The notes under the pieces were generated by a model, which was not told the origin of the DNA, made no database searches, and was given only the letters and a program-made list of their open reading frames with translations. From Paracoccaceae bacterium (GTDB lineage: Bacteria > Pseudomonadota > Alphaproteobacteria > Rhodobacterales > Rhodobacteraceae), in NCBI GenBank assembly GCA_020622085.1, contig JAHRYM010000001.1, positions 991,117 through 1,055,116 on the forward strand: a stretch of DNA of 64,000 nucleotides, written 5' to 3'. The position numbers were made by a program, and so were the translations under genes. This document shows, piece by piece, positions 1 to 64,000 of this stretch; position 1 is the first letter of the stretch, and each line of letters starts with the position of its first letter.

Positions 1-2
1 AC

Positions 3-1025
3 CTGCCGGGTTGGGACAGCCCCTGGGGCCGTGGTCGTCCCGGCTGGCACATCGAATGTTCCGCCATGAGCCACGAATTGCTGGGCGAGTCCTTCGACAT
101 CCACGGCGGCGGCATCGACCTGCAATTCCCGCACCACGAGAATGAAATCGCCCAATCGGCCTGCGCCCATCCCCATGGGGATTTCGCGAAGGTCTGGATG
201 CATAACGAAATGCTGATGGTCGAAGGCAAGAAGATGTCCAAGTCGCTTGGCAACTTCTTCACCGTGCGGGATCTGCTGGACGGCAATTGGAGTGGCGGCT
301 GGAAAGTTCCCGGTGAGGTGATCCGGTTCGTGTTTCTGAGCACGCATTATTCCAAGCCGATGGACTGGACGGAGGAGAAGGCGCGGCAGGCCGAGGCGAC
401 GCTGCGGAAGTGGCGGACAATGACATTTCGAAGCAAGCCGGATGTGTCGCCGCCGATCGAAGTCGTGTCTGCGTTGTCGGATGACATGAACACCCACGCC
501 GCTTTGACAGCACTTCATAGATTTTCGCGGTTGGGGAACGGTGGTGCTTTGTTAGCAGGCGCCAAGCTTTTGGGACTTTTGACGCCAGAGTTGTCCGACT
601 GGTTCAGGTTTGGTGAGAAATCAGTCGCTGAAGATCCGCGCATTGACGCCATTCAGGACATTCGCGTCATGGCGCGAAAACGGGGAAATTACGCTATTTC
701 AGATCAGATGCGTAGTGATTTGTTGGACGCTGGCGTGGCCGTGTTCGATTATAAGGATTCTAGCACGGGATACTTTGAACCAGATTTCCTTGCCCGTTGG
801 CTTGTGAGTAAAGCTTGGGCTGCTTTTAAGGCCGGAGATCGGGAAAAAGCCCAGAAGTATGTCGATCTGGCAAGAGAAGCGGGTGTGTCAGTTCATTTGG
901 AGGATGACGGGGTGAGTGCTGTTACCGGCCATGACGAACAGGCTGCCTTTGCGTATTTCGAAAAGTATATTTCGCTTATTCATGAACGCGCCTGTAAAAT
1001 TCTTCAAAAGGGTTATTTGAAATGA
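3..1025 (+). CDS. cysS: cysteinyl-tRNA synthetase, 5' truncated by window edge; atypical low-GC C-terminal part
   Basis: Frame is open from base 3 ([57 protein letters not shown] motif). C-terminal ~85 aa not typical of CysRS. Confidence 0.93.
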
Positions 1026-1168
1026 CCGCCGCTCTCCATGGCAACGGCGGCGGCCGGGCGCGGGTGGGGGCGAAGCGCCCGCCCGGGGGGGCGGTCGGGC
1101 GCTGCCGGTGCTGGCGCACCGGCGGGGGCCTGGCCCCGGAACTCTGCGGCAAGGACGACGCGGCATGA
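1022..1168 (+). CDS. putative 48-aa small ORF between cysS and cimA ([48 protein letters not shown])
   Basis: ATG overlaps cysS stop (ATGA at 1022) and TGA overlaps cimA start (ATGA at 1165). Below the ORF-track length cutoff. Coding status unproven. Confidence 0.35.
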
Positions 1169-2796
1169 AAGAACGCCTTTATCTTTACGACACCACCTTG
1201 CGCGACGGGCAGCAGACTCAGGGCGTGCAGTTCTCGGCCGCCGAAAAGACCCGGATCGCGCTGGCGCTCGACGGGCTTGGCGTCGACTACATCGAAGGCG
1301 GCTGGCCCGGCGCGAACCCGACCGACAGCGACTTCTTCGAAAGCCGTCCCCAGACCCGCGCCACCTTCACGGCCTTTGGCATGACCAAACGCGCAGGCCG
1401 TTCGGCGGCCAATGACGATGTGCTGGCCGCCGTGCTGAACGCGCAGACGCCCGCCGTCTGCCTGGTGGGCAAGACGCATGATTTCCACGTTACCACCGCG
1501 CTTGGCATCACGCTTGAGGAAAACCTTGAAAGCATCGCGGCTTCCGTCGCCCATGCCGCCGCCCAAGGGCGCGAGGTGCTGTTTGACGCCGAACATTTCT
1601 TTGACGGCTACCGCGCCAATCCGTCCTATGCGCTGTCCTGCCTGAAGGCGGCGCTCGACGCGGGCGCGCGCTGGATCGTGCTTTGCGACACCAACGGCGG
1701 CACGCTGCCGCAGGACGTTCACCGCGTCACGGCCGAGGTGATCGCGGGCGGCATCCCCGGCGACCGGCTGGGCATCCATTGCCACAACGACACCGAACAG
1801 GCGGTGGCCTGTTCGCTGGCGGCGGTCGATGCGGGCGCGCGGCAGATCCAGGGCACGCTCAATGGTCTTGGGGAACGCTGCGGGAACGCCAACCTCACCT
1901 CGATCATCCCGACACTGATGCTCAAGGAACCCTATGCCAGCCGCTTTGAGACCGGTGTCACGCTGGACGCGCTGTCAGGCCTGACGCGCCTCAGCCGCAG
2001 CCTGGACGACATCCTGAACCGGGTGCCGTTGCGGTCGGCGCCTTATGTCGGCGCCTCGGCATTCGCCCACAAGGCGGGGCTCCACGCCAGCGCGATCCTC
2101 AAAGACCCCACGACCTATGAACATATCGAGCCCGGACTTGTCGGCAACGACCGGGTGATCCCGATGTCGAACCAGGCGGGGCAGTCGAACCTGCGCGCGC
2201 GCCTTGCCAGCGCCGGGATCGTGGCCGAAGCGGGCGATCCACGGCTGGGCCGTATCCTTGAACGGATCAAGGAACGCGAGGATCAGGGCTATGCCTATGA
2301 CGGCGCGCAAGCCAGTTTCGAGCTGCTGGCGCGGGCCGAGCTGGGGCAGTTGCCGCAGTTCTTCGAGGTGAAGCGCTACCGCGTCACGGTCGAGCGGCGG
2401 AAGAACAAGTATGATCGCATGGTCAGTCTTTCGGAAGCGGTCGTGGTGGTGAAGATCGGCGCCCGCAAGATGCTGTCGGTCAGCGAAAGCATGGACGAGA
2501 CGGGATCGGACCGCGGGCCGGTCAACGCGCTGTCGAAGGCGCTGGGAAAGGATCTGGGCCCCTATCAGGCGATGATCGACGACATGAAGCTTGTCGATTT
2601 CAAGGTCCGCATCACGCAAGGCGGGACCGAGGCGATGACCCGCGTCATCATCGACAGCGAGGATGCCCAAGGCCACCGCTGGTCCACCGTGGGGGTCAGC
2701 CCCAATATCGTCGACGCCAGTTTCGAAGCGCTTCTGGACGCTATCAACTGGAAGCTGATCCATGACGGCGCGCAGCCGGTCGGGGGGGCAGAATGA
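1165..2796 (+). CDS. cimA: (R)-citramalate synthase
   Basis: [28 protein letters not shown]-like TIM barrel plus LeuA-type C-terminal regulatory domain; ORF-track start is further upstream. Confidence 0.93.
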   Translation: MKERLYLYDTTLRDGQQTQGVQFSAAEKTRIALALDGLGVDYIEGGWPGANPTDSDFFESRPQTRATFTAFGMTKRAGRSAANDDVLAAVLNAQTPAVCLVGKTHDFHVTTALGITLEENLESIAASVAHAAAQGREVLFDAEHFFDGYRANPSYALSCLKAALDAGARWIVLCDTNGGTLPQDVHRVTAEVIAGGIPGDRLGIHCHNDTEQAVACSLAAVDAGARQIQGTLNGLGERCGNANLTSIIPTLMLKEPYASRFETGVTLDALSGLTRLSRSLDDILNRVPLRSAPYVGASAFAHKAGLHASAILKDPTTYEHIEPGLVGNDRVIPMSNQAGQSNLRARLASAGIVAEAGDPRLGRILERIKEREDQGYAYDGAQASFELLARAELGQLPQFFEVKRYRVTVERRKNKYDRMVSLSEAVVVVKIGARKMLSVSESMDETGSDRGPVNALSKALGKDLGPYQAMIDDMKLVDFKVRITQGGTEAMTRVIIDSEDAQGHRWSTVGVSPNIVDASFEALLDAINWKLIHDGAQPVGGAE

Positions 2797-3509
2797 CGCC
2801 CGATGCCGCCTTCTTCGCCCTGCACCGCGACCTGCCGCGCGAAGGGCCCGGGCAGGCCGAGGATGTGCATTGGGCGCTTTACACCGCCGCCGTTCCGCAA
2901 GATGCGCGGATCTGCGATCTGGCCTGCGGGCCGGGGGCGGATACCCGGACGCTTGCCAAGGCGCGGCCCCGCGCGCGGATCACTGCTATCGACCTCCAGC
3001 CGCATTTCGTCGCCGCCGCGCAGGCGCTGGTGGCCCCCTATGGCGAGCGGGTGCAGGTGCATCAGGGCGACATGGCCGATGTGACCGGCCCCTATGATCT
3101 GATCTGGTGCGCGGGCGGGCTTTACTTCCTGGGCGTGACCGAGGGATTGCGCCGTTGGCGCGGGGCGCTGGCGCCGGGTGGGCATGTCGCCTTTTCCGAA
3201 CCCTGCCTGCCGCCGCGCCCCAGCCAGTCTGCCGTGGATTTCTGGGCCGATTACCCGGCGATTTCCGGGATCGAGGGCATCCGCGCCCGGGTCGAGGCCG
3301 CCGACTACCAGATCCTTGGCGAACGCATGGTCATCGGCGGGGCCTGGTCGGATTACTACGGCCCGCTGTCGCGCCGGATCGCGCTGCTGCGGCCCGGTGC
3401 CCCGGCCGGGTTGTCGCGGGTGCTGGACGAAGCCGAAACCGAGATCGCCCGCTGGCAGGCCGCCCCCGACGACATCGCCTATGCGCTTCTGGTGGTGGCG
3501 CCGAAATGA
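2793..3509 (+). CDS. class I SAM-dependent methyltransferase
   Basis: ICDLACGPGADTRTLAKARPRARITAIDLQPHFVAAAQ motif I; ATGA overlap with cimA. Confidence 0.85.
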   Translation: MTPDAAFFALHRDLPREGPGQAEDVHWALYTAAVPQDARICDLACGPGADTRTLAKARPRARITAIDLQPHFVAAAQALVAPYGERVQVHQGDMADVTGPYDLIWCAGGLYFLGVTEGLRRWRGALAPGGHVAFSEPCLPPRPSQSAVDFWADYPAISGIEGIRARVEAADYQILGERMVIGGAWSDYYGPLSRRIALLRPGAPAGLSRVLDEAETEIARWQAAPDDIAYALLVVAPK

Positions 3510-4285
3510 CGGTGATGGACTGCGCGGCAATGATCGAACGTGGCGATCCGGGCCGCTTTGCCGCCACCATGGCCGCGCCCGCGCCCGCGCGGCTGCGGCT
3601 GTGGCCGCTTTATGCGCTGAACCTTGAACTGGCGCGCATCCCCTGGCTCACGGCGGAACCGATGCTGGCCGAGATGCGCCTGCAATGGTGGGTCGACAGC
3701 GTGACTACGCCGCCGGGGCGCGAGACGCTGGAAGCCAAGCACGAAATCCTTGGGCCGCTGGCCGATCTGATCCGCGAGGTGCCCGCCATCGCCCCGCCGC
3801 TGGCCGGTCTGGCCGAGGCGCGGCGCTGGGATTGCTGGCGCGAACCCTTTGCCGATGAAGCGGCGCTTTGGGCCTACCTGGATGCGACGGCGGGCGGGCT
3901 CATGTGGGCTTCGGCAAAGGTGCTGGGCGCGCCTGACGCGGCAGAGCCGGTGGTCCGCGACTTCGCGGCGGGGGCGGGGATGGCCAACTGGCTGACCGCC
4001 ACCGCGCCCCTGGTCGCGCAAGGCCGTCAGCCGTTGCCAGAGACCAGCCCTGCCGCGATCCGCGCGCTTGCCCGGAAGGCCTGCAGCCGGATCAAGGCCG
4101 CGCGCGCCCGTCGCCACCTGATCCCGGCACGGGCGATCCCGGCGCTTTGGACCGGCTGGCAGGCGCGGGGGTTGCTGGCTCAGGCAGGATCCGCGCCCGA
4201 CCGGGTTCTTTCGGGTGATCTGGCGCTCTCGCCCTTCCGGGAAAAGGGCGGGCTGCTCTTGCGGGCGATGACCGGGTTCTGGTGA
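3506..4285 (+). CDS. squalene/phytoene synthase family protein
   Basis: RFAATMAAPAPARLRLWPLYALNLELARIPWLTAEPMLAEMRLQWW; overlaps preceding stop by 4 bp. Confidence 0.8.
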   Translation: MTVMDCAAMIERGDPGRFAATMAAPAPARLRLWPLYALNLELARIPWLTAEPMLAEMRLQWWVDSVTTPPGRETLEAKHEILGPLADLIREVPAIAPPLAGLAEARRWDCWREPFADEAALWAYLDATAGGLMWASAKVLGAPDAAEPVVRDFAAGAGMANWLTATAPLVAQGRQPLPETSPAAIRALARKACSRIKAARARRHLIPARAIPALWTGWQARGLLAQAGSAPDRVLSGDLALSPFREKGGLLLRAMTGFW

Positions 4286-4299
4286 GCCCGGCCCGGCGT

Positions 4300-5523
4300 T
4301 CAGTCCCGTTCGGGCCGCAGGACCAGCCAGATCAGTGCACCCCCCGCCAGCACAAGGAAGGGCAGCATGGCAAGGTTCACCGCCTGCCAGCCCGCCACGA
4401 CGCCCGCCCCCGAACAGTTCATCAAAAGCCCCGAGGACAGCGACGCCAGCGTTACGCCGCCGAACACCACCAGATCGTTGATGCCCTGGATGCGGCCGCG
4501 TTCCTCGGGTGAATGTGCCGCAGTCAGCATCGTGGTTGCGCCGATGAAGCCGAAGTTCCAGCCAAGGCCCAGAAGGACCATCGTGCCGAAGAACTGCTCC
4601 ATCTGCACCCCGGTCAGGGACACGGCCCCGGCGGCGGCAAGGATGAACAGGCCAAGGCCCACGATGCGCGGCGCACCGAAGCGGGAAATCAGATGGCCGG
4701 TAAAGAAGGATGGCACATACATCGCCAGCACATGCGCGCTGACCACATCGGCGGCATCGCTGCTGGTGAATCCGCACCCCACCACCGCAAGCGGTGACGA
4801 GGTCATCACAAGGTTCATCAGCGCATAGCTGACCATGGCGCAGACCATCGCCACAAGGATCACCGGATCGCGCAGCAGCTCGCCCCGGCTGCGACCCCTG
4901 GGCGCGCCTTCCGCAGGGGGTGGAGGCAATGGCGCATCCAGCCCGAAGATCAAGAGCGCGCCAAAGACGTTCAGCGCCATGACCGCCAGATAGGTGCCAA
5001 GGAACGGCACCGCCATCGCCTCGGCAGTGACCTTCACGAGCTGCGGGCCGATGATCGCCGATGCCAGACCCCCGGCCATCACGATCGAGATGGCTTTGGG
5101 CCGGAACTCGGGCGAGGCGGCGTCGGTCGCCGCAAAGCGGTAGAAGCCCTGCGCCGACATGTAGACCCCGGTGAACAGCGATCCCAGAAGGAACAGGTGG
5201 AACGACGCCTGCATCAGGGCGTAGGCGCCGATCGCGGCGCCGATCACGCCCGAGGCCGAGCCAGTCCAGAACCCGGCCCGCCGGCCATGCCGGGCCATCA
5301 GTGCCGACAGGGGCGTGGCGGCCAGCATCGAGCCCAGCACCAGCATGGTGATCGGCAGGGTCGCCCAGCAGAGGTTCGGGCTCAGCGTCTGGCCGGCCAG
5401 CCCGCCGATGGTGAAGATCATCGGCATCTGCGCGCCGGGAATGGCTTGCGCCAGCACCAGCACAAACACGTTGCGGCGCGCGCGCGCATCGTCATGGACG
5501 GGGAGTTCGGCAAGATCTGTCAT
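4300..5523 (-). CDS. MFS transporter
   Basis: 12-TM hydrophobic pattern; GRIQGINDLVVFGGVTLASLSSG; start MTDLAELPV. Confidence 0.85.
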   Translation of the reverse strand: MTDLAELPVHDDARARRNVFVLVLAQAIPGAQMPMIFTIGGLAGQTLSPNLCWATLPITMLVLGSMLAATPLSALMARHGRRAGFWTGSASGVIGAAIGAYALMQASFHLFLLGSLFTGVYMSAQGFYRFAATDAASPEFRPKAISIVMAGGLASAIIGPQLVKVTAEAMAVPFLGTYLAVMALNVFGALLIFGLDAPLPPPPAEGAPRGRSRGELLRDPVILVAMVCAMVSYALMNLVMTSSPLAVVGCGFTSSDAADVVSAHVLAMYVPSFFTGHLISRFGAPRIVGLGLFILAAAGAVSLTGVQMEQFFGTMVLLGLGWNFGFIGATTMLTAAHSPEERGRIQGINDLVVFGGVTLASLSSGLLMNCSGAGVVAGWQAVNLAMLPFLVLAGGALIWLVLRPERD

Positions 5524-5616
5524 GCGACAACCGCTATCCAGCGTCCTCGCGGGGGGCAAGCGAAGAAATCAATTCTCGGCTTGCGACCCGCCCCTGTTGC
5601 GGCGCGGATACCAGGC

Positions 5617-6870
5617 TTAGGCTTCCAGCCGCACCAGCGCGTGGCGCTTCTTGCCCGCCGTCAGCTTCAGGGGTTCGGCCAGATCGGCGGCGCTGAACAT
5701 CTGCCCGGCATCCGACGCGGGCGCATCGTTCAGGCGCGCGCCGCCTTCCGCGATCAGGCGCTTGGCCTCTTTCCCCGATGCCGAAAGGCCGCTGCGGACG
5801 AAAAGCTGCGCCAGCGTGATGCCCTCGCCGATCTCGGCCTTTGACAGCAGGAGCGTCGGCAAGTCATCGCCCACGCCGCCCTTCTCGAAGACCTCGCGCG
5901 CGGTCGCCTCGGCCGCGGATGCCGCTTCGGGCCCGTGCAGAAGGGCGGTGACCTCATTGGCGAGGATGATCTTGGCCGCGTTGATCCCGGACCCTGCAAG
6001 GGTGCCCAGACGGTCGCATTCGGTGACCGGCAGATCGGTGTAAAGCTTCAGGAACCGGCCCACGTCGGCGTCGGTGGTGTTGCGCCAGAACTGCCAGAAT
6101 TCGTAAGGGCTCAGCATCGCGCCATTCAGCCAGACCGCCCCGCCCGCAGACTTGCCCATCTTGCGTCCGTCGCTTGTGGTCAGCAGCGGCGATGTCAGGC
6201 CGTAGATCTCATGGTCGACCACGCGGCGCGTCAGGTCGATGCCGTTGACGATATTGCCCCACTGGTCGCTGCCGCCCATCTGCAACAGGCAGCCATAGCG
6301 CCGATGGATTTCAAGAAAATCATAGGCTTGCAGGATCATGTAGTTGAATTCGAGGAAGGACAGCGACTGTTCCCGGTCGAGCCGCGATTTCACCGATTCA
6401 AACGACAGCATCCGGTTGACGCTGAAATGCCGCCCGATGTCGCGCAGGAAATCCAGATAGTTCAGGCTGTCGAGCCATTCGGCATTGTTGAGCATGATCG
6501 CATCGGTCGCGCCGGTGCCATAAACCAGGTAGCGGCCAAAGACCTGCTGCATCCCGGCGATGTTCTCGTCGATCTTCTCGGGCGTCAGCAGCGGGCGCTC
6601 CTCGGACCGGAAGGAGGGATCGCCCACCTTGGTCGTGCCGCCGCCCATCAGCGTGATCGGCTTGTGCCCGGTCTTTTGCAACCAGCGCAGCATCATGATG
6701 TTCAGCAGATGTCCGACGTGCAGGCTCGCCGCAGTGGCGTCATAGCCGATATAGGCCGGAACCACGCCCCTGACCAAAGCCTCGTCCAGCCCCTGATAAT
6801 CGGTGCAGTCGGCCATGTAGCCGCGCTCGATCATCACGCGCATGAAGTCCGATTTCGGGTGATAGGTCAT
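5617..6870 (-). CDS. tyrS: tyrosyl-tRNA synthetase
   Basis: [47 protein letters not shown]-terminal S4 domain. Confidence 0.96.
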
Positions 6871-6944
6871 GGGCTGCCCCTTTTCGTGGCGTTCATTCTT
6901 TCGGCAATGCGTCTATAAGAGGGAAAAAGCCGAAGGGAAAGAAC

Positions 6945-8057
6945 ATGCTGGGGCAGGGCGTCATCCGTGCATTGGGAACCATGTCGGGCACATCGCTCGA
7001 TGGGGTGGACGTGGCCGAGGTTCTGACCGATGGCGAGGTGATCGAGGGTTTCGGAGAGTCCGCCTTTCGCCCCTATTCCCCCGGCGAACAGGCGGTGATC
7101 CGGCAGGCACTGGGCTGCTGGCCGGATCATCCGGGCGTGGCCGAGGCGGCCGAGGTGGTGGAAACCGCCCATGCCGAAGCATTGGCACCGCTGGCGGGCG
7201 GGGCGGATCTGATCGGCTTTCACGGCCAGACGCTGGCCCATGACCCGGCGGGCGGGCGCACGCATCAGGTAGGCGATGGCGGCATTCTGGCCGAGGTTCT
7301 GGGCCGCCCGGTGGTCTGGGATTTCCGCACCGCCGACATGCGTCTGGGCGGGCAGGGGGCGCCGCTGGTGCCCTTCTTTCATTTCGCCTGCGCCCGCTTC
7401 ATCGGCGCCAGGGGTCCGGTGGCCTTCCTCAACCTGGGCGGCGTCGGCAACCTGACATGGGTTGACCCGCGCCGCGCCAGATCCGACAGCCTCGGGGCGC
7501 TGGTGGCCTTCGACACCGGCCCCGCGAATGCGCCGGTGAATGATCTGATGCAGGCGCGTCTTGGCCAGTCCCTGGATGAAGGTGGCGCGCTTGCGGCCGA
7601 AGGGCAGGCGGACGAGGATGTTCTTGGCCAGTTTCTGCGCCACCCCTATTTCCGCCGCCTTCCACCCAAATCGCTGGATCGCAACGACTTCCATGACTTT
7701 CTGCGGCAGGTGTCCCATCTGAGCGATGCCGATGCCGCCGCCACCCTCACCGCCGCTGCCGCCGTGGCCGTGGCCGAGGGCATCGAACACCTGCCCGAAG
7801 CGCCGTCGCAGCTTCTGGTCACCGGGGGCGGGCGGCGCAATGTGACGCTGATGCGCTACCTTGCGGGGCTCATCGATTGCGCGGTCGTGCCTGTGGAAGA
7901 GGTCGGCCTGAACGGCGACATGCTGGAGGCACAGGCCTTTGCCCATCTGGCGGTGCGGGTGGCCCGTGGCCTGCCCACAAGCTGCCCCGCCACCACCGGC
8001 GTTGCCGCCAGCATCGGCGGCGGCCAGATCAGCCGGCCCTCGCGCGTGCCTGCCTGA
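6945..8057 (+). CDS. anmK: anhydro-N-acetylmuramic acid kinase
   Basis: [30 protein letters not shown]-type motifs; divergent to tyrS. Confidence 0.95.
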
Positions 8058-8952
8058 ACAGGCCCCATGAATAGATGACCTGCGCCAACCAGATCATCGG
8101 GAAGGCGACCAGCTTGAGGCCGCCGAACGGTTCCTTGAAGACCAGCACCGCCAAGAGGAAGATCATCGTCGGAGCGATGTATTGCATGATGCCGATGGTC
8201 GAAAGCCGCAACCGCTTGGCCCCATTCGCATAGACCATCAGCGGCACCGCGGTCACGACACCGCACCCCAGAAGCAGCGCCGTATCGCTGGCCAGGCCGG
8301 TCAGGAAATGGCCATGTCCGTTTGCCTGCACCCAGATTACATAGACAAACGCGATCGGCGACAGCAACATCACCTCAAGAAAGAAGCCCTGGTTCGGCCC
8401 GATGGGCAGGGATCTCTTGAAAAAGGCATAGGCCGCCCAGCTGACCGTCAGGCCCAGCGCGACAAGCGGAAGCCGACCCGCTTCCCAGGTCAGCATCGCC
8501 ACCGCCAGCGCGGCCAGCGCAATGGCCGCCATCTGCACCCGGTTCAGACGCTCCCCCAGCAGGGTCGCCCCCAGCGCCACGCTGAACAGCGGGTTGATGT
8601 AATAGCCCAGTGCCGCCTCCAATGCTTGGCCCGACCCGATGGCCCAGACATAGATCCCCCAGTTGATCGAGACGAGCATCGCCGTAATCGCGGCCATGCC
8701 CAGCATCTTGGGCGCGCGCAGCGCCGCACGCAGGTCATTGGTGCGCCCCAGCGCCCAGATGATGCCCGCAGCGATGGGCAGCGACCAAAGCACCCGGTGC
8801 GCCACCACCTCGACCGGCGAGATATGCGCCACCATCTTCATGTAGATCGGCAGGAAGCCCCACATGAAATAGGCGCCAAGCGCATAAAGAAACCCGCCCA
8901 GACTGTCTTCGTTGTCGGGCCGTGCAATGGGGATGGGGCGCGCGTCGCTCAT
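8029..8952 (-). CDS. rarD: RarD-type EamA/DMT transporter
   Basis: [40 protein letters not shown]; 29-bp tail-to-tail overlap with anmK. Confidence 0.9.
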
Positions 8953-9077
8953 GGCGGGCTAGCTACTCCGGAACCGGGCCGGGTTCCACCGGCAAAAATG
9001 TATCCCGCACAACTGCGTGCCACCCCTCGACAAGCGCGCCGCCGCCGCTACCATCCATTAACGTCAGCAAAGGAGCC

Positions 9078-9857
9078 ATGATGCCCGGTGTGAAGGATCG
9101 CATTGCCCTTGTCACGGGCGCCGGAAGCGCGGACGGAATCGGCCTGGCCATCGCCCGGGCCCTGCTGGACGCGGGCGCAAGGGTCGCCATCACCGCGACG
9201 ACCGGGCGCATCCACGACCGGCTGGCCGACCTTGGCGCGGCGCCGGGCCGCGGCTTCGCTGCCACCGCCGACCTGACCGATCCGGCCCAGGTCGCGCGCC
9301 TGCTGGAAGAGGTCGAGGTCGCCCTCGGCCCGGTCGATATCCTCGTGAACAACGCCGGCATGGTCCAGTCCGGCCGTGACCAGCCCGGTGCCCCGCTCCA
9401 TGACACCGAAGATGACGCCTGGGCGCATGGCATCGCCATCAACCTCACCACCGTGTTCCTGATGACCCGCGCCGTCCTGCCGGGAATGCGGGCGCGGGGG
9501 TATGGGCGCATCGTGCAGATGTCTTCGGTCACCGGCCCGGTGGTCGGCATCGGGGGCAGCGCCACCTATGCCGCCGCCAAGGCCGGGATCCTTGGCATGG
9601 CGCGCAGCCTCGCCATCGAAAACGGCGCCCATGGCATCACCGTCAATTGCATCGGCCCCGGATGGATCCAGACCGCCTCCTCGACCGAGGCCGAGATCAT
9701 CGCAGGCCACCACACCCCTGCCGGCCGCCCCGGCCGCCCCGCTGAAGTCGCCCATGCCGCGCTCTTCCTTGCGGCCGAGGAAGCAAGCTATGTCACCGGC
9801 CAGCTGATCGTGGTCGATGGCGGCAACACGGTGCAGGAATACAAGGTGGCGCTCTGA
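9078..9857 (+). CDS. SDR family oxidoreductase
   Basis: RIALVTGAGSADGIGLAIA; ILVNNAG; YAAAKAGILG; RBS-like AGGAG upstream. Confidence 0.9.
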   Translation: MMPGVKDRIALVTGAGSADGIGLAIARALLDAGARVAITATTGRIHDRLADLGAAPGRGFAATADLTDPAQVARLLEEVEVALGPVDILVNNAGMVQSGRDQPGAPLHDTEDDAWAHGIAINLTTVFLMTRAVLPGMRARGYGRIVQMSSVTGPVVGIGGSATYAAAKAGILGMARSLAIENGAHGITVNCIGPGWIQTASSTEAEIIAGHHTPAGRPGRPAEVAHAALFLAAEEASYVTGQLIVVDGGNTVQEYKVAL

Positions 9858-9863
9858 ATCCGA

Positions 9864-9900
9864 AAGGCCCGCCCCTGCGACGGGGCGGGCCTTCTTCTTT
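9864..9900 (+). terminator. rho-independent terminator after SDR gene
   Basis: aaggcccgcccctgcgacggggcgggccttcttcttt: GC stem followed by T-rich tail. Confidence 0.85.
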
Positions 9901-9950
9901 GAAAAAATACTCGACGGGGGTCCGGGGGTGTCAAACCCCCGGCGCCGGGG

Positions 9951-11285
<1,335 letters not shown>

Positions 11286-12194
11286 CTATATCCCGTCGCC
11301 GGGAACCGGGGAAGGTTGCACCGTCGCGGCAACATTGCGCGTCCGGGCAAGGGCATAAAGCCCGGTGAGGATGATCAGCGCGGCGCCTCCCAGAACCCAG
11401 AGGTCGGGACGTTCCTTCAGGAACAGGATCGCAAGCGCCAGAACAAAGACCATCCGTGTGTAACGATAGGGTGCGACCACGGCCGCCTCCCCGATGCGCA
11501 TTGCATGGGTGACGGCATAATAACCGGAAGCGCCCAGGACATAGGCCGCAGCAAGGATGATGCCGTCGGGCCTGTCGATCGGCTGGAATGACTGGTCTTG
11601 CATCCAAAGCAACCCGAACCCGGCCGGGATCATGCCCAGATAGGCCCAGCTTGTCAGTTGCAGCGTATGGATTTGCGCAGGGATCCGCCGCGTCACCAGA
11701 TCGCGCACGCTGAGTGCCACGACGCTTGCCACGACGACCAGCGCCGCGACCGAGAGTCCCGCCGCGCCGGGCCGCAGGATCATCAGCACGCCCACCATGC
11801 CCAGCCCGATCGCCGTCCAGCGGCGCCAGCCCACCCTCTCGCCCAGAAACAGTGCCGCCCCCATCGTCACCATCAGCGGTGCCGATTGCAGGATGGCGCC
11901 GACCGTTGCCAGCGGAACGAAGGCCAGCGCCGCGACATAGCCCATGCTGCCCAGGGCCTCGGTCAGGTTGCGCAGGGCAACCATGGGATGGAAAAAGGAC
12001 CGGTCGAGCAATGGCGCCCCCGCGTGCCAGGCCATCGCCCCCCACATCACGACGCCGACCATTCCGAAGATCGCTATGATCTGGCCGGCCGGCATCGCCT
12101 CGGCGGCCCATTTCAGGAACAGGTCTTCGACGGCAAACAGCGCCATGGAGCCGACCATCCAGAGGCTCGCCTGGAAATTGTTGGTTTCAAGCAT
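11286..12194 (-). CDS. DMT (EamA) family transporter
   Basis: MLETNNFQASLWMVGSMALFAVEDLFLKWAAEAMPAGQIIAIFG; 10-TM EamA pattern. Confidence 0.85.
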   Translation of the reverse strand: MLETNNFQASLWMVGSMALFAVEDLFLKWAAEAMPAGQIIAIFGMVGVVMWGAMAWHAGAPLLDRSFFHPMVALRNLTEALGSMGYVAALAFVPLATVGAILQSAPLMVTMGAALFLGERVGWRRWTAIGLGMVGVLMILRPGAAGLSVAALVVVASVVALSVRDLVTRRIPAQIHTLQLTSWAYLGMIPAGFGLLWMQDQSFQPIDRPDGIILAAAYVLGASGYYAVTHAMRIGEAAVVAPYRYTRMVFVLALAILFLKERPDLWVLGGAALIILTGLYALARTRNVAATVQPSPVPGDGI

Positions 12195-12433
12195 GTCTGG
12201 CGCCTTTCCTTGCAGATGCCTTATGCCGGGCGCGCGCCGCCACGGAAAGTCGAAACGGACAGCCGACCCCGCCATTTGCGACAAAGCGGGTCAGGGCGGT
12301 GCATCGGGCAGGTGGCGGGGCGGGGGAGAGCATGGAGAGTGTCGACGCTTGACATCGGCAAGTGCGCGGCCCTTGCTGCACCCCGGATCTGGGGCGCGCT
12401 CGGCGGGTGGCGCGCAAAAGAGCGGGGAAAGTC

Positions 12434-13399
12434 ATGCGTCGCAAGGATCGGCTGGACAGGTTCGGGATCACGGCGCTCACGGTCTTTGCCGCGCTGATGG
12501 CTTTCAACCAGATCGTCGTCAAGGTCGTGAACCAGGGCTTCCAGCCGATCTTCTTTGCCGGCCTGCGCTCGGCCATCGCCATGGTCTGCCTTGTGCTGTG
12601 GCTGAAGCTGCGCGGCAGGCCCGTGGTGCTTGACCGTGCCATCCTGGGGCCGGGCATCGCCATCGGCGCGGTCTTTGCGGCCGAGTTCCTGTTCCTTTTC
12701 CTGTCACTTGATCTTACGACCGTGACCCATACGGCGGTGATCCTTTATTCCATGCCGGTCTGGCTGGCGATCGGTGCGCATTTCCTGCTGCCCGGCGAGA
12801 GGATCACGCCTGCCCGGGGCCTCGGACTGGGGCTTGCCTTCGCAGGTGTGGCGGTGGCGATCCTCTATCCGGGCGCGGCGGGTGGAGGGGGCGGTGCCGG
12901 CGGCGGTGCTTTACCATCTGGTGGCCCCAGTCTGCCGGGGGATCTTCTTGCGCTGCTTGCGGCGATGTGCTGGGCGGGTATCGCGCTTCTGGCGCGGGGG
13001 TCGCGGCTGCGCAGCGTTCCGGCCGAAACGCAGCTCTTGTGGCAGCTTGCGGTCTCGGCCGTGATCCTGCTGGTGGTATCGCCGCTGTTCGGACCATTGA
13101 TCCGCGACCTGCAGCCGATCCATTATCTGGGGCTGATCTTCCAGGCGACCGTGATCGCGGCCGCAGGCTTCCTGACCTGGCTCTGGCTCTTGTCGGTCTA
13201 TCCGGCCGCGAGTGTCGCCAGCTTTTCCTTCCTCTCGCCGGTCTTCGGGGTGGCGTTCGGCTGGCTGCTGCTGGGCGAAGAGGTCGGCCCCGGCGTTCTG
13301 GTCGCCGCCGTTCTGGTCGCGGCCGGGATCGTGCTGATCAACCGGCCGCGCCCTGCGGGCAGCGGTGTCACTTCTCGGGAAGCAGGCCGCGCGGGCTGA
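12434..13399 (+). CDS. DMT (EamA) family transporter
   Basis: MRRKDRLDRFGITALTVFAALMAFNQIVVKVVNQGFQPIFFAGLRS. Confidence 0.87.
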   Translation: MRRKDRLDRFGITALTVFAALMAFNQIVVKVVNQGFQPIFFAGLRSAIAMVCLVLWLKLRGRPVVLDRAILGPGIAIGAVFAAEFLFLFLSLDLTTVTHTAVILYSMPVWLAIGAHFLLPGERITPARGLGLGLAFAGVAVAILYPGAAGGGGGAGGGALPSGGPSLPGDLLALLAAMCWAGIALLARGSRLRSVPAETQLLWQLAVSAVILLVVSPLFGPLIRDLQPIHYLGLIFQATVIAAAGFLTWLWLLSVYPAASVASFSFLSPVFGVAFGWLLLGEEVGPGVLVAAVLVAAGIVLINRPRPAGSGVTSREAGRAG

Positions 13400-14669
13400 A
13401 GCGCAAGACCAGAAGCAGGATCACCCCCATCGTCATCAGTCGCATGTGCGCGGCCGAATCCAGCAGGTGCTGCTTGAACGCCGATCCGTCGGCCATGCCC
13501 GAGGTGGCAAAGGCAAGGATGTCGTGGCCCCAGGGTTCGACCTTGACCCAGAGATACCAGATCAGCAGGCTTCCCAGCACCGCGCCCCAGTTGTTGCCCG
13601 ACCCGCCGATGATCACCATCAGCCAGATCACGTAAGTGAAACGCAGCGGATTGTAGGTGCCGGGCGTGAACTGGCCGTCAAGCGTCACCATCATTGCCCC
13701 GGCCAGGCCGCAAAGCGCGCTGCCCAGGATGAACAGTTGCAGATGCCGGCGCGTGACGTCCTTGCCCATGGCTTCAGCCGCAGTCTCGTTGTCGCGGATG
13801 CCGCGCATCATCCGGCCCCATGGGGACTTCAGTGCCAGTTCCGCCAGCCAGACCAGCACCAGCAGCACGGCAAGGAACAGGCCGGCATAGCAGAGCTTCA
13901 CGAGGATCGACGAGGCGGTGACCGGATCAAGGCCCCAGCCCGTGGCACGGGCGACGAAAGCGGGGCTGGCCTGCAGGTCGACCTCATAGGGAACCGGGCG
14001 GGGCAGGCCGATGACGTTCTTCACGCCGCGCGCCAGCCAGTCCTCGTTCTTGAGGACCGCGACGATGATTTCGCCGATACCCAGCGTGGCGATCGCCAGA
14101 TAGTCCGAGCGCAGGCCAAGGGCGATCTTGCCGATCGCCCAGGCCGCTGCGGCGGCAAAGACTGCACCCACGGGCCAGGCCAGAAGCACCGGCAGGCCGA
14201 GGCCGCCGATATTCCCGGCGGTCGATGAGTTGATCTGCTCGATCGCGCCCGCGGCCGGGTCGAACAGCGCCCGATAGCCAAAGAAGCCCAGCACGAGAAA
14301 CAGGAGAATCAGCGCCACGCGCAGCCGGCCCCGCGTGCGGCCATAGGCATAGACGGCCACCGCCGTGGCCAGGATCGCCACTGCAAAGGCGGCGATCAGC
14401 CGTGGTCCGCCGGCGGCCCAGATCTCGGGCTGCGGCGGCGATGAAATCAGCACCGGCGCAAGGCCGCCCAGCGCGAAAAAGCCGACGACCCCGATGTTGA
14501 AGAGCCCGCCATAGCCCCATTGCAGGTTGACCCCCAGCGCCACGATGGCCGAGATCAGCCCGACGTTCAGGATGCCCAGTGCCGAGTTCCAGCTGACGGT
14601 CTGGCCCTCGATCACGAAGAGCAGCGCCACCGCGCCGAACAGAAGGATGCCGCGCAGGTTCCGGGTCAT
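13368..14669 (-). CDS. livM: branched-chain amino acid ABC transporter permease (LivM type)
   Basis: LQWGYGGLFNIGVVGFFALGG; PWGRMMRGIRDNETAAEAMGKDV. Confidence 0.9.
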   Translation of the reverse strand: MTRNLRGILLFGAVALLFVIEGQTVSWNSALGILNVGLISAIVALGVNLQWGYGGLFNIGVVGFFALGGLAPVLISSPPQPEIWAAGGPRLIAAFAVAILATAVAVYAYGRTRGRLRVALILLFLVLGFFGYRALFDPAAGAIEQINSSTAGNIGGLGLPVLLAWPVGAVFAAAAAWAIGKIALGLRSDYLAIATLGIGEIIVAVLKNEDWLARGVKNVIGLPRPVPYEVDLQASPAFVARATGWGLDPVTASSILVKLCYAGLFLAVLLVLVWLAELALKSPWGRMMRGIRDNETAAEAMGKDVTRRHLQLFILGSALCGLAGAMMVTLDGQFTPGTYNPLRFTYVIWLMVIIGGSGNNWGAVLGSLLIWYLWVKVEPWGHDILAFATSGMADGSAFKQHLLDSAAHMRLMTMGVILLLVLRFSPRGLLPEK

Positions 14670-15676
14670 ATCGTCTTTCCCTTCAGGATGCCGGTCGGCT
14701 TGAACAGCAACACGATCACCAGGATCGAGAAGCTGACCGCAAGCTTGTAATCGGTCGACAAGAGCTGCACGAGCCCGTCCGGCGCCAGGCTGTCAGGCAG
14801 CAGATAGCCCAGAACCTTCTTGAAGGCGTAAGTCAGCGCGACCTCGGAATAGGCGATCAGGAACCCGCCCGCGATGGCGCCCAGCGGGTTGCCGATACCG
14901 CCGACGATGGCGGCGGCAAAGATCGGCAGCAGAAGCTGGTAGTAGTTGAAAACCTTGAAGGATTTATCCAGCCCGTAAAGCACGCCGGCGAGAGTGGCCA
15001 GCGTTCCGGCGATGATCCAGGTGATGGCGACGACGCGTTCCGGGTTGATGCCCGACAAGAGCGCGAGGTCTTCGTTGTCGGAGAAGGCGCGCATCGACTT
15101 GCCGGCGCGGGTGCGGTTCAGGAACCAGAACAGGGCGGTCACAGCGATCACCGCGATCACGATGGTCAGGGCCTGCGTCATTCGGATCGACAGGCCTTCG
15201 GCCAGCCCGGTCGCATCGCGGAAGGCCTTGGCGTCAACCAGGAAGCGTTCGCCATCGGTAAAGCTGATCTCTCCGACGCCGATCACGAAACGGGTCAGGC
15301 CGTTCATCACGAACATCACCCCCATCGAGACGATGACAAGGATCACGGGATTGGCGCGCTGCCTGCGGTAGAAGCGGTAAACCACCCGGTCCGTCGCCAG
15401 AAGCAGCAGCGCAGTGGCCAGCACCCCGACCGGAAGCGCCAGAAGCGCCGTGGGCAGCGGCCCCAGGCCGATGCCGCCCGATTGCAGCCACCAGGTGAAC
15501 AGGATGGTGATGGCGGTGCCGAAGGCCATCGTGTCGCCATGCGCGAAGTTCGAAAACCTCAGGATGCCATAGATCAGCGTCACCCCCAGCGCCCCCAGCG
15601 CCAGCTGCGCGCCATAGGCGGTGGCCGGCACGAGAACGAAGTTCAGGAGTGTGACCAGCGCGTTCAGGAAATCCAT
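14666..15676 (-). CDS. livH: branched-chain amino acid ABC transporter permease (LivH type)
   Basis: LGALGVTLIYGILRFSNFAHGDTMAFG; overlaps livM start. Confidence 0.9.
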   Translation of the reverse strand: MDFLNALVTLLNFVLVPATAYGAQLALGALGVTLIYGILRFSNFAHGDTMAFGTAITILFTWWLQSGGIGLGPLPTALLALPVGVLATALLLLATDRVVYRFYRRQRANPVILVIVSMGVMFVMNGLTRFVIGVGEISFTDGERFLVDAKAFRDATGLAEGLSIRMTQALTIVIAVIAVTALFWFLNRTRAGKSMRAFSDNEDLALLSGINPERVVAITWIIAGTLATLAGVLYGLDKSFKVFNYYQLLLPIFAAAIVGGIGNPLGAIAGGFLIAYSEVALTYAFKKVLGYLLPDSLAPDGLVQLLSTDYKLAVSFSILVIVLLFKPTGILKGKTI

Positions 15677-15725
15677 ACAGCCCCCCGGGCAGCAAATCGT
15701 TTGCAGGCGCATCTTGCCATCCGGG

Positions 15726-16097
15726 TCACCGGACCACCGCGCAGGTGCCCTGATAGGTGATGTCCGATCCTGCGCCGATGCCCTGTCGCAGGTAGGTGAA
15801 AGTTCCCGCCGTCATGTCGGCGGCAAGGATTTCCCGCGTGCCCTGCACATTGCGCCCATCAAACCGCCAGCCATCAGCGGTTTGCGACCGGCGTGCCCGG
15901 ACCGGGCCCGCGTCCGACATCAGGACTGGCGCCACGCTGTCGGCCTGTTCGACCAGCACCGAAAGGCGCATCCCGGCTTCGGCCTTGTGGCAGGATCGGC
16001 CCTCGCAGATCGTCAGCACCGGGCAGGCGATGTCATAGGCCTGGGCCTGGAGCGGCAGTGCCACCGCCAGGGCCGCGACGACGGCGCGTGAGGTCAT
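15726..16097 (-). CDS. small secreted hypothetical protein
   Basis: Signal peptide MTSRAVVAALAVALPLQAQA; C-terminus ITYQGTCAVVR; ATGA-type coupling with next gene. Confidence 0.7.
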   Translation of the reverse strand: MTSRAVVAALAVALPLQAQAYDIACPVLTICEGRSCHKAEAGMRLSVLVEQADSVAPVLMSDAGPVRARRSQTADGWRFDGRNVQGTREILAADMTAGTFTYLRQGIGAGSDITYQGTCAVVR

Positions 16098-16447
16098 GAA
16101 CCTTCCTCGCAGGTGCCGCGCAACGTGGGTCCGCCCTTCACGACCGAGGTGTAGGCAAAGGCGTGGTTGCCGGTGTCGAAATACAGCACCTCGCGGCGGG
16201 CGTCGAAGATCACGGTCGAGCCGCGGACGAATTTGGTAACCGGCATCGGCCCCGACATGCCCTGAAGCATCGGTGCGTCGCCCCATGGATCCTCGATCCG
16301 GGCGGCGACCTCGTCCTTGCCCTTGATGCTGCAGACAAGCGATGTCGGCGCGGCCAGGGCGGATCCCGACAGGGCCAGCCCCGAAAGAACAGCGATGAAG
16401 GGGACGGCGGCGGTTCGGCACGGTAGCATCGGCAGTCGCATGGTCAA
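16094..16447 (-). CDS. small secreted hypothetical protein
   Basis: Signal peptide; C-terminus GGPTLRGTCEEGS; lies between livF and livH homologues, same strand. Confidence 0.7.
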   Translation of the reverse strand: MTMRLPMLPCRTAAVPFIAVLSGLALSGSALAAPTSLVCSIKGKDEVAARIEDPWGDAPMLQGMSGPMPVTKFVRGSTVIFDARREVLYFDTGNHAFAYTSVVKGGPTLRGTCEEGS

Positions 16448-17154
16448 CCCCCCAGAAAAGTGCGCCGCACCTCCGGGTCGGCCATCAGCGCGGCCCCGGT
16501 ATCGGTGTAGCGGTTTGCGCCCTGCACCAGAACATAGCCCCTGTCGGCGATCTCCAGCGCCTGGCGCGCGTTCTGTTCCACCATCAGGATCGAGATGCCG
16601 GTGCGCGCCACTTCGATGATACGGTCGAAAAGCTCGTCCATGACGATGGGCGAGACTCCGGCGGTCGGTTCGTCCAGCATCAGGACCGATGGCTGGGTCA
16701 TCAGCGCCCGGCCCACGGCGACCTGCTGACGCTGGCCACCCGACAATTCGCCTGCATTCTGCCGGCGCTTTTCCTTCAGGATCGGGAACAGCGCATAGAC
16801 CTGTTCCATCGTGTCGCGGAAATCGTCGCGGCGCAGGAAAGCGCCCATTTCCAGGTTTTCCTCGACACTCATCGTCGGGAAGACGTTGTTCGTCTGCGGC
16901 ACGAAGGCCATGCCCCTGGCCACGCGGTCCTGGGGGGAAAGATGCGTGATGTCCTCGCCCGCAAGACGGACCGATCCGCCGCGCAGCCGCAGCATTCCGA
17001 AGACCGCCTTCATCGCGGTGGACTTGCCGGCACCATTCGGGCCGACGATCACGGCGATCTGGCCCTTGTCCACCGACAGGGTGCAGCCATGCAGGATGTC
17101 GGCCGCGCCATAGCCGCCGGTCATGTTTTCACCGATCAGGAAGGGCTCGCTCAT
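16444..17154 (-). CDS. livF: branched-chain amino acid ABC transporter ATP-binding protein (LivF type)
   Basis: VIVGPNGAGKSTAMKAVFGMLRL; LSGGQRQQVAVGRALM; start MSEPFLIGENMTGGYGAADILHG. Confidence 0.92.
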   Translation of the reverse strand: MSEPFLIGENMTGGYGAADILHGCTLSVDKGQIAVIVGPNGAGKSTAMKAVFGMLRLRGGSVRLAGEDITHLSPQDRVARGMAFVPQTNNVFPTMSVEENLEMGAFLRRDDFRDTMEQVYALFPILKEKRRQNAGELSGGQRQQVAVGRALMTQPSVLMLDEPTAGVSPIVMDELFDRIIEVARTGISILMVEQNARQALEIADRGYVLVQGANRYTDTGAALMADPEVRRTFLGG

Positions 17155-18005
17155 GCCCGCGCCTCCGGTTGTGCCGGATTGCCGGCGCTTGGCAGGCCCG
17201 GTGCTGCGGCATGGGCCGCGTTTTCGGCCCTGACCTTGTTCTTCAGGCCGCGGCCCAGATAGGCCTCGATCACGGCCTCGTTTTCCATGATGTGGGCGGC
17301 CGATCCCCGGGCCAGCACCTTGCCTTCGGCCATGACGATCACCGGATCGCAAAGCCGGCCGATGAAATCCATGTCATGTTCGATCACGCAGAAGGTGTAG
17401 CCGCGTTCCTTGTTCAACCGGACAATGGCATCGCCGATGGTGTTCAGAAGCGTGCGGTTCACGCCGGCGCCCACTTCGTCCAGAAAGACGATCTTGGCCT
17501 CGACCATCATGGTCCGGCCCAGTTCCAGCAGCTTCTTCTGCCCGCCCGACAGGTTCCCGGCCTTTTCATCGGCCAGATGCGAGATGGTCAGGAAATCCAG
17601 CACATCATCGGCCTTGGCGCGCAGGGCCGCTTCCTCGCCCCGGATGCGGGCGCGGCCGAACCACGCGTTCCAGAGCGTTTCGCCCGATTGCGCGGCCGGC
17701 ACCATCATCAGGTTTTCCCGCACGGTCATGGATGAAAATTCATGCGCGATCTGGAAGGTGCGCAGCAGGCCCTTGTGGAACAATTCGTGCGGGGCAAGGC
17801 CGGTAATGTCCTCCCCGTCCATCACGATACGGCCAGATGTGGGCGCATAAACCCCGGCGATGACGTTGAAAAGCGTGGACTTTCCCGCGCCGTTCGGCCC
17901 GATCAGCCCGGTGATCGAACCCTTGGCGATTTCCAGCGATGCGCCGTCGACGGCACGAAAGCCACCGAAATGCTTGTGCAGATCCTCGACGACGATCATC
18001 GTCAC
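17151..18005 (-). CDS. livG: branched-chain amino acid ABC transporter ATP-binding protein (LivG type)
   Basis: LIGPNGAGKSTLFNVIAGVYAPTSG; LSGGQKKLLELGRTMM; GTG start. Confidence 0.92.
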   Translation of the reverse strand: MTMIVVEDLHKHFGGFRAVDGASLEIAKGSITGLIGPNGAGKSTLFNVIAGVYAPTSGRIVMDGEDITGLAPHELFHKGLLRTFQIAHEFSSMTVRENLMMVPAAQSGETLWNAWFGRARIRGEEAALRAKADDVLDFLTISHLADEKAGNLSGGQKKLLELGRTMMVEAKIVFLDEVGAGVNRTLLNTIGDAIVRLNKERGYTFCVIEHDMDFIGRLCDPVIVMAEGKVLARGSAAHIMENEAVIEAYLGRGLKNKVRAENAAHAAAPGLPSAGNPAQPEARA

Positions 18006-18058
18006 GGCCCCGTTCCCCCATGTGCTTCGCTTTGCGCGAATGCGTCTTGTCCTTGACA

Positions 18059-18084
18059 GGCGGCCCGGATCGCTCCGGGCCGCC
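18059..18084 (-). terminator. stem-loop downstream of livJ-like gene
   Basis: ggcggcccgga tcgc tccgggccgcc perfect 11-bp stem; no strong U tract (could be attenuating). Confidence 0.6.
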
Positions 18085-18102
18085 CTGCGTTACCGGAAAA
18101 CC

Positions 18103-19290
18103 TCAGCGGTAGCCAGTCGTTTCGATCTTGCCGTTCTTGAAGTCGTATTCGCGGTAGCTGCCCGCGGCTTCGCCCGGCCCGACCAGCTCGACGGCGGAAC
18201 CGCCGACATAGTCGATGTCCTTGCCTTCCTTCAGCAGGTCAAGCGCCTTGCCCAGTTCGCCCGGATAGATCTTTTCGCCCGGTTCGTTGGCCACTTCCAT
18301 GATCTTGCCGACGAAATCAGCCGACTTGCTCGAACCCGCCGCCTGCATTGCCAGCATGATCAGCGCCGCTGCGTCATAGCTTTCGGGCGAATAGGACGAG
18401 GTGCCGTCAAAGCCGGCGGCCTTGGCCATCTCCTGGTAGGTCGCGCCGCCGGGGCTGTCCGAACCCGGGACAGTGCCGAACGAGCCGTCAAGCGAGGTGC
18501 CGAACTTCTCTTCCAGAACGTTGCCATACATGCCGTCCGGCAGCACGAACTTCGAGAAGGCGCCGCTGTCCAGCGACGCGCGGATCATGCCGGCGCCGCC
18601 CTGATCGACGTAACCCGCAACCACCAGCGCCTCGCCGCCGGCCGAGGCCAGCGAACCGACTTCGGCGGAGTAGTCGGCCTTGCCGTCCTCATGCGCCGAC
18701 ACGGCCGTGACCTTGCCGCCCGCGGCCTCGTAAGCCGTCTTGAAGCTGTCCGACAGGCCCTTGCCATAGTCGTTGTTGGTGTAGGTGACGGCGACTTCCT
18801 TGATGCCGCGATCCATCAGGATCTGGGCCAGGACTTCGGACTGGCGCGCATCCGAGGGCGCGGTGCGGAAGAACAGGCCCTTGTCCTCGACGGTCGAAAG
18901 ACCGGGCGAGGTGGAGGACGGCGAGATCATCACCAGCCCGTTGGGGATGGCGACGTTCGTCAGGATCGCGCCGGTTACCCCCGAGCAGTCGGCGCCGATG
19001 ATGGCGGCGACCTTGTCCGAGGTCACAAGGCGCTCGGCGGCCGCAGTGGCTGCGGCTGCGTCGATGCAGGTCGAATCGCCGCGCACGCTCGACACCTTGG
19101 TGCCATCCAGAAGCTTGCCCGAGTCGGTCACTTCCTTCATGGCCAGCTCTGCGCCCGAGGCCATGCTCGGGGTGATGGATTCAAGCGGTCCGGTGAAGCC
19201 GAAGATGATGCCAAGCTTGACATCCTCGGCCGCCACGGCGGCGCCCGCAGTCAGAGCGCAGGCCGCAGTGGCCAGCAACAGTTTCTTCAT
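18103..19290 (-). CDS. livJ: branched-chain amino acid ABC transporter substrate-binding protein
   Basis: MKKLLLATAACALTAGAAVAAEDVKLGIIFGFTGPLESITPSMASGAELA. Confidence 0.92.
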   Translation of the reverse strand: MKKLLLATAACALTAGAAVAAEDVKLGIIFGFTGPLESITPSMASGAELAMKEVTDSGKLLDGTKVSSVRGDSTCIDAAAATAAAERLVTSDKVAAIIGADCSGVTGAILTNVAIPNGLVMISPSSTSPGLSTVEDKGLFFRTAPSDARQSEVLAQILMDRGIKEVAVTYTNNDYGKGLSDSFKTAYEAAGGKVTAVSAHEDGKADYSAEVGSLASAGGEALVVAGYVDQGGAGMIRASLDSGAFSKFVLPDGMYGNVLEEKFGTSLDGSFGTVPGSDSPGGATYQEMAKAAGFDGTSSYSPESYDAAALIMLAMQAAGSSKSADFVGKIMEVANEPGEKIYPGELGKALDLLKEGKDIDYVGGSAVELVGPGEAAGSYREYDFKNGKIETTGYR

Positions 19291-19626
19291 AAAGGATACT
19301 CCCACGTCGTTTGTTTGCCGGACTCGTTACCAGAGGTCCTGCGCGAGACTAGATCGCCGCCGATGAAAAGAAAAGCGCCCAAGGTCCGGCGCGCGGCGTC
19401 ACTTTTTGCGCCATGCGGGGGTGGGAAGGCCGGTGGCCCGTCCGATGCGCCCGCCTCGGGCAGGGTTTGCGCCTTTGGACCGTTGGAACCGCAAGTGTCG
19501 TTCGCGCGTTGAAGGCGGGGCCGGCTGGCAAGCGGTGCCGGGAATGGCGGCTGCGGCGGCTGCGGCGGATGCGCAGGCAGGCGCGTCGTGCAGGGCAACA
19601 GAGGCCGGCAAGGCAGATCAGGAGGG

Positions 19627-20343
19627 ATGATGAACAAGGGAATCCTGTCTGGCAGGCATGTGGCCGTCACTGGCGGAACCGGTGCGCTGGGGCAGGCCGT
19701 GGTGGCCCGCCTGATCGGGGAAGGCGCGATCTGCCATGTGCCGATCCACCGCGCAAAGGGGCGGTCAGACGAACAGGGCGGGGCCGCGCAGGACCGGCTG
19801 CGGATCACCCCGGGCGTCGACCTGACGGACGAAGCGGCTGTCGCCGCGTTCTATGGCACGATTCCCTCGCTCTGGGCTTCGGTGCATCTGGCGGGCGGCT
19901 TTGCCATGGCGCCGCTGCCTGATACCGGGCGGGCCGAGTTCCTGCGCATGATCGAGATGAACGCGCTGACCGCCTTCCTGTGCTGTCGCGCCGCCGCCGG
20001 GGCCATGCGCCAGACGGGGCAGGGCGGGCGTATTGTCAATGTTGCGGCCCGCCCGGCGATCGAGCCGCGCAAGGGCGCGCATATGGTGGCCTATGCCACC
20101 AGCAAGGTCGCGGTCGCCGCGATGACGCAGGCCCTGTCCGAAGAACTGAAGACCGAGCGGATCCTTGTCAATGCGATTGCCCCCTCGACCATCGATACCG
20201 CCGCCAACCGAAGCGCCATGCCCAGGGCCGATCCGGCGAAATGGCTTGCCCCGGAAGCCGCCGCCGAAACGATCCTGCACCTTGTCTCGCCCGAGAACCG
20301 CGAACTCAGCGGCGCGGTGCTGCCGCTTTTCGCCCGTGCCTGA
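19627..20343 (+). CDS. SDR family oxidoreductase
   Basis: GRHVAVTGGTGALGQAVVARLIGEG; YATSKVAVAAMTQALSEEL; GGAGG RBS. Confidence 0.88.
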   Translation: MMNKGILSGRHVAVTGGTGALGQAVVARLIGEGAICHVPIHRAKGRSDEQGGAAQDRLRITPGVDLTDEAAVAAFYGTIPSLWASVHLAGGFAMAPLPDTGRAEFLRMIEMNALTAFLCCRAAAGAMRQTGQGGRIVNVAARPAIEPRKGAHMVAYATSKVAVAAMTQALSEELKTERILVNAIAPSTIDTAANRSAMPRADPAKWLAPEAAAETILHLVSPENRELSGAVLPLFARA

Positions 20344-20361
20344 TACCGCCCCTTCGCCCGC

Positions 20362-21246
20362 TCAGGGATGATGATGCGCGGAATGATGATGGGCGGCAAG
20401 CTCGCTGGCGCGGGCGCGGCGTGTCAGGCCGCCCTTTGCGATCCAGGCTTTCGTGCTGTCTTGTGCCCGGCCGATCAGCAGGCGCGAGGCGGTGAAATCG
20501 GCAGGCGACACCGCAAGCGGACAGAGCGCCGGCGCCAGATGCACGGCAACGTCGTCTGGCATCGTCTCGATTTCATGCATCAGCTGCCAGGCGATCAACA
20601 GGGTCACCGCATGCAGCATGCGCGCGATCACGCCCTGCGGCGGCCCTGTCAGCGCGCAGGCATAGCCGGTGGGCAGGACGATGATCCTCCGGGCGCCCAG
20701 CCTTGCCGCCATGCGCAGCGGCGTGTTGGCCGCGATCGCTCCGTCCATCAGCGCCTGCCCATTGATGGTGACGGGCGGAAAGATGCCCGGAACGGCGGCA
20801 CTGGCCAGAATCGCCTCGACCGCCGGCCCGTCGGACAACCGCACCCCAAGGCCCTGCGGGTCGGTGGCCATGATGTGCAGCGGCAGGCGCGCATCCTCGA
20901 TCCGGGCATAGGGCAGGTGGCTCTCGATCAGGTGCCGCAGGCCCGCCGGATCGACGATGCTGCCGGATCTGCGCAAAAGCCCGACCATCCGCGACAGCGA
21001 TAGCGGAATGATGTCGGCACGCCTGAGCCCGCACCAGATCGCGGCCAGCCGCGCCGCCCCGGCCGCATCGGGCGCCCCGGCGAAATAGGCGGCATTCAGG
21101 GCGCCCACCGACGAGCCGATGACAAAGTCAGGCCGCAGGCCCTCCTCGGCCAGCGCCAGAAGCATGCCCGCCTGAACCGCGCCAAGGCTGCCGCCGCCCG
21201 CAAGGACGAAGGCGGTCAAGCCACTACCGGCCATCCTGGCGGCCAC
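20362..21246 (-). CDS. patatin-like phospholipase family protein
   Basis: FVLAGGGSLGAVQAGML, GSSVGALNAAYFAG (GXSXG), DGAIAANTPLR. Confidence 0.9.
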   Translation of the reverse strand: MAARMAGSGLTAFVLAGGGSLGAVQAGMLLALAEEGLRPDFVIGSSVGALNAAYFAGAPDAAGAARLAAIWCGLRRADIIPLSLSRMVGLLRRSGSIVDPAGLRHLIESHLPYARIEDARLPLHIMATDPQGLGVRLSDGPAVEAILASAAVPGIFPPVTINGQALMDGAIAANTPLRMAARLGARRIIVLPTGYACALTGPPQGVIARMLHAVTLLIAWQLMHEIETMPDDVAVHLAPALCPLAVSPADFTASRLLIGRAQDSTKAWIAKGGLTRRARASELAAHHHSAHHHP

Positions 21247-22762
21247 CCGAAAGACGTTGCCCCTGTTCCAGCGCCACCCGGTCGCGGCCGATGGTCGCCA
21301 CCGCCAGAACCTGCCCGTCCTTCAGGTAGCTCACGGTCGCGTTCCGCGCCGCGATGTCGCCTTCGATCCGGCTATCGTCCCAGCCGGCTGCGTGGCCCAC
21401 ATAGCGGAACGACACGTCGTAATGCTTGCTCCAGAAGAACGGCGCATCGCGGAACGGCTGGCTGGTGCCAAGCATGTTCTGGGCCGCGACCTGCCCCTGA
21501 CGTTCGGCCACCACCCAGTGTTCGACCCGCATCCCGGCGCCACCCGGCCCGCCGGGCCAGCGCGCCACGTCGCCGGCTGCAAAAATGCCGGGGCAGGAGG
21601 TTTCAAGCCGCGCGTCGACAAGGATGCCGTGATCGGTGTCCAGACCCGCCGCCTCGGCCAGTGCCGTGCGCGGACGCACACCGATGCCGATGATGACAAG
21701 ATCGGCATCGATGCTGGCGCCCGTGGCAAGCGTGACGCGATCGGGGGTGATCGCAGTGATCGAGTCCTGCATGTGGAAAGTCACGCCGTGCTCTTCATGC
21801 AGGTGGCGGATGAAATCCCCCAACTCGCTTCCCAGCACCTTTTCAAGCGGCCGCTCATCGCGCGAGACGACATGCACGCCAAGCCCGCGGGCGCGGAGCG
21901 CCGCCGCCGCCTCGAGCCCGATGAACCCCGACCCCAGCACGACCGCCGACCTGGCCTGCGCGGCCACCGCGCCAATCGCGCGGCTGTCGGCGAAACTGCG
22001 CAGCGTGAAGACATGCGGCAGATCGGCGCCCGGGATCGGCAGGCGCACAGGTTCGGCCCCGGTGGCGATCAGCAGGCGGTCAAAGCCGATCCTGCTGCCG
22101 TCCGCCAGCGCCAGTTCTCGTGCGGCGGTGTCGATCGCGGTGACAGTGACTCCAAGGCGCAGGCCGATGGATTGTTCCTTGTAGAAATCCGCAGGCTTGA
22201 GCGGCATCCAGCTTTCGGGCGCCGTTCCGGCAAGAAAATCCTTGGACAGGTTCGGCCGGTCGCAGGGCGGATCGGCTTCGGCGCCCAGGATGGTCAGCCG
22301 CCCCGGGTAGCCGCGCCGGCGCAGCATTTCGGCCGCGGCAAAACCCGCGGCACCACCGCCAAGGATGACGATATCCTGCGGCTGGTCCGGGGGTGCCTTT
22401 TGCGGGGCCGGGGTGGCGGCGGGCAGGCGTTCGCGCACGCGGATGCGGCCGTTTTCGTGTTCGACCTGCCAGCAGGGCAGCGGATCGAAGGCCGGGGCCG
22501 CAAGCGCCTCGCCGGTGCGCAGCGAAAAACAGGCGTGGTGCAGCGGGCAGCGCAGGGTTTCACCCACGACGATGCCCCGATCCAGTGGCCCCTGGTAATG
22601 GGTGCATTTCGCGCCCACCGCCAGCACCTCGTCACCCAGCCGCACCAAGAGAACCGATTTCTTGCCGACATGGCCGCGCAGCATCTGGCCGCCGGCGAAA
22701 TCAGCGAGTGTCACACCCTCTGTCAGGTCGGGGCCGGTGGGGGATGGGGATTGCGTTGCCAT
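21224..22762 (-). CDS. Rieske 2Fe-2S domain / FAD-dependent ferredoxin-NAD reductase fusion (AIFM3-like)
   Basis: CTHYQGPLDRGIVVGETLRCPLHHACF Rieske ligands; DIVILGGGAAGFAAAEMLRRRGYPG FAD motif. Confidence 0.9.
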   Translation of the reverse strand: MATQSPSPTGPDLTEGVTLADFAGGQMLRGHVGKKSVLLVRLGDEVLAVGAKCTHYQGPLDRGIVVGETLRCPLHHACFSLRTGEALAAPAFDPLPCWQVEHENGRIRVRERLPAATPAPQKAPPDQPQDIVILGGGAAGFAAAEMLRRRGYPGRLTILGAEADPPCDRPNLSKDFLAGTAPESWMPLKPADFYKEQSIGLRLGVTVTAIDTAARELALADGSRIGFDRLLIATGAEPVRLPIPGADLPHVFTLRSFADSRAIGAVAAQARSAVVLGSGFIGLEAAAALRARGLGVHVVSRDERPLEKVLGSELGDFIRHLHEEHGVTFHMQDSITAITPDRVTLATGASIDADLVIIGIGVRPRTALAEAAGLDTDHGILVDARLETSCPGIFAAGDVARWPGGPGGAGMRVEHWVVAERQGQVAAQNMLGTSQPFRDAPFFWSKHYDVSFRYVGHAAGWDDSRIEGDIAARNATVSYLKDGQVLAVATIGRDRVALEQGQRLSGGRQDGR

Positions 22763-22881
22763 GTCCTGTCTCCTTGCTTCGGCCGGCGGTGATCATCCGG
22801 TGCGGCCGGGTTCATCAAAACTGGTTTGGCCTGTCCGGTCCGGGACAGGCTCAACCCCGCATGCCCCCGATGCGCACCGCC

Positions 22882-23598
22882 TCACTCCGACCGGTTCAGC
22901 CCTTCGGCCCTTGCGCGGGCCAGCACATTGGCGGTGATCCGGTCACAGCGCGCGCCGTCAAAGCCGAAGGCCTCGGACAGCGCGTTGTCCATCTCCTGTG
23001 CCAGCCCTTCGCGCAAAAGGCTGCGGGCGCGGAAGAAGCGGCTGCGCACGGTGGCCTCGGGGATTTCCAGCGCGAGGGCCACCTCGTCGACGCTCATCTC
23101 CTCGACCGCGCGCAGCATGAAGACGGTGCGGTAGGCTTCGGGCAGAAGGTCGATCCGCGCCTCCATCAGGCGGCGGACCTGCGCCCGCAACAATTCCTGC
23201 TCCGGGCCGCGGGCGGGTTCCTCGGTCAGGGCGGCCTGGGTCTTGGGGTCTTGCGAAAGCATGGCTGCCTCCAGCGGGATGACTTGGGCGGATGTGCGTC
23301 GCAAGCGGCCAAGCGCCTCGTTGCGGACGATCTGGACCAGCCAGGTCGACAGGCGGCTTTCGGCGCGGAAGCCGGGCAGCGCCCGCCAGGCGCGCAGCCA
23401 GCCCTCCTGCACCGCGTCCTCGGCCTCGCCGTCGCCGGGCAGGATCGAGCGCGCGGTGCGGAACAGAAGCTGGTTGTGCCGCCGGATCAGCACCTCGAAA
23501 GCGGTCTGGTCGCCAGCCGCGGCACGGGCGATCAGGTCGGACTCGTTATCGGGTCCGGCGGGACGGGGGCGGGCGGAGCTCTGCATCATGTTGTCCAT
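22882..23598 (-). CDS. ECF-type RNA polymerase sigma factor
   Basis: DAVQEGWLRAWRALPGFRAESRLSTWLVQIVRNEAL region 2; LPEAYRTVFMLRAVEEMSVDEVALALEIPEATVRSRFFRARSLLREGL region 4. Confidence 0.92.
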   Translation of the reverse strand: MDNMMQSSARPRPAGPDNESDLIARAAAGDQTAFEVLIRRHNQLLFRTARSILPGDGEAEDAVQEGWLRAWRALPGFRAESRLSTWLVQIVRNEALGRLRRTSAQVIPLEAAMLSQDPKTQAALTEEPARGPEQELLRAQVRRLMEARIDLLPEAYRTVFMLRAVEEMSVDEVALALEIPEATVRSRFFRARSLLREGLAQEMDNALSEAFGFDGARCDRITANVLARARAEGLNRSE

Positions 23599-23643
23599 CC
23601 TTCAGGATCAGTTTGGGCCGGGCCGTGAGAAATTCAACCGGGA

Positions 23644-24348
23644 TCAGCGTTTCATCAGGGCAAGAAATTCGCGCCGCAGGTCGGCATTGGCCAGAAACGC
23701 CCCGCGCATCACCGAATTGGTCATCACCGACTGGTCATCCTTGACCCCGCGCCAATGCACGCAGAAATGGTCGGCCTCCATCACCACGGCAAGGCCATCG
23801 GGGCGGATGCGGGATTCCAGCTCGTCGGCCAGCATCACCACCGCCTCCTCCTGGATCTGGGGTCGCGACATGATCCAGTCGGCGAGACGCGCATATTTCG
23901 ACAGGCCGATCAGGTCGGAGTCCGCGTTCGGCAGCACCCCGATCCAGACCCGGCCCATGATCGGGCAAAGATGATGCGAGCAGGCGCTGCGTACGGCGAT
24001 GGGGCCGACGATCATCAACTCGTTCAGGCGCGAGACATTGGGGAAACTCGTCACCTCGGGCGGCGGTCGGAATCGGCCCGAGAACACCTCATCCACGAAC
24101 ATCTTCGCCACCCGCCGCGCGGTGTCGGCGGTGTTGTGGTCCCGCGCGGTGTCGATCACCAGCGCCGACAGCACGCCCTGCATCCGTTGGGCCACCTCGT
24201 CGCGCAGGGCGTCAAGCTCGCCCTCCTGCAGGTAGGCCGCGATGTTGTCATTGGCGTTGAACCGCGCGCCGGCCTCGGCCAGCCGGGCGCGGATGCGGTC
24301 CGAGACCGGCAGGTCGGGCAGGACCGGCTTGAGGGGATGGACGGACAT
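23644..24348 (-). CDS. folE: GTP cyclohydrolase I
   Basis: CSHHLCPIMGRVWIGVLPN; RVAKMFVDEVFSG; RPDGLAVVMEADHFCVHWRGVK. Confidence 0.95.
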   Translation of the reverse strand: MSVHPLKPVLPDLPVSDRIRARLAEAGARFNANDNIAAYLQEGELDALRDEVAQRMQGVLSALVIDTARDHNTADTARRVAKMFVDEVFSGRFRPPPEVTSFPNVSRLNELMIVGPIAVRSACSHHLCPIMGRVWIGVLPNADSDLIGLSKYARLADWIMSRPQIQEEAVVMLADELESRIRPDGLAVVMEADHFCVHWRGVKDDQSVMTNSVMRGAFLANADLRREFLALMKR

Positions 24349-24380
24349 GACGGCAACCTTTCGCATGGGGGCATTGCAAG

Positions 24381-24408
24381 GCCCGCCCCGGAGAAACCGG
24401 GGCGGGGA
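24381..24408. other. GC-rich stem-loop between folE and the upstream same-strand gene
   Basis: cgccccggagaaaccggggcg inverted repeat. Confidence 0.5.
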
Positions 24409-24421
24409 ACTTGTGACAGGA

Positions 24422-25075
24422 TCACTCGGCAAACTTGTCGGGGAAGGCCGCGATCAGGCCGTCGGTCAGCGCATCGGCCATCATCATCATGTGCTTCTCG
24501 GCCTCGCCATAGGCGGCGATGCCATCGGCGTGACGGCCCTCCAGCAGGGCGGTGGCATAGACCAGCATGGTGTCGATATGGCCCTTCAGCATGTCGCGCA
24601 CCGCCTCCTGCGGCCAGTTCGCATTGGCCGAGGCCAGGAAGTCGGCGATCTGTTCGGCATTGGCATAGGCCGCCGGAATGGCGGTATCGAGCGCGGCCTT
24701 GTCACCCGCCTTGGCGGCCTTCACCACCTCGACCGCAGCACCGATATGCTCCTGCAACAGTTTGGTCAGCGCGTCCCCCGCCTCGTCGCCATAGAAGGGC
24801 TTGATCGCATTGCCGATATCGGCCTGGTTCTGCATCAGCCGCGCCGCCGTCGCATCAAACGCGGGCGAGTCGGTGGCGAAGGCCGTCACGGCGGCATAGG
24901 TCCATTCCATGTGCTGCGCCCAAAGCGCGCGCATCCCGTCATGCAGCGCCAGCGCCGAGGGGGTGCAGACCGTCAGGCCGTGGGTTTCGCCGTTATGCGC
25001 CGTGGCCGGGGCGCCAAGGGACAGGCCGAGCAGAAGGGCCACGGCGGCGGGTTTCAGAAGGGCGTTGAAGGGCAT
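24422..25075 (-). CDS. secreted hypothetical protein
   Basis: Signal peptide [33 protein letters not shown]; helical hydrophilic remainder. Confidence 0.7.
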
Positions 25076-25295
25076 GGGGGTCTCCGTTGTTCCTGTTGAC
25101 GTGAACCGCAACGGCCAGGTGCTGTTCTGCCTGGTCTTGTCGTTGGTTCTGCCCATTGGATGCGGGCAGGTTGCGCTGCGTTCCCGCGATGCTGCAGAAT
25201 TTTTTCCCGCCCCTCGAATGGCTCCGGCAGAGGCCCGGGCGAGCCTGCGGACTGCTCCATTGCCAAACGCGGGCCGGGCGTGGCAGATGTGACGC

Positions 25296-25667
25296 ATGTC
25301 CAGATTGCATCCGGAATTCTTCCTGCGGCTTTATCTTGGCGAGGGCGAGATGATCGGCCCCGGCAAGGCTGCCCTGCTGGAAGGGATTGCCCGCACCGGA
25401 TCCATCTCGGCGGTCGGGCGCGAGATGGGGATGAGCTACAAGCGCGCCTGGATGCTGGTTGAAACCATGAACGCGATGTTTGCAAAGCCCCTTGTGACCA
25501 GCGCGCGCGGCGGTGCCGGCGGGGGCGGTGCGGCATTGACCGAAACCGGGCAGGCGGTGCTGGCGCTATATCGCCAGATCGAGGAAAGCTCGATCGCCCT
25601 CAATGCCGACAGGATCGCCCGGCTGAAGGGCCTTCTGGCCAGCCGCGGGGCCGAAACCGGAACCTGA
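25296..25667 (+). CDS. winged-helix (ModE N-terminal-like) transcriptional regulator
   Basis: [33 protein letters not shown] and [20 protein letters not shown] typical of ModE/LysR wHTH proteins. Confidence 0.85.
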
Positions 25668-25759
25668 CGCCTGCGGTGGGGATGGCCGTCAAAAAGGGCA
25701 ATGTGTCCCAGAAGCCGGGCCGTGGCCCGCCGAACCGGTGCCGCCCGCCACCTGCCGCT

Positions 25760-26455
25760 TCACGAGGCCGGTCCGGGGGGCTGGACACGACTGGTGCAAT
25801 CGCGCCGACGCTGATTCAACAACGAGATGGTTTCATCGTCGGTCAACTGGTGGAAGTCTTCATAGAAGGCTCCGACTCCTTCGAAGATGCGCGCGGCATG
25901 CAGGCAGACCACCAGATCTGCCTCGGCCTCGACCTGGGGCAGGGCGTCCTCGGCGGCCACCGGGACGGCGACGCAGATCCGCCCGGCACCCTGTTCCTTC
26001 ATGGCGATGATGGCGGCGCGCACCGTGGCCCCGGTGGCCAGCCCGTCATCGACGATGACTGCCGTTCGCCCGGCAGGATCCTCCTGCCTGCGTCCGCCAA
26101 GATAGAGGGCACGGCGCCGGTCGAGTTCCGCCATTTCACGGTCGCGGGCGCGCTGCAACCAGGCGTCATTCGCCCCGGAATGGCGGCGAACGTTCTCATT
26201 GATGACCAGTTGCGGGTGGGCGCCATCGACGATGGCCCCGAGCGCCAGCTCCGGTGCACCCGGGGCGCCGATCTTGCGCACGAGGATCAGGTCGAGCGGC
26301 GCCCCGAGCGCGCGCGCAACTTCAAGCGCGACGGGCACGCCGCCTCGTGGAAGCGCATAGACAACGGGATTCTCCAGCGCCATCGGCAGCAACGCCGCAG
26401 CAAGCCGACGACCAGCCTCGGCGCGGTCGGGATACCTTGGTCGGTCGGCACCCAT
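25760..26455 (-). CDS. phosphoribosyltransferase family protein
   Basis: AVIVDDGLATGATVRAAI PRPP-binding loop; YALPRGGVPVALEVARALGAPLDLILVRKIG. Confidence 0.88.
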   Translation of the reverse strand: MGADRPRYPDRAEAGRRLAAALLPMALENPVVYALPRGGVPVALEVARALGAPLDLILVRKIGAPGAPELALGAIVDGAHPQLVINENVRRHSGANDAWLQRARDREMAELDRRRALYLGGRRQEDPAGRTAVIVDDGLATGATVRAAIIAMKEQGAGRICVAVPVAAEDALPQVEAEADLVVCLHAARIFEGVGAFYEDFHQLTDDETISLLNQRRRDCTSRVQPPGPAS

Positions 26456-26459
26456 GGCA

Positions 26460-26912
26460 TCATTCCCGCTGTGCGAGGGTCTCCCGAAGGGCAAGCTCGG
26501 GCAGTTTGGTAAGGTCTTTCGGGGTTTGCGATACCACCGTGGCCGCCATCTGTTCCGACATGGCGTCGCGCAGGTCGCCAAGCATCCGGGGCGGCGCAAA
26601 GATCATCAGTTGCGCAAATTCCTTTCGGGCCAGCCGCTCTTCAAGCTGGGCCAGGATTGCTTCGGCAAAACGGCGCGTCTGGTCGCGCACCGGGTCCGAT
26701 CTGGGCTCCATCGACGATCGCCTGGCGCCCGTCGAGGCAAAGCCCCGCCCTGGCGCGTCTGCCATGATCTCGCGCCCCGGCAGGTGTGTGGTGGCGGTCT
26801 CGAAAACGGTGTCCAGCGGTGTTGCAGCCATATCGGCCGTGCGTTCAGGGTATCGCAGGACACGGGCCCGTTCGGCATCGGCCAGAAGAACCCAGGTATC
26901 GACTTTGCGCAT
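26460..26912 (-). CDS. host attachment (baeRF-like) family protein
   Basis: TWVLLADAERARVLRYPER; FAQLMIFAPPRMLGDLRDAM. Confidence 0.8.
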   Translation of the reverse strand: MRKVDTWVLLADAERARVLRYPERTADMAATPLDTVFETATTHLPGREIMADAPGRGFASTGARRSSMEPRSDPVRDQTRRFAEAILAQLEERLARKEFAQLMIFAPPRMLGDLRDAMSEQMAATVVSQTPKDLTKLPELALRETLAQRE

Positions 26913-26972
26913 GTGTAAGCCCCCCCTTCGACAAGGTTTCCGCTCAGCATAAAGGCAGGCCATTCCCGACCA

Positions 26973-26986
26973 ATGACATGGATCAT
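26973..26986. promoter_or_regulatory. possible FNR/CRP-family-like box ATGA-N6-TCAT
   Basis: atgacatggatcat in the spacer between the divergent host-attachment and MBL exonuclease genes. Confidence 0.35.
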
Positions 26987-27320
26987 TGCAAACCGCGAAG
27001 AAGTGGAATTCAGATCGCCGGGGCGACGACAAGGTTTGGCGCAGCAGTGGCCAATCCGGCCGGGGTGGCGCAGTAAGGTGATGCAGGCGGGCGCTGCAAT
27101 GATCGCTGCCTGAATCCCGCCGTGACTCCCCGCCGGTGGACCGAAAGGAGCGGGCCGGCGTCCGGCGCGCTGCGTGTTGTCCCGGTCACGGCGTCTTGCG
27201 CTTTGCCCCGCAGAAGGCCCTTGATGGAACATCCCGACTCGGGTGATCCTGTTGTCAACCAGAGGGCCGCGCGCGGTTCGGGCCGGCAGGCGCAGGCCCC
27301 GTCACAACCGGAGGAATGCC

Positions 27321-28706
27321 ATGCAGGTCGAATTTCACGGCGCAGCGGGCGGAGTAACCGGGTCATGCCACCTGATCCGGGCGGCGGGCCGCAATATCCT
27401 GATCGATTGCGGCATGTTCCAGGGATCGGGCGATCTGGACGCGGAAAACGAAGGCCCCTTCGGCTTTGACCCGGCCGAAATCGACATCCTGCTCCTGACC
27501 CATGCGCATCTGGACCATTGCGGGCGCATCCCGCTACTGGTCAAGCGGGGTTTTTCGGGGGAAATCATCTGCACCGCCGCCACGCGCGATCTGGCGCGGG
27601 TCGTCCTGATGGACGCCGCGCACCTGCACGAGGAGGAGGCCCGCCACCACCGCCGTCACGGGCATGCCGGCGCGGGGGCGCTCTATGACCGGATGGATGC
27701 GGCCGAAAGTCTCGACCGTTTCGGCCGGATCGCCGCCTACGGCCGGGCGATCGACCTGGGGCATGGCGCCACCGCAACCTTCTTCGACTCCGGCCATATC
27801 CTGGGCTCGGCCAGCATCCTGCTGGATCTAATCGAGGATGGCAACCGCCGCCGCGTGCTGTTCTCGGGCGACATCGGCCCGTTTGAGCGCGCGTTGCTCA
27901 ACCCGCCGGCACCGCCGGTGGGCGCCGATGTGGTAGTGATGGAATCGACCTACGGCGACCGCGACCATCGCGCGCTGGATGCCTCGGTCGCCGAGTTTCT
28001 GGATGCGATCCGCGATGCCGGGGCGCGGGGCGGCAATATCGTCATTCCCACCTTCGCGCTGGAGCGGGCACAGGAACTGCTGTTCTTCCTGCGCGAGGGG
28101 CTCGCCTCGGGCGAATTGCCCCACACCCTTCAGGTCTTTCTCGACTCGCCGATGGCGATTTCGGCAACCCGGATCTTCCGCCGCCACCCCGAGGTTATGA
28201 AGCCCGAACTGGCCGCCATGCTGCACCGGGGGGAGGATCCTTTCGACCTGCCGGGCCTTGTTTTCACCCAGGAGGCCAGCGAGTCGATGGAGCTGAACAG
28301 CATCCGGTCGGGGGCGCTGATCATGGCGGGGTCGGGCATGTGCACGGGCGGGCGCGTCCGCCATCACCTGCGCCACAACCTTGGCCGCGCCGACTGTTCG
28401 GTGATCTTCGTGGGCTTTGCCGCCGAGGGAACGCTGGCGCGCATCATCATCGACGGCGCGACTTCGGTAAAGCTGTTCGGCGACCAGGTGCCGGTGCGGG
28501 CAAGGATCCACACGATCAACGGCTTTTCCGCCCACGCGGGGCAGGGGGATCTTCTGCGCTGGCACCAGCGCACCGGCCGGCCCGAAAAGACCTTTCTGGT
28601 TCATGGCGAACCCGCGGCCGCGGCCGAACTGGCCCGTGTGCTGGGTCGCGCCCCGCACGGCAGCCGCATCGAGATCCCGCAACGCCACAGCGTGCACAAG
28701 ATCTGA
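27321..28706 (+). CDS. MBL-fold RNA-processing exonuclease (beta-CASP family)
   Basis: LLTHAHLDHCGRIPLLVKRGF; MESTYGDRDH; SGMCTGGRVRHHL; GFSAHAGQGDLL. Confidence 0.93.
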   Translation: MQVEFHGAAGGVTGSCHLIRAAGRNILIDCGMFQGSGDLDAENEGPFGFDPAEIDILLLTHAHLDHCGRIPLLVKRGFSGEIICTAATRDLARVVLMDAAHLHEEEARHHRRHGHAGAGALYDRMDAAESLDRFGRIAAYGRAIDLGHGATATFFDSGHILGSASILLDLIEDGNRRRVLFSGDIGPFERALLNPPAPPVGADVVVMESTYGDRDHRALDASVAEFLDAIRDAGARGGNIVIPTFALERAQELLFFLREGLASGELPHTLQVFLDSPMAISATRIFRRHPEVMKPELAAMLHRGEDPFDLPGLVFTQEASESMELNSIRSGALIMAGSGMCTGGRVRHHLRHNLGRADCSVIFVGFAAEGTLARIIIDGATSVKLFGDQVPVRARIHTINGFSAHAGQGDLLRWHQRTGRPEKTFLVHGEPAAAAELARVLGRAPHGSRIEIPQRHSVHKI

Positions 28707-28721
28707 TCCGGCACGCCCGGG

Positions 28722-28768
28722 CCGGGGAGTTCGGGCCGGGGAGTTCGGGGGGGAGTTCGGGCGGGGGG
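28722..28768. repeat. G-rich imperfect tandem repeat (unit ccggggagttcggg, about 3 copies)
   Basis: Copies at 28722-28735 and 28736-28749, a shortened copy 28750-28761, then a G run. Confidence 0.8.
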
Positions 28769-28779
28769 GCGTGCTTTCA

Positions 28780-29127
28780 GACCCTGCGGCGCGGTAGAAG
28801 GCGCGCTTCACGGTCTCGGTCGCCGGCCACTGCAGGCGAGGGTATGTCGGACAGGAAGCTGTTGAGCAGGATCTGCGCCGCCGCCAGGGGCAGGAACGGC
28901 AGGAACAGCGTGCCGATGGCCATGCTGATCATGTTGCCGAAATTCGCGCGATGGTGATCGAGATGTATTTCGGCGTATTTGCAAAGGTGCGGCGCCCGTC
29001 CTCGGTCCCCTGTCGAAGCACGCCCAGATCGCGCTACAGAAGCACGATGTCGGCGATTTCGCGCGCCACATCCAGCGCGCCTTCCACTGAAATCCCCACA
29101 TCTGACAGCCTGAGGCCGACGCGACAC
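28780..29127 (-). pseudogene. remnant of a P-type cation ATPase C-terminal region (MgtA-like)
   Basis: Minus strand reads DVGISVEGALDVAREIADIVLL*RDLGVLRQGTEDGRRTFANTPKYISITIAR, then (frameshift) NFGNMISMAIGTLFLPFLPLAAAQILLNSFLSDIPSPAVAGD. In-frame TAG at 29034-29036. Confidence 0.88.
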
Positions 29128-29162
29128 TGACCGGTCACGTCAGGAATATGGGATCACCGTGC

Positions 29163-29804
29163 TCAGGCCGGCGTCAGCGTCCGGCGAAAGGCGATTTCAC
29201 CCTCGATCACGAAGCACAGCATCCGGTCGCCTGCGGCCACCGCGTCGCGTTCGCGGTAAGCCGCCAGCAGGCTGCGCTGTCCGGCCAGGATCACCGGCAG
29301 CACCTCTTCCTGCTGCATGGTGATCAGGCGCACGTTCTGCACCTGGACGAAGTAGCGCCGGATCGCCTGCGCCAGCGTCCGGTTCGACACCACCGAGAGC
29401 CAGGCGTTTCGAAAGATTTCGGAGGCGGTAAACAGCGCCGGCCCGTCCCTGGCCGCGAGGGCTGCGGCGCCATCCGTGACCGCGCGTTCCATCACGGCAA
29501 GGGCGGCATCGGTGATGCCTTGCGCGGCAAGGGCTGCGGCACGAGGCTCCAGCAGGCGGCGCAGTTCGAACACTTCAAGAATTTCCTCGGGGCCAAGCCG
29601 CGGCAGGACGAAGCCGCGGGTGGTCGGCACCAGATAGCCTTCGGTCGCAAGCCGCATCAGCGCATCGCGCGCCGGCATCCGGGATGAGCCCAGTTCGGCC
29701 GCGACCATGACATCGACAAACCGATCGTCCAGTCCGAAAGCCCCCGACCGGATGCGCTGGATCAGGTTGTCATAGATACGGTCGCGCAGGTTTTGTCTGG
29801 TCAT
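29163..29804 (-). CDS. GntR family (FCD domain) transcriptional regulator
   Basis: LRDRIYDNLIQRIRSGAFGLDDRFVDVMVAAELGSSRMPARDALMRLATEGYLV; FCD-like C-terminus. Confidence 0.9.
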   Translation of the reverse strand: MTRQNLRDRIYDNLIQRIRSGAFGLDDRFVDVMVAAELGSSRMPARDALMRLATEGYLVPTTRGFVLPRLGPEEILEVFELRRLLEPRAAALAAQGITDAALAVMERAVTDGAAALAARDGPALFTASEIFRNAWLSVVSNRTLAQAIRRYFVQVQNVRLITMQQEEVLPVILAGQRSLLAAYRERDAVAAGDRMLCFVIEGEIAFRRTLTPA

Positions 29805-29809
29805 GGAAA

Positions 29810-29930
29810 ATCTGTATACGGTTTTTCCGGTGAGTATCCACGGAATCTGCGTGAATAATCAATAAGTATCGGGTTCTCGGCGTAAAGCCAAATGGTTGAA
29901 GTTCAAAATTTCTCTTGATCTGTATACATT
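29810..29930. promoter_or_regulatory. two putative GntR operator sites (ATCTGTATAC)
   Basis: atctgtatacg at 29810-29820 and atctgtatacatt at 29918-29930 in the divergent spacer. Confidence 0.55.
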
Positions 29931-30005
29931 TGTTCCGCAAGATTTTCGTAGAAGCGAGTCACTGCGCCGGAATCCAAGACTCGCCGTTCAGCAGAGAGGT
30001 TGCCA

Positions 30006-30803
30006 ATGATGAAGATGACCCGCCGCGCCGCGCTAGGCCTTGCCGTGGCGCTGACGCTGCCGATTGCCGCCCATGCGCAAGATCCGCTTCGTGTCGGTTC
30101 CTACCCCGCCAACCCGCCCTGGGAGACGAAGACCGAATCCGGCGGCTTCGAAGGTTTCGAGGTCGATATCGTCAACGAGATCGCCAAGCGCATGGGCACC
30201 ACCGCCCGGATCGAGGGGATGGATTTCAAGGCGCTGTTCGTGGCTTCTGCCTCGGGGCGGGTCGACGCGGTGATTTCGTCGCTGACCATCACCAACGAGC
30301 GGCTGGAAAGCCAGTCCTTCACCCAGCCCTATTTCGAGGGCGCACTGGGGATAGGCGTCAAGGAGGGTTCGGACATCGCCTCGGTCGAAGGGCTGAAGGG
30401 CAAGACCGTGGGTTCGGTCGCGACATCCTTCCCCGAGAACTGGCTGAAAGAGCGCGCGGGCGAGATCGGCTATGCCGAATACAAGAGCTATGACACCACT
30501 TCCAACATGCTGACCGACCTGATGAACGGCCGGATCGACGCGGCGGTGAACGATGTCGTCGGGCTGCGCTATGCCTTTACCCAGATGCAGGGGCTCAAGG
30601 TCGGGGCCGAGATCGTCACCGGCGAGAAATTCGCCATGATGATGCCCAAGGGCTCGGACAAGCTGGAACAGGTCAACCAGATCATCTCCGACATGAAGAC
30701 CGACGGCACCATGGCCGCGATCTATGAAAAGTGGATGGGCGTGGCGCCGCGCGAGGGTGGCTATGCCCTCACGCCGATGCCGGTTCCGACCTCGGCCGAG
30801 TGA
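30006..30803 (+). CDS. polar amino acid-type ABC transporter substrate-binding protein
   Basis: Signal peptide; GFEGFEVDIVNEIAKRMGTTARIEGMDFKALFVASASGRVDAVISSLTITNERLE. Confidence 0.92.
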   Translation: MMKMTRRAALGLAVALTLPIAAHAQDPLRVGSYPANPPWETKTESGGFEGFEVDIVNEIAKRMGTTARIEGMDFKALFVASASGRVDAVISSLTITNERLESQSFTQPYFEGALGIGVKEGSDIASVEGLKGKTVGSVATSFPENWLKERAGEIGYAEYKSYDTTSNMLTDLMNGRIDAAVNDVVGLRYAFTQMQGLKVGAEIVTGEKFAMMMPKGSDKLEQVNQIISDMKTDGTMAAIYEKWMGVAPREGGYALTPMPVPTSAE

Positions 30804-30854
30804 GCCCTCCTGCGGGCGGCCCCCCGGCCGCCCGATCCTGCTGGAACCCGTGCC

Positions 30855-31289
30855 ATGCCCCATGCCCACCTTGCCTCGGCGCGAGTCGACGCCCCGGCCG
30901 ACTTCACTTTCGCACAGCTCTCCGACGGCAGCCGTCTCGGACGCTGGGCGCTGGGCTCGATGGACCTCGTGCCTGCGGGCGAACCCGGGCTCTGGCGTGG
31001 CGTCTCGCTGTTCGACGGCTCTCCGGCCGAGGTGGAGATCCGCCCGCATCCGGCGCTTGGCCTGATCGACTTCCACCTTGGTCCCGCCGGCGCGCGGGTG
31101 CCTCGCGTCTCGATCCGCGTCACGCCGGGGCCCGACTGGGGCCTGCCCGAGGGAAGCTGCCTTGTGGCGATGACCACCTGGCGCGCGGGCTGGATGGACG
31201 ATGCCCGCTGGCAGCGGACCCGCACCACGCACGAGCTTGAGGCCCTGCTGTTCAAGGCCCAGATCGAGACCGAATGGGCCGCGCGATGA
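30855..31289 (+). CDS. hypothetical protein
   Basis: Intact ORF in cluster, overlaps next start by 4 bp. Confidence 0.65.
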   Translation: MPHAHLASARVDAPADFTFAQLSDGSRLGRWALGSMDLVPAGEPGLWRGVSLFDGSPAEVEIRPHPALGLIDFHLGPAGARVPRVSIRVTPGPDWGLPEGSCLVAMTTWRAGWMDDARWQRTRTTHELEALLFKAQIETEWAAR

Positions 31290-32047
31290 CCCCCGCCGCA
31301 TGGCGCGCCCGCTTCCGCGCCGGAGAGCAGCGCCAGACGGCGGCGCTGTGTCCCGGCTTCGCGCAGGCCAACATGGCCTTCATCCCGGCCGAGGCCGCCG
31401 ACGAGTTCGAGGCCTTCCTGCGCGCCAATCCCGCCGCCTGCCCGCTGCTGGCGCGGGGTCGGCCGGGCGATCCGACGCTGCCGCAACTGGGCGATTTCGA
31501 CCTGCGCCACGACCTGCCGCTTTACCGCCTGTTCCGCGACGGCCAGCCCTGCGACCGGGTGCCGGACATCGCCGGCGACTGGCGCGCGGACCTGGTGCCC
31601 TTCGCCATCGGCTGTTCCCTGACCTTCGAGGCCGATCTGGTCGCCGTGGGCGTCGCCCTGCGCTGCCATGCGCCGGGGGTCAGTTGCTCGGCCTTCGACA
31701 CGGCGATCCCGAACCGGCCGGCGGGGCGGTTCGGCGGCAATCTCGTCGTCTCGATGCGGGCGATCCGCGCCGATCAGGCGGCGCTTGCCGATGCCGTGAC
31801 CCGCGCCCATCCGCAGGCGCATGGCGCGCCGGTCCACCTTGGCGACCCGCAGGCGATCGGCGTCGACCTCTCGCGCCCGATCGACGGGCTGGGGCTGACC
31901 GACATCGGCTTGGGCGAAGTGGCGATGTTCTGGGCCTGCGGCGTGACGATGGAGCGCGCGATCACCTCGGCCCGGCTGCCCTTTGCCATCACCCATGCAC
32001 CCGGCCATATGCTCATTACCGACTTGCCCGCCGGAGAGATGCCATGA
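31286..32047 (+). CDS. DUF1445 family putative hydro-lyase (D-glutamate cyclase-like)
   Basis: RAGEQRQTAALCPGFAQANMAFIPAEAADEFEAFLRANPAACPLL; VPFAIGCSLTFEADL. Confidence 0.88.
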   Translation: MTPAAWRARFRAGEQRQTAALCPGFAQANMAFIPAEAADEFEAFLRANPAACPLLARGRPGDPTLPQLGDFDLRHDLPLYRLFRDGQPCDRVPDIAGDWRADLVPFAIGCSLTFEADLVAVGVALRCHAPGVSCSAFDTAIPNRPAGRFGGNLVVSMRAIRADQAALADAVTRAHPQAHGAPVHLGDPQAIGVDLSRPIDGLGLTDIGLGEVAMFWACGVTMERAITSARLPFAITHAPGHMLITDLPAGEMP

Positions 32048-32718
32048 ACGCCGTCGACATCTTCTTCAACGCCGACGTGCTGGCCCGCGCCTTCCCGATC
32101 CTGTTGCGCGGGCTGGGCATGACGCTGCTCCTGGGCTTCACCGCCATCCTGCTTGGCACCGCGCTTGGCGTCGGGATCGCCCTGCTGCGGCTTTACGGGC
32201 CGCGCCCGCTGCGCCTTGTCGCCATCCTCTACACCGACCTGATGCGCGCCATGCCGGTGCTGGTGGTGCTGATCCTGATCTATTACGCGCTGCCCTTCGC
32301 CGGGATCGTGCTGTCCTCCTTCGCCGCGGCCGCCATCGCGCTGTCGCTGGTCCTGGGCGCCTATACCGCCGAGGTGATGCGCGCGGGCCTGCAGGCGGTG
32401 CCGCGTGGCCAGTCCGAGGCCGCGGCGGCGCTTGGCCTGGGCTTCTGGCTGACGATGCGCAAGGTGATCCTGCCGCAGGCGGTGCGGCTGGTGATCCCGC
32501 CGCATGCCTCGAACTGCGTCAGCATCATCAAGGACACCTCGCTTGCCTCGGTCGTGGCGATGACCGACCTGCTGAAACAGGCCACCGATGCGCAGGCGCT
32601 GTTCGCCAACCCCTCGCCGCTGATCGGTGCCGCACTGATCTATGTGGCGATCCTCTGGCCGCTGGTGCGGCTGACCGGCTGGCTGGAGCACCGCTTCCAG
32701 CGCGCCTACCAACGGTAA
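32044..32718 (+). CDS. amino acid ABC transporter permease
   Basis: His/Glu/Gln-type permease: TDLMRAMPVLVVLILIYYALPF; AAAALGLGFWLTMRKVILPQAVRLVIPP. Confidence 0.92.
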   Translation: MNAVDIFFNADVLARAFPILLRGLGMTLLLGFTAILLGTALGVGIALLRLYGPRPLRLVAILYTDLMRAMPVLVVLILIYYALPFAGIVLSSFAAAAIALSLVLGAYTAEVMRAGLQAVPRGQSEAAAALGLGFWLTMRKVILPQAVRLVIPPHASNCVSIIKDTSLASVVAMTDLLKQATDAQALFANPSPLIGAALIYVAILWPLVRLTGWLEHRFQRAYQR

Positions 32719-32723
32719 GAACC

Positions 32724-33842
32724 ATGCAAGACGCCTATTTCCTGTATCACTCCATCGGCCAGTATCCCGGCAAGACGGCCGACCTCTCCCGCGCCATGGC
32801 GGACTTCGCCGCGGTCTGGGGCGCGACAAACGATGCGCAATGGGACTGGCTGCTGCCCCGCCGCGCAGCCTTCATCGACCGCTGGCGCGCGATCCTGAAC
32901 GCGCCCGAAGGCAGCGTCACCACGGCCGAAAACGTCACGCAGGCGGTGCACATGATCCTGACCGCCCTGCCGCCCGAACGGTTGCGCGGCAAGCGGGTGC
33001 TGATCGCGGCCGATTGCTTTCCGTCGAACCATTTCCTGCTGACCGGATTGCAGGAACGGCTTGGCTTCACGCTGGACACCGTGCCGATGCGGCAGGGCGC
33101 TTCCTGGGTCGAGGACGAGGATTTTGCGGCTCAGTGGGGGCCGGACGTGGCGGTGGCACTGCTCACATGGGTGTCCTCCACCACCTCGAGCCGGATCGAC
33201 CTGCCGGCGCTGGTTGCCCATGGCCGGCGGATGGGCAGCCTTGTGGGCGTGGACATCACCCAGGGCGCGGGGCTTCTGCCCTTTGACGTGATGGCGCCGA
33301 AAGTCGATTTCACGGTCACCACCAGCCTCAAATGGATGTGCGGCACGCCCGGAGCGGGCATCCTGCATGTCGCACCGCACCTGATCGCCGACTGCACGCC
33401 AGAGTTGCGCGGCTGGTTCAGCCAGCCCGATCCGTTCAACTGGGCGCTCGACCGCTTTGCCTTGGCCCCCGATATCCGCCGCTTCGACAATGGCACGCCG
33501 GGCTGCATGGCCGCGATCGCCTCGCTTCCGGCGCTGGACTGGCACGCCGCGCAGGACCATGCCGCGATCCTTGCCGGCAACCGCCGCCAGACCGCGCGGC
33601 TGATGGCGGCGGCGCGCGAGCTGGGGCTGGATCTGGTGACGCCGCTTGCCGAGGCGCGGCGCGGCGGTTCGGTCATGCTGCGCCTGCCGGGCCCGGCCGC
33701 GCCGGTCGTGACCCTCCTGCGCGGGATAGGGATCTCGACCGACGGGCGTGGCAACATCCTGCGCGCCTCGCCCGGGGTGGTGACGACCGATGCCGGGGTC
33801 GAGGCCCTTGTCGAAGGTCTGGCCCGCCACGCCCGTCAGTGA
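32724..33842 (+). CDS. class V aminotransferase-fold PLP enzyme (kynureninase-like)
   Basis: ADCFPSNHFLLTGLQERLG; VGVDITQGAGLLPFDV; TTSLKWMCGTPGAGILHV (Lys motif). Confidence 0.85.
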   Translation: MQDAYFLYHSIGQYPGKTADLSRAMADFAAVWGATNDAQWDWLLPRRAAFIDRWRAILNAPEGSVTTAENVTQAVHMILTALPPERLRGKRVLIAADCFPSNHFLLTGLQERLGFTLDTVPMRQGASWVEDEDFAAQWGPDVAVALLTWVSSTTSSRIDLPALVAHGRRMGSLVGVDITQGAGLLPFDVMAPKVDFTVTTSLKWMCGTPGAGILHVAPHLIADCTPELRGWFSQPDPFNWALDRFALAPDIRRFDNGTPGCMAAIASLPALDWHAAQDHAAILAGNRRQTARLMAAARELGLDLVTPLAEARRGGSVMLRLPGPAAPVVTLLRGIGISTDGRGNILRASPGVVTTDAGVEALVEGLARHARQ

Positions 33843-33893
33843 CGCCGCATGGGCGAGACGCCCCCGGCCATGATCCCCAGGCGCACTCCACTT

Positions 33894-33911
33894 CATGCGC
33901 ATCTGCGCATG
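33894..33911. promoter_or_regulatory. near-perfect palindrome catgcgca-tc-tgcgcatg
   Basis: 8-bp arms, 2-nt spacer, upstream of the SerC-SerA-like fusion gene. Confidence 0.4.
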
Positions 33912-34225
33912 GGCGGGGGATGCGCGCCGTGATCGGAATCAAGCGGATGGGGAAATCGACCCGGATGCCGCCGGGGATTCACTGGATCTGCCGCCATGAT
34001 TGCGCCATTCGGGCGATGCAACGGAATTGCGCAGCCAAACCGACCGTTTGGCGCACTGGATCCGGATCGCGCTGGCGGGCCAGACTCTGCAGGCACCGAC
34101 GCATTGATCGCCAGAAACGTCGAAATTGCACCCTTCCAGTCGGGCCGCCCGCAATAAAGGAAGTCTTGACCCCGCGACATATGTTGCGAGTGGTGTGCGC
34201 TTTTTTCATGGAAGGACCAGCCCGA

Positions 34226-37201
34226 ATGTCGAACAAGGATCTTCTTATCAAGCAGCGTCAGGCGTCCATCGATGCGACGAAGGCCGGCGCGCCCGCCCGC
34301 ACGGGCAACCCGTTCTTTGGCGTTGGCCCGATCACCGACGGCGCCGCCGACGAAGCCGACAGCCGCATGCTCAAGTTCGAGTTCGAACATTGGCTGGAAA
34401 CGAACTACCGCAAGCTTGACGACAAGGGCCGCGATCTTGGCCCCTTCACGGTGGCCGAAATCGGGCGCTCGATGCACCGCGGCTATCCGGCGGACAAGTT
34501 CCTGCTGGACATGATGCGCGAAATCCATCGCTATTTCGAATTCCCCAAGGCCAACAAGATGGCCGTGGGCCTGGGCGGCGGGCATTCGGGCTTTACGGCC
34601 TGCGCGCTGCACCTGATCACGACGAACGACCCCGATCAGCGGATTTTCGTCGATACGCTGCGCCCCGAATCTGACGCCGCCAAGTCATCGGGTTTCTTCC
34701 GCCAGTCCTGGGGCGCGCAGATCATCGAGATGATGCGCTATGCCCGCAACGGTGATGAATCCCGGGTCCACTTCGCCAAGGAAGAGGGCGTGGTCCCCTC
34801 GGCTGCCGAACTGGCGAAGCTGGGCATCAAGCTTTTCGTCGGCGTCGGCCATGAAACGACGGGTGCCAGCACCTATTCGACCCGCGACGTGAAGGAGCTT
34901 CTTGCCTGGATCGACATGAACCCGGCAGAGCATCACGTCGTGCTCGACGCCACCTCGATGCTGGGCGCGATGCCCTGGGGCGAAGACCTGGTGCGCGAAG
35001 TCACGACCAAGTGCTGCATGTTCATGCCCTTCCAGAAGGCGATCGGCGGCATTTCGGGCTATTTCATCGTCTCGTTCACCCCGGCGGCGCTGGCGCTGGT
35101 CGAGGCCAACCAGCAGAATCCGTCCTGGGCCATTCCGCGCCAGCTGAAGATCGCGGCGCCGCTTGACCCCAAGATGCCGCTGACAGGCGCGCGCACCGTG
35201 AACGTCGGCCCGATCTATGATCCGGCGCAGAACAAGATGCTGGGCGGCGTGATCAACACCTTCTCGACCCTTGCCTTCGCGGAAACCACCTTCGGCCTTC
35301 TGCGCGCGGAAAAGCGCATCGGTTCGATCAGCGACCTGAACGCCCGTTCGGTCCGGAACCGCGACGCGGTCAACGCCTGGGTTGCGGCGCACCCGCTCTT
35401 TGATCTTGGCGTCTCGGACCCCGATTACCGTGGCGCCGCCGTGACGCTTCTGAAGGTCACCGACCCGGATATCACCGATCCGGGCATCCACGCGCGCATC
35501 GTCGCCTATTCAAAGGCGATCCTGTCCTATGACGGTGTCACCCATCCGAACGGCAGCTACGAGCCCGGCCTTGACGTGGCGCGCTACATCAACGCCTTCC
35601 CCGGCACGCCCGGCGACTACCGCGCCTGGATCGGTGGCATCCGCCCGGCCGAGGATGTTCCGGCGTTCCTTGACAACCTGGAATATGCCTACCACCGCGC
35701 CAAGATCGCCGTGCTGGAAGAAGAGCTGGCCAAGCTGGGCGTGACCTTCGACCCCGAAGCGGCCGCAGATGCGAACCGCCGGATGGACGACTCGAACCGC
35801 GCCTACAAGGTTCTGATCTGCGATCGCGTCGGGCTGAAGTTCGACGCGAACGGCCAACCGGATCATTCCGAGGTCAAGGCCTATGTCGCGTCGAAAGACG
35901 GCGTCTTCCACGAAGGGCCGCTGGGCGACGAAAGCGCGCTTGAAAAGGGCAAGATCCACTTCTTCTATGTGCCTGACATCTCGACCGAATCCGAGATCAT
36001 GGCGGTTGCGGGCAAGGGCCAGTATGACGCGGTGATAGCGGCCGCGACCTTCCTGCCCAAGGCGTCGGTCTTCAGGCTGGGCGGCGTCCGCATCGGTGCT
36101 GGCACCGGCAACATGGGGTCCGACAGCTGGGGCGGCGGCAATGGCCTGGGTGGCGAGGCGGCGCTGATGAACACGCCCAGCTTCAACAGCCGCGCAACCG
36201 CGCAGATGGCGATGAAGGCGCTTGTGAAGGTGGCCCCCGATCTGCCGGTTGACAGGATGCACGCCCTGACGGCGGCGGGGCAGTTCGACACCGGTCGCAA
36301 TCTGCGCGAATTCCCGACCGAAAAGCTGGAAGGCAAGACCATCGCGATCTTCGGCTATGGCAACATCGGCCGCGAAGTCGCCAAGCTGGCGGCTGCCTTC
36401 GGGATGAAGGTCCGCGTCTTTGCCCGTCCGCATCACAAGGACTGGATCGAATCGGAAGGCTTCACCCATGCCGCGACCAAGGAGGACGCCGCCCGTGGCG
36501 CTGATGTCCTGTCGCTGCACACCGGCCTTGGTGCCCTGAACGCCGAAACTGGCAAATACGCGAATGCGGGCTTCATCGGAGACAGCGTGTTCGCCGTCGT
36601 CAACAAGGGGGCAATCCTTCTGAACTACGACCGCGGCGAAGGTGTTGACGCCGAGGCTCTGGACCGCGCCCTTGCGTCGGGCCAGATCCGCCATGCGGCG
36701 ATCGACGCCGACCTGTTCACCAATGCCGAAACCGGCGCGGCCTCGGGTCCGATGGTTCCCTACCTTCCGCTTGCGGCCAAGTATCCCGGTCGTCTGGAAC
36801 TTCTGCCGCACGCCGCCGCGGATACCGAACACATGAGCCGCGTCGAAGGTGCGAGGCAGGCGGTGGACCAGATCCTTGACCTGATCCAGTACAAGCGCGT
36901 GGTGAACCTGAAAGGCGATCTGCCCGCAGGCTACACCTTCGGCGGTGCCAGGACTGTGCCTGGCGTCGGAGGCGCGACGGCGCGCGATGTGGCGAGCCTT
37001 GCCGGCGATGCCGCCGACCTGACCGCCGCCCGCGCCGCCGCAGAAGAGGTCGCGGCCATCCTCGGTTCACTCGCCACGGCAACAGACGCCGGTCGTCAGG
37101 CGATCCTCATCGAACGCTACGGCAAGGTGCTGCTGAAGGCCGCCAACACGCAAACCACGCTTCTGCGCAAGCACGGCCTAGAAGGCCCCTTTCAGGGCTG
37201 A
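34226..37201 (+). CDS. fusion protein: phosphoserine aminotransferase-like (class V PLP) + D-3-phosphoglycerate dehydrogenase-like NAD domain (991 aa)
   Basis: N-part: GVGHETTGASTYSTRDVKELLAWIDMN..VVLDATSMLGAMPWGEDLV..MPFQKAIGG. C-part: GKTIAIFGYGNIGREVAKLAAAFGMKVRVFAR..VNKGAILLNYDRGEGVDAEALDRAL. Confidence 0.85.
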   Translation: MSNKDLLIKQRQASIDATKAGAPARTGNPFFGVGPITDGAADEADSRMLKFEFEHWLETNYRKLDDKGRDLGPFTVAEIGRSMHRGYPADKFLLDMMREIHRYFEFPKANKMAVGLGGGHSGFTACALHLITTNDPDQRIFVDTLRPESDAAKSSGFFRQSWGAQIIEMMRYARNGDESRVHFAKEEGVVPSAAELAKLGIKLFVGVGHETTGASTYSTRDVKELLAWIDMNPAEHHVVLDATSMLGAMPWGEDLVREVTTKCCMFMPFQKAIGGISGYFIVSFTPAALALVEANQQNPSWAIPRQLKIAAPLDPKMPLTGARTVNVGPIYDPAQNKMLGGVINTFSTLAFAETTFGLLRAEKRIGSISDLNARSVRNRDAVNAWVAAHPLFDLGVSDPDYRGAAVTLLKVTDPDITDPGIHARIVAYSKAILSYDGVTHPNGSYEPGLDVARYINAFPGTPGDYRAWIGGIRPAEDVPAFLDNLEYAYHRAKIAVLEEELAKLGVTFDPEAAADANRRMDDSNRAYKVLICDRVGLKFDANGQPDHSEVKAYVASKDGVFHEGPLGDESALEKGKIHFFYVPDISTESEIMAVAGKGQYDAVIAAATFLPKASVFRLGGVRIGAGTGNMGSDSWGGGNGLGGEAALMNTPSFNSRATAQMAMKALVKVAPDLPVDRMHALTAAGQFDTGRNLREFPTEKLEGKTIAIFGYGNIGREVAKLAAAFGMKVRVFARPHHKDWIESEGFTHAATKEDAARGADVLSLHTGLGALNAETGKYANAGFIGDSVFAVVNKGAILLNYDRGEGVDAEALDRALASGQIRHAAIDADLFTNAETGAASGPMVPYLPLAAKYPGRLELLPHAAADTEHMSRVEGARQAVDQILDLIQYKRVVNLKGDLPAGYTFGGARTVPGVGGATARDVASLAGDAADLTAARAAAEEVAAILGSLATATDAGRQAILIERYGKVLLKAANTQTTLLRKHGLEGPFQG

Positions 37202-37218
37202 TCGACGGACATGAGCGG

Positions 37219-37254
37219 AAAAACCCGGAGGAGGCGTGCCTTCTCCGGGTTTTT
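37219..37254 (+). terminator. rho-independent terminator
   Basis: aaaaacccggaggaggcgtgccttctccgggttttt. Confidence 0.9.
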
Positions 37255-37373
37255 CATGCCCGGTTGCCCTATGCTGACATGCCGTTCGTTCTGGCGCCCA
37301 ACCTCTGGGCGGGGATGTCCGGCCGCGGCCAGACGCCGGGAACGCGGCGCGAACGCGTTCATGGCGACGGCAT

Positions 37374-37500
37374 CGAGGTGGATACGATGTGCAGGACCGC
37401 AAGCTGGTGATCAACGAGACTGAATCCGCCTCGGTGCGACGGATCTTCGAGCGGTTCGTCGAGCTCGGCTCGGCCACAATGCTGGCGAAGGAGCGGCGGC
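37374..37500 (+). pseudogene. serine recombinase/invertase fragment
   Basis: Reading frame GGYDVQDRKLVINETESASVRRIFERFVELGSATMLAKERRREG resembles the internal part of large serine recombinases; no catalytic N-terminus present. Confidence 0.75.
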
Positions 37501-37679
37501 GGGAAGGGTTCCTGCTGGGCGTCCTGCAAGCCTATGAGGCGCTGGGCGAGACGGAGCTGGCAACGCGCAAACTGGGCGATTTCCTGACGGCCCGATATGG
37601 TTCGCTTGCGGATGCCAAGGTCGCGCTGGGCGACGTTCCTGCAATCCGGCAAGCCTTTCTGGACGTTCAGCGCGATCTG

Positions 37680-38729
37680 GACTCCGTTGCACAAATCCCA
37701 TGATGGATTCATCTCGTGAATCCAGCGTGGTATCTGGGCGGCATGAGCAGACCCACGCCCCCCGCCTACAAAACCTGGAACTGGCCCGCATATGACAAGG
37801 CGCTGAAGCGCCGTGGCTCTCTGACGATCTGGTTCGATCCCGCCATGACCTGTGAGGCCGCGCCGACTGGCAAGCGCGGTCGCCAGCCCGCCTGCAGCGA
37901 CGCAGCGATCCAGACCTGCCTGACGATGAAGGTGCTGTTTGGCATGGCGCTGCGGCAAACGACCGGGTTCGTCGAGAGCCTGCTGCGCCTGACCGGCCTG
38001 GACTGGGCCGTGCCTGACTTCAGCACGCTGTCACGGCGCCAGAAGTCCCTGAAGGTCAACATCCCCTACCGCGGCTCGGACGGTCCGCTCCACCTGCTGG
38101 TCGACAGCACCGGGATCAAGGTCGAGGGCGAAGGGGAGTGGAACGCCCGCAAGCATGGCGGCACGAAACGGCGCGTCTGGCGGAAGATCCACATCGGGAT
38201 CGACGAGAAATCCCTGGAAATCCGGGCCGCAGAGTTCACCACCAGCGACGTGGGCGATGCGCCCATGCTGCCCGAACTTCTCGACCAGATACCATCCGAG
38301 CAGGAGATCGCCACCGTCACAGCCGATGGCGCTTTCGACACGCGCAAGTGCCATGACGCCATCGCTGCCCGTGGTGCAACCGCGATCATCCCGCCCCGCA
38401 AGAACGCCAAACCGTGGAAGCCCGACACCGCCGGGGCGGTCGCCCGCAACGAGATTCTGCGCACATCGAAGCGTGTCGGTCGAACCATCTGGCGACGATG
38501 GAGCGGCTATCACCGCCGAAGCCGCGTCGAGGCCAAGATGCACTGTGTGAAGCTGCTCGGCCAGCGCCTGACTGCCCGGGACTTCGACCGTCAGGTCGCA
38601 GAGTTCCAGGTTCGTGTCGCCGTTCTGAACGGCTTCACCGCGCTCGGAACACCCGTCACGGAAGCCGTAGGATAAGTCTGTCCGGGGAAAGGGGTAGTCC
38701 GGGCTGCAAATGATCTGTGCAACAGAGCC
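37680..38729 (+). mobile_element. IS5-family insertion sequence
   Basis: Imperfect terminal inverted repeats: left ...actccgttgcacaaatc; right (reverse complement) ggctctgttgcacagatc; one intact transposase between. Confidence 0.85.
37743..38675 (+). CDS. IS5-family transposase
   Basis: LLVDSTGIKVEGEGEWNARKHGGTKRRVWRKIHIGIDEKSLEIRA DDE transposase; VTADGAFDTRKCHDAIAARGATAIIPPRKNA; start MSRPTPPAYKTWNW. Confidence 0.93.
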   Translation: MSRPTPPAYKTWNWPAYDKALKRRGSLTIWFDPAMTCEAAPTGKRGRQPACSDAAIQTCLTMKVLFGMALRQTTGFVESLLRLTGLDWAVPDFSTLSRRQKSLKVNIPYRGSDGPLHLLVDSTGIKVEGEGEWNARKHGGTKRRVWRKIHIGIDEKSLEIRAAEFTTSDVGDAPMLPELLDQIPSEQEIATVTADGAFDTRKCHDAIAARGATAIIPPRKNAKPWKPDTAGAVARNEILRTSKRVGRTIWRRWSGYHRRSRVEAKMHCVKLLGQRLTARDFDRQVAEFQVRVAVLNGFTALGTPVTEAVG

Positions 38730-38906
38730 GCGAAAAGATGGTTTCACGCAACTATGAAAATGCAGGAATAACAAGTCCTTACGGCTTTACACCATATGGC
38801 CCGCAGTTCAGAGCCTTGGAGAATACTGGCCCTGAGAGAACCCTTTGGGGGCACATCTTGGCTTGACCGGTGGAAAGGGCTGCCCGCATAACCCTCGAAA
38901 ACAACG

Positions 38907-38929
38907 GAAAAATCCGGCCGCGGCCGGAT
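38907..38929 (-). terminator. terminator downstream of tRNA-Ser
   Basis: Minus strand atccggccgcggccggattttt. Confidence 0.7.
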
Positions 38930-38955
38930 CGGGAGAACGCGTTCGCGAGGGCAAG

Positions 38956-39045
38956 TGGCGGACAGAGAGGGATTCGAACCCTCGAGACGGTTCCCCGCCT
39001 ACACACTTTCCAGGCGTGCGCCTTCGACCACTCGGCCACCTGTCC
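38956..39045 (-). tRNA. tRNA-Ser(GGA)
   Basis: Minus strand ggacaggtggccgagtggtcgaaggcgcacgcctggaaagtgtgtaggcggggaaccgtctcgagggttcgaatccctctctgtccgcca: anticodon GGA, long variable arm, encoded CCA. Confidence 0.97.
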
Positions 39046-39268
39046 GTGGCGCGGTCAATAGCCTTTTCTCGCGGGGCTGCGCAAGGGGGGAGTGCAAGGG
39101 TGGGGTATCCACGGCACTATGGGGGCCGGCAAGCTTTTCATGTTCTTCGCCCGTCCTGAATTGTTCCGTAACCGGCCACGGCCTGACGTCTGCGCCATCT
39201 CCTGAACGGCACTCCGGCGGGGTTGTCGCCCGCTGCCGGGAGAGACCGGTGGCTTCGGACAGCCGGGA

Positions 39269-39742
39269 TCACGCCGCCGGATGGGGGCTGAACACCTCGC
39301 TGCTGCCGTCCTTGCGGATCAGCACCACGTCTTAAGTCTCGCGTTCCGCCTCCGGTCTCATGCCCGGAGAGCCGTAGCGCATGCCGGGGACCGACAGGCC
39401 GATTGCATCGGGGGCCTCGGCCAGCAACCGGCGGATGTCGGCGGCGGGAACATGGCCTTCGACCACATAGGCGCCGACCGTCGCGGTGTGGCACGAAGCC
39501 AGTGCGGGCGGGATGCCCATCTGGCGCTTGTGGGCGTCCAGCGCCCCGGCCTCGCGTGTCTCGACGGTGGTGGTGAAGCCTTCGGCTGCCAGATGGTCGA
39601 TCCAGGCCCCGCAACAGCCGCAGCCTGGATCCTTGACCACATGGATCGTGTCTGCGGCAAAGACCGGCAGTGCGGACCCCGATGCCGCGACCAGGCCCGT
39701 CGTCAGGGCGAAAAGCTGCCGGCGGCTCATCCCACGGGTCAT
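39269..39742 (-). pseudogene. DUF411 family metal-binding protein, interrupted near C-terminus by TAA (or naturally shortened to 39332)
   Basis: HVVKDPGCGCCGAWIDHLAAEGFTT; ADIRRLLAEAPDAIGLSVPGMRYGSPGM. Frame continues after TAA as DVVLIRKDGSSEVFSPHPAA*. Confidence 0.75.
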
Positions 39743-40068
39743 TCCTGCCTCCTTCGGCGATACGATGTCCGCGACATCAGGAAACTCCGGCCTCAGAACC
39801 CAGGAATGCGCGAGGGCAGGTGACACGGCGCCGGCCAGAGCCCCGATGCCCGATAGCCACCAGGGATGGTGCCGAAGGCAACCCCGAACGGGGAACCGTT
39901 CATCCACGGTGCGCCACCAATTCGGACGGGCCTTCGCTCTTGCAGAATCCTGCAAGATACCTTCTGGATGATCCGTGTTTGAGTGGTCTGCGTCAGGGGT
40001 TGCGTCAGGTGGAACGCAGGGAAAAGGGGCCAGCGGAATTTTCCGTGCTGAAATCCGTCCTTGCGGGG

Positions 40069-41127
40069 ATGGCAAGGCCGTCGGTAACGGCGGCCGGGAT
40101 TGCCCTTGGCACCGTCGCGGCGCTGTTTCTGGCCTACTGCCTCGTGTTCGGGGCATGGTTCACGGCATCAGATTTCTACCGCTATCTGATGTCCGATGAC
40201 CTGGACACCTACACCAACGTCACACACAAGGTGCTGAGCCGGCAGGGCAGCCACGATCCGGCGATCGTGGTGCTGGGCACCTCGGTCATGGTGCGCTGCG
40301 TCGCGGGCGAGGAGCCGCTGTCGGCGCTGGTGCAGGCCGATAGCGGTCGCAGGCTGGCCACCCATGATCTGGCGACCGATGCGCAGACAAGCTGGGAAAT
40401 GCTGGCACTGGTCGACCGGCTGCCGCCGAACGCGGATGGCGTTCTGGTGATCGGCCTGTCGCCGGGGCTTCTTGAATTCGGAAGCGGCGAAGGGCGCTGG
40501 CAATCGCTGCAAGGTCTGATCGATGCGCCCAAGCTGGGGTTCGTGTCGGCAGCGATGGATCGGGCGGCCGAGGACGCGGGCGCCATCGTGCCCCTTCGCA
40601 CCGGCATCCATGCGCTTGACAATGCCGCCTTCTTCCTTTCGCGGCGAAAAGACATCGTGAAGAACCTGCTCGGGGGCGGCAAGACCTATGGCGAGCCGCT
40701 TGATGCCTATTGGTACAAGAACGTGAACCGGCCTGATTTCTGGCAGTCCGAAATCGAAAAGGTGCCCGGGCAGGAGGCGCTTTACCGCCAGAACGCCGTT
40801 GCCAACTTCACCGTTCTGGAAAGCGTCGTGACGCTTGCACGCCAGAGCGGCGCAAAGGGCGTCGTGATCGTCGAGGCGCCGCTGAACCCCGGCTGGAATG
40901 CGGTGCCGCAGGCGGCGGACTATATCAGCCGCTACCGTCAGGATCTGGCGGACTTTGCGTCGCGCGTCGATGCAACTCTGGTTCGCACGACCGATGACGC
41001 GGGGCTGATCCAGTCCGATTTCGTGGATTACGAAGGACACTTGGGCAATGCGCCCGCGCGCGACCGCTGCACGGGCGCGCTGGCGCGGGGCATCGGGGCG
41101 GCGATGGGGGGCACACATGACGGATGA
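40069..41127 (+). CDS. SGNH-type/DltD-like membrane-anchored protein of Dlt-like operon
   Basis: N-terminal TM; AIVVLGTSVMVRC (G-x-S nucleophile-type motif); SDFVDYEGHLGNA C-terminal Asp/His-type motif; gene context. GTG alternative start at 40045. Confidence 0.7.
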   Translation: MARPSVTAAGIALGTVAALFLAYCLVFGAWFTASDFYRYLMSDDLDTYTNVTHKVLSRQGSHDPAIVVLGTSVMVRCVAGEEPLSALVQADSGRRLATHDLATDAQTSWEMLALVDRLPPNADGVLVIGLSPGLLEFGSGEGRWQSLQGLIDAPKLGFVSAAMDRAAEDAGAIVPLRTGIHALDNAAFFLSRRKDIVKNLLGGGKTYGEPLDAYWYKNVNRPDFWQSEIEKVPGQEALYRQNAVANFTVLESVVTLARQSGAKGVVIVEAPLNPGWNAVPQAADYISRYRQDLADFASRVDATLVRTTDDAGLIQSDFVDYEGHLGNAPARDRCTGALARGIGAAMGGTHDG

Positions 41128-41266
41128 TGCAGAAAAGCACAGCCGAGCCAGACGGTTCGGCGCCATTCTTCAGGGGCTGGTTCTGGGCGTTCTGGTCAGC
41201 ATCGCCATCGTCGAGCTATGGGCCCGGGCCGATGATGTGCGCCTGTTCCGTTACCAGAACTTCTGA
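41117..41266 (+). CDS. 49-aa single-TM microprotein with C-terminal FxYxxF acyl-shuttle-like motif (DltX-like)
   Basis: MTDDAEKHSRARRFGAILQGLVLGVLVSIAIVELWARADDVRLFRYQNF; basic N-terminus, one TM, C-terminal hexapeptide FRYQNF; 11-bp overlap with upstream gene. Confidence 0.8.
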   Translation: MTDDAEKHSRARRFGAILQGLVLGVLVSIAIVELWARADDVRLFRYQNF

Positions 41267-41281
41267 CCGGGGCCGATCCAG

Positions 41282-42469
41282 ATGATCCAGACAGGCACCT
41301 TCTGGCTTGTGATCTTCGGAACGGCGGCTGTCTACTGGCTGCTGCCGCGACCCTTGCGGCTGGGGTTTCTGGCGATCGCCTCCTATCTCTATCTTGCCTC
41401 GATCGACCCGGTCGGCGTCACTGTCCTGATCGGCTGGACCCTGCTGTTTTTCCATGTGGCACCGGCTGCGGTGCGGGATCGAAACCGGGGCGGCACGGTG
41501 CTGACCGGCCTTGTGCTGGCGATCCTGAGCTACCTGATCTGGCAGAAATACCTGCCCGCCTTCATGGACCTGATGGGCCGCGCCACGCCCGGTGTTGCGG
41601 TGGCGGTGCCGCTGGGCATCAGCTACTTCAGTTTCAAGCTGATCCATTACGCCGTGGAAACTGCGCGGGGCAACATCAGGGACCGCTCACTCTCGCGGTT
41701 CTTCTGCTACATCTTCCTGTTCCCGATCTTCACCGCCGGCCCGATCGAGCGGTTCGAGCATTTCAAGGCCAATATCGCCGACCGGTTCGTGGCGCAGACC
41801 GCCGCCGAAGGGCTGATCCGCATTGCGCACGGGCTGATCAAGATCTTCGTGATCGCGCATCTGGTGCAACCGTCGGACTTCGGCATGGGGGTTCCCGCCA
41901 GCCCGGCGGCGCTGCTGGAAGGGGCGGATACCGTCGCGCTCTGGCAGACCTGGGCCTTCCTGATCCTGACCTACCTTTACGCCTATCTGGATTTCAGCGC
42001 CTACAGCGACATCGCCATCGGCACGAGCCGCCTGTTCGGCATCCGCATCATGGAGAACTTCCGCCTGCCGGTGCTTGCGCAGAACATCACCGATTTCTGG
42101 AAACGCTGGCACATGACGCTGGCCGCCTGGTGCCAGAGCTACGTCTACATGCCGGTGCTGGCGCGCACCCGGATGCCCTATGCGGCCGTCTATGCGACCT
42201 TCATCGCCATGGGGCTCTGGCACGGGGCGACGGGGGGCTGGTTCTTGTGGGGGGTCTATCACGCCTCGGGCGTGGCCGGTTACACGATGTGGGCGCGGCG
42301 GATGCGGGGCCGGGGCTGGTGGCGCAAGGCGCAGGGCAGCGGCTGGAAATATCTGGGCATCCCGCTCACCTTCCTCTTCGTGTCGGGAAGCTATGCCTTT
42401 TCCTCGGCGCCCGCAGGGGCCTGGTCGGGGATCCGCATCTTCCTTCTGGCCTTCGGCATAAGGACGTGA
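41282..42469 (+). CDS. MBOAT family O-acyltransferase (DltB-like)
   Basis: YLDFSAYSDIAIGTSRLFGIRIMENFRLPVLAQNITDFWKRWHMTLAAWCQSYVYMP; MGLWHGATGGWFLWGVYHASG. Confidence 0.93.
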   Translation: MIQTGTFWLVIFGTAAVYWLLPRPLRLGFLAIASYLYLASIDPVGVTVLIGWTLLFFHVAPAAVRDRNRGGTVLTGLVLAILSYLIWQKYLPAFMDLMGRATPGVAVAVPLGISYFSFKLIHYAVETARGNIRDRSLSRFFCYIFLFPIFTAGPIERFEHFKANIADRFVAQTAAEGLIRIAHGLIKIFVIAHLVQPSDFGMGVPASPAALLEGADTVALWQTWAFLILTYLYAYLDFSAYSDIAIGTSRLFGIRIMENFRLPVLAQNITDFWKRWHMTLAAWCQSYVYMPVLARTRMPYAAVYATFIAMGLWHGATGGWFLWGVYHASGVAGYTMWARRMRGRGWWRKAQGSGWKYLGIPLTFLFVSGSYAFSSAPAGAWSGIRIFLLAFGIRT

Positions 42470-42473
42470 CGCC

Positions 42474-44075
42474 ATGAACCGGACACCTGCTGGGGAATGG
42501 CTGGGTGCGGGGTTTCACAACGCCTGCCAGCGCGTGCCGGATCGGATCGCGCTGTCCATTGATGGCCGGCGGATCAGCTATGCGGGCCTTGCCCCGATCG
42601 CGGGTGGCATTGCTGCGGCGCTTGGACCCGGCGAAGGGCAGGGGGGTGATGCCCCGGAACTGACCGCACTGCTCGCGTCACGGTCCGTCGCGGCCTATGC
42701 GGGGATTCTGGGGATCCTTTACACCAGCCATGGCTATGTGCCGCTGAACCCCGGCCATCCGGTCGGGCGGCTGGCCTATGTGCTGGCGCATTCCGGCGTG
42801 CGGCGGCTGGTGGTCGATACGGGCGGCGAGGCGGTGCTGGATGCGCTGCTGGCCGATTGCACCGCACCCTTGCGCATCGTTCTGGCCGACCGCGACGACG
42901 TGGCCGACATCGCCGCGCGCCATCCGCTGCACGATATCCGGGCGGGTCAACGCGTCGCCCCACTGCCACCGCCCCCCGCAGTGCCGATGGGCGAGCGGGT
43001 CGCCTATCTGCTTTACACTTCGGGCAGCACCGGGCACCCCAAGGGCGTGATGGTCACGCATGGAAATGTCGGGCATTTCCTTTGCGCGATGGAGGAGCGC
43101 TTCGATCTGACCGAGGCAGACCGTTTTTCACAGATGTTCGACCTGGGCTTCGATCTGTCGGTCTTCGATCTGTTCATGGCCTGGCGCGTGGGGGGCACGC
43201 TTTGCTGTCCCGGCGCGGGCGATCTGATGCTTCCGGCCGACTTCATCCGCCGCGAAAACCTGACCGTCTGGTTCTCGGTGCCGTCCGCCGCCGTCCTGCT
43301 GAACCGCCTGCGGCAGCTCGAGCCGGGCGCCTTTCCGACGCTTCGCCTGTCGCTGTTCTGCGGCGAGGCGTTCCCCGCCGCCGCCGCCGCGGCCTGGGCG
43401 GTGGCGGCACCGAACGCGGTTGTCGAAAACCTCTATGGCCCCACCGAACTGACGCTCGCCTGCACCGGCTACCGCATCGACGGAACCGAAGGGCAGGCGG
43501 GGGCAGTCCCGATCGGCCGGCCTTTCCCCGGCCTTGTCGCCAGGGTCGTCACCCCCGATCTGGCCGAGGTTGCGCCGGGAGGAGAGGGTGAGTTGATGGT
43601 ATCAGGCCCGCAGGTCGCCCCCGGTTACTGGCGCGATGCGGAAAAGACCGCCGCCGCCTTTGTCACCGACCCGGCCACCGGCGCGCGCGCCTATCTGACG
43701 GGCGATCTGGTGCAGCGCCCCGCCATGCCTGGCGATCCGATCCGCTACCTTGGCCGGCTGGACCACCAGATCAAGCTGCACGGCCACCGGATCGAACTGG
43801 GGGAAATCGAGGCGGCGCTGCGCGATGCGACCGGCGTCATCCATGTGGTGGCCGCCGGCCTGCCAGATGCCAGCGGCGCCATCACCGGCATCGCGGGCCT
43901 GATCGAGGCGCCGGAGGTGGATGTGTCCCGCGTCATCTCGCGGCTGTCCGACCGGCTTCCGGCGTATATGATGCCCAAGCGTATCGTTGCCGTTCCCCAA
44001 TTCCCGCTGACGCCGAATGGCAAGATCGACCGCAAGAGCCTTGTCGCCCTGTTGGCGGCCCCCGCAAGAAAGTGA
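42474..44075 (+). CDS. amino acid adenylation (DltA/NRPS A-domain-like) enzyme
   Basis: A3 LLYTSGSTGHPKGVMVTH; FDLSVFDLF; A5 NLYGPTELT; A7 YLTGDL; A8 GRLDHQIKLHGHRIELGEIEAAL; A10 PNGKIDRKSL. Confidence 0.93.
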   Translation: MNRTPAGEWLGAGFHNACQRVPDRIALSIDGRRISYAGLAPIAGGIAAALGPGEGQGGDAPELTALLASRSVAAYAGILGILYTSHGYVPLNPGHPVGRLAYVLAHSGVRRLVVDTGGEAVLDALLADCTAPLRIVLADRDDVADIAARHPLHDIRAGQRVAPLPPPPAVPMGERVAYLLYTSGSTGHPKGVMVTHGNVGHFLCAMEERFDLTEADRFSQMFDLGFDLSVFDLFMAWRVGGTLCCPGAGDLMLPADFIRRENLTVWFSVPSAAVLLNRLRQLEPGAFPTLRLSLFCGEAFPAAAAAAWAVAAPNAVVENLYGPTELTLACTGYRIDGTEGQAGAVPIGRPFPGLVARVVTPDLAEVAPGGEGELMVSGPQVAPGYWRDAEKTAAAFVTDPATGARAYLTGDLVQRPAMPGDPIRYLGRLDHQIKLHGHRIELGEIEAALRDATGVIHVVAAGLPDASGAITGIAGLIEAPEVDVSRVISRLSDRLPAYMMPKRIVAVPQFPLTPNGKIDRKSLVALLAAPARK

Positions 44076-44326
44076 GACCCGAAGTGACCGTTACCAGCAC
44101 CGATCTGCGCAGCTACATCACCGGCACGCTCAACTTCGACCTGCCCGGCGTCACGGACGCCGACCCGCTGTTCAGCTCTGGCCTTGTCGATTCCTTTGCG
44201 ATGATCGACCTGATCATGTTCCTTGAAACGAAGGGCGGCTTGCGCATCCCGCCTGCCGACATCACGCTTGACAACTTTGACACGCTCGACCGCATCGTTG
44301 CCTTCATGGCCCGCAATGCCCGCTAG
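44072..44326 (+). CDS. acyl/peptidyl carrier protein (DltC-like)
   Basis: 84 aa; LFSSGLVDSFAMIDLIMFLE phosphopantetheine Ser motif; overlaps neighbours on both sides. Confidence 0.9.
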   Translation: MRPEVTVTSTDLRSYITGTLNFDLPGVTDADPLFSSGLVDSFAMIDLIMFLETKGGLRIPPADITLDNFDTLDRIVAFMARNAR

Positions 44327-45230
44327 GCCGCAACCCGAAGGGATCGTCGTTCTGGGCTGCCCGCGGTCGGGCACGACGCTGCTTCGCCGGCTTCTGGATG
44401 CGCACCCGGCCATCGCCGCGCCGGGCGAAACCTACCTTCTGACCGCCGCCGCCCGTTTTCTGGAAGGCGAGACCATGGTCGACGGGCTGGAAGTGGGGGT
44501 GGTCAACGGCCTTGGTTTCCTGGGCTTTCCGCCCGATGAGGTGATCATCCGCCTGCGCGATTTTGCCTTTGCCTTCCGCCGCGAACATGCCGCCCGCGAA
44601 GGCAAGCGGCTGTGGCTGGAAAAGACTGCCGTCGATGCCTTCCATCTGGAGACGATCACCCGGCTTTGTGGCGACCATGTGCATTACCTTTGCGTTGCCC
44701 GGCACGGGCTCGACGTGGTCTGTTCGATGCAGGACTGGGTCGCCAAGTCGCAGGCCTATCCGTCCGAACTGCACCGCTTCATCCGCGAAACCCCCCGCCC
44801 GTTCGAGGCCTTCGCCCGCGCCTGGGTCGAGGCGACGGCGGCCATTGTCGCCTTTGCCGAAAGCAACCCGGACCGCGCCACGCTGGTCCGCTACGAAGAC
44901 CTTGTGGCCGACCCCGATGCGACGATGGCGCGCGTCCTGGCCGATGTTGGCGAAACCTTCGACCCGGCGGCCATTGGCCGGGCGCTGGCCAACCGCGATG
45001 CCAAGGGCTTCAGCGACTGGAAAACCTTTGCCTCGGCCGCCATCGAGGGCGCCAGCATCGGTCGCTACAAGCGCCATCTGTCTGCCGATACGGCAAGCGG
45101 TCTGGCAGGCATCACCGGCCCGTTGCTGGAACATCTGGGCTATGAGGTTCCGAACATGACCTCGACGCGCGACGCCGAGGCACTGCGACGCCGATACCTG
45201 GCCGGGCTGGCGTTGCAGGGCCTGCGATAG
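44316..45230 (+). CDS. sulfotransferase family protein
   Basis: IVVLGCPRSGTTLLRRLLDAHPAIAAPGET 5'-PSB loop; LVRYEDLVADPDATMARVLADVG. Confidence 0.88.
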   Translation: MPARPQPEGIVVLGCPRSGTTLLRRLLDAHPAIAAPGETYLLTAAARFLEGETMVDGLEVGVVNGLGFLGFPPDEVIIRLRDFAFAFRREHAAREGKRLWLEKTAVDAFHLETITRLCGDHVHYLCVARHGLDVVCSMQDWVAKSQAYPSELHRFIRETPRPFEAFARAWVEATAAIVAFAESNPDRATLVRYEDLVADPDATMARVLADVGETFDPAAIGRALANRDAKGFSDWKTFASAAIEGASIGRYKRHLSADTASGLAGITGPLLEHLGYEVPNMTSTRDAEALRRRYLAGLALQGLR

Positions 45231-45239
45231 CCGCCCGGT

Positions 45240-46448
45240 CTATTGGCCAAGACCAAGCGCGACGCTGCCGGCTGCGCAGATCACGACGACGCTCCAGGGC
45301 GGGAACTTCCAGACCACCAGAGACAGGAATCCGGCCAGCGCCAGGGCAAAGTCGGGCGGTGCCTTGATGGCGCTGGTCCAGACCGGATCGTAAAGTGCCG
45401 CGCCAAGGATCCCGACGACAGCGGCGTTTGCGCCCCGCATCATCGCCTGTGCTCCGGGGCGGGTGCGCAAGGCATCCCAGAACGGCAGCGCGCCGATCAG
45501 AAGCAGGAGCCCCGGCAGGAACACCGCAACAAGCGCGATTGCCGCGCCCGCAATGCCACTCGGGGGCGACGTCATCAACGCACCGAGCCAGGCGGCGAAG
45601 GTAAAGAGGGGGCCGGGCACCGCCTGTGCCGCCCCATAGCCTGCCAGGAAGGTGTCCTTGTCGATCCAGCCCGGTCCCACGACTTCGGCCCTGAGCAGTG
45701 GCAAGACGACATGGCCGCCCCCGAAGACCAGCGCGCCTGATCGGTAGAAGGCATCGAAAAGCGCGATGCCCTGCGACTGGCCGGCAAGAAGCGGCAACAC
45801 CAACAGCAAGAGCGCAAATAGCGCAAGCGCCACCATGCCCGCCCGGCGCGATATCCCGAAATGCAGCCGGCCGACCACGGGCCTTTGCCCGGTGCGGCAC
45901 AGCCATAGCCCCGCCAGCCCGCCCAGACCGATGCCGGCGATCTGCCCGGATGCGCCGCCGCCAAGGGTCACGACCATGACCGAGGCAAGGGCGATTGCGG
46001 CGCGGGTCGGATCGGGGGCCAGGCTTCCGGCCATGCCCCAGACGGCCTGCGCCACCACCGCGACCGCCACGATCTTCAGCCCATGGACCAGTGCGACGCC
46101 CAAGGGGCCGTCGATGGCCGGCGCGCCAAGCGCCAGCAGCACAAGCAGGATTGCCGACGGCAGGGTGAAGGCCGTCCAGGCGAGGCAGGCACCAAGCGGC
46201 CCGCCGCGCAACAGCCCAAGGGCAAACCCGGTCTGGCTGCTTGCTGGCCCCGGCAGGAACTGGCACAGCGCAACCAGATCGGCAAATCCGTCCTCGTCGA
46301 TCCACCTTCGCCGCAAAACCAGCTCGTTGCGGAAATATCCAAGATGGGCCACCGGCCCGCCAAAGGAGGTCAGCCCGAGTTTCAGGAACACCCCGAAGAC
46401 CTCGGAGGCATTGCCGCGCAGCGAGGCAGCGCCATGGCGCATCGTCAT
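45240..46448 (-). CDS. chrA: chromate transporter (two-domain, fused)
   Basis: FLKLGLTSFGGPVAHLGYFRNELVLRRRWIDEDGFADLVALCQFLPGPASSQ; FGGGHVVLPLLRAEVV. Confidence 0.94.
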   Translation of the reverse strand: MTMRHGAASLRGNASEVFGVFLKLGLTSFGGPVAHLGYFRNELVLRRRWIDEDGFADLVALCQFLPGPASSQTGFALGLLRGGPLGACLAWTAFTLPSAILLVLLALGAPAIDGPLGVALVHGLKIVAVAVVAQAVWGMAGSLAPDPTRAAIALASVMVVTLGGGASGQIAGIGLGGLAGLWLCRTGQRPVVGRLHFGISRRAGMVALALFALLLLVLPLLAGQSQGIALFDAFYRSGALVFGGGHVVLPLLRAEVVGPGWIDKDTFLAGYGAAQAVPGPLFTFAAWLGALMTSPPSGIAGAAIALVAVFLPGLLLLIGALPFWDALRTRPGAQAMMRGANAAVVGILGAALYDPVWTSAIKAPPDFALALAGFLSLVVWKFPPWSVVVICAAGSVALGLGQ

Positions 46449-46592
46449 GTTTGCACTCCTGTGTGGTCTTGCCCGGTGATCTGAACATCGGGCTGACCTG
46501 CCGGGCAAGGGCCTTGCGTTGCGGCCCATGCAGGCGTGGGTCTGTCTCGCGCATGCGGGACTGGGGATGGAGGCAACCTGTCATCGGTCCGG

Positions 46593-46692
46593 GGTTCGGG
46601 GTCCGGCGCGCGCGCGAGTGGTGGGATTTCCTCCGGGATTATCTTGACCCCGATAAGGTGGTTCGGGGTCCGGCGCGCGCGCGAGTGGTGGG
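46593..46692. repeat. pair of perfect 33-bp direct repeats, ggttcggggtccggcgcgcgcgcgagtggtggg
   Basis: Copies at 46593-46625 and 46660-46692, each with a (GC)n tract. Confidence 0.9.
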
Positions 46693-46855
46693 GGTGCTTC
46701 ATCTCGTCGCAGATCGCACCGCCACCATGACCGGAACTCCCTGCAAAGACAGGGGCTGCCTGACGCCGCCGCGATCGGAGAGGTGCCGCGAGGCCTGTCC
46801 CTCCCGTTGCCGGCCGGGGTCGCCCGATTGCTATGCGTCCCTTCGTTGGCGTATC

Positions 46856-47233
46856 ATGCGATCCATGCAAGGCCTTTTGCGCAACAAGATCCATGGGTTC
46901 GTTCTTGCGATCGCTCTGGCGGTCGCGCTGGGCGCCATCGGTTTTGCGCACAGGGGTTTCGCGGCGGAAGATTCGCTTTTGCGCGATGCCTTCGTGCTTG
47001 CGGGCGGCGATCTGTCAGCGCTTTGCGGCGAGGCCCACGCGGGCAATGAAACAGCCCCGAGCGACTGCCCGGCCTGCCATATCGCCAAGGCCTTCGACCT
47101 GCCCCCGCAAGGCCCCGGCCCCTGGAGGGCCGAGCCCCGGCTGCTGGCGGCCGATACCCTTGCCGCGGTCAGTCCCGCGCGTGCAAGAGCCCTGGATCCG
47201 ACGCACCCGTTGCGCGCGCCGCCGTTCGCCTGA
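46856..47233 (+). CDS. hypothetical exported protein (DUF2946-like)
   Basis: N-terminal hydrophobic segment; CPACHIAKAFDLPPQ; upstream of the iron-type ABC genes. Confidence 0.7.
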   Translation: MRSMQGLLRNKIHGFVLAIALAVALGAIGFAHRGFAAEDSLLRDAFVLAGGDLSALCGEAHAGNETAPSDCPACHIAKAFDLPPQGPGPWRAEPRLLAADTLAAVSPARARALDPTHPLRAPPFA

Positions 47234-47396
47234 ACGCCTGATTTCGGGCTGTTTCCCTGCGCCTGCCCACATGACCGGCGGGGCTCGGGGCCTTTTCACG
47301 CATCCTTCCGGCGCCAAGGGCCTGTCCGTGTCCACTCGCCGGTTCCCCATTCCCGTCCGAAACCGGACGATCATTCCACGACCGGAGTCTGTTTCC

Positions 47397-48497
47397 ATGA
47401 AATGCATGATCCGTGGCCTCGTGGCCGCACTTGCCCTCACGTCACTTGCCGCACCTGCACTGGCCGAAATCACGGTGACCGATGTCGAAGGCCGCAACGT
47501 GACGCTTGAAGGTGTGCCCTCGCGCGTCGCACTCGGCTTCTACTACGAAGACTACCTTGCCGTGGCCGGCCCCGAGGGCGTGGACAGGCTGGTTTCGCTG
47601 TCGCGCGCCCCATGGGCCGACTGGCGCCCCGGCCAGTGGAAGGTCTATACCGCCCGCTTTCCGCAACTGGAAACCCTGCCCGACTTCGGCGATGCCGATT
47701 CCAACACATTCTCGGTCGAGGCGCTGATCGCGTCGAAACCCGAGGTGGCAATCCTCTCACCATGGCAGACCGCAGCCATCGGCGAGCCGGGGGTCGCGCA
47801 GATCGAAGCCGCGGGGATCAAGGTCGTCGCCATCGACTACAATGCCCAGATGCTGGAAAAGCATCTTCTGTCAACGCGCATCCTTGGCGCGGTGATGGGC
47901 CAGCCCGAACGCGCCGAAGACTTGGCCAGGATGTATGAGGCGAAGACGAAGGACACCACCGAGCGCGTGGCCAATGCCGGCGCCTCGGGCAAGAAGATCT
48001 ATGTCGAGCTGGCGCAGAAGGGCCCGGGCGAGATCGGCAACAGCTATGGCAAGGGCATGTGGGCCGGCGTGATCGACCTTGTCGGTGGCCAGAATATCGC
48101 CAAGGGCCAGATCGAGAACTGGGGTCCGCTCAGCCCCGAATACGTGATCAGCCAACAGCCTGACGTGATCCTGCTTGCCGGGTCGGAATGGCTGAACAAG
48201 CCCGAGGCCGTGCTCCTGGGCTTTGGTCAGGACGCTGCGGCGGCGCAGGAAAAGATGGCGGCCTATACCACCCGCGCCGGCTGGGCCGACCTGCCGGCGG
48301 TGAAGATGCGCGAGGTCTACGGCATCTACCACGGCGGCAACCGCACGCTTTCGGATTTCGTCTATGCCCGCGCCATCGCCAAGGCGCTTTATCCCGATGC
48401 CTTCGCCGATGTCGATCCGGCGGCCGAACTGGCCGACTACTACAAGACCTTCATGCCCGTCGCTGCCGACGGCATCTTCGTGACGAAACTTGAATGA
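47397..48497 (+). CDS. iron/heme/siderophore-type ABC transporter substrate-binding protein
   Basis: Signal peptide; ITVTDVEGRNVTLEGVPSRVALGFYYEDYLAVAG; PDVILLAGSEWL. Confidence 0.9.
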   Translation: MKCMIRGLVAALALTSLAAPALAEITVTDVEGRNVTLEGVPSRVALGFYYEDYLAVAGPEGVDRLVSLSRAPWADWRPGQWKVYTARFPQLETLPDFGDADSNTFSVEALIASKPEVAILSPWQTAAIGEPGVAQIEAAGIKVVAIDYNAQMLEKHLLSTRILGAVMGQPERAEDLARMYEAKTKDTTERVANAGASGKKIYVELAQKGPGEIGNSYGKGMWAGVIDLVGGQNIAKGQIENWGPLSPEYVISQQPDVILLAGSEWLNKPEAVLLGFGQDAAAAQEKMAAYTTRAGWADLPAVKMREVYGIYHGGNRTLSDFVYARAIAKALYPDAFADVDPAAELADYYKTFMPVAADGIFVTKLE

Positions 48498-49549
48498 CGA
48501 TGACCGCGCCTTCGGCCGCCATTGACAGATGGCGTGCCCGCGCGGCGCGGCGCGGGGCGGCGGCGCTTGTCGCCGCCCTCATCCTGTCGGGCCTGTCGAT
48601 CGCCGACCTGATGACAGGGCCTTCGGGAATGTCGCCGTCCGAGATCTGGCACACGCTTCTTGCCGGACCCGCCGGCGAAGACCGCGCGGCTGCCACGATC
48701 CTGTGGCAGTTGCGCCTGCCGCAACTGGTGATGGGCCTGATCGTCGGCGCCTCGCTCGGACTTGCGGGGATGCTGATGCAGACGATCCTTGCCAACCCGC
48801 TGGCGTCGCCGTTCACGCTGGGCTTTTCGGCCGCCGCCGGCTTTGGCGCGGCCGGGGCGATCCTTGGCGCCTCGTTCCTTGTGCTGCCGGTGCCGCAGTG
48901 GATCGTGACGCCGATCTGCGCCTTTGCTGCCACGCTTCTGGCGACGGGCATCATCTGGCTTGTGGCGCGCTACAAGGGGTCTGGGCCGGAAATCCTCGTT
49001 CTGGCGGGGATCGCGGTGCTGTTCTTCTTCCAGTCGCTGCAATCGCTGCTGCAATTCATGGCCTCGCCCGAAGTCCTGCAACAGATCGTGTTCTGGCTGT
49101 TCGGATCGCTGCTGAAGGCAAACTGGGTATCGGTGCAGGTCTCGGGTGCGATCCTTGTTGCCTGCCTGCCGTTCATCGCCCGCGACCTCTGGGCATTGAC
49201 GGCGCTCCGGCTCGGCGAAGCCAATGCCGCAAGCCTTGGGCTTGACGTGCAGGCCCTGCGGCGGCGCAGCTTCCTGATTACCGCGCTGCTGACGGCCGGG
49301 GCGGTCAGCTTTACCGGCACCATCGGCTTTGTCGGGCTGATCGCGCCGCATCTGGCGCGTTCGGTCGTTGGCGAGGATCACCGTCTGGGGCTGCCGGTCG
49401 CGGCGCTGGCGGGCGCAGTGATCCTGATCGCGGCCTCGGTCGTGGGCAAGCTTCTGTCGCAGGGCGCTGCGATTCCGGTCGGCATCATCACTGCGGTGGC
49501 CGGCATCCCGATGCTGATGGCCGTGATCGCGCGCCACAAGGAGAGTTGA
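48494..49549 (+). CDS. FecCD-family iron ABC transporter permease
   Basis: RLPQLVMGLIVGASLGLAGMLMQTILANPLASPFTLGFSAAAGFGA. Confidence 0.95.
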   Translation: MTMTAPSAAIDRWRARAARRGAAALVAALILSGLSIADLMTGPSGMSPSEIWHTLLAGPAGEDRAAATILWQLRLPQLVMGLIVGASLGLAGMLMQTILANPLASPFTLGFSAAAGFGAAGAILGASFLVLPVPQWIVTPICAFAATLLATGIIWLVARYKGSGPEILVLAGIAVLFFFQSLQSLLQFMASPEVLQQIVFWLFGSLLKANWVSVQVSGAILVACLPFIARDLWALTALRLGEANAASLGLDVQALRRRSFLITALLTAGAVSFTGTIGFVGLIAPHLARSVVGEDHRLGLPVAALAGAVILIAASVVGKLLSQGAAIPVGIITAVAGIPMLMAVIARHKES

Positions 49550-49550
49550 G

Positions 49551-50321
49551 ATGCTCGATATCCACTTGCCTGATCTGCGCCGCGGCAGCACGCCGATCCT
49601 CGGCGCTTGCTGCCTGCGGCTGGGCGCGGGCGAAATCCTTGGTGTGATCGGCCCCAACGGCACCGGCAAGAGCACGCTTCTTTCGGCGATCGCCGGGCTT
49701 GGCACGGCCAGGGTCGCGGTTCTGGCCGGGGGCAAACCGCTTGGGCGCAGCGAGATCGGCTTCCTGCCGCAGGCCTATGCCGTCCGTTCGGCGCTGTCGG
49801 TGCTCGACTGCGTGATCCTTGGCCGGCGCGAGGCGCTGGGCCTCAGGATCCCCGCTGGCCTTGTGGTCGAGGCGGTGGCGCTTCTGGAGGCGATGGGGCT
49901 CTCGGCGCTGGCGGATCGGTCGATGCAGGATCTGTCGGGCGGGCAGCAGCAGCGCGTGCTGATTGCGCAGCGCCTGTTCCGCAGGCCCCGGCTTCTGCTT
50001 CTGGACGAACCGACTTCGGCACTGGATCTGCACCATCAGCTCGAGGTCATGGCGCAACTGCGGCTCCATGCCGGGGCGGAGGCGATGCCGATGATCGCCG
50101 CACTCCATGACCTGACGCTGGCGGCGCGGCTCTGCGACCGGATCGCGGTGCTTTCGGCCGGGCGCTTCATCCGCATCGGCCGGCCTGCCGAGATACTCAC
50201 CAGCCCGATGCTGCGCGAGCACTGGCAGGTGGAGCCGGAAATCCTGTCCACCGCGCTGAATCTGCCGGTGATCGTCCCGCACCGGCTTGCCGCAATGGCG
50301 CCGGGCACGCCGGCCGGCTGA
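49551..50321 (+). CDS. iron-type ABC transporter ATP-binding protein
   Basis: VIGPNGTGKSTLLSAIAGL; LSGGQQQRVLIAQRLFRRPRLLLLDEPTSALDLHHQ. Confidence 0.95.
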   Translation: MLDIHLPDLRRGSTPILGACCLRLGAGEILGVIGPNGTGKSTLLSAIAGLGTARVAVLAGGKPLGRSEIGFLPQAYAVRSALSVLDCVILGRREALGLRIPAGLVVEAVALLEAMGLSALADRSMQDLSGGQQQRVLIAQRLFRRPRLLLLDEPTSALDLHHQLEVMAQLRLHAGAEAMPMIAALHDLTLAARLCDRIAVLSAGRFIRIGRPAEILTSPMLREHWQVEPEILSTALNLPVIVPHRLAAMAPGTPAG

Positions 50322-50572
50322 ACAAGAGCCCTGGCCGGCGGGTCTGGCGGGTCTGGCCGGCGTTCCAGGATCGCAGAGGCCTGAGGCCATGCGAAACGCC
50401 CTGTGGTGGGGTGGGGGCGGATTTGGTGATTGCGCGGATGGCCACAGATCCCCGGCGCGCTGGGGCCTGCTGTCGGCAGTGCCGCGCCGCTGATCACCGA
50501 TTGCGAAGGGGCGTAAGGGCCGGGCGCTGCCGCCGCCTTGCGACTGTGCTGGGCCGGGGGGGGGTCCCGAGC

Positions 50573-53260
50573 CTAGCCCGCGTTGATAGCCGCCGCGAAG
50601 TCCTCGATGCCCATGTCGCCGCGCACCTCGATCCTGGGCACCGCCATGATCCGGTCGCCCTTGCGGTAGCGGCGGCTCAGCGTCGTGAAGGCGACGCGAT
50701 AGCCTTCGTCCAGCAGCGCGCGTTCAATGGCCTGATCGTGGATTCCGTAGGGATAGGCGAGCGTCGTCGTCTCGATCCCCAACCGCGACTTCAGTTCCTG
50801 CCGGGACCGGCGTGCACCGTCACGCAGTTCGGGAAAACTCTGTCCGGTCATCGGGCGGTGGCGGGTATTGTGACTGGCAAGGCTCAGACCGGCCTTGCGG
50901 ACCTGCGCCAGTTCCGACCAGTCCATCAACGGCGCGGGTGGGCCGAAAAGCGCGTCCCAGTCCGCCGTGGTGCCGACATGATCGGTGGGAATGAAGATGG
51001 TGGCCGTCATCGCGAGCCGCCGGAGCACGGGCAGGGCATGGTGCAGGTTGTCGCGGTAACCATCATCGAAAGTCACCATGACGGGGCGCGGCGGCAGGGC
51101 CTTCCCCTCCCAGATTGCGCGGGCAAACTCCTCGGTGGTGATCGCCCTGAAGCCGTTCTGCCGTAGCCATTCCATCTGTGCGGCAAATGCAGAGGGCGTG
51201 GTCGCGTAGCGTCCAAGCGCTGGCGCGGGATCATCACAGATCCGGTGATACATCAGCGCCGGAATACCAGGCGGATCCTGCCGGAACCGAGCAGGAGCCG
51301 AGCCCGCCAAGTCGAAACTCCGCGCCGGATCGTCGGGCAGGTCTGCGATTTCTGGCAGCCGGACCTGCCGGACTGCGGCGAGCGGCACGGCCGGATCCCG
51401 GCGGCGCAGCGAGGCGATCCGATAAAGGTCGGTGTTGCGGACCTCGATCTGCTCGAGTGCCTTGCAACGGGCGAAAACCTCGGTGATCGACGCGGCCCCC
51501 CAGCGCGCACCGGACCGGAAGCTGCGGGTGGCACCCATGTCGCCCAAAACCATGTCCTGAGCCATCACCAGATGTCCACCCGGCGCAAGGCATCCGGCGA
51601 TCCTGTCGGCGGTGCGGGCCAGATCGTCGACCGTGTCGATATGACCGAAGTCGTCAATGCAAAGCACCAGATCCATGCCAGCCGGCATCGGATCGCATGA
51701 CGGATCAAGCGCCCCGAAGACCACATTTCCCAGATCCGCGCAGCGTGCACGCGCCGGGTCCATCGCTTCGAAGCTGCGGTCGGCGACGAGAAGGCGGTCG
51801 ACCTGTCCGGACAGGAGTGCCGCAAGATGGCCGTCGCCGCTGCCAAGCAGCAGGGCCCGCCCGGCCCGTCCGGGGATTGCGGCCAACGTCTGGCGGTATT
51901 TGTGCGCAAGGTAGGAGGCGGTGCCGGGTATTGCACCGGACTGGACGGTTGGCGCCGGCATTTCTGCGGCCGGGGTTTCAGGCACCGGAAATTCCCGGAT
52001 CAGTTCGCGCAGGCGGGCGGCCGGCACATGACCGTCAACGGCGATCTCGAAATGGCCCAGCATCGCGGAGGGTGTGCCGCAATAGCCCACAAGCCGGTCA
52101 ATCCCCGGGGCCAGGCGCAGATCGGCGGGGTCGCGCGCCGGGTCGAAGTGGCGCAGGGCGAAGGATCCGATATCGGCATCTGCGGTCCTGAAGGTCTTCA
52201 GCATCCGGCGTTCGGCCTCGTGCAGGGCAAGGCGGGCGAAGTCGGGCAGGGCGATGCGGGTTTGGACCCTCTGCAGGAATGCGCGCACCAGCGGGCGCAG
52301 CTCTGGCCAGAGCGACACCCAGTCCGGCTTTGGCAGGCCCGCGCCCGCAGAGATGCCATCCATCAGCGTCGAGGCTGCGGTCTGCGGGTCGAACGGCAGG
52401 TCGATGGCAAGGCCGGGCCGGTCAAGAATCGATGTCGCGTCCCGACGGGCACCTATCGCACGACCCGCAATCCAGAAGGCCAGGGCGGTCAGCAGGTGAT
52501 CCACCTCATCATCAGGGGCCGGCGGCTCCTGCCCCGCCGGATCAAGCCGCGTGTCGGTGGAATGACCCCGGCGCATGACGACTTCGGCGCCATCAAGAAA
52601 GCCGAAGTGGTTGGCCGAGGCAGAGCCCGGAACAAGCTGGTATTCGGCAAGGGTTTCGGCACATTTGCGGAAGACATGGCCGGTGCGCGCCAGGCGCTGC
52701 CAGAGATCCCAGTCCTCGCACATGCGCAGCGCAGTGTCGAATCCGCCGACGCGACGCAGGGCCTCGACCCGGGTGAGGGCGCCATGGACCGGGAAATCGC
52801 AGTTGCGCGCAAAGGCCCGGAACGGGTCCAGCGAGACATTGACGCGAATGGTGTCGCCCGGCAGGCCGTCGGTTCCTATGTGGCGCCAGTCGCAATAGAT
52901 CAGATCGGCCTTGTCATGCCGCTCGGTCGTGCAAAGCAGCAGTGCCAGATGCGTCGGGGAAATCGTGTCGTCCGAGTCCAGAAAGAAGACCCAGCAGCCG
53001 CGCGCCCGGTCGATCCCGGCATTGCGCGCCGCGCTGACGCCGGCGTTTTCCTGGTGGAGGACAGTGATCCGGTGGTCGAGTGCCGCACCTTCGCGCGCCA
53101 GATCAAGCGTGCGGTCGGTCGACCCGTCATTGATGACGATGCATTCCCATTCCGCCAGCGTCTGGTCGCGCACCGATTGCAGCGTCCGGGCAAGGGTGCG
53201 TTCGGCGTTGTAGGCCGGAATGATGATCGAAATGGCGGGTGCGGGGGGGATATGGGTCAC
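50573..53260 (-). CDS. tri-modular protein: GT2 glycosyltransferase + SAM methyltransferase-like + NodB polysaccharide deacetylase (895 aa)
   Basis: N: ISIIIPAYNAERTLARTLQSVRDQTLAEWECIVINDGSTDRT; middle: RALLLGSGDGHLAALLSG..APGGHLVMAQD; C: PALMYHRICDD..VMVTFDDGYRDNLHHALPVLRR. Confidence 0.9.
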   Translation of the reverse strand: MTHIPPAPAISIIIPAYNAERTLARTLQSVRDQTLAEWECIVINDGSTDRTLDLAREGAALDHRITVLHQENAGVSAARNAGIDRARGCWVFFLDSDDTISPTHLALLLCTTERHDKADLIYCDWRHIGTDGLPGDTIRVNVSLDPFRAFARNCDFPVHGALTRVEALRRVGGFDTALRMCEDWDLWQRLARTGHVFRKCAETLAEYQLVPGSASANHFGFLDGAEVVMRRGHSTDTRLDPAGQEPPAPDDEVDHLLTALAFWIAGRAIGARRDATSILDRPGLAIDLPFDPQTAASTLMDGISAGAGLPKPDWVSLWPELRPLVRAFLQRVQTRIALPDFARLALHEAERRMLKTFRTADADIGSFALRHFDPARDPADLRLAPGIDRLVGYCGTPSAMLGHFEIAVDGHVPAARLRELIREFPVPETPAAEMPAPTVQSGAIPGTASYLAHKYRQTLAAIPGRAGRALLLGSGDGHLAALLSGQVDRLLVADRSFEAMDPARARCADLGNVVFGALDPSCDPMPAGMDLVLCIDDFGHIDTVDDLARTADRIAGCLAPGGHLVMAQDMVLGDMGATRSFRSGARWGAASITEVFARCKALEQIEVRNTDLYRIASLRRRDPAVPLAAVRQVRLPEIADLPDDPARSFDLAGSAPARFRQDPPGIPALMYHRICDDPAPALGRYATTPSAFAAQMEWLRQNGFRAITTEEFARAIWEGKALPPRPVMVTFDDGYRDNLHHALPVLRRLAMTATIFIPTDHVGTTADWDALFGPPAPLMDWSELAQVRKAGLSLASHNTRHRPMTGQSFPELRDGARRSRQELKSRLGIETTTLAYPYGIHDQAIERALLDEGYRVAFTTLSRRYRKGDRIMAVPRIEVRGDMGIEDFAAAINAG

Positions 53261-53404
53261 GGCAAAAAAGACCTGATGGAAATATGTCTTTCGGGTCGAA
53301 AGGCGCTGGTATCACAGGACCGTGAGCCGGTCAACGGAAGGGCCCGGCGGCCCATCCTCACGCTCTGTTGCCGACAACAGTCTCGATTGTAATGAAAGAC
53401 TGTC

Positions 53405-54940
53405 TCAGTTCGCGGAACCGGGGCCTGGCTCGATGCCGACCTCCCGCGCGAGGCTGAGCAGTTCGGGATCGTCGGGGTTCACCTCAAGCGCGTTTCGCAG
53501 CACCGAAACGGCGACGGGCCGGTTGTCGTTGCGCAGGAGGAACCGGGCGAAAAGCAGGGATTCGCGCTGGCCGCTGCCCGAGAGTTCCACCGCCTGGGCA
53601 AGGCTTGCGCCGGCAAGTTCCACCGCGCCGCTCTGTTCATAGGCATCCGCGATCATCGTCAGCAGTTCAGGATCGCGCGAAGCCGATGTGAGCGCAACCC
53701 GCAGCGCGCTGATCGCGCCCGAGTAGTCGCGGTCCTGCATCAGCCACCGCGCGCGAAGCTTCTGGCCTTCGACCAGATTGGGGTTGAAGGCCAGAACCTC
53801 GTCCAGAATGGCGCGGGCTTCGGTGCGATTTCCCACGCCGTCCAGCATCCGCGCCAGCGCATAGCGATCCTCGGCGGGCGCGCTGCCCACCCTGCTGCCA
53901 CCCGCCAGTTCCTGCATCACGGCGAGGGCGGCGGCGCGTTCGCCCAGGTCGAACCGCAGCCCGGCGGCGGCCGCGCGATAAAGATCCGCGAGAGGTCCCT
54001 GCGCGGAACTGCCGGCCAGGGTGTCAAGTTGCCCGATCGCGTCGCGGGGGGCGAAATGGCCTTCGACATAGCTTGCGATCCGCTCGTGATCGCGCAGGTC
54101 GTCGCCATGCCGCGCGGCAAGGTCGCGCAGGAAAGCGACCGTTTCCTGCGGCTCGCCCTCGCCCAGATACCAGTCGCTCAGCCAGGACTGGATGTCCCTG
54201 TTGTCGGGGAAATCCCGATACATCGCCTTCAACTGGTCGATGTCGCCGCCGTCGCCCCTCCGGGACAGGACGTTCAGCTTCATCATGTTCAACTCGAGGC
54301 TATGGGAATGTTCCTTCATCCCGGCGTCGATCGCGGCCAGTGCCGCATCGGCGTCGGGACCGCTCATCAGCGCCTGGATCAAGACGCGACGAGCGGACAA
54401 GACGCCGGGCGCTTCAGCCAGGATCTCGCGGGCCGATGCCAGTGCCTTGTCGCGGGCGGCATCATCTGCGGCGCCATGGAAGGCCAGCGCCGCAAGGATG
54501 CCGCGCGTCCGGGGATTTGCAGGATCCGCGCGGCGCGGCACCGCCACCAGTGCCGCCGCGCGCTCGATGTCGTGGTCGGCCAGCGCGATTTCGGCCAGCG
54601 CGAGGTTTGCGTCAACATCCTCGCTTTGCCGCTCGCGCAGCGCGGTATATTGCGCACGTGCCGCAACAAGGTCTTCGCGCCCGAGGCTGATGGAGGCAAG
54701 GCCCCGCAATGCATCAAGGTTTTCCGGATCAAGCGCCAGCGCGCCACGATAGGATTCCTGCGCCGCATCCAGTGCACCCGCCTGCTGCTGCGCCGCCCCT
54801 TCTGTCACCAGATCGGCCGCCTTGTCGGCGCTTGACCTGCACCCACCGAGGCCAAGGCCGATGAAGGTCGCCAGCGCGAGGTTGAGCAGGATCTGCAAGG
54901 GACGGAACTGGGGCACGATTGGTGATCCGGAACAAGGCAA
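53405..54940 (-). CDS. TPR-repeat lipoprotein
   Basis: LGLGGCRSS lipobox; repeated TPR pattern (ALDPENLDALRGLASI, EVNPDDPELLSLAREVG). Confidence 0.85.
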   Translation of the reverse strand: MPCSGSPIVPQFRPLQILLNLALATFIGLGLGGCRSSADKAADLVTEGAAQQQAGALDAAQESYRGALALDPENLDALRGLASISLGREDLVAARAQYTALRERQSEDVDANLALAEIALADHDIERAAALVAVPRRADPANPRTRGILAALAFHGAADDAARDKALASAREILAEAPGVLSARRVLIQALMSGPDADAALAAIDAGMKEHSHSLELNMMKLNVLSRRGDGGDIDQLKAMYRDFPDNRDIQSWLSDWYLGEGEPQETVAFLRDLAARHGDDLRDHERIASYVEGHFAPRDAIGQLDTLAGSSAQGPLADLYRAAAAGLRFDLGERAAALAVMQELAGGSRVGSAPAEDRYALARMLDGVGNRTEARAILDEVLAFNPNLVEGQKLRARWLMQDRDYSGAISALRVALTSASRDPELLTMIADAYEQSGAVELAGASLAQAVELSGSGQRESLLFARFLLRNDNRPVAVSVLRNALEVNPDDPELLSLAREVGIEPGPGSAN

Positions 54941-55065
54941 CAGGTTGTGACGGGTTGGCGCCGCATCCGGGGCGCGCCAGCCGTCAGGGCGATGCTATAC
55001 GCAGATCCCGCGCTGCGAAAGCGCGGCCTTGCGCCTTTGGCGGCTGCTCTCCCCGGGGCGGTCTG

Positions 55066-56016
55066 TCACGCCTGTCCCAGGCGTTCCATCCGTGCGGTGC
55101 GGAGGCGGGCGAAGTCTTCTCCGGCGTGGTATGAGGAGCGCGTGAGTGGCGTGGCCGAGACCATGAGGAAGCCCTTGCCATAGGCCGCCGTTTCATAGCC
55201 CTTGAATTCCTCAGGGGTCACGAAGCGGTCGACGCGGTGGTGCTTGGGCGTCGGTTGCAGATACTGGCCGATGGTCAGGAAATCCACGTCGGCCGCGCGC
55301 ATGTCGTCCATCACTTGCCGCACACCCTGCGCATCCTCGCCAAGGCCCACCATGATGCCCGACTTGGTGAAGATCGTCGGATCAAGCTCCTTCACCCGCT
55401 GCAAGAGCCTGAGCGAGGCGAAGTAGCGCGCGCCGGGGCGGACGGTCGGGTAAAGGCCGGGAACGGTTTCAAGGTTGTGGTTGAAGACATCGGGCTTGGC
55501 CGCCACCACGGTTTCCAGCGCGGAAGGCGCGCATTTCAGGAAATCCGGCGTCAGGATTTCGATGGTCGTATCGGCGGCGCGGTGGCGGATGGCGCGGATG
55601 GTCTGGGCGAAATGCTCGGCCCCGCCGTCTTCCAGATCGTCGCGGTCGACGCTGGTGATGACGACATGCTTCAGCCCCAGCGTCTGCACGGCATGGGCGA
55701 CGCGGCCCGGCTCGAACGCATCCAGCACATCCGGTTTGCCGGTGGCGATGTTGCAGAACGAACAGCCGCGCGTGCAGATCTCGCCCATGATCATCATGGT
55801 GGCGTGCCCGGCGCTCCAGCATTCGCCGACGTTCGGGCAGGCCGCCTCTTCGCAGACGGTGGCCAGCTTGTTGTTGCGCAGGATCTCGCGCGTGTCCTTG
55901 TAGCCCTGCGAGGTCGGCGCCTTGACGCGGATCCAGGACGGTTTCTTGGGTTGGTCCTGATCCGGGCGGTGGGCCTTTTCAGGATGGCGCTGATCGGGGA
56001 TCTTGAGGTCGCGCAA
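55066..56016 (-). CDS. lipA: lipoyl synthase
   Basis: [28 protein letters not shown] radical-SAM motif. Confidence 0.97.
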
Positions 56017-56136
56017 CGGATATTCCCCCTGTCGGAAGCTTCCTTGCCGACATAGGCTTTCACCTGTCCGCTGGCAACAGGATCCTGCGCGCAGGCGGAG
56101 CGGAGCGGGGCGTGGGTGGGGGGTGCGCCTTGCGCG

Positions 56137-57141
56137 TCAAGCGGACTGGCCCGCTCCGCAGCGCCCCCGACGCATCATCCGGTCGAGATAGACCGCGCAG
56201 CCGGTCAGCGCGGCATAGTCGTCCTCGATCACATGGACCGAGAATCCGTCCATGAAATCCGAAAACCGCCCCTTGTCGCGGAAGGCTTGCGCAAAGCCGA
56301 AGCGGTGGAAGTGCGGCTGCATCGCCCGCGCGACGCCACCGATCAGGTAGATGCCGCCGAAGGGCAGGTGGTTCAGCCCGAGGTCGCCTGTGACGCGCCC
56401 GAGCAGCCGGACAAAGACCGCCCCCGCCGCCTCGGCAACGGGGTCGGAGCCATCGGCAAGGCATTGCATGATCCGGGCGGCGGGGTGGTCGCGGGGGGTG
56501 CCCTGTTCGGTCGCGCACCAGGCATAGACACGTTCAAGACCGCGGCCTGAAAGCGCATCCTCGACCCCGGCAAAGCCATGGGCCGGCTCGACGGAATGCA
56601 ACAGCCGCAGGTCGGCCTCATTGCGCACGGGCAGGCTTGCATGGCCGCATTCCGACGCGACGACGATCCGGCCGCCCGGTGTTTCATGGACGGGTGCAGC
56701 GTTGAAGCCGGTGCCCACCCCGATCACCAGTTGCGCCGCACCGGGGCGCGGGGCCTCGGTGCCGCAGATGACCGTAGCCAGCGCATCGGCGCCCAGATGC
56801 CCCAGAGCATGACCCTGGGCCTGCAGGTCGTTCAGCACTGCCACCGTTTCCGCCCTGGTCGCGCGGGCGACGGCCGCTTCGTCGATGGTCCAGTCAAGAT
56901 TGGTCAGCGTGGCCACGCCATCGCGGACCGGGCCCGCCGCAGCCACGCAGGCGCCAGCGCAATCCACCCCGCCAAAGCCGGCGAGATAATCGCCGAGCAC
57001 CGCGTCCAGACCGGGATAGCCGGCATTGGGATAACGCCGGATGGTATCGCGCCGGACCGCGCCGCCCTGCGACAGCGCCACGCGGGTATTGGTGCCGCCG
57101 ATATCGGCCAGCAGGGTCATCGTATTGGCTGGCAGCATCAT
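56137..57141 (-). CDS. glk: glucokinase
   Basis: LLADIGGTNTRVALSQGG; LVIGVGTGFNAAPV; ECGHASLPV. Confidence 0.93.
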   Translation of the reverse strand: MMLPANTMTLLADIGGTNTRVALSQGGAVRRDTIRRYPNAGYPGLDAVLGDYLAGFGGVDCAGACVAAAGPVRDGVATLTNLDWTIDEAAVARATRAETVAVLNDLQAQGHALGHLGADALATVICGTEAPRPGAAQLVIGVGTGFNAAPVHETPGGRIVVASECGHASLPVRNEADLRLLHSVEPAHGFAGVEDALSGRGLERVYAWCATEQGTPRDHPAARIMQCLADGSDPVAEAAGAVFVRLLGRVTGDLGLNHLPFGGIYLIGGVARAMQPHFHRFGFAQAFRDKGRFSDFMDGFSVHVIEDDYAALTGCAVYLDRMMRRGRCGAGQSA

Positions 57142-57538
57142 TTGTGTCCTGTCCGAAGCGCCGGTGCCTTGGCCAAGGCGTGATAGGATGGTTTCATGCG
57201 CGGCCGCAAGTATTCCGCTGCATGTCCACGGCCGCGAGGCTCTGGCCGGGACAATCGCCTCCGGACTTCGCGCCTTTCGTCCGGAAGCTTGCGCATGTGG
57301 CGGTCGCATTCGCCTGCTGCGCGCAGGGGGGGCGGCGCCCGCTCGCGTGACGCGCGTGCGACACATCGGCCCAAAACCCCGCAGTTGTCGCATCTGCCCG
57401 TTTGACAAATGCGCCGCCCGCGCCCCAAAGCAGGGCGACCGGGTGCACGGGGCGGGCGACCGGGCCGGGCGCACGCGCGCGCAAGTTGCGCTGATTTGCC
57501 CCGGGGTTTCGTGGCCAGACGCGGAGGGATCGGACAGC

Positions 57539-58903
57539 ATGAGGGGTGACCGGCTTGCCAGCATCCTGGCCTTTGTCGCGCAGGTGCTTCCGGCAGGCGC
57601 CGCCGGCGCGCAGGACCTGCCGTTTCCGCCCGGCGAGGATCCGCGCTTCGATTGGCAGAGCTACGACGATTTCAACCGCCGCATCAGCCTCGACGGGCAG
57701 GAACTGACGGTGTTCGGCCCCTGGCGCGGACCCGATGCCCGGATGTTCGGCACGGTTCTTGCCTATTTCACCGCCGCCTCGGGGGTGCGGGTTTCTTATG
57801 CCTCGTCCGAGCACTATGAACAGCAGATCGTCATCGATACGCAGGCGGGCAGCCCCCCCGACATCGCCATCCTGCCCCAGCCCGGGCTGATCGCCGATCT
57901 GGCCACGCGCGGGTTCCTTGCGCCCCTGGGCAAGACCACCGGCGACTGGCTCGAGCGGAACTATGCCGCAGGTGCAAGCTGGCTGCGACTTGGCACCTAT
58001 CCGGGGCCGGACGGCATGCCCGCGCTTTACGGGTTTCCCTACAAGGCCGAGCTGAAATCGCTGGTCTGGTATGTGCCGGACACCTTTGCCGATGCGGGCT
58101 ACGCCGTTCCTGAAACGCTGGAGGATCTGCGGGCTCTGACCGAACGGATCGCCGCTGACGGCAGGGTGCCCTGGTGCATCGGGCTTGGGTCGGGGGGGGC
58201 CACCGGCTGGCCGGCGACCGACTGGGTCGAGGATCTGCTGCTGCGCCGGGCGCCGGTTGAAACCTACGACGACTGGGTAACGAACAAGATCCCCTTCACC
58301 GATCCGGCGGTCGTGCAGGCGATCGAGGACTTCGGCTGGTTCGCCCGCAACGACCGCTTTGTAGATGGTGGTGCGGCTGCAGTGGCGCCGACTGATTTCC
58401 GTGACAGTGTCGCGGGGCTTTTTACCAGCCCGCCGCGGTGCTACCTGCACCGGCAGGCCTCGTTCATCCCGTCCTATTTCCCCGAAGGCACCAGGTTGGG
58501 GCAAGATGCCGATTTCTTCTATTTCCCGGCTGCCGCAGCCAGCAATGCCGGCAGGCCGGTCCTTGGCTCGGGAACGCTGGCGGTGATCACCCGCGACGGG
58601 CCGGCGGCGCGCGCCTTCATCGAGTTCCTGGAAACGCCGATCGCGCATGAGCTCTGGATGGCGCAGGGCAGTTTCCTGACCCCGCACCTGCGCGTGAACA
58701 AGGCCGCATATGCCAGCGACACCGCCCGAAGGCAGGGCGAGATCCTTCTGGGGGCCACGACCTTCCGCTTCGACGGATCGGATCTGATGCCGGGTCCGGT
58801 CGGCACGGGTGCCTTCTGGAGCGGCATGGTCGACTATGCCGGAGGTGCCGCGGCCATGGACGTAGCCCGTCGTATCCAGAAGGTATGGGATGACATCCGC
58901 TAG
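57539..58903 (+). CDS. aglE: alpha-glucoside-type ABC transporter substrate-binding protein
   Basis: GPWRGPDARMFGTVLAYFTAASGVRVSYASSEHYEQQIVIDTQAGSPPDIAILPQPG; next to glk and AglF/AglG-like permeases. Confidence 0.85.
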   Translation: MRGDRLASILAFVAQVLPAGAAGAQDLPFPPGEDPRFDWQSYDDFNRRISLDGQELTVFGPWRGPDARMFGTVLAYFTAASGVRVSYASSEHYEQQIVIDTQAGSPPDIAILPQPGLIADLATRGFLAPLGKTTGDWLERNYAAGASWLRLGTYPGPDGMPALYGFPYKAELKSLVWYVPDTFADAGYAVPETLEDLRALTERIAADGRVPWCIGLGSGGATGWPATDWVEDLLLRRAPVETYDDWVTNKIPFTDPAVVQAIEDFGWFARNDRFVDGGAAAVAPTDFRDSVAGLFTSPPRCYLHRQASFIPSYFPEGTRLGQDADFFYFPAAAASNAGRPVLGSGTLAVITRDGPAARAFIEFLETPIAHELWMAQGSFLTPHLRVNKAAYASDTARRQGEILLGATTFRFDGSDLMPGPVGTGAFWSGMVDYAGGAAAMDVARRIQKVWDDIR

Positions 58904-58939
58904 GCCGACGGCTGGTGGTGCGGGGGCGAAAGACCGGAC

Positions 58940-59986
58940 ATGCAACAGGCATTGACGACATTGGCGGGCTTTGCGCTTTGCGCGGCCTTGCCGATCGTCT
59001 GGCTTTTCGGCTCAAGCCGGGCACTGGACCTCGTGCTGCCGGCGCGCGGCGCAGGAGGCGGGCGCAACCAGCGCCGCGCCGAGCGGATCCGGCCCTGGCT
59101 GTTCCTTGCGCCTTCGCTGGGGTTTCTTGGCCTCTATCTTGTCTATCCGGCGCTGGCGACGATCTGGTTTTCGCTGCACGACGCATCGGGGCGAGCCTTT
59201 GTCGGCACCGCCAATCATGCCTGGTTCTGGCAGGATGCGCCCGCCCGCCGCGCGGCGCTGAACTCTTGCCTCTGGGTTCTTGTGGCCCCGGCGCTGACCA
59301 CGGCAGCCGGGCTTGGCATTGCGGCCATGAGCCAGCGCGTGGCCTGGGGCGGATTGGCGCGGGCGCTCATCGTGCTGCCGACGGCAATCTCTTCTGTGGG
59401 GGCGGCGGTCATCTGGAAATTCGTCTATGACTACCGCCCCGTCGGGACGGCGCAGACCGGGATCCTGAATGCGATTGTCGTCTGGGCCGGCGGGACGCCT
59501 CAGGCCTGGATCATCATGCCGTTCTGGAACAGCCTCGCGCTGATGGCCGTGCTGATCTGGCTGCACACGGGGTTTGCCATGATCGTCCTGTCGGCCGCGC
59601 TGCGGGCGGTCCCGGCCGAGACCGTCGCGGCAGCAGAGCTTGACGGGCTGTCCGGGCGCCAGGTCTTCCTGCATATCCAGGTGCCGCAGATCCAGGGCGC
59701 GATCCGGGCGGTCTGGGCGGTTTTGTCGCTGATCGCGCTCAAGGTCTTCGATATCGTGCTGGCGATGACCAACGGACAATGGAACACCGAGGTGCTGGCC
59801 AGCCTGATGTTTGGCTGGATGTTGCGCGGTGGCGGCGATTTCGGGCGTGGCGCGACCGTCGCCACCGTGCTGATGACGATGGCGATTCCGGTCGCGGCCT
59901 GGCGGCTTCTGGTCCTGCATCGCAAGTCCGGGCAGCGCGGATCAGGGCAGCGCGGATCAGGGCAGCGCAGATCAGGGCGGCGCTGA
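58940..59986 (+). CDS. aglF: alpha-glucoside-type ABC transporter permease
   Basis: PWLFLAPSLGFLGLYLVYPALATIWFSLHDASG; EAxxxG-type loop AAELDGLSGRQVFLHIQVPQI. Confidence 0.88.
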   Translation: MQQALTTLAGFALCAALPIVWLFGSSRALDLVLPARGAGGGRNQRRAERIRPWLFLAPSLGFLGLYLVYPALATIWFSLHDASGRAFVGTANHAWFWQDAPARRAALNSCLWVLVAPALTTAAGLGIAAMSQRVAWGGLARALIVLPTAISSVGAAVIWKFVYDYRPVGTAQTGILNAIVVWAGGTPQAWIIMPFWNSLALMAVLIWLHTGFAMIVLSAALRAVPAETVAAAELDGLSGRQVFLHIQVPQIQGAIRAVWAVLSLIALKVFDIVLAMTNGQWNTEVLASLMFGWMLRGGGDFGRGATVATVLMTMAIPVAAWRLLVLHRKSGQRGSGQRGSGQRRSGRR

Positions 59987-59987
59987 G
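59930..59987 (+). repeat. 15-bp tandem repeat at the 3' end of aglF (encodes GQRGS repeats)
   Basis: gggcagcgcggatca x2, gggcagcgcagatca, gggcggcgctgag. Confidence 0.9.
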
Positions 59988-61151
59988 ATGGCCGGGCGGA
60001 GGCCGTCGCTTCTGGTTCATGTGGTGCTGGCGGTTGTCGTCGCGCTCTGGACCTTGCCGGTGGTCGGGCTTTTCGTCACGTCCTTGCGCGACGGTGATGC
60101 CGTCGCCGCGTCCGGCTGGTGGACCGCCCTTGCCCCGAACGAGACGCGGGGCATGACCCGTGTCATGGGGCACGGCTTGCCGCAGGACGCCAGCCAGGTT
60201 CTGGAGGGCTCGCTTTTCCCCCGGGGCAGGGCAGGCCGGATCATCGCTGTCGGAGTCCGCTCCACCGCGCCCGATGCCTTCCGGCCCGGGCAGCCGATCG
60301 AAATCGCCGGCGGCCGGCTGGTCGTCGAGGAGGATGGCCGATACCGCCTGACACTCGTAGTTCCGCCGGGGGGCGGGCCGACGGATGGCTGGACCGGCAA
60401 TTTCGCGCCGGGCGGCGGCACGCGCATCTTTTATACGGCGCGCATGCCTGCGGCGCTGGGGTTTGACAATTATGCCCGCGTCTTCAAGGCCGAGGGACTT
60501 TTGCGCGCGCTGCTCAACTCGCTCTTGGTGGCGGTTCCCTCGACCCTGATCCCGACGCTGGTTGCGGCATTCGCCGCCTATGCCCTGGTCTGGATGCGCT
60601 TTCCGGGCCGGTGGATCATGGGTGCCGGCATCGCGGCGTTGATGGCTGTGCCCTTGCAGATGGCTCTGATCCCGCTTCTGGTGCTTTACAACAAGGCGGG
60701 GCAGGCCATCGGCATCGATCCGAGAAGCTTCATCGCTGTCTGGCTTGCCCATACCGGCTTCGGCCTGCCGCTGGCAGTGCATATCCTGCGCAGTGCCATG
60801 ATGGCCGTTCCGCCCGACATCATCGCCAGCGCGCGTCTCGATGGTCTGCGCGAAGACGCCATCCTTTTCCGCATCGTTCTGCCCCTGGCCTTGCCCACGA
60901 TTGCCGCCTTTGCGACGTTCCAGTTTCTCTGGACTTGGAACGACCTGCTGGTGGCCCTGGTCTTCCTGGGACCGCAGGATGATCGGCTGGTGCTGACGGG
61001 GCGGCTTCTCAACCTTCTGGGGTCGCGGGGTGGAGACTGGGAGATTCTGGCAGCAGCCGGCTTCGTGTCGATGGCGGTTCCGCTGGCGGTCTACCTCGGC
61101 CTGCGCAAATTCCTGATGCGAAGCTTCGTTCTGGACGGTTTTGCAGAATAA
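59988..61151 (+). CDS. aglG: alpha-glucoside-type ABC transporter permease with large periplasmic insertion
   Basis: MAGRRPSLLVHVVLAVVVALWTLPVVGLFVTSLRDGDAVAASGWW; SARLDGLREDAILFRIVLPLALPTIAAF. Confidence 0.88.
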   Translation: MAGRRPSLLVHVVLAVVVALWTLPVVGLFVTSLRDGDAVAASGWWTALAPNETRGMTRVMGHGLPQDASQVLEGSLFPRGRAGRIIAVGVRSTAPDAFRPGQPIEIAGGRLVVEEDGRYRLTLVVPPGGGPTDGWTGNFAPGGGTRIFYTARMPAALGFDNYARVFKAEGLLRALLNSLLVAVPSTLIPTLVAAFAAYALVWMRFPGRWIMGAGIAALMAVPLQMALIPLLVLYNKAGQAIGIDPRSFIAVWLAHTGFGLPLAVHILRSAMMAVPPDIIASARLDGLREDAILFRIVLPLALPTIAAFATFQFLWTWNDLLVALVFLGPQDDRLVLTGRLLNLLGSRGGDWEILAAAGFVSMAVPLAVYLGLRKFLMRSFVLDGFAE

Positions 61152-61353
61152 TCATTATAAAACAGATATTTATAAATTAATTCTCAGGCGATTATATTGC
61201 CGTGTTGCGTCGCGCTGGCCCCGATCCCTGATCGATCAGCCGAAAACATTGAGTAAAGACAAATATCAGCAAAAAAACAGCATAAACTTGGCAAGTAATG
61301 TATGAAAAAGTATATTTGTTCTTTGATACTTCGGGCCAGCCACTCTGCTTGTC

Positions 61354-62340
61354 GTGACGCCGTCGATTGCGGTTAACGCGACATTAGTGATCTGCGGGCC
61401 AGATGGAGCCATGCAGCCCCCCCATCCGCCCTCCTTTCGCAGCCCCGACCGGCTGCCCCTGCAACAGTCACCCTTCTATGGCCGCGCGTTGCGCCTGCTT
61501 GGCGCCGAGGTGCGGCAGGTTTCGCTGCAAGACGGGGGGAGGTGCTGGGGGCAGGCCTTGCTCTTGCGTCGGGGCTGGCGCGGGCTGGGGGTGACGGCCT
61601 GTCTGCGCGGGCCGCTCTGGCAAGGCGATCCGTCACCCGAACTGCGGGCGGGCCTACTGGCCGGGCTTCGCCGGGAAACCGGGCTTCTGCTGATACAGCC
61701 GGAAGGGGCCGACACCCCGACACAGGGCCTGCCGCTTGCAGGGGGGCGCGATCTGGCGATCCTGCCGCTGCGCGATCCCGTGGCACAGCGGCGCGCATTC
61801 AACCGGAGCTGGCGCAACCACCTGTGCCGGGGCGAAACCTCGGGGCTCGGGATCGAATCGCTCAACCCCGCTGCCGAAGATCTGGACTGGATCCTTGCCG
61901 CCGACCGCCGACAGCAGCACCAGAAGGGTTATCGCGCCTTGCCCGCCCGCTTCGTCTTTGCCTGGGCGGCCGCCAACCCGGGTGCGATGCGGCTTTACCG
62001 CGCGCGCGCCGGCCGCGACGTCGTGGCTGCGGCCCTGTTCCTGCTGCACCGGCCCTGGGCAAGCTATCACATCGCCGTCTCGTTGCCGGCAGCGCGGAAC
62101 ATGGAGGCGCACCGCCTGATCCTGTGGCACGCGATGCAGGAACTGCGCTCCGAAGGCTGCGATACGCTGGACCTGGGGGTAGCAGAGGCATCAAACCCGG
62201 GTCTTGCGGCGTTCAAGCGCGACACCGGGGCGCGATTGGAGACCTCTGGCCGGTCGGTTCTTGTGTTGCCGCCCCGGCGTGGGCGCCCGGCATTTCTGCT
62301 TGGTCCGCTTCGGGGCCGGCCCGGGACCGGGAGCAGATGA
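61354..62340 (+). CDS. FemAB/GNAT-like acyltransferase family protein
   Basis: RSWRNHLCRGETSGLGIESL..RRQQHQKGYRALPARFVFAW..AALFLLHRPWASYHIAVSLPAARNMEAHRLILWHAMQELRSEGCDTLDLG typical of the FemAB/BioF2-like fold. Confidence 0.75.
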   Translation: MTPSIAVNATLVICGPDGAMQPPHPPSFRSPDRLPLQQSPFYGRALRLLGAEVRQVSLQDGGRCWGQALLLRRGWRGLGVTACLRGPLWQGDPSPELRAGLLAGLRRETGLLLIQPEGADTPTQGLPLAGGRDLAILPLRDPVAQRRAFNRSWRNHLCRGETSGLGIESLNPAAEDLDWILAADRRQQHQKGYRALPARFVFAWAAANPGAMRLYRARAGRDVVAAALFLLHRPWASYHIAVSLPAARNMEAHRLILWHAMQELRSEGCDTLDLGVAEASNPGLAAFKRDTGARLETSGRSVLVLPPRRGRPAFLLGPLRGRPGTGSR

Positions 62341-62447
62341 ACCTCTGTGCGCCGGTTCTGGCCCTCGACCATGCCCGGGCGCGCCGTGTTCCCGACGGCC
62401 GGACCGCAAGCCAGCCCGGCAGGTCAGGCCCCCGGGGGGGGGGCGGA

Positions 62448-64000
62448 TCAGTCGTTCAGCCACCATTCATAGTGATGGTGTTCGAAGGTCGGATGCGACT
62501 CTGCGCCCATGACCCCTTTCCTTGCGTGGCGATAGATCGAGCGCCAGTAGGGCTGGATCACCACGGCGTCCTCTTGCAGCATCCTCTCAAGCTTGGCCAT
62601 GCTCTTGCGGCGGGTCTTCGCATTGGCGATTGCCAGCGCCTTCGCCAGTTCGGCGTCGAATGCGGGGTTGCTGTAGCCGGATTCGTTCCAGGCCGCGCCG
62701 CTCTTGTAGACCAGCGCCATGATCTGCACCCCGAGGGGCCGCATGTTCCATTCGGTTGCCGAAAACGGATAGCTCAGCCAGTCCTTCCAGAAGGTCGAGC
62801 CCGGAAGGATCGTGCGCCTGACCTTGATGCCGGCGTCGCGGAGCTGCGCGGCCACCGCATCGCAGCTGTTCGTCTGCCAGCTGTCATCAAGCGAGATCAG
62901 TTCGAATTCGGTCTCGGCGTGGCCGGCGGCGGCGATCATTTCCTGCGCCTTCCCGGGAGCAGGTGCGATGGGTGGCAGGGCGGCATAATCAGGCTGGATC
63001 GGGCAGACGTGGTGGTTTTCGGCGACTTCGCCCATGTCGGCATAGCCCAGTTCCAGCACCACGGCATTGTCGACCGCCAGTTGCAGCGCCTTGCGGACAT
63101 CGCGGTTGTCATAGGGCGCCGTGGCCTGATGGAAGCGGATGGTCAGGGTCGCGGCCGTCACTCCGCCGGATTTCACCCAGCCAAGCGCGTCGAAGGCCGG
63201 AACGAAGTCGCCCTCGGAGCGGTAGGTCGCGTCGATCTCTTCGGCCTTGGCGGCAGCCAGCACAGCGGCCGGATCGGTGCCCAGGTCGATGTATTCGATG
63301 CGGTCAAGGAAGGGACCGCCGTAGACAGCCGTTCCCCACCAGGCATGATCGGGGTTGCGCACCAGCACTTGTTTGCGGCCGACCTCGTTCGTCTCGGGCA
63401 GCCAGGCGCCGGTTCCGATCGGCTGCGCCGCAGTGTCGCCACCATCGTAGGACTTGTGGACCACTGCCGCCGGATAGTCGGAAAAGCCCGGAATGATCGT
63501 GATGTCGGGGGCGCCCAGCTTCAGCACCACGGTATGGGCGTCCATTGCGGTGATCGCACCCTCGCGGGCCCTTCTCGTTTCACCGTCGATCAATGATCCG
63601 ACGCGCGTCGCCATCGAATTGCCTTCGACCGTCGCATCGCACCAGCGGGTGATGTTGTGGACGACATCCCCGGCGGTGAAGGGATCGCCGTTGTTCCAGC
63701 TCACACCCTTGCGGACATGAAGAACATACTCGGTGGCATCGGCGTTCACCTCCCAGCTTTCCAGCAGCATGCCGCGGAAAGAACCATCCGCATCATATTC
63801 GACCAGATAATCCAGCCAGCCCCGCGCGAAATTCGCCAGTTCCGACCAGTCCCACATCCGGGGATCCTTGCCGGGGCGGGTTTCCATGTTCATCCTGAGC
63901 GTGCCGCCCGACCGGGGTGCCTGGGCGCGCGCCGCAGGCGCGGCAAGGCCGAGCAGCCCGTAGGCCGCCGCCGCACTTGCCCCCAGCGCGGTGGCGCGGG
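62448..64000 (-). CDS. family 5 (peptide/nickel-type) ABC transporter substrate-binding protein, N-terminus beyond window edge
   Basis: Minus-strand frame open to base 64000 ([50 protein letters not shown]); [24 protein letters not shown]. Confidence 0.92.

Follow-up and report, generated by a model that had tools for sequence, protein, structure and literature searches.

Does a six-gene operon in a Gram-negative bacterium, laid out like the Dlt pathway and ending in a sulfotransferase gene, belong to the Dlt family, and what might it add to the cell envelope? The operon lies in a 64,000-nucleotide stretch of DNA (the window) from a Paracoccaceae bacterium, and the host is the alphaproteobacterium that a preliminary description of the bare sequence had supposed. 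That description proposed a Dlt-like envelope acylation operon of six tightly packed genes in one direction. All six open reading frames were found, between positions 40045 and 45230, with neighbors overlapping or at most 15 bp apart (Table 1).

Table 1. Genes of the cassette and features upstream of it (window positions).
Feature	Position	Strand	Remarks
IS transposase (DDE)	37716-38675	+	upstream of the cassette
tRNA-Ser(GGA)	38956-39045	-	just upstream of the cassette
SGNH/DltD-like periplasmic acyltransferase (predicted)	40045-41127	+	one N-terminal membrane helix; start GTG 40045 or ATG 40069
Microprotein, 49 aa, single-pass, predicted acyl shuttle (DltX equivalent)	41117-41266	+	C-terminal FRYQNF
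MBOAT, short (395 aa), DltB-like, without fused C-terminal shuttle	41282-42469	+	PF03062 2.3e-23
Stand-alone amino-acid adenylation enzyme, type I (DltA/NRPS-like)	42474-44075	+	AMP-binding 3.7e-70
Aminoacyl carrier protein	44084-44326 (GTG start, or 44072)	+	PP-binding 5e-6
PAPS-dependent sulfotransferase, subfamily tied to such loci	44316-45230	+	Sulfotransfer_3 2.8e-24, 87 bits (cut-off 27)

The six genes appear to travel as one cassette

The SGNH and microprotein genes overlap by 11 bp, as do the carrier and sulfotransferase genes, and the gaps are 15 bp from microprotein to MBOAT, 4 bp from MBOAT to adenylation domain (A-domain) and 8 bp from A-domain to carrier, the last becoming an overlap if the carrier starts at GTG 44072. 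Profile searches returned the anticipated MBOAT, AMP-binding, PP-binding and Sulfotransfer_3 domains, all above their Pfam cut-offs. The congeneric genome QY30 has the same operon, with 80.5% DNA identity over window positions 40077-45224 and unrelated flanks; besides the cassette, the only aligned stretches are a tRNA-Ser gene, whose anticodon is GGA in the window but GCT in QY30, and an unrelated piece of 98 bp. The stretches that align between the window and Defluviimonas are confined to the operon interior. The gammaproteobacterial locus L183 has the identical six genes in identical order, and all six are also present in L184. Because the cassette and the tRNA-Ser gene align between congeners and the flanks do not, the six genes appear to travel together, and both the QY30 alignment and the L183 gene order bear out the proposed intact six-gene unit. 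The tRNA-Ser(GGA) gene and DDE transposase upstream are likely the setting of a mobile insertion.

A scan for promoters and terminators gave no signal beyond chance. The flanks, which hold DUF411, chromate transporter and siderophore ABC genes as well as the IS transposase and tRNA-Ser, were searched for a clue to the acceptor and none was informative; no glycan or lipid synthesis gene adjoins the cassette, so nothing local points to the acceptor. Farther upstream, a very long open reading frame (33332-37201, + strand) has a C-terminal 2-hydroxyacid dehydrogenase domain and a large phosphoserine aminotransferase-like N-terminal region; it is possibly a SerC-SerA fusion, of which Pfam recognized the dehydrogenase part only.

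MBOAT, microprotein and SGNH protein

The best NCBIfam model for the MBOAT protein is LTA_dltB (167.8 bits), and it matches DltB in the PDB (8jem/6bug) at about 5e-27. His277 (42110-42112) and His314 (42221-42223) are invariant in the alignment. At 395 amino acids and ending in AFGIRT, the protein is without the fused motif that most MBOATs of 450-520 amino acids carry. The adjacent microprotein has a basic N-terminus and one hydrophobic helix, and its last six residues (FRYQNF, 41246-41263) match FxYxxF exactly. FXYXXF is the acyl-shuttle motif of DltX, in which the Tyr bears the acyl group, and a very similar motif stands at the fused C-termini of PatA-type MBOATs; acyl-Tyr chemistry is established for DltX and PatA (PMC12148441). 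Among the 366 short open reading frames (30-90 aa) of the window the microprotein alone ends in FxYxxF, and in 20 mononucleotide shuffles none of 14,152 short open reading frames did. The microprotein had no match in Pfam or NCBIfam, and PF12459 (DltX) gave none at E 1, in the same run that scored Listeria DltX at 57 and Bacillaceae DltX at 45 bits. Its interpretation as the DltX equivalent is upheld by the exact motif beside an MBOAT that has none and by the counterparts found throughout the MBOAT clade described below.

Pfam did not recognize the SGNH protein (E 0.065) and a sequence-profile search against the PDB gave nothing useful; its identity came from the fold. With the AlphaFold model (pLDDT 88.4) as query, the first 12 Foldseek matches were all DltD (best 6o93, E 5e-5; TM about 0.4-0.46). 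VIA-align returned many SGNH enzymes at Z 13-15; DltD (7dxm), level with others of them at Z 13.2, gave the longest alignment among the matches listed, 268 residues. Ser80 (40282-40284), Asp328 (41026-41028) and His332 (41038-41040) are invariant in 10 aligned sequences. Judged from its model, the protein is an SGNH enzyme that is DltD-like by overall shape.

Adenylation enzyme, carrier and types of loading

The A-domain scored 317.9 bits with AA-adenyl-dom (cut-off 317.4). Its specificity pocket was mapped with a GrsA sequence as ruler; as a check on the mapping, the known GrsA code DAWTIAAICK was recovered. The code DLFFLCLLAK is shared by the window, QY30, Defluviimonas and, at 49% overall identity, a Phycisphaeraceae MAG; two gammaproteobacteria have DLFLLCIV[S/T]K. 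The pocket of Gram-positive DltA is DLMTLCTVAK in three of five, and that of dra-like DltA is DLYVLCTVAK or DLYVLCSVAK. Residues shared with DltA are Asp235, Leu236, Leu299, Cys301, Ala331 and Lys517; Asp235 argues for an alpha-amino acid, and Cys301 corresponds to the DltA Cys linked to D-Ala preference. Positions 239, 278 and 322 are unlike DltA (F, F and L vs M/Y, T/V and T/S), so the cargo amino acid may differ. This DltA-like pocket suggests a small amino acid such as alanine, and we put the chance that the cargo is alanine a little short of even. In the A-domain tree the six type I members form a clade (100/100), next to but apart from DltA (100/100). The carrier has its phosphopantetheine Ser37 (codon 44192-44194) in a DSF motif that is invariant in 9 aligned sequences, and its best NCBIfam model is DltC, below cut-off.

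Three kinds of loading enzyme accompany the same export machine, and the window has type I, the amino-acid A-domain. In type II, found at the sister loci L034, L037, L038, L144 and L182, the A-domain gives way to relatives of TIGR03098/TIGR03099: an exosortase-type ligase whose residue 330 is Arg and, in several loci, a PLP decarboxylase as well, which together suggest an acidic amino acid that is loaded through its side chain and afterwards decarboxylated. In type III, from the neighboring MBOAT clade, adenylating enzyme and carrier form one fused protein, and only at L188 was a microprotein detected. At L185, L187 and L189-L191, which have a short MBOAT, an SGNH protein and an A-carrier fusion, an FxYxxF microprotein was sought and not found, so that only for the 16-member clade can a microprotein be called constant; these loci may have a shuttle elsewhere or with another motif.

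Phylogeny and occurrence

In an unrooted MBOAT tree the window protein falls in a 16-member clade (100/99) from Paracoccaceae, Planctomycetota and gammaproteobacteria, in which planctomycetes are the nearest relatives outside Paracoccaceae. Every one of the 16 members has a separate FxYxxF microprotein, and nearly all clade loci have a carrier, whatever the loading type. Gram-positive DltB groups with two betaproteobacterial dra-like MBOATs in another clade (100/99); the Dlt references were other Bacillaceae and one Listeria record, because true DltB was not found in Cytobacillus-type genomes. The 12 fused-motif MBOATs placed in the tree form one clade (100/98) surrounded by separate-microprotein MBOATs, among which four of L185, L187 and L189-L191 were labelled sepX solely for their short MBOAT. 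This topology suggests that the shuttle motif was fused to the MBOAT, or split from it, just once; subject to a rooted tree, the PatA/AlgI type could descend from a single fusion.

The 16 clade members came from a genome-wide scan together with searches of Alphaproteobacteria, of Planctomycetota and of the order that holds Pseudohalioglobus. Four of 394 genomes of the same family, the window's own included, carry the window MBOAT type; the remaining MBOAT matches in these genomes were weaker and mostly longer.

The sulfotransferase

With Sulfotransfer_3 above cut-off and PAPS-binding residues in place, the last gene has the marks of a PAPS-dependent sulfotransferase: the PAPS loop PRSGTT, R129 and S137 do not vary among 10 aligned sequences, the relatives among them being 39-88% identical to the window protein. 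The nearest solved folds to its model (pLDDT 70) are TPST (protein-tyrosine) and the olefin-synthase/CurM sulfotransferase domains. NoeE was rejected as an identification (NF052394 67.1 bits vs a cut-off of 500). The subfamily occurs at the window, QY30, Defluviimonas, L034, L038, L180 (a few kb away), L183 and L184, at L188 and L189 in the neighboring clade, and in two of 255 planctomycete genomes, both of which have the MBOAT system and one of which supplied a row of the query alignment. It recurs with three types of loading enzyme. Because the subfamily recurs at such loci yet is missing from about half of the 16-member clade, gene content marks it as a dedicated but optional partner. The view that the sulfotransferase belongs to the unit is strengthened by this recurrence and by its movement within the cassette; the doubly modified envelope glycan or small molecule that had been proposed is only one among several readings of it.

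Proposed pathway

From the anatomy, motifs, fold and co-inheritance of the genes we infer the chemical steps, the acyl group, an acceptor and a target of the sulfate as follows. The acyl group probably passes from A-domain to carrier, MBOAT, microprotein Tyr, SGNH Ser and envelope acceptor, in that order. In the cytoplasm the A-domain would activate a small amino acid (at best guess alanine, D or L, with glycine possible) and, going by its family and pocket, would load it onto the carrier phosphopantetheine arm. The MBOAT would then carry the acyl group across the membrane, onto Tyr46 in the FRYQNF tail of the microprotein, in the periplasm; the microprotein would deliver it to the DltD-like SGNH protein at Ser80, and the latter would transfer it as an ester to the envelope acceptor. 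The sulfotransferase would add sulfate to the acceptor or its precursor in the cytoplasm, and the product would in this proposal bear both an amino-acyl ester and sulfate.

This acyl route is supported by the conserved catalytic residues of the SGNH protein, MBOAT, carrier and sulfotransferase, by the exact FxYxxF end next to an MBOAT without its own motif, by DltD as the best match to the SGNH fold, by the separate microprotein of all 16 clade members with fused-motif MBOATs in a clade apart, and by an A-domain code that is identical in Paracoccaceae and the Phycisphaeraceae MAG and has six residues in common with DltA. The Dlt pathway logic claimed for the operon agrees with this anatomy, the motifs and the DltD-like fold. 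As the best explanation, the proposal gains from the six-gene order in L183, the six genes in L184, the cassette alone (with tRNA-Ser) aligning between congeners, and the planctomycete sulfotransferases, found in MBOAT-system carriers; it is weakened by the differing pocket positions, the patchiness of the sulfotransferase and the lack of neighbor genes that name an acceptor.

Alternative explanations

A true D-alanylation operon acquired from Gram-positives or from proteobacterial dra/dlt loci would have this gene set and logic, DltA, DltB and DltC are its best or near-best NCBIfam models, and Cys301 is as in DltA. It is nevertheless very unlikely, as all equivalog cut-offs failed: the DltB equivalog TIGR04091 gave 167.8 bits against a cut-off of 375 (Gram-positive controls, 512-521), the DltA equivalog TIGR01734 226.6 against 559.85, and the DltC equivalog TIGR01688 22 against 52.35. 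PF12459 finds real DltX and not the microprotein, the closest relatives outside Paracoccaceae are planctomycetes, and the MBOAT and A-domain trees place the cassette outside the Dlt and dra clade (100/99 and 100/100), which contradicts descent. Because every tested Dlt family cut-off fails and both trees exclude it, we regard the cassette as Dlt-like, and not as a Dlt member by descent: the likeness stands and Dlt membership falls. The most improbable reading is that an unrelated small molecule is the product of the A-domain, carrier and sulfotransferase, whose genes would adjoin the MBOAT genes only by chance. The A-domain does resemble NRPS domains, and in L184 the A-carrier-sulfotransferase genes lie on the strand opposite the MBOAT-microprotein-SGNH genes; but the six genes are found together in both Paracoccaceae and gammaproteobacteria and travel as a unit, the carrier accompanies nearly all clade loci regardless of loading type, and neither a condensation nor a thioesterase domain was seen next to the window genes.

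The sulfotransferase might instead act on the cargo, the carrier-bound acyl group being sulfated and then exported. Olefin-synthase/CurM sulfotransferase domains sulfate carrier-bound acyl chains, and these domains are, with TPST, the nearest solved structures; the enzyme accompanies three different loading enzymes, always beside such machinery, and no acceptor-making genes recur. We consider this reading unlikely, given that the type I pocket seems built for a small hydroxyl-free amino acid, on which only the amine is left, that half of the clade does without a sulfotransferase, and that TPST matches as well as CurM to a model with pLDDT of only 70. Sulfate on the acceptor rather than on the cargo is in our estimate an evenly balanced proposition.

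Comparison with known systems and significance

Like Gram-positive DltXABCD, the cassette has an A-domain, carrier, MBOAT, FxYxxF microprotein and DltD-like SGNH protein in one operon, with Cys301 and Asp235 in the A-domain pocket; it differs in its separate MBOAT and A-domain clades, sub-cut-off scores, lack of a Pfam DltX match and extra sulfotransferase, and in a host in which no teichoic acid is expected. Dlt logic in a Gram-negative had seemed noteworthy as new and is not: dlt genes were published from Dickeya, where they have a part in surviving polymyxin, and from Pectobacterium and Photorhabdus (PMC3544676), as was the Dlt-type dra locus (BP2987-2991) of Bordetella (PMC9858536), and DltX of Gram-negative species is mentioned in PMC5541007. 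These loci likewise put Dlt-type genes in a Gram-negative envelope; however, the dra-like MBOAT and DltA of the tested loci group with Gram-positive Dlt and not with the cassette clade, and no sulfotransferase was seen at the dra-like loci L199 and L200. In the betaproteobacterial dra-like locus L200, a separate microprotein that ends in FQYQQF is encoded between DltD and DltB (6836-7177, - strand); a shuttle is therefore present in one or more dra-like Gram-negative loci as well.

The MBOAT, SGNH protein and FxYxxF Tyr motif of the wider MBOAT-SGNH acyl-Tyr shuttle class are all present in the cassette. The acetyltransferases PatAB, AlgIJ/X and WssHI share these but use acetyl-CoA as donor, without a carrier and with the motif fused to a longer MBOAT (PMC12148441), whereas the cassette has a separate microprotein and a carrier protein. 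Relatives of the exosortase-A ligase and decarboxylase (TIGR03098, TIGR03099) stand in for the A-domain in sister loci; the window A-domain is of another family (TIGR03098 200.4 bits, cut-off 592.35), with no decarboxylase. MBOAT/SGNH pathways other than Dlt are described as without a DltX-like microprotein and without a carrier (PMC12148441), yet the 16-member clade, as classified by its trees, has both and is not Dlt by descent. We found no paper on the clade or its sulfotransferase in the openly licensed literature.

The cassette would thus work like Dlt as a separate lineage, Gram-negative dlt loci as such being already known. A separate shuttle microprotein with a carrier donor, so far mainly Dlt, would also define another deep lineage, spanning alphaproteobacteria, gammaproteobacteria and planctomycetes, in which loading enzymes can be exchanged and a sulfotransferase is dedicated to the system. 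We suggest only tentatively that this is a widespread, unnamed Gram-negative envelope modification in which a stand-alone shuttle exports a sulfated amino-acyl group, or the acceptor is sulfated by a dedicated enzyme; if true, it would be zwitterionic surface chemistry not described before. The long-standing question of the targets of Dlt-like systems without teichoic acids becomes testable with a compact six-gene cassette from an environmental bacterium.

More distant MBOAT genes

Short MBOATs with a 37-77-aa microprotein frame ending FIYQNF occur in Syntrophomonadaceae and other Bacillota (L040-L043), where no convincing adenylation enzyme or carrier was seen close by. Plasmid and phage searches gave no close relative among the matches listed, all of which had less than 60% identity and, if annotated at all, were AlgI/PatA- or DltB-like. 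Pseudomonas phages KM389210, KM389212 and PP740689 carry MBOAT genes whose products are 31% identical to the window MBOAT and are probably O-antigen acetylases.

Follow-up and report, generated by a model that had tools for sequence, protein, structure and literature searches.

A putative acyl-shuttle microprotein encoded in a Dlt-like MBOAT/SGNH operon of a Paracoccaceae bacterium

Described MBOAT/SGNH systems and the operon of the window

An acyl-tyrosine formed on a C-terminal FxYxxF motif has been demonstrated for PatA, from which the group is handed to the serine of an SGNH protein (PMC12148441). An acyl-tyrosine on this motif is also described for DltX (PMC12148441). In PatA/PatB-type acyl-CoA-dependent pairs the motif is carried on two extra transmembrane (TM) helices fused to the MBOAT and there is no carrier protein; the same 2025 paper on Gram-negative MBOAT-SGNH acyltransferases states that non-Dlt pathways have neither a carrier protein nor a DltX-like microprotein (PMC12148441). 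For Dickeya and Pectobacterium, dlt genes have been described (PMC5541007).

The window, a 64,000-nucleotide stretch of a Paracoccaceae genome, contains an operon which shares an MBOAT, an SGNH protein and the FxYxxF motif with the PatA/PatB-type pairs but which, like its relatives and in contrast to the non-Dlt pathways above, has both a carrier protein and a microprotein, here called X. Its genes lie in the order SGNH, X, MBOAT, adenylation domain, carrier protein and sulfotransferase:

40045..41127, forward strand: predicted acyltransferase, SGNH/DltD-like and membrane-anchored (start codon GTG, TM helix at the N-terminus, invariant S80/D328/H332, DltD fold matches)
41117..41266, forward strand: X, 49-aa single-TM microprotein with a putative C-terminal acyl-shuttle motif, F44-R-Y46-Q-N-F49
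41246..41263, forward strand: FRYQNF codons, the C-terminal hexapeptide of X, with the proposed acyl-accepting Tyr46 at 41252-41254
41282..42469, forward strand: MBOAT, DltB-like, 395 aa, without a C-terminal FxYxxF; H277 and H314 match the DltB active-site histidines
42474..44075, forward strand: NRPS/DltA-like protein with an amino-acid adenylation domain, whose pocket code is DLFFLCLLAK
44072..44326, forward strand: carrier protein (PP-binding) with a DSF phosphopantetheine site
44316..45230, forward strand: sulfotransferase (Sulfotransfer_3), a conserved operon member found at seven loci

The MBOAT was recognised by PF03062 (83.4 bits) and scored 167.8 bits against the DltB equivalog model TIGR04091, below its cut-off of 375. 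Compared by sequence with solved structures in the PDB it matched DltB only, and the best fold match of its model was also DltB (TM 0.70/0.75). Residues H277 and H314 align with the DltB histidines of the FWxRWH and GxWHG motifs, the active-site residues of DltB being His289 and His336 (PMC11035591). The SGNH protein had no match to the Pfam DltD model PF04914. Its predicted structure (pLDDT 87.9) gave eleven top Foldseek matches which were all DltD, among them 6o93, 7dxm, 3bma and 6pfx; as the TM score reached only 0.46 (best E 3.5e-4), this likeness is a distant one. Comparison of the SGNH profile with DltD gave 75.9% over the Asp-His block, and Ser80, Asp328 and His332 were invariant among the SGNH proteins aligned. 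The adenylation domain scored 226.6 bits against the DltA model TIGR01734, below the cut-off of 559.85, and 317.9 bits against the amino-acid adenylation model TIGR01733, just above the cut-off of 317.4. The carrier protein retains the phosphopantetheine serine and fell below the cut-off of the DltC model.

Since every curated Dlt model was either unmatched or below its cut-off, the system is filed as a Dlt-like variant and not as Dlt; by these models X, the SGNH protein, the MBOAT and the adenylation domain are not classified as DltX, DltD, DltB and DltA.

The gene for X

Re-reading of the sequence agreed with the earlier sequence-only reading in the position, length and FRYQNF end of a 49-aa ORF, with an ATG at 41117, a TGA stop at 41264-41266 and the product MTDDAEKHSRARRFGAILQGLVLGVLVSIAIVELWARADDVRLFRYQNF. 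The one TM helix proposed there corresponds to a single hydrophobic segment at residues 14-32 with a mean hydropathy of 2.44. The basic N-terminus also proposed holds in that the N-side is slightly the more basic, the asymmetry in the window protein being weak (4 vs 3 K/R). The first 11 nt of the gene overlap the end of the SGNH gene, whose stop is at 41125-41127, and 15 nt separate the gene from that of the MBOAT; an SGNH/X overlap is also found at five related loci (L002, L003, L006, L009 and L010).

None of the models in the Pfam, NCBIfam and PHROGs libraries recognised X. The gene is tiny, easily overlooked by gene calling, and it will be missed in annotation as no model of the searched libraries recognises it. 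Its overlap, its small size and this lack of recognition by family models could suggest an artefact of overlapping reading frames. That explanation, however, has already been refuted by the conservation of X and is given practically no weight. Between the window and L002 (Rhodobacteraceae QY30) there are about 21.5 synonymous changes over 37.8 sites and 15.5 nonsynonymous changes over 109.2 sites, and the resulting dN/dS of 0.148 points to purifying selection. X is moreover conserved across phyla in differing overlap contexts and was recovered out of sample in a further genome, G650. In comparison with L003 (Defluviimonas) synonymous sites were saturated and the final six residues were identical. 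Nine aligned X orthologues have G15, Q19, G24, A30, F44, Y46 and F49 invariant, with the F, Y and F of the motif also kept in L099, L098 and L118, so that the motif proposed from the window alone is conserved among homologues.

The window together with the loci compared was taken as the background for FxYxxF ends. The window can encode 428 ORF products 35-60 aa long, of which 14 were TM-like and only one, X, ended in FxYxxF. In 1.17 Mb of the loci compared, such ends belonged only to MBOAT C-termini or to separate X/DltX proteins. A second FxYxxF end at L032 was that of a second fused MBOAT and no microprotein.

The sequence-only reading had called X a DltX-type protein, noting that DltX can end in FIYNEF, which is true of Listeria DltX. 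The resemblance holds for the short single-TM form and the C-terminal FxYxxF; membership of the DltX family does not. The Pfam DltX model PF12459 had no match at E<=10 in either the window protein or the X family, comparison with Listeria DltX by hhalign gave a probability of 0.5% with no sequence homology detected beyond the motif, and the X profile found nothing beyond the motif among PDB profiles. Within Pseudomonadota, PF12459 gave only partial matches, none of which reached its cut-off.

Distribution of X and its relation to fused MBOATs

X adjoins a motif-less MBOAT in Rhodobacteraceae, Planctomycetota, Halieaceae and one further proteobacterial family; FxYxxF-ended microproteins beside MBOATs, a search for which had been suggested, thus do occur in proteobacteria (for example L002, L003, L008, L099, L098 and G650). 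The full gene order of the window is repeated in L002 and L003. The core is present in the Planctomycetota (L005, L006, L009 and L010, and L007 with X 3′ of the MBOAT gene), in Pseudohalioglobus (L008), in a member of the window's own family (L099) and in a distant alphaproteobacterium with the motif FIYAGF (L098). The first eight loci were found through similarity of the MBOAT and not of X, with L004, which ends at a contig edge, left out of the intact set; in each of the eight intact loci with an MBOAT identity of at least 44%, an X with the C-terminus F-x-Y-x-[NG]-F lies next to the MBOAT.

An out-of-sample test using an SGNH-profile search led to G650, in which the sole long open frame in the gap between the SGNH and MBOAT genes is MKNRVENGLVWVGRTLQFLGLYMGLVWAFMELYAAKSGAQVFRYAGF, ending VFRYAGF. 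The relatives are a sample and not a full enumeration, in which the system is rare: searches with X and with SGNH each gave two of 199 sampled genomes of the window's family, and the SGNH search gave two of 349 sampled Pseudomonadota genomes. Among weak X-profile matches only one, in G291, extended to the C-terminus and on reading was a real X. Matches with E of about 0.001-0.01 in G386, G114, G374, G235, G402 and G433 were partial, most within longer frames, and were not counted. SGNH-profile matches in G600 and G608 were part of fused-MBOAT systems.

The MBOAT next to X ends in AFGIRT without the motif, as had been read from the sequence. The accompanying statement, that in other systems the motif is fused to the MBOAT, is borne out by 29 of the 53 MBOATs compared, which have their own C-terminal FxYxxF and form one clade (SH-aLRT 96), and by the literature (PMC12148441). 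The unfused MBOATs comprise DltB (Listeria and enterobacterial), the clade of the window, three Syntrophomonadaceae and two Bacteroidota sequences. In the tree of 53 MBOATs, whose root is undefined, the window clade was not placed with DltB, though long branches make the deeper branching uncertain. Fused-MBOAT loci have no adjacent X, and the presence of X is tightly coupled to an MBOAT without a fused motif.

In four Syntrophomonadaceae loci the gene after an unfused MBOAT encodes a microprotein that ends in TFIYQNF (L011:7210-7323, L012:3672-3848, L013:7507-7629 and L014:5419-5541), and no carrier protein was detected by BLAST within these loci. In the tree the MBOATs of this family branch as the sister group of the fused clade and represent a possible intermediate. 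A gammaproteobacterial locus (L063:3787-8133) has the order MBOAT, microprotein, probable SGNH, carrier and ligase, its microprotein ending in a divergent motif variant, PVYQGY. In a Flavobacteriales locus a 40-aa TM ORF ending SYLYIDF (L018:8237-8359) lies about 1.1 kb downstream of an unfused MBOAT and is a candidate shuttle.

Proposed loading genes associated with the core

The pocket code DLFFLCLLAK is identical in the window, L002, L003 and the planctomycete L010, as well as in L004 up to its contig end. Listeria DltA has the code DLMVLCTVAK, with D, L, L, C, A and K common to both, and differs in having Met and Val at positions 239 and 278 where the window protein has Phe. This code is read as favouring a small amino acid.

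In sister operons a different ligase takes this place. The ligases of L005, L006, L007, L008 and L009 have TIGR03098 as their best model and the PLP decarboxylases of L005 and L008 have TIGR03099, in all cases below the curated cut-offs; a related decarboxylase was found in L009 (by position and start sequence) and in G650 (by BLAST). These two models represent the exosortase A-associated ligase/decarboxylase cassette, from which the window operon differs in having an NRPS-type adenylation domain and no decarboxylase. No papers dealing with this ligase cassette were found. The presence of a decarboxylase next to a carrier protein is reminiscent of BtrK-type decarboxylation of carrier-bound amino acids. 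Because one SGNH-X-MBOAT core is paired either with an NRPS-type adenylation domain or, in several relatives, with a different ligase and PLP decarboxylase, operons that share this core probably differ in the acyl group they export.

The sulfotransferase is common to the window, L002, L003, L005, L009, L098 and L118. It is conserved across phyla at 41-87% identity (window positions 44316-45230).

Comparison with dlt operons

The window operon shares with Dlt, the Gram-positive system that attaches D-alanine to teichoic acids, a separate single-TM FxYxxF microprotein, a motif-less DltB-like MBOAT, an SGNH protein of DltD fold, an adenylating enzyme and a carrier, all in one operon. It differs in that its parts lack a match to PF12459 or PF04914 and fall below the cut-offs of the LTA_dltB, DltA and DltC models, in its additional sulfotransferase and in its Gram-negative host, which is without the Gram-positive teichoic-acid acceptor. 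The microprotein gene also lies elsewhere, being at the head of dltXABCD in Gram-positives (Listeria dltX precedes dltA) and between the SGNH and MBOAT genes in the window.

This placement of X is shared with the enterobacterial dlt operons of the Dickeya/Pectobacterium type (L106-L110), which have the order DltD, X, DltB, DltA, DltC and an X of 39-40 aa ending FEYQKF or FEYQQF. A separate microprotein in a Gram-negative context, to which the sequence-only reading had drawn attention, is therefore present in the window but not unique to it. The enterobacterial operons differ from that of the window in having a separate MBOAT lineage, a DltD recognised by PF04914 and no sulfotransferase seen. 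Their DltB genes are located as follows:

L106:7909-9030, L107:4880-6001, L108:5841-6989, L109:5882-7003 and L110:5606-6727: enterobacterial DltB genes

It should also be noted that these DltB proteins have Asn (GAWNG) at the position of an expected catalytic histidine (GxWHG, DltB His336), with the other histidine (FWRRFH) kept. The Asn was read directly in L106 and L108, and the presence of His at this column in 48 of 53 MBOATs suggests that it applies to all five.

It could be argued that the window holds a horizontally acquired dlt operon that simply D-alanylates LPS or some other glycan, in which case X would still be a shuttle and the system would not be new. The pocket residues shared with Listeria DltA (including the Cys), the DltB and DltD fold matches and the 40-aa X between DltD and DltB in enterobacteria agree with this. 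However, it is regarded as unlikely, as all parts fall under the curated Dlt cut-offs, the genes are arranged differently and include a sulfotransferase, the MBOAT branches apart from the DltB of Listeria and of enterobacteria, Phe replaces Met and Val in the pocket, and sister operons have a different ligase, several of them with a PLP decarboxylase.

Proposed role of X

The X gene is real and conserved, as is its operon, and X is present where the MBOAT lacks a motif of its own. The preferred reading is that X shuttles acyl groups in a carrier-dependent system of envelope acylation which is built on MBOAT and SGNH proteins and works in the manner of Dlt, a reading to which a probability of roughly 0.8 is given; the carrier and adenylating enzyme within the X operon support it. 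Based on family and conserved motifs, the adenylation domain would activate a small amino acid and load it onto the carrier protein, from which the MBOAT would take the acyl group on the cytoplasmic side. By analogy with DltB/DltX and PatA, H314 and H277 of the MBOAT may then pass the group to Tyr46 in the C-terminal tail of X. This tail is expected to be periplasmic, with charge asymmetry across the X family and the same kind of analogy placing the C-terminus outside the cytoplasm. The acyl-tyrosine would swing to the membrane-anchored SGNH protein, whose Ser80 would accept the group for transfer to a periplasmic glycan or lipid. The sulfotransferase might, as a guess, modify the carrier-bound cargo or the acceptor. 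The structure predicted for an artificial X-MBOAT chain, made by reading through the TGA, left the motif at low confidence (pLDDT of 37-42) and so speaks neither for nor against a position of Tyr46 at the active site.

X might instead have a structural or assembly role in the MBOAT-SGNH complex, its aromatic tail docking in the MBOAT funnel and never being acylated. To plug the complex or hold it in position, a TM helix with an aromatic tail could be enough, and the TM residues Q19 and G24 are likewise invariant. This is considered improbable, more so than an acquired dlt operon, given that the FxYxxF tyrosine is the acylated and required residue in the fused homologue PatA (PMC12148441) and that the motif of X is tightly coupled to the lack of a fused one.

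On the shuttle reading, the window operon and its relatives predict amino-acyl esters, possibly sulfated or decarboxylated, on surface polymers of Gram-negative and planctomycete hosts. Whether they represent a broad, unrecognised class of carrier-dependent envelope acylation in Gram-negatives and Planctomycetota is judged an even question. In such a class, an SGNH-X-MBOAT core would move different acyl groups through one tyrosine shuttle and would be served by interchangeable loading cassettes, based either on an NRPS-type adenylation domain or on a ligase of another kind (in several cases accompanied by a PLP decarboxylase), and in many cases including a sulfotransferase.

Genomic surroundings of the operon

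Base composition gave no sign of foreign origin. Just upstream of the operon lie an IS-type transposase (37716-38675) and a tRNA-Ser (38956-39045), and upstream of the homologous operon in L002 there are IS-type ORFs, a tRNA-Ser and a tRNA-Val. As IS-type ORFs and a tRNA-Ser are found upstream in both, it is suspected that the operon may occupy an insertion hot spot.
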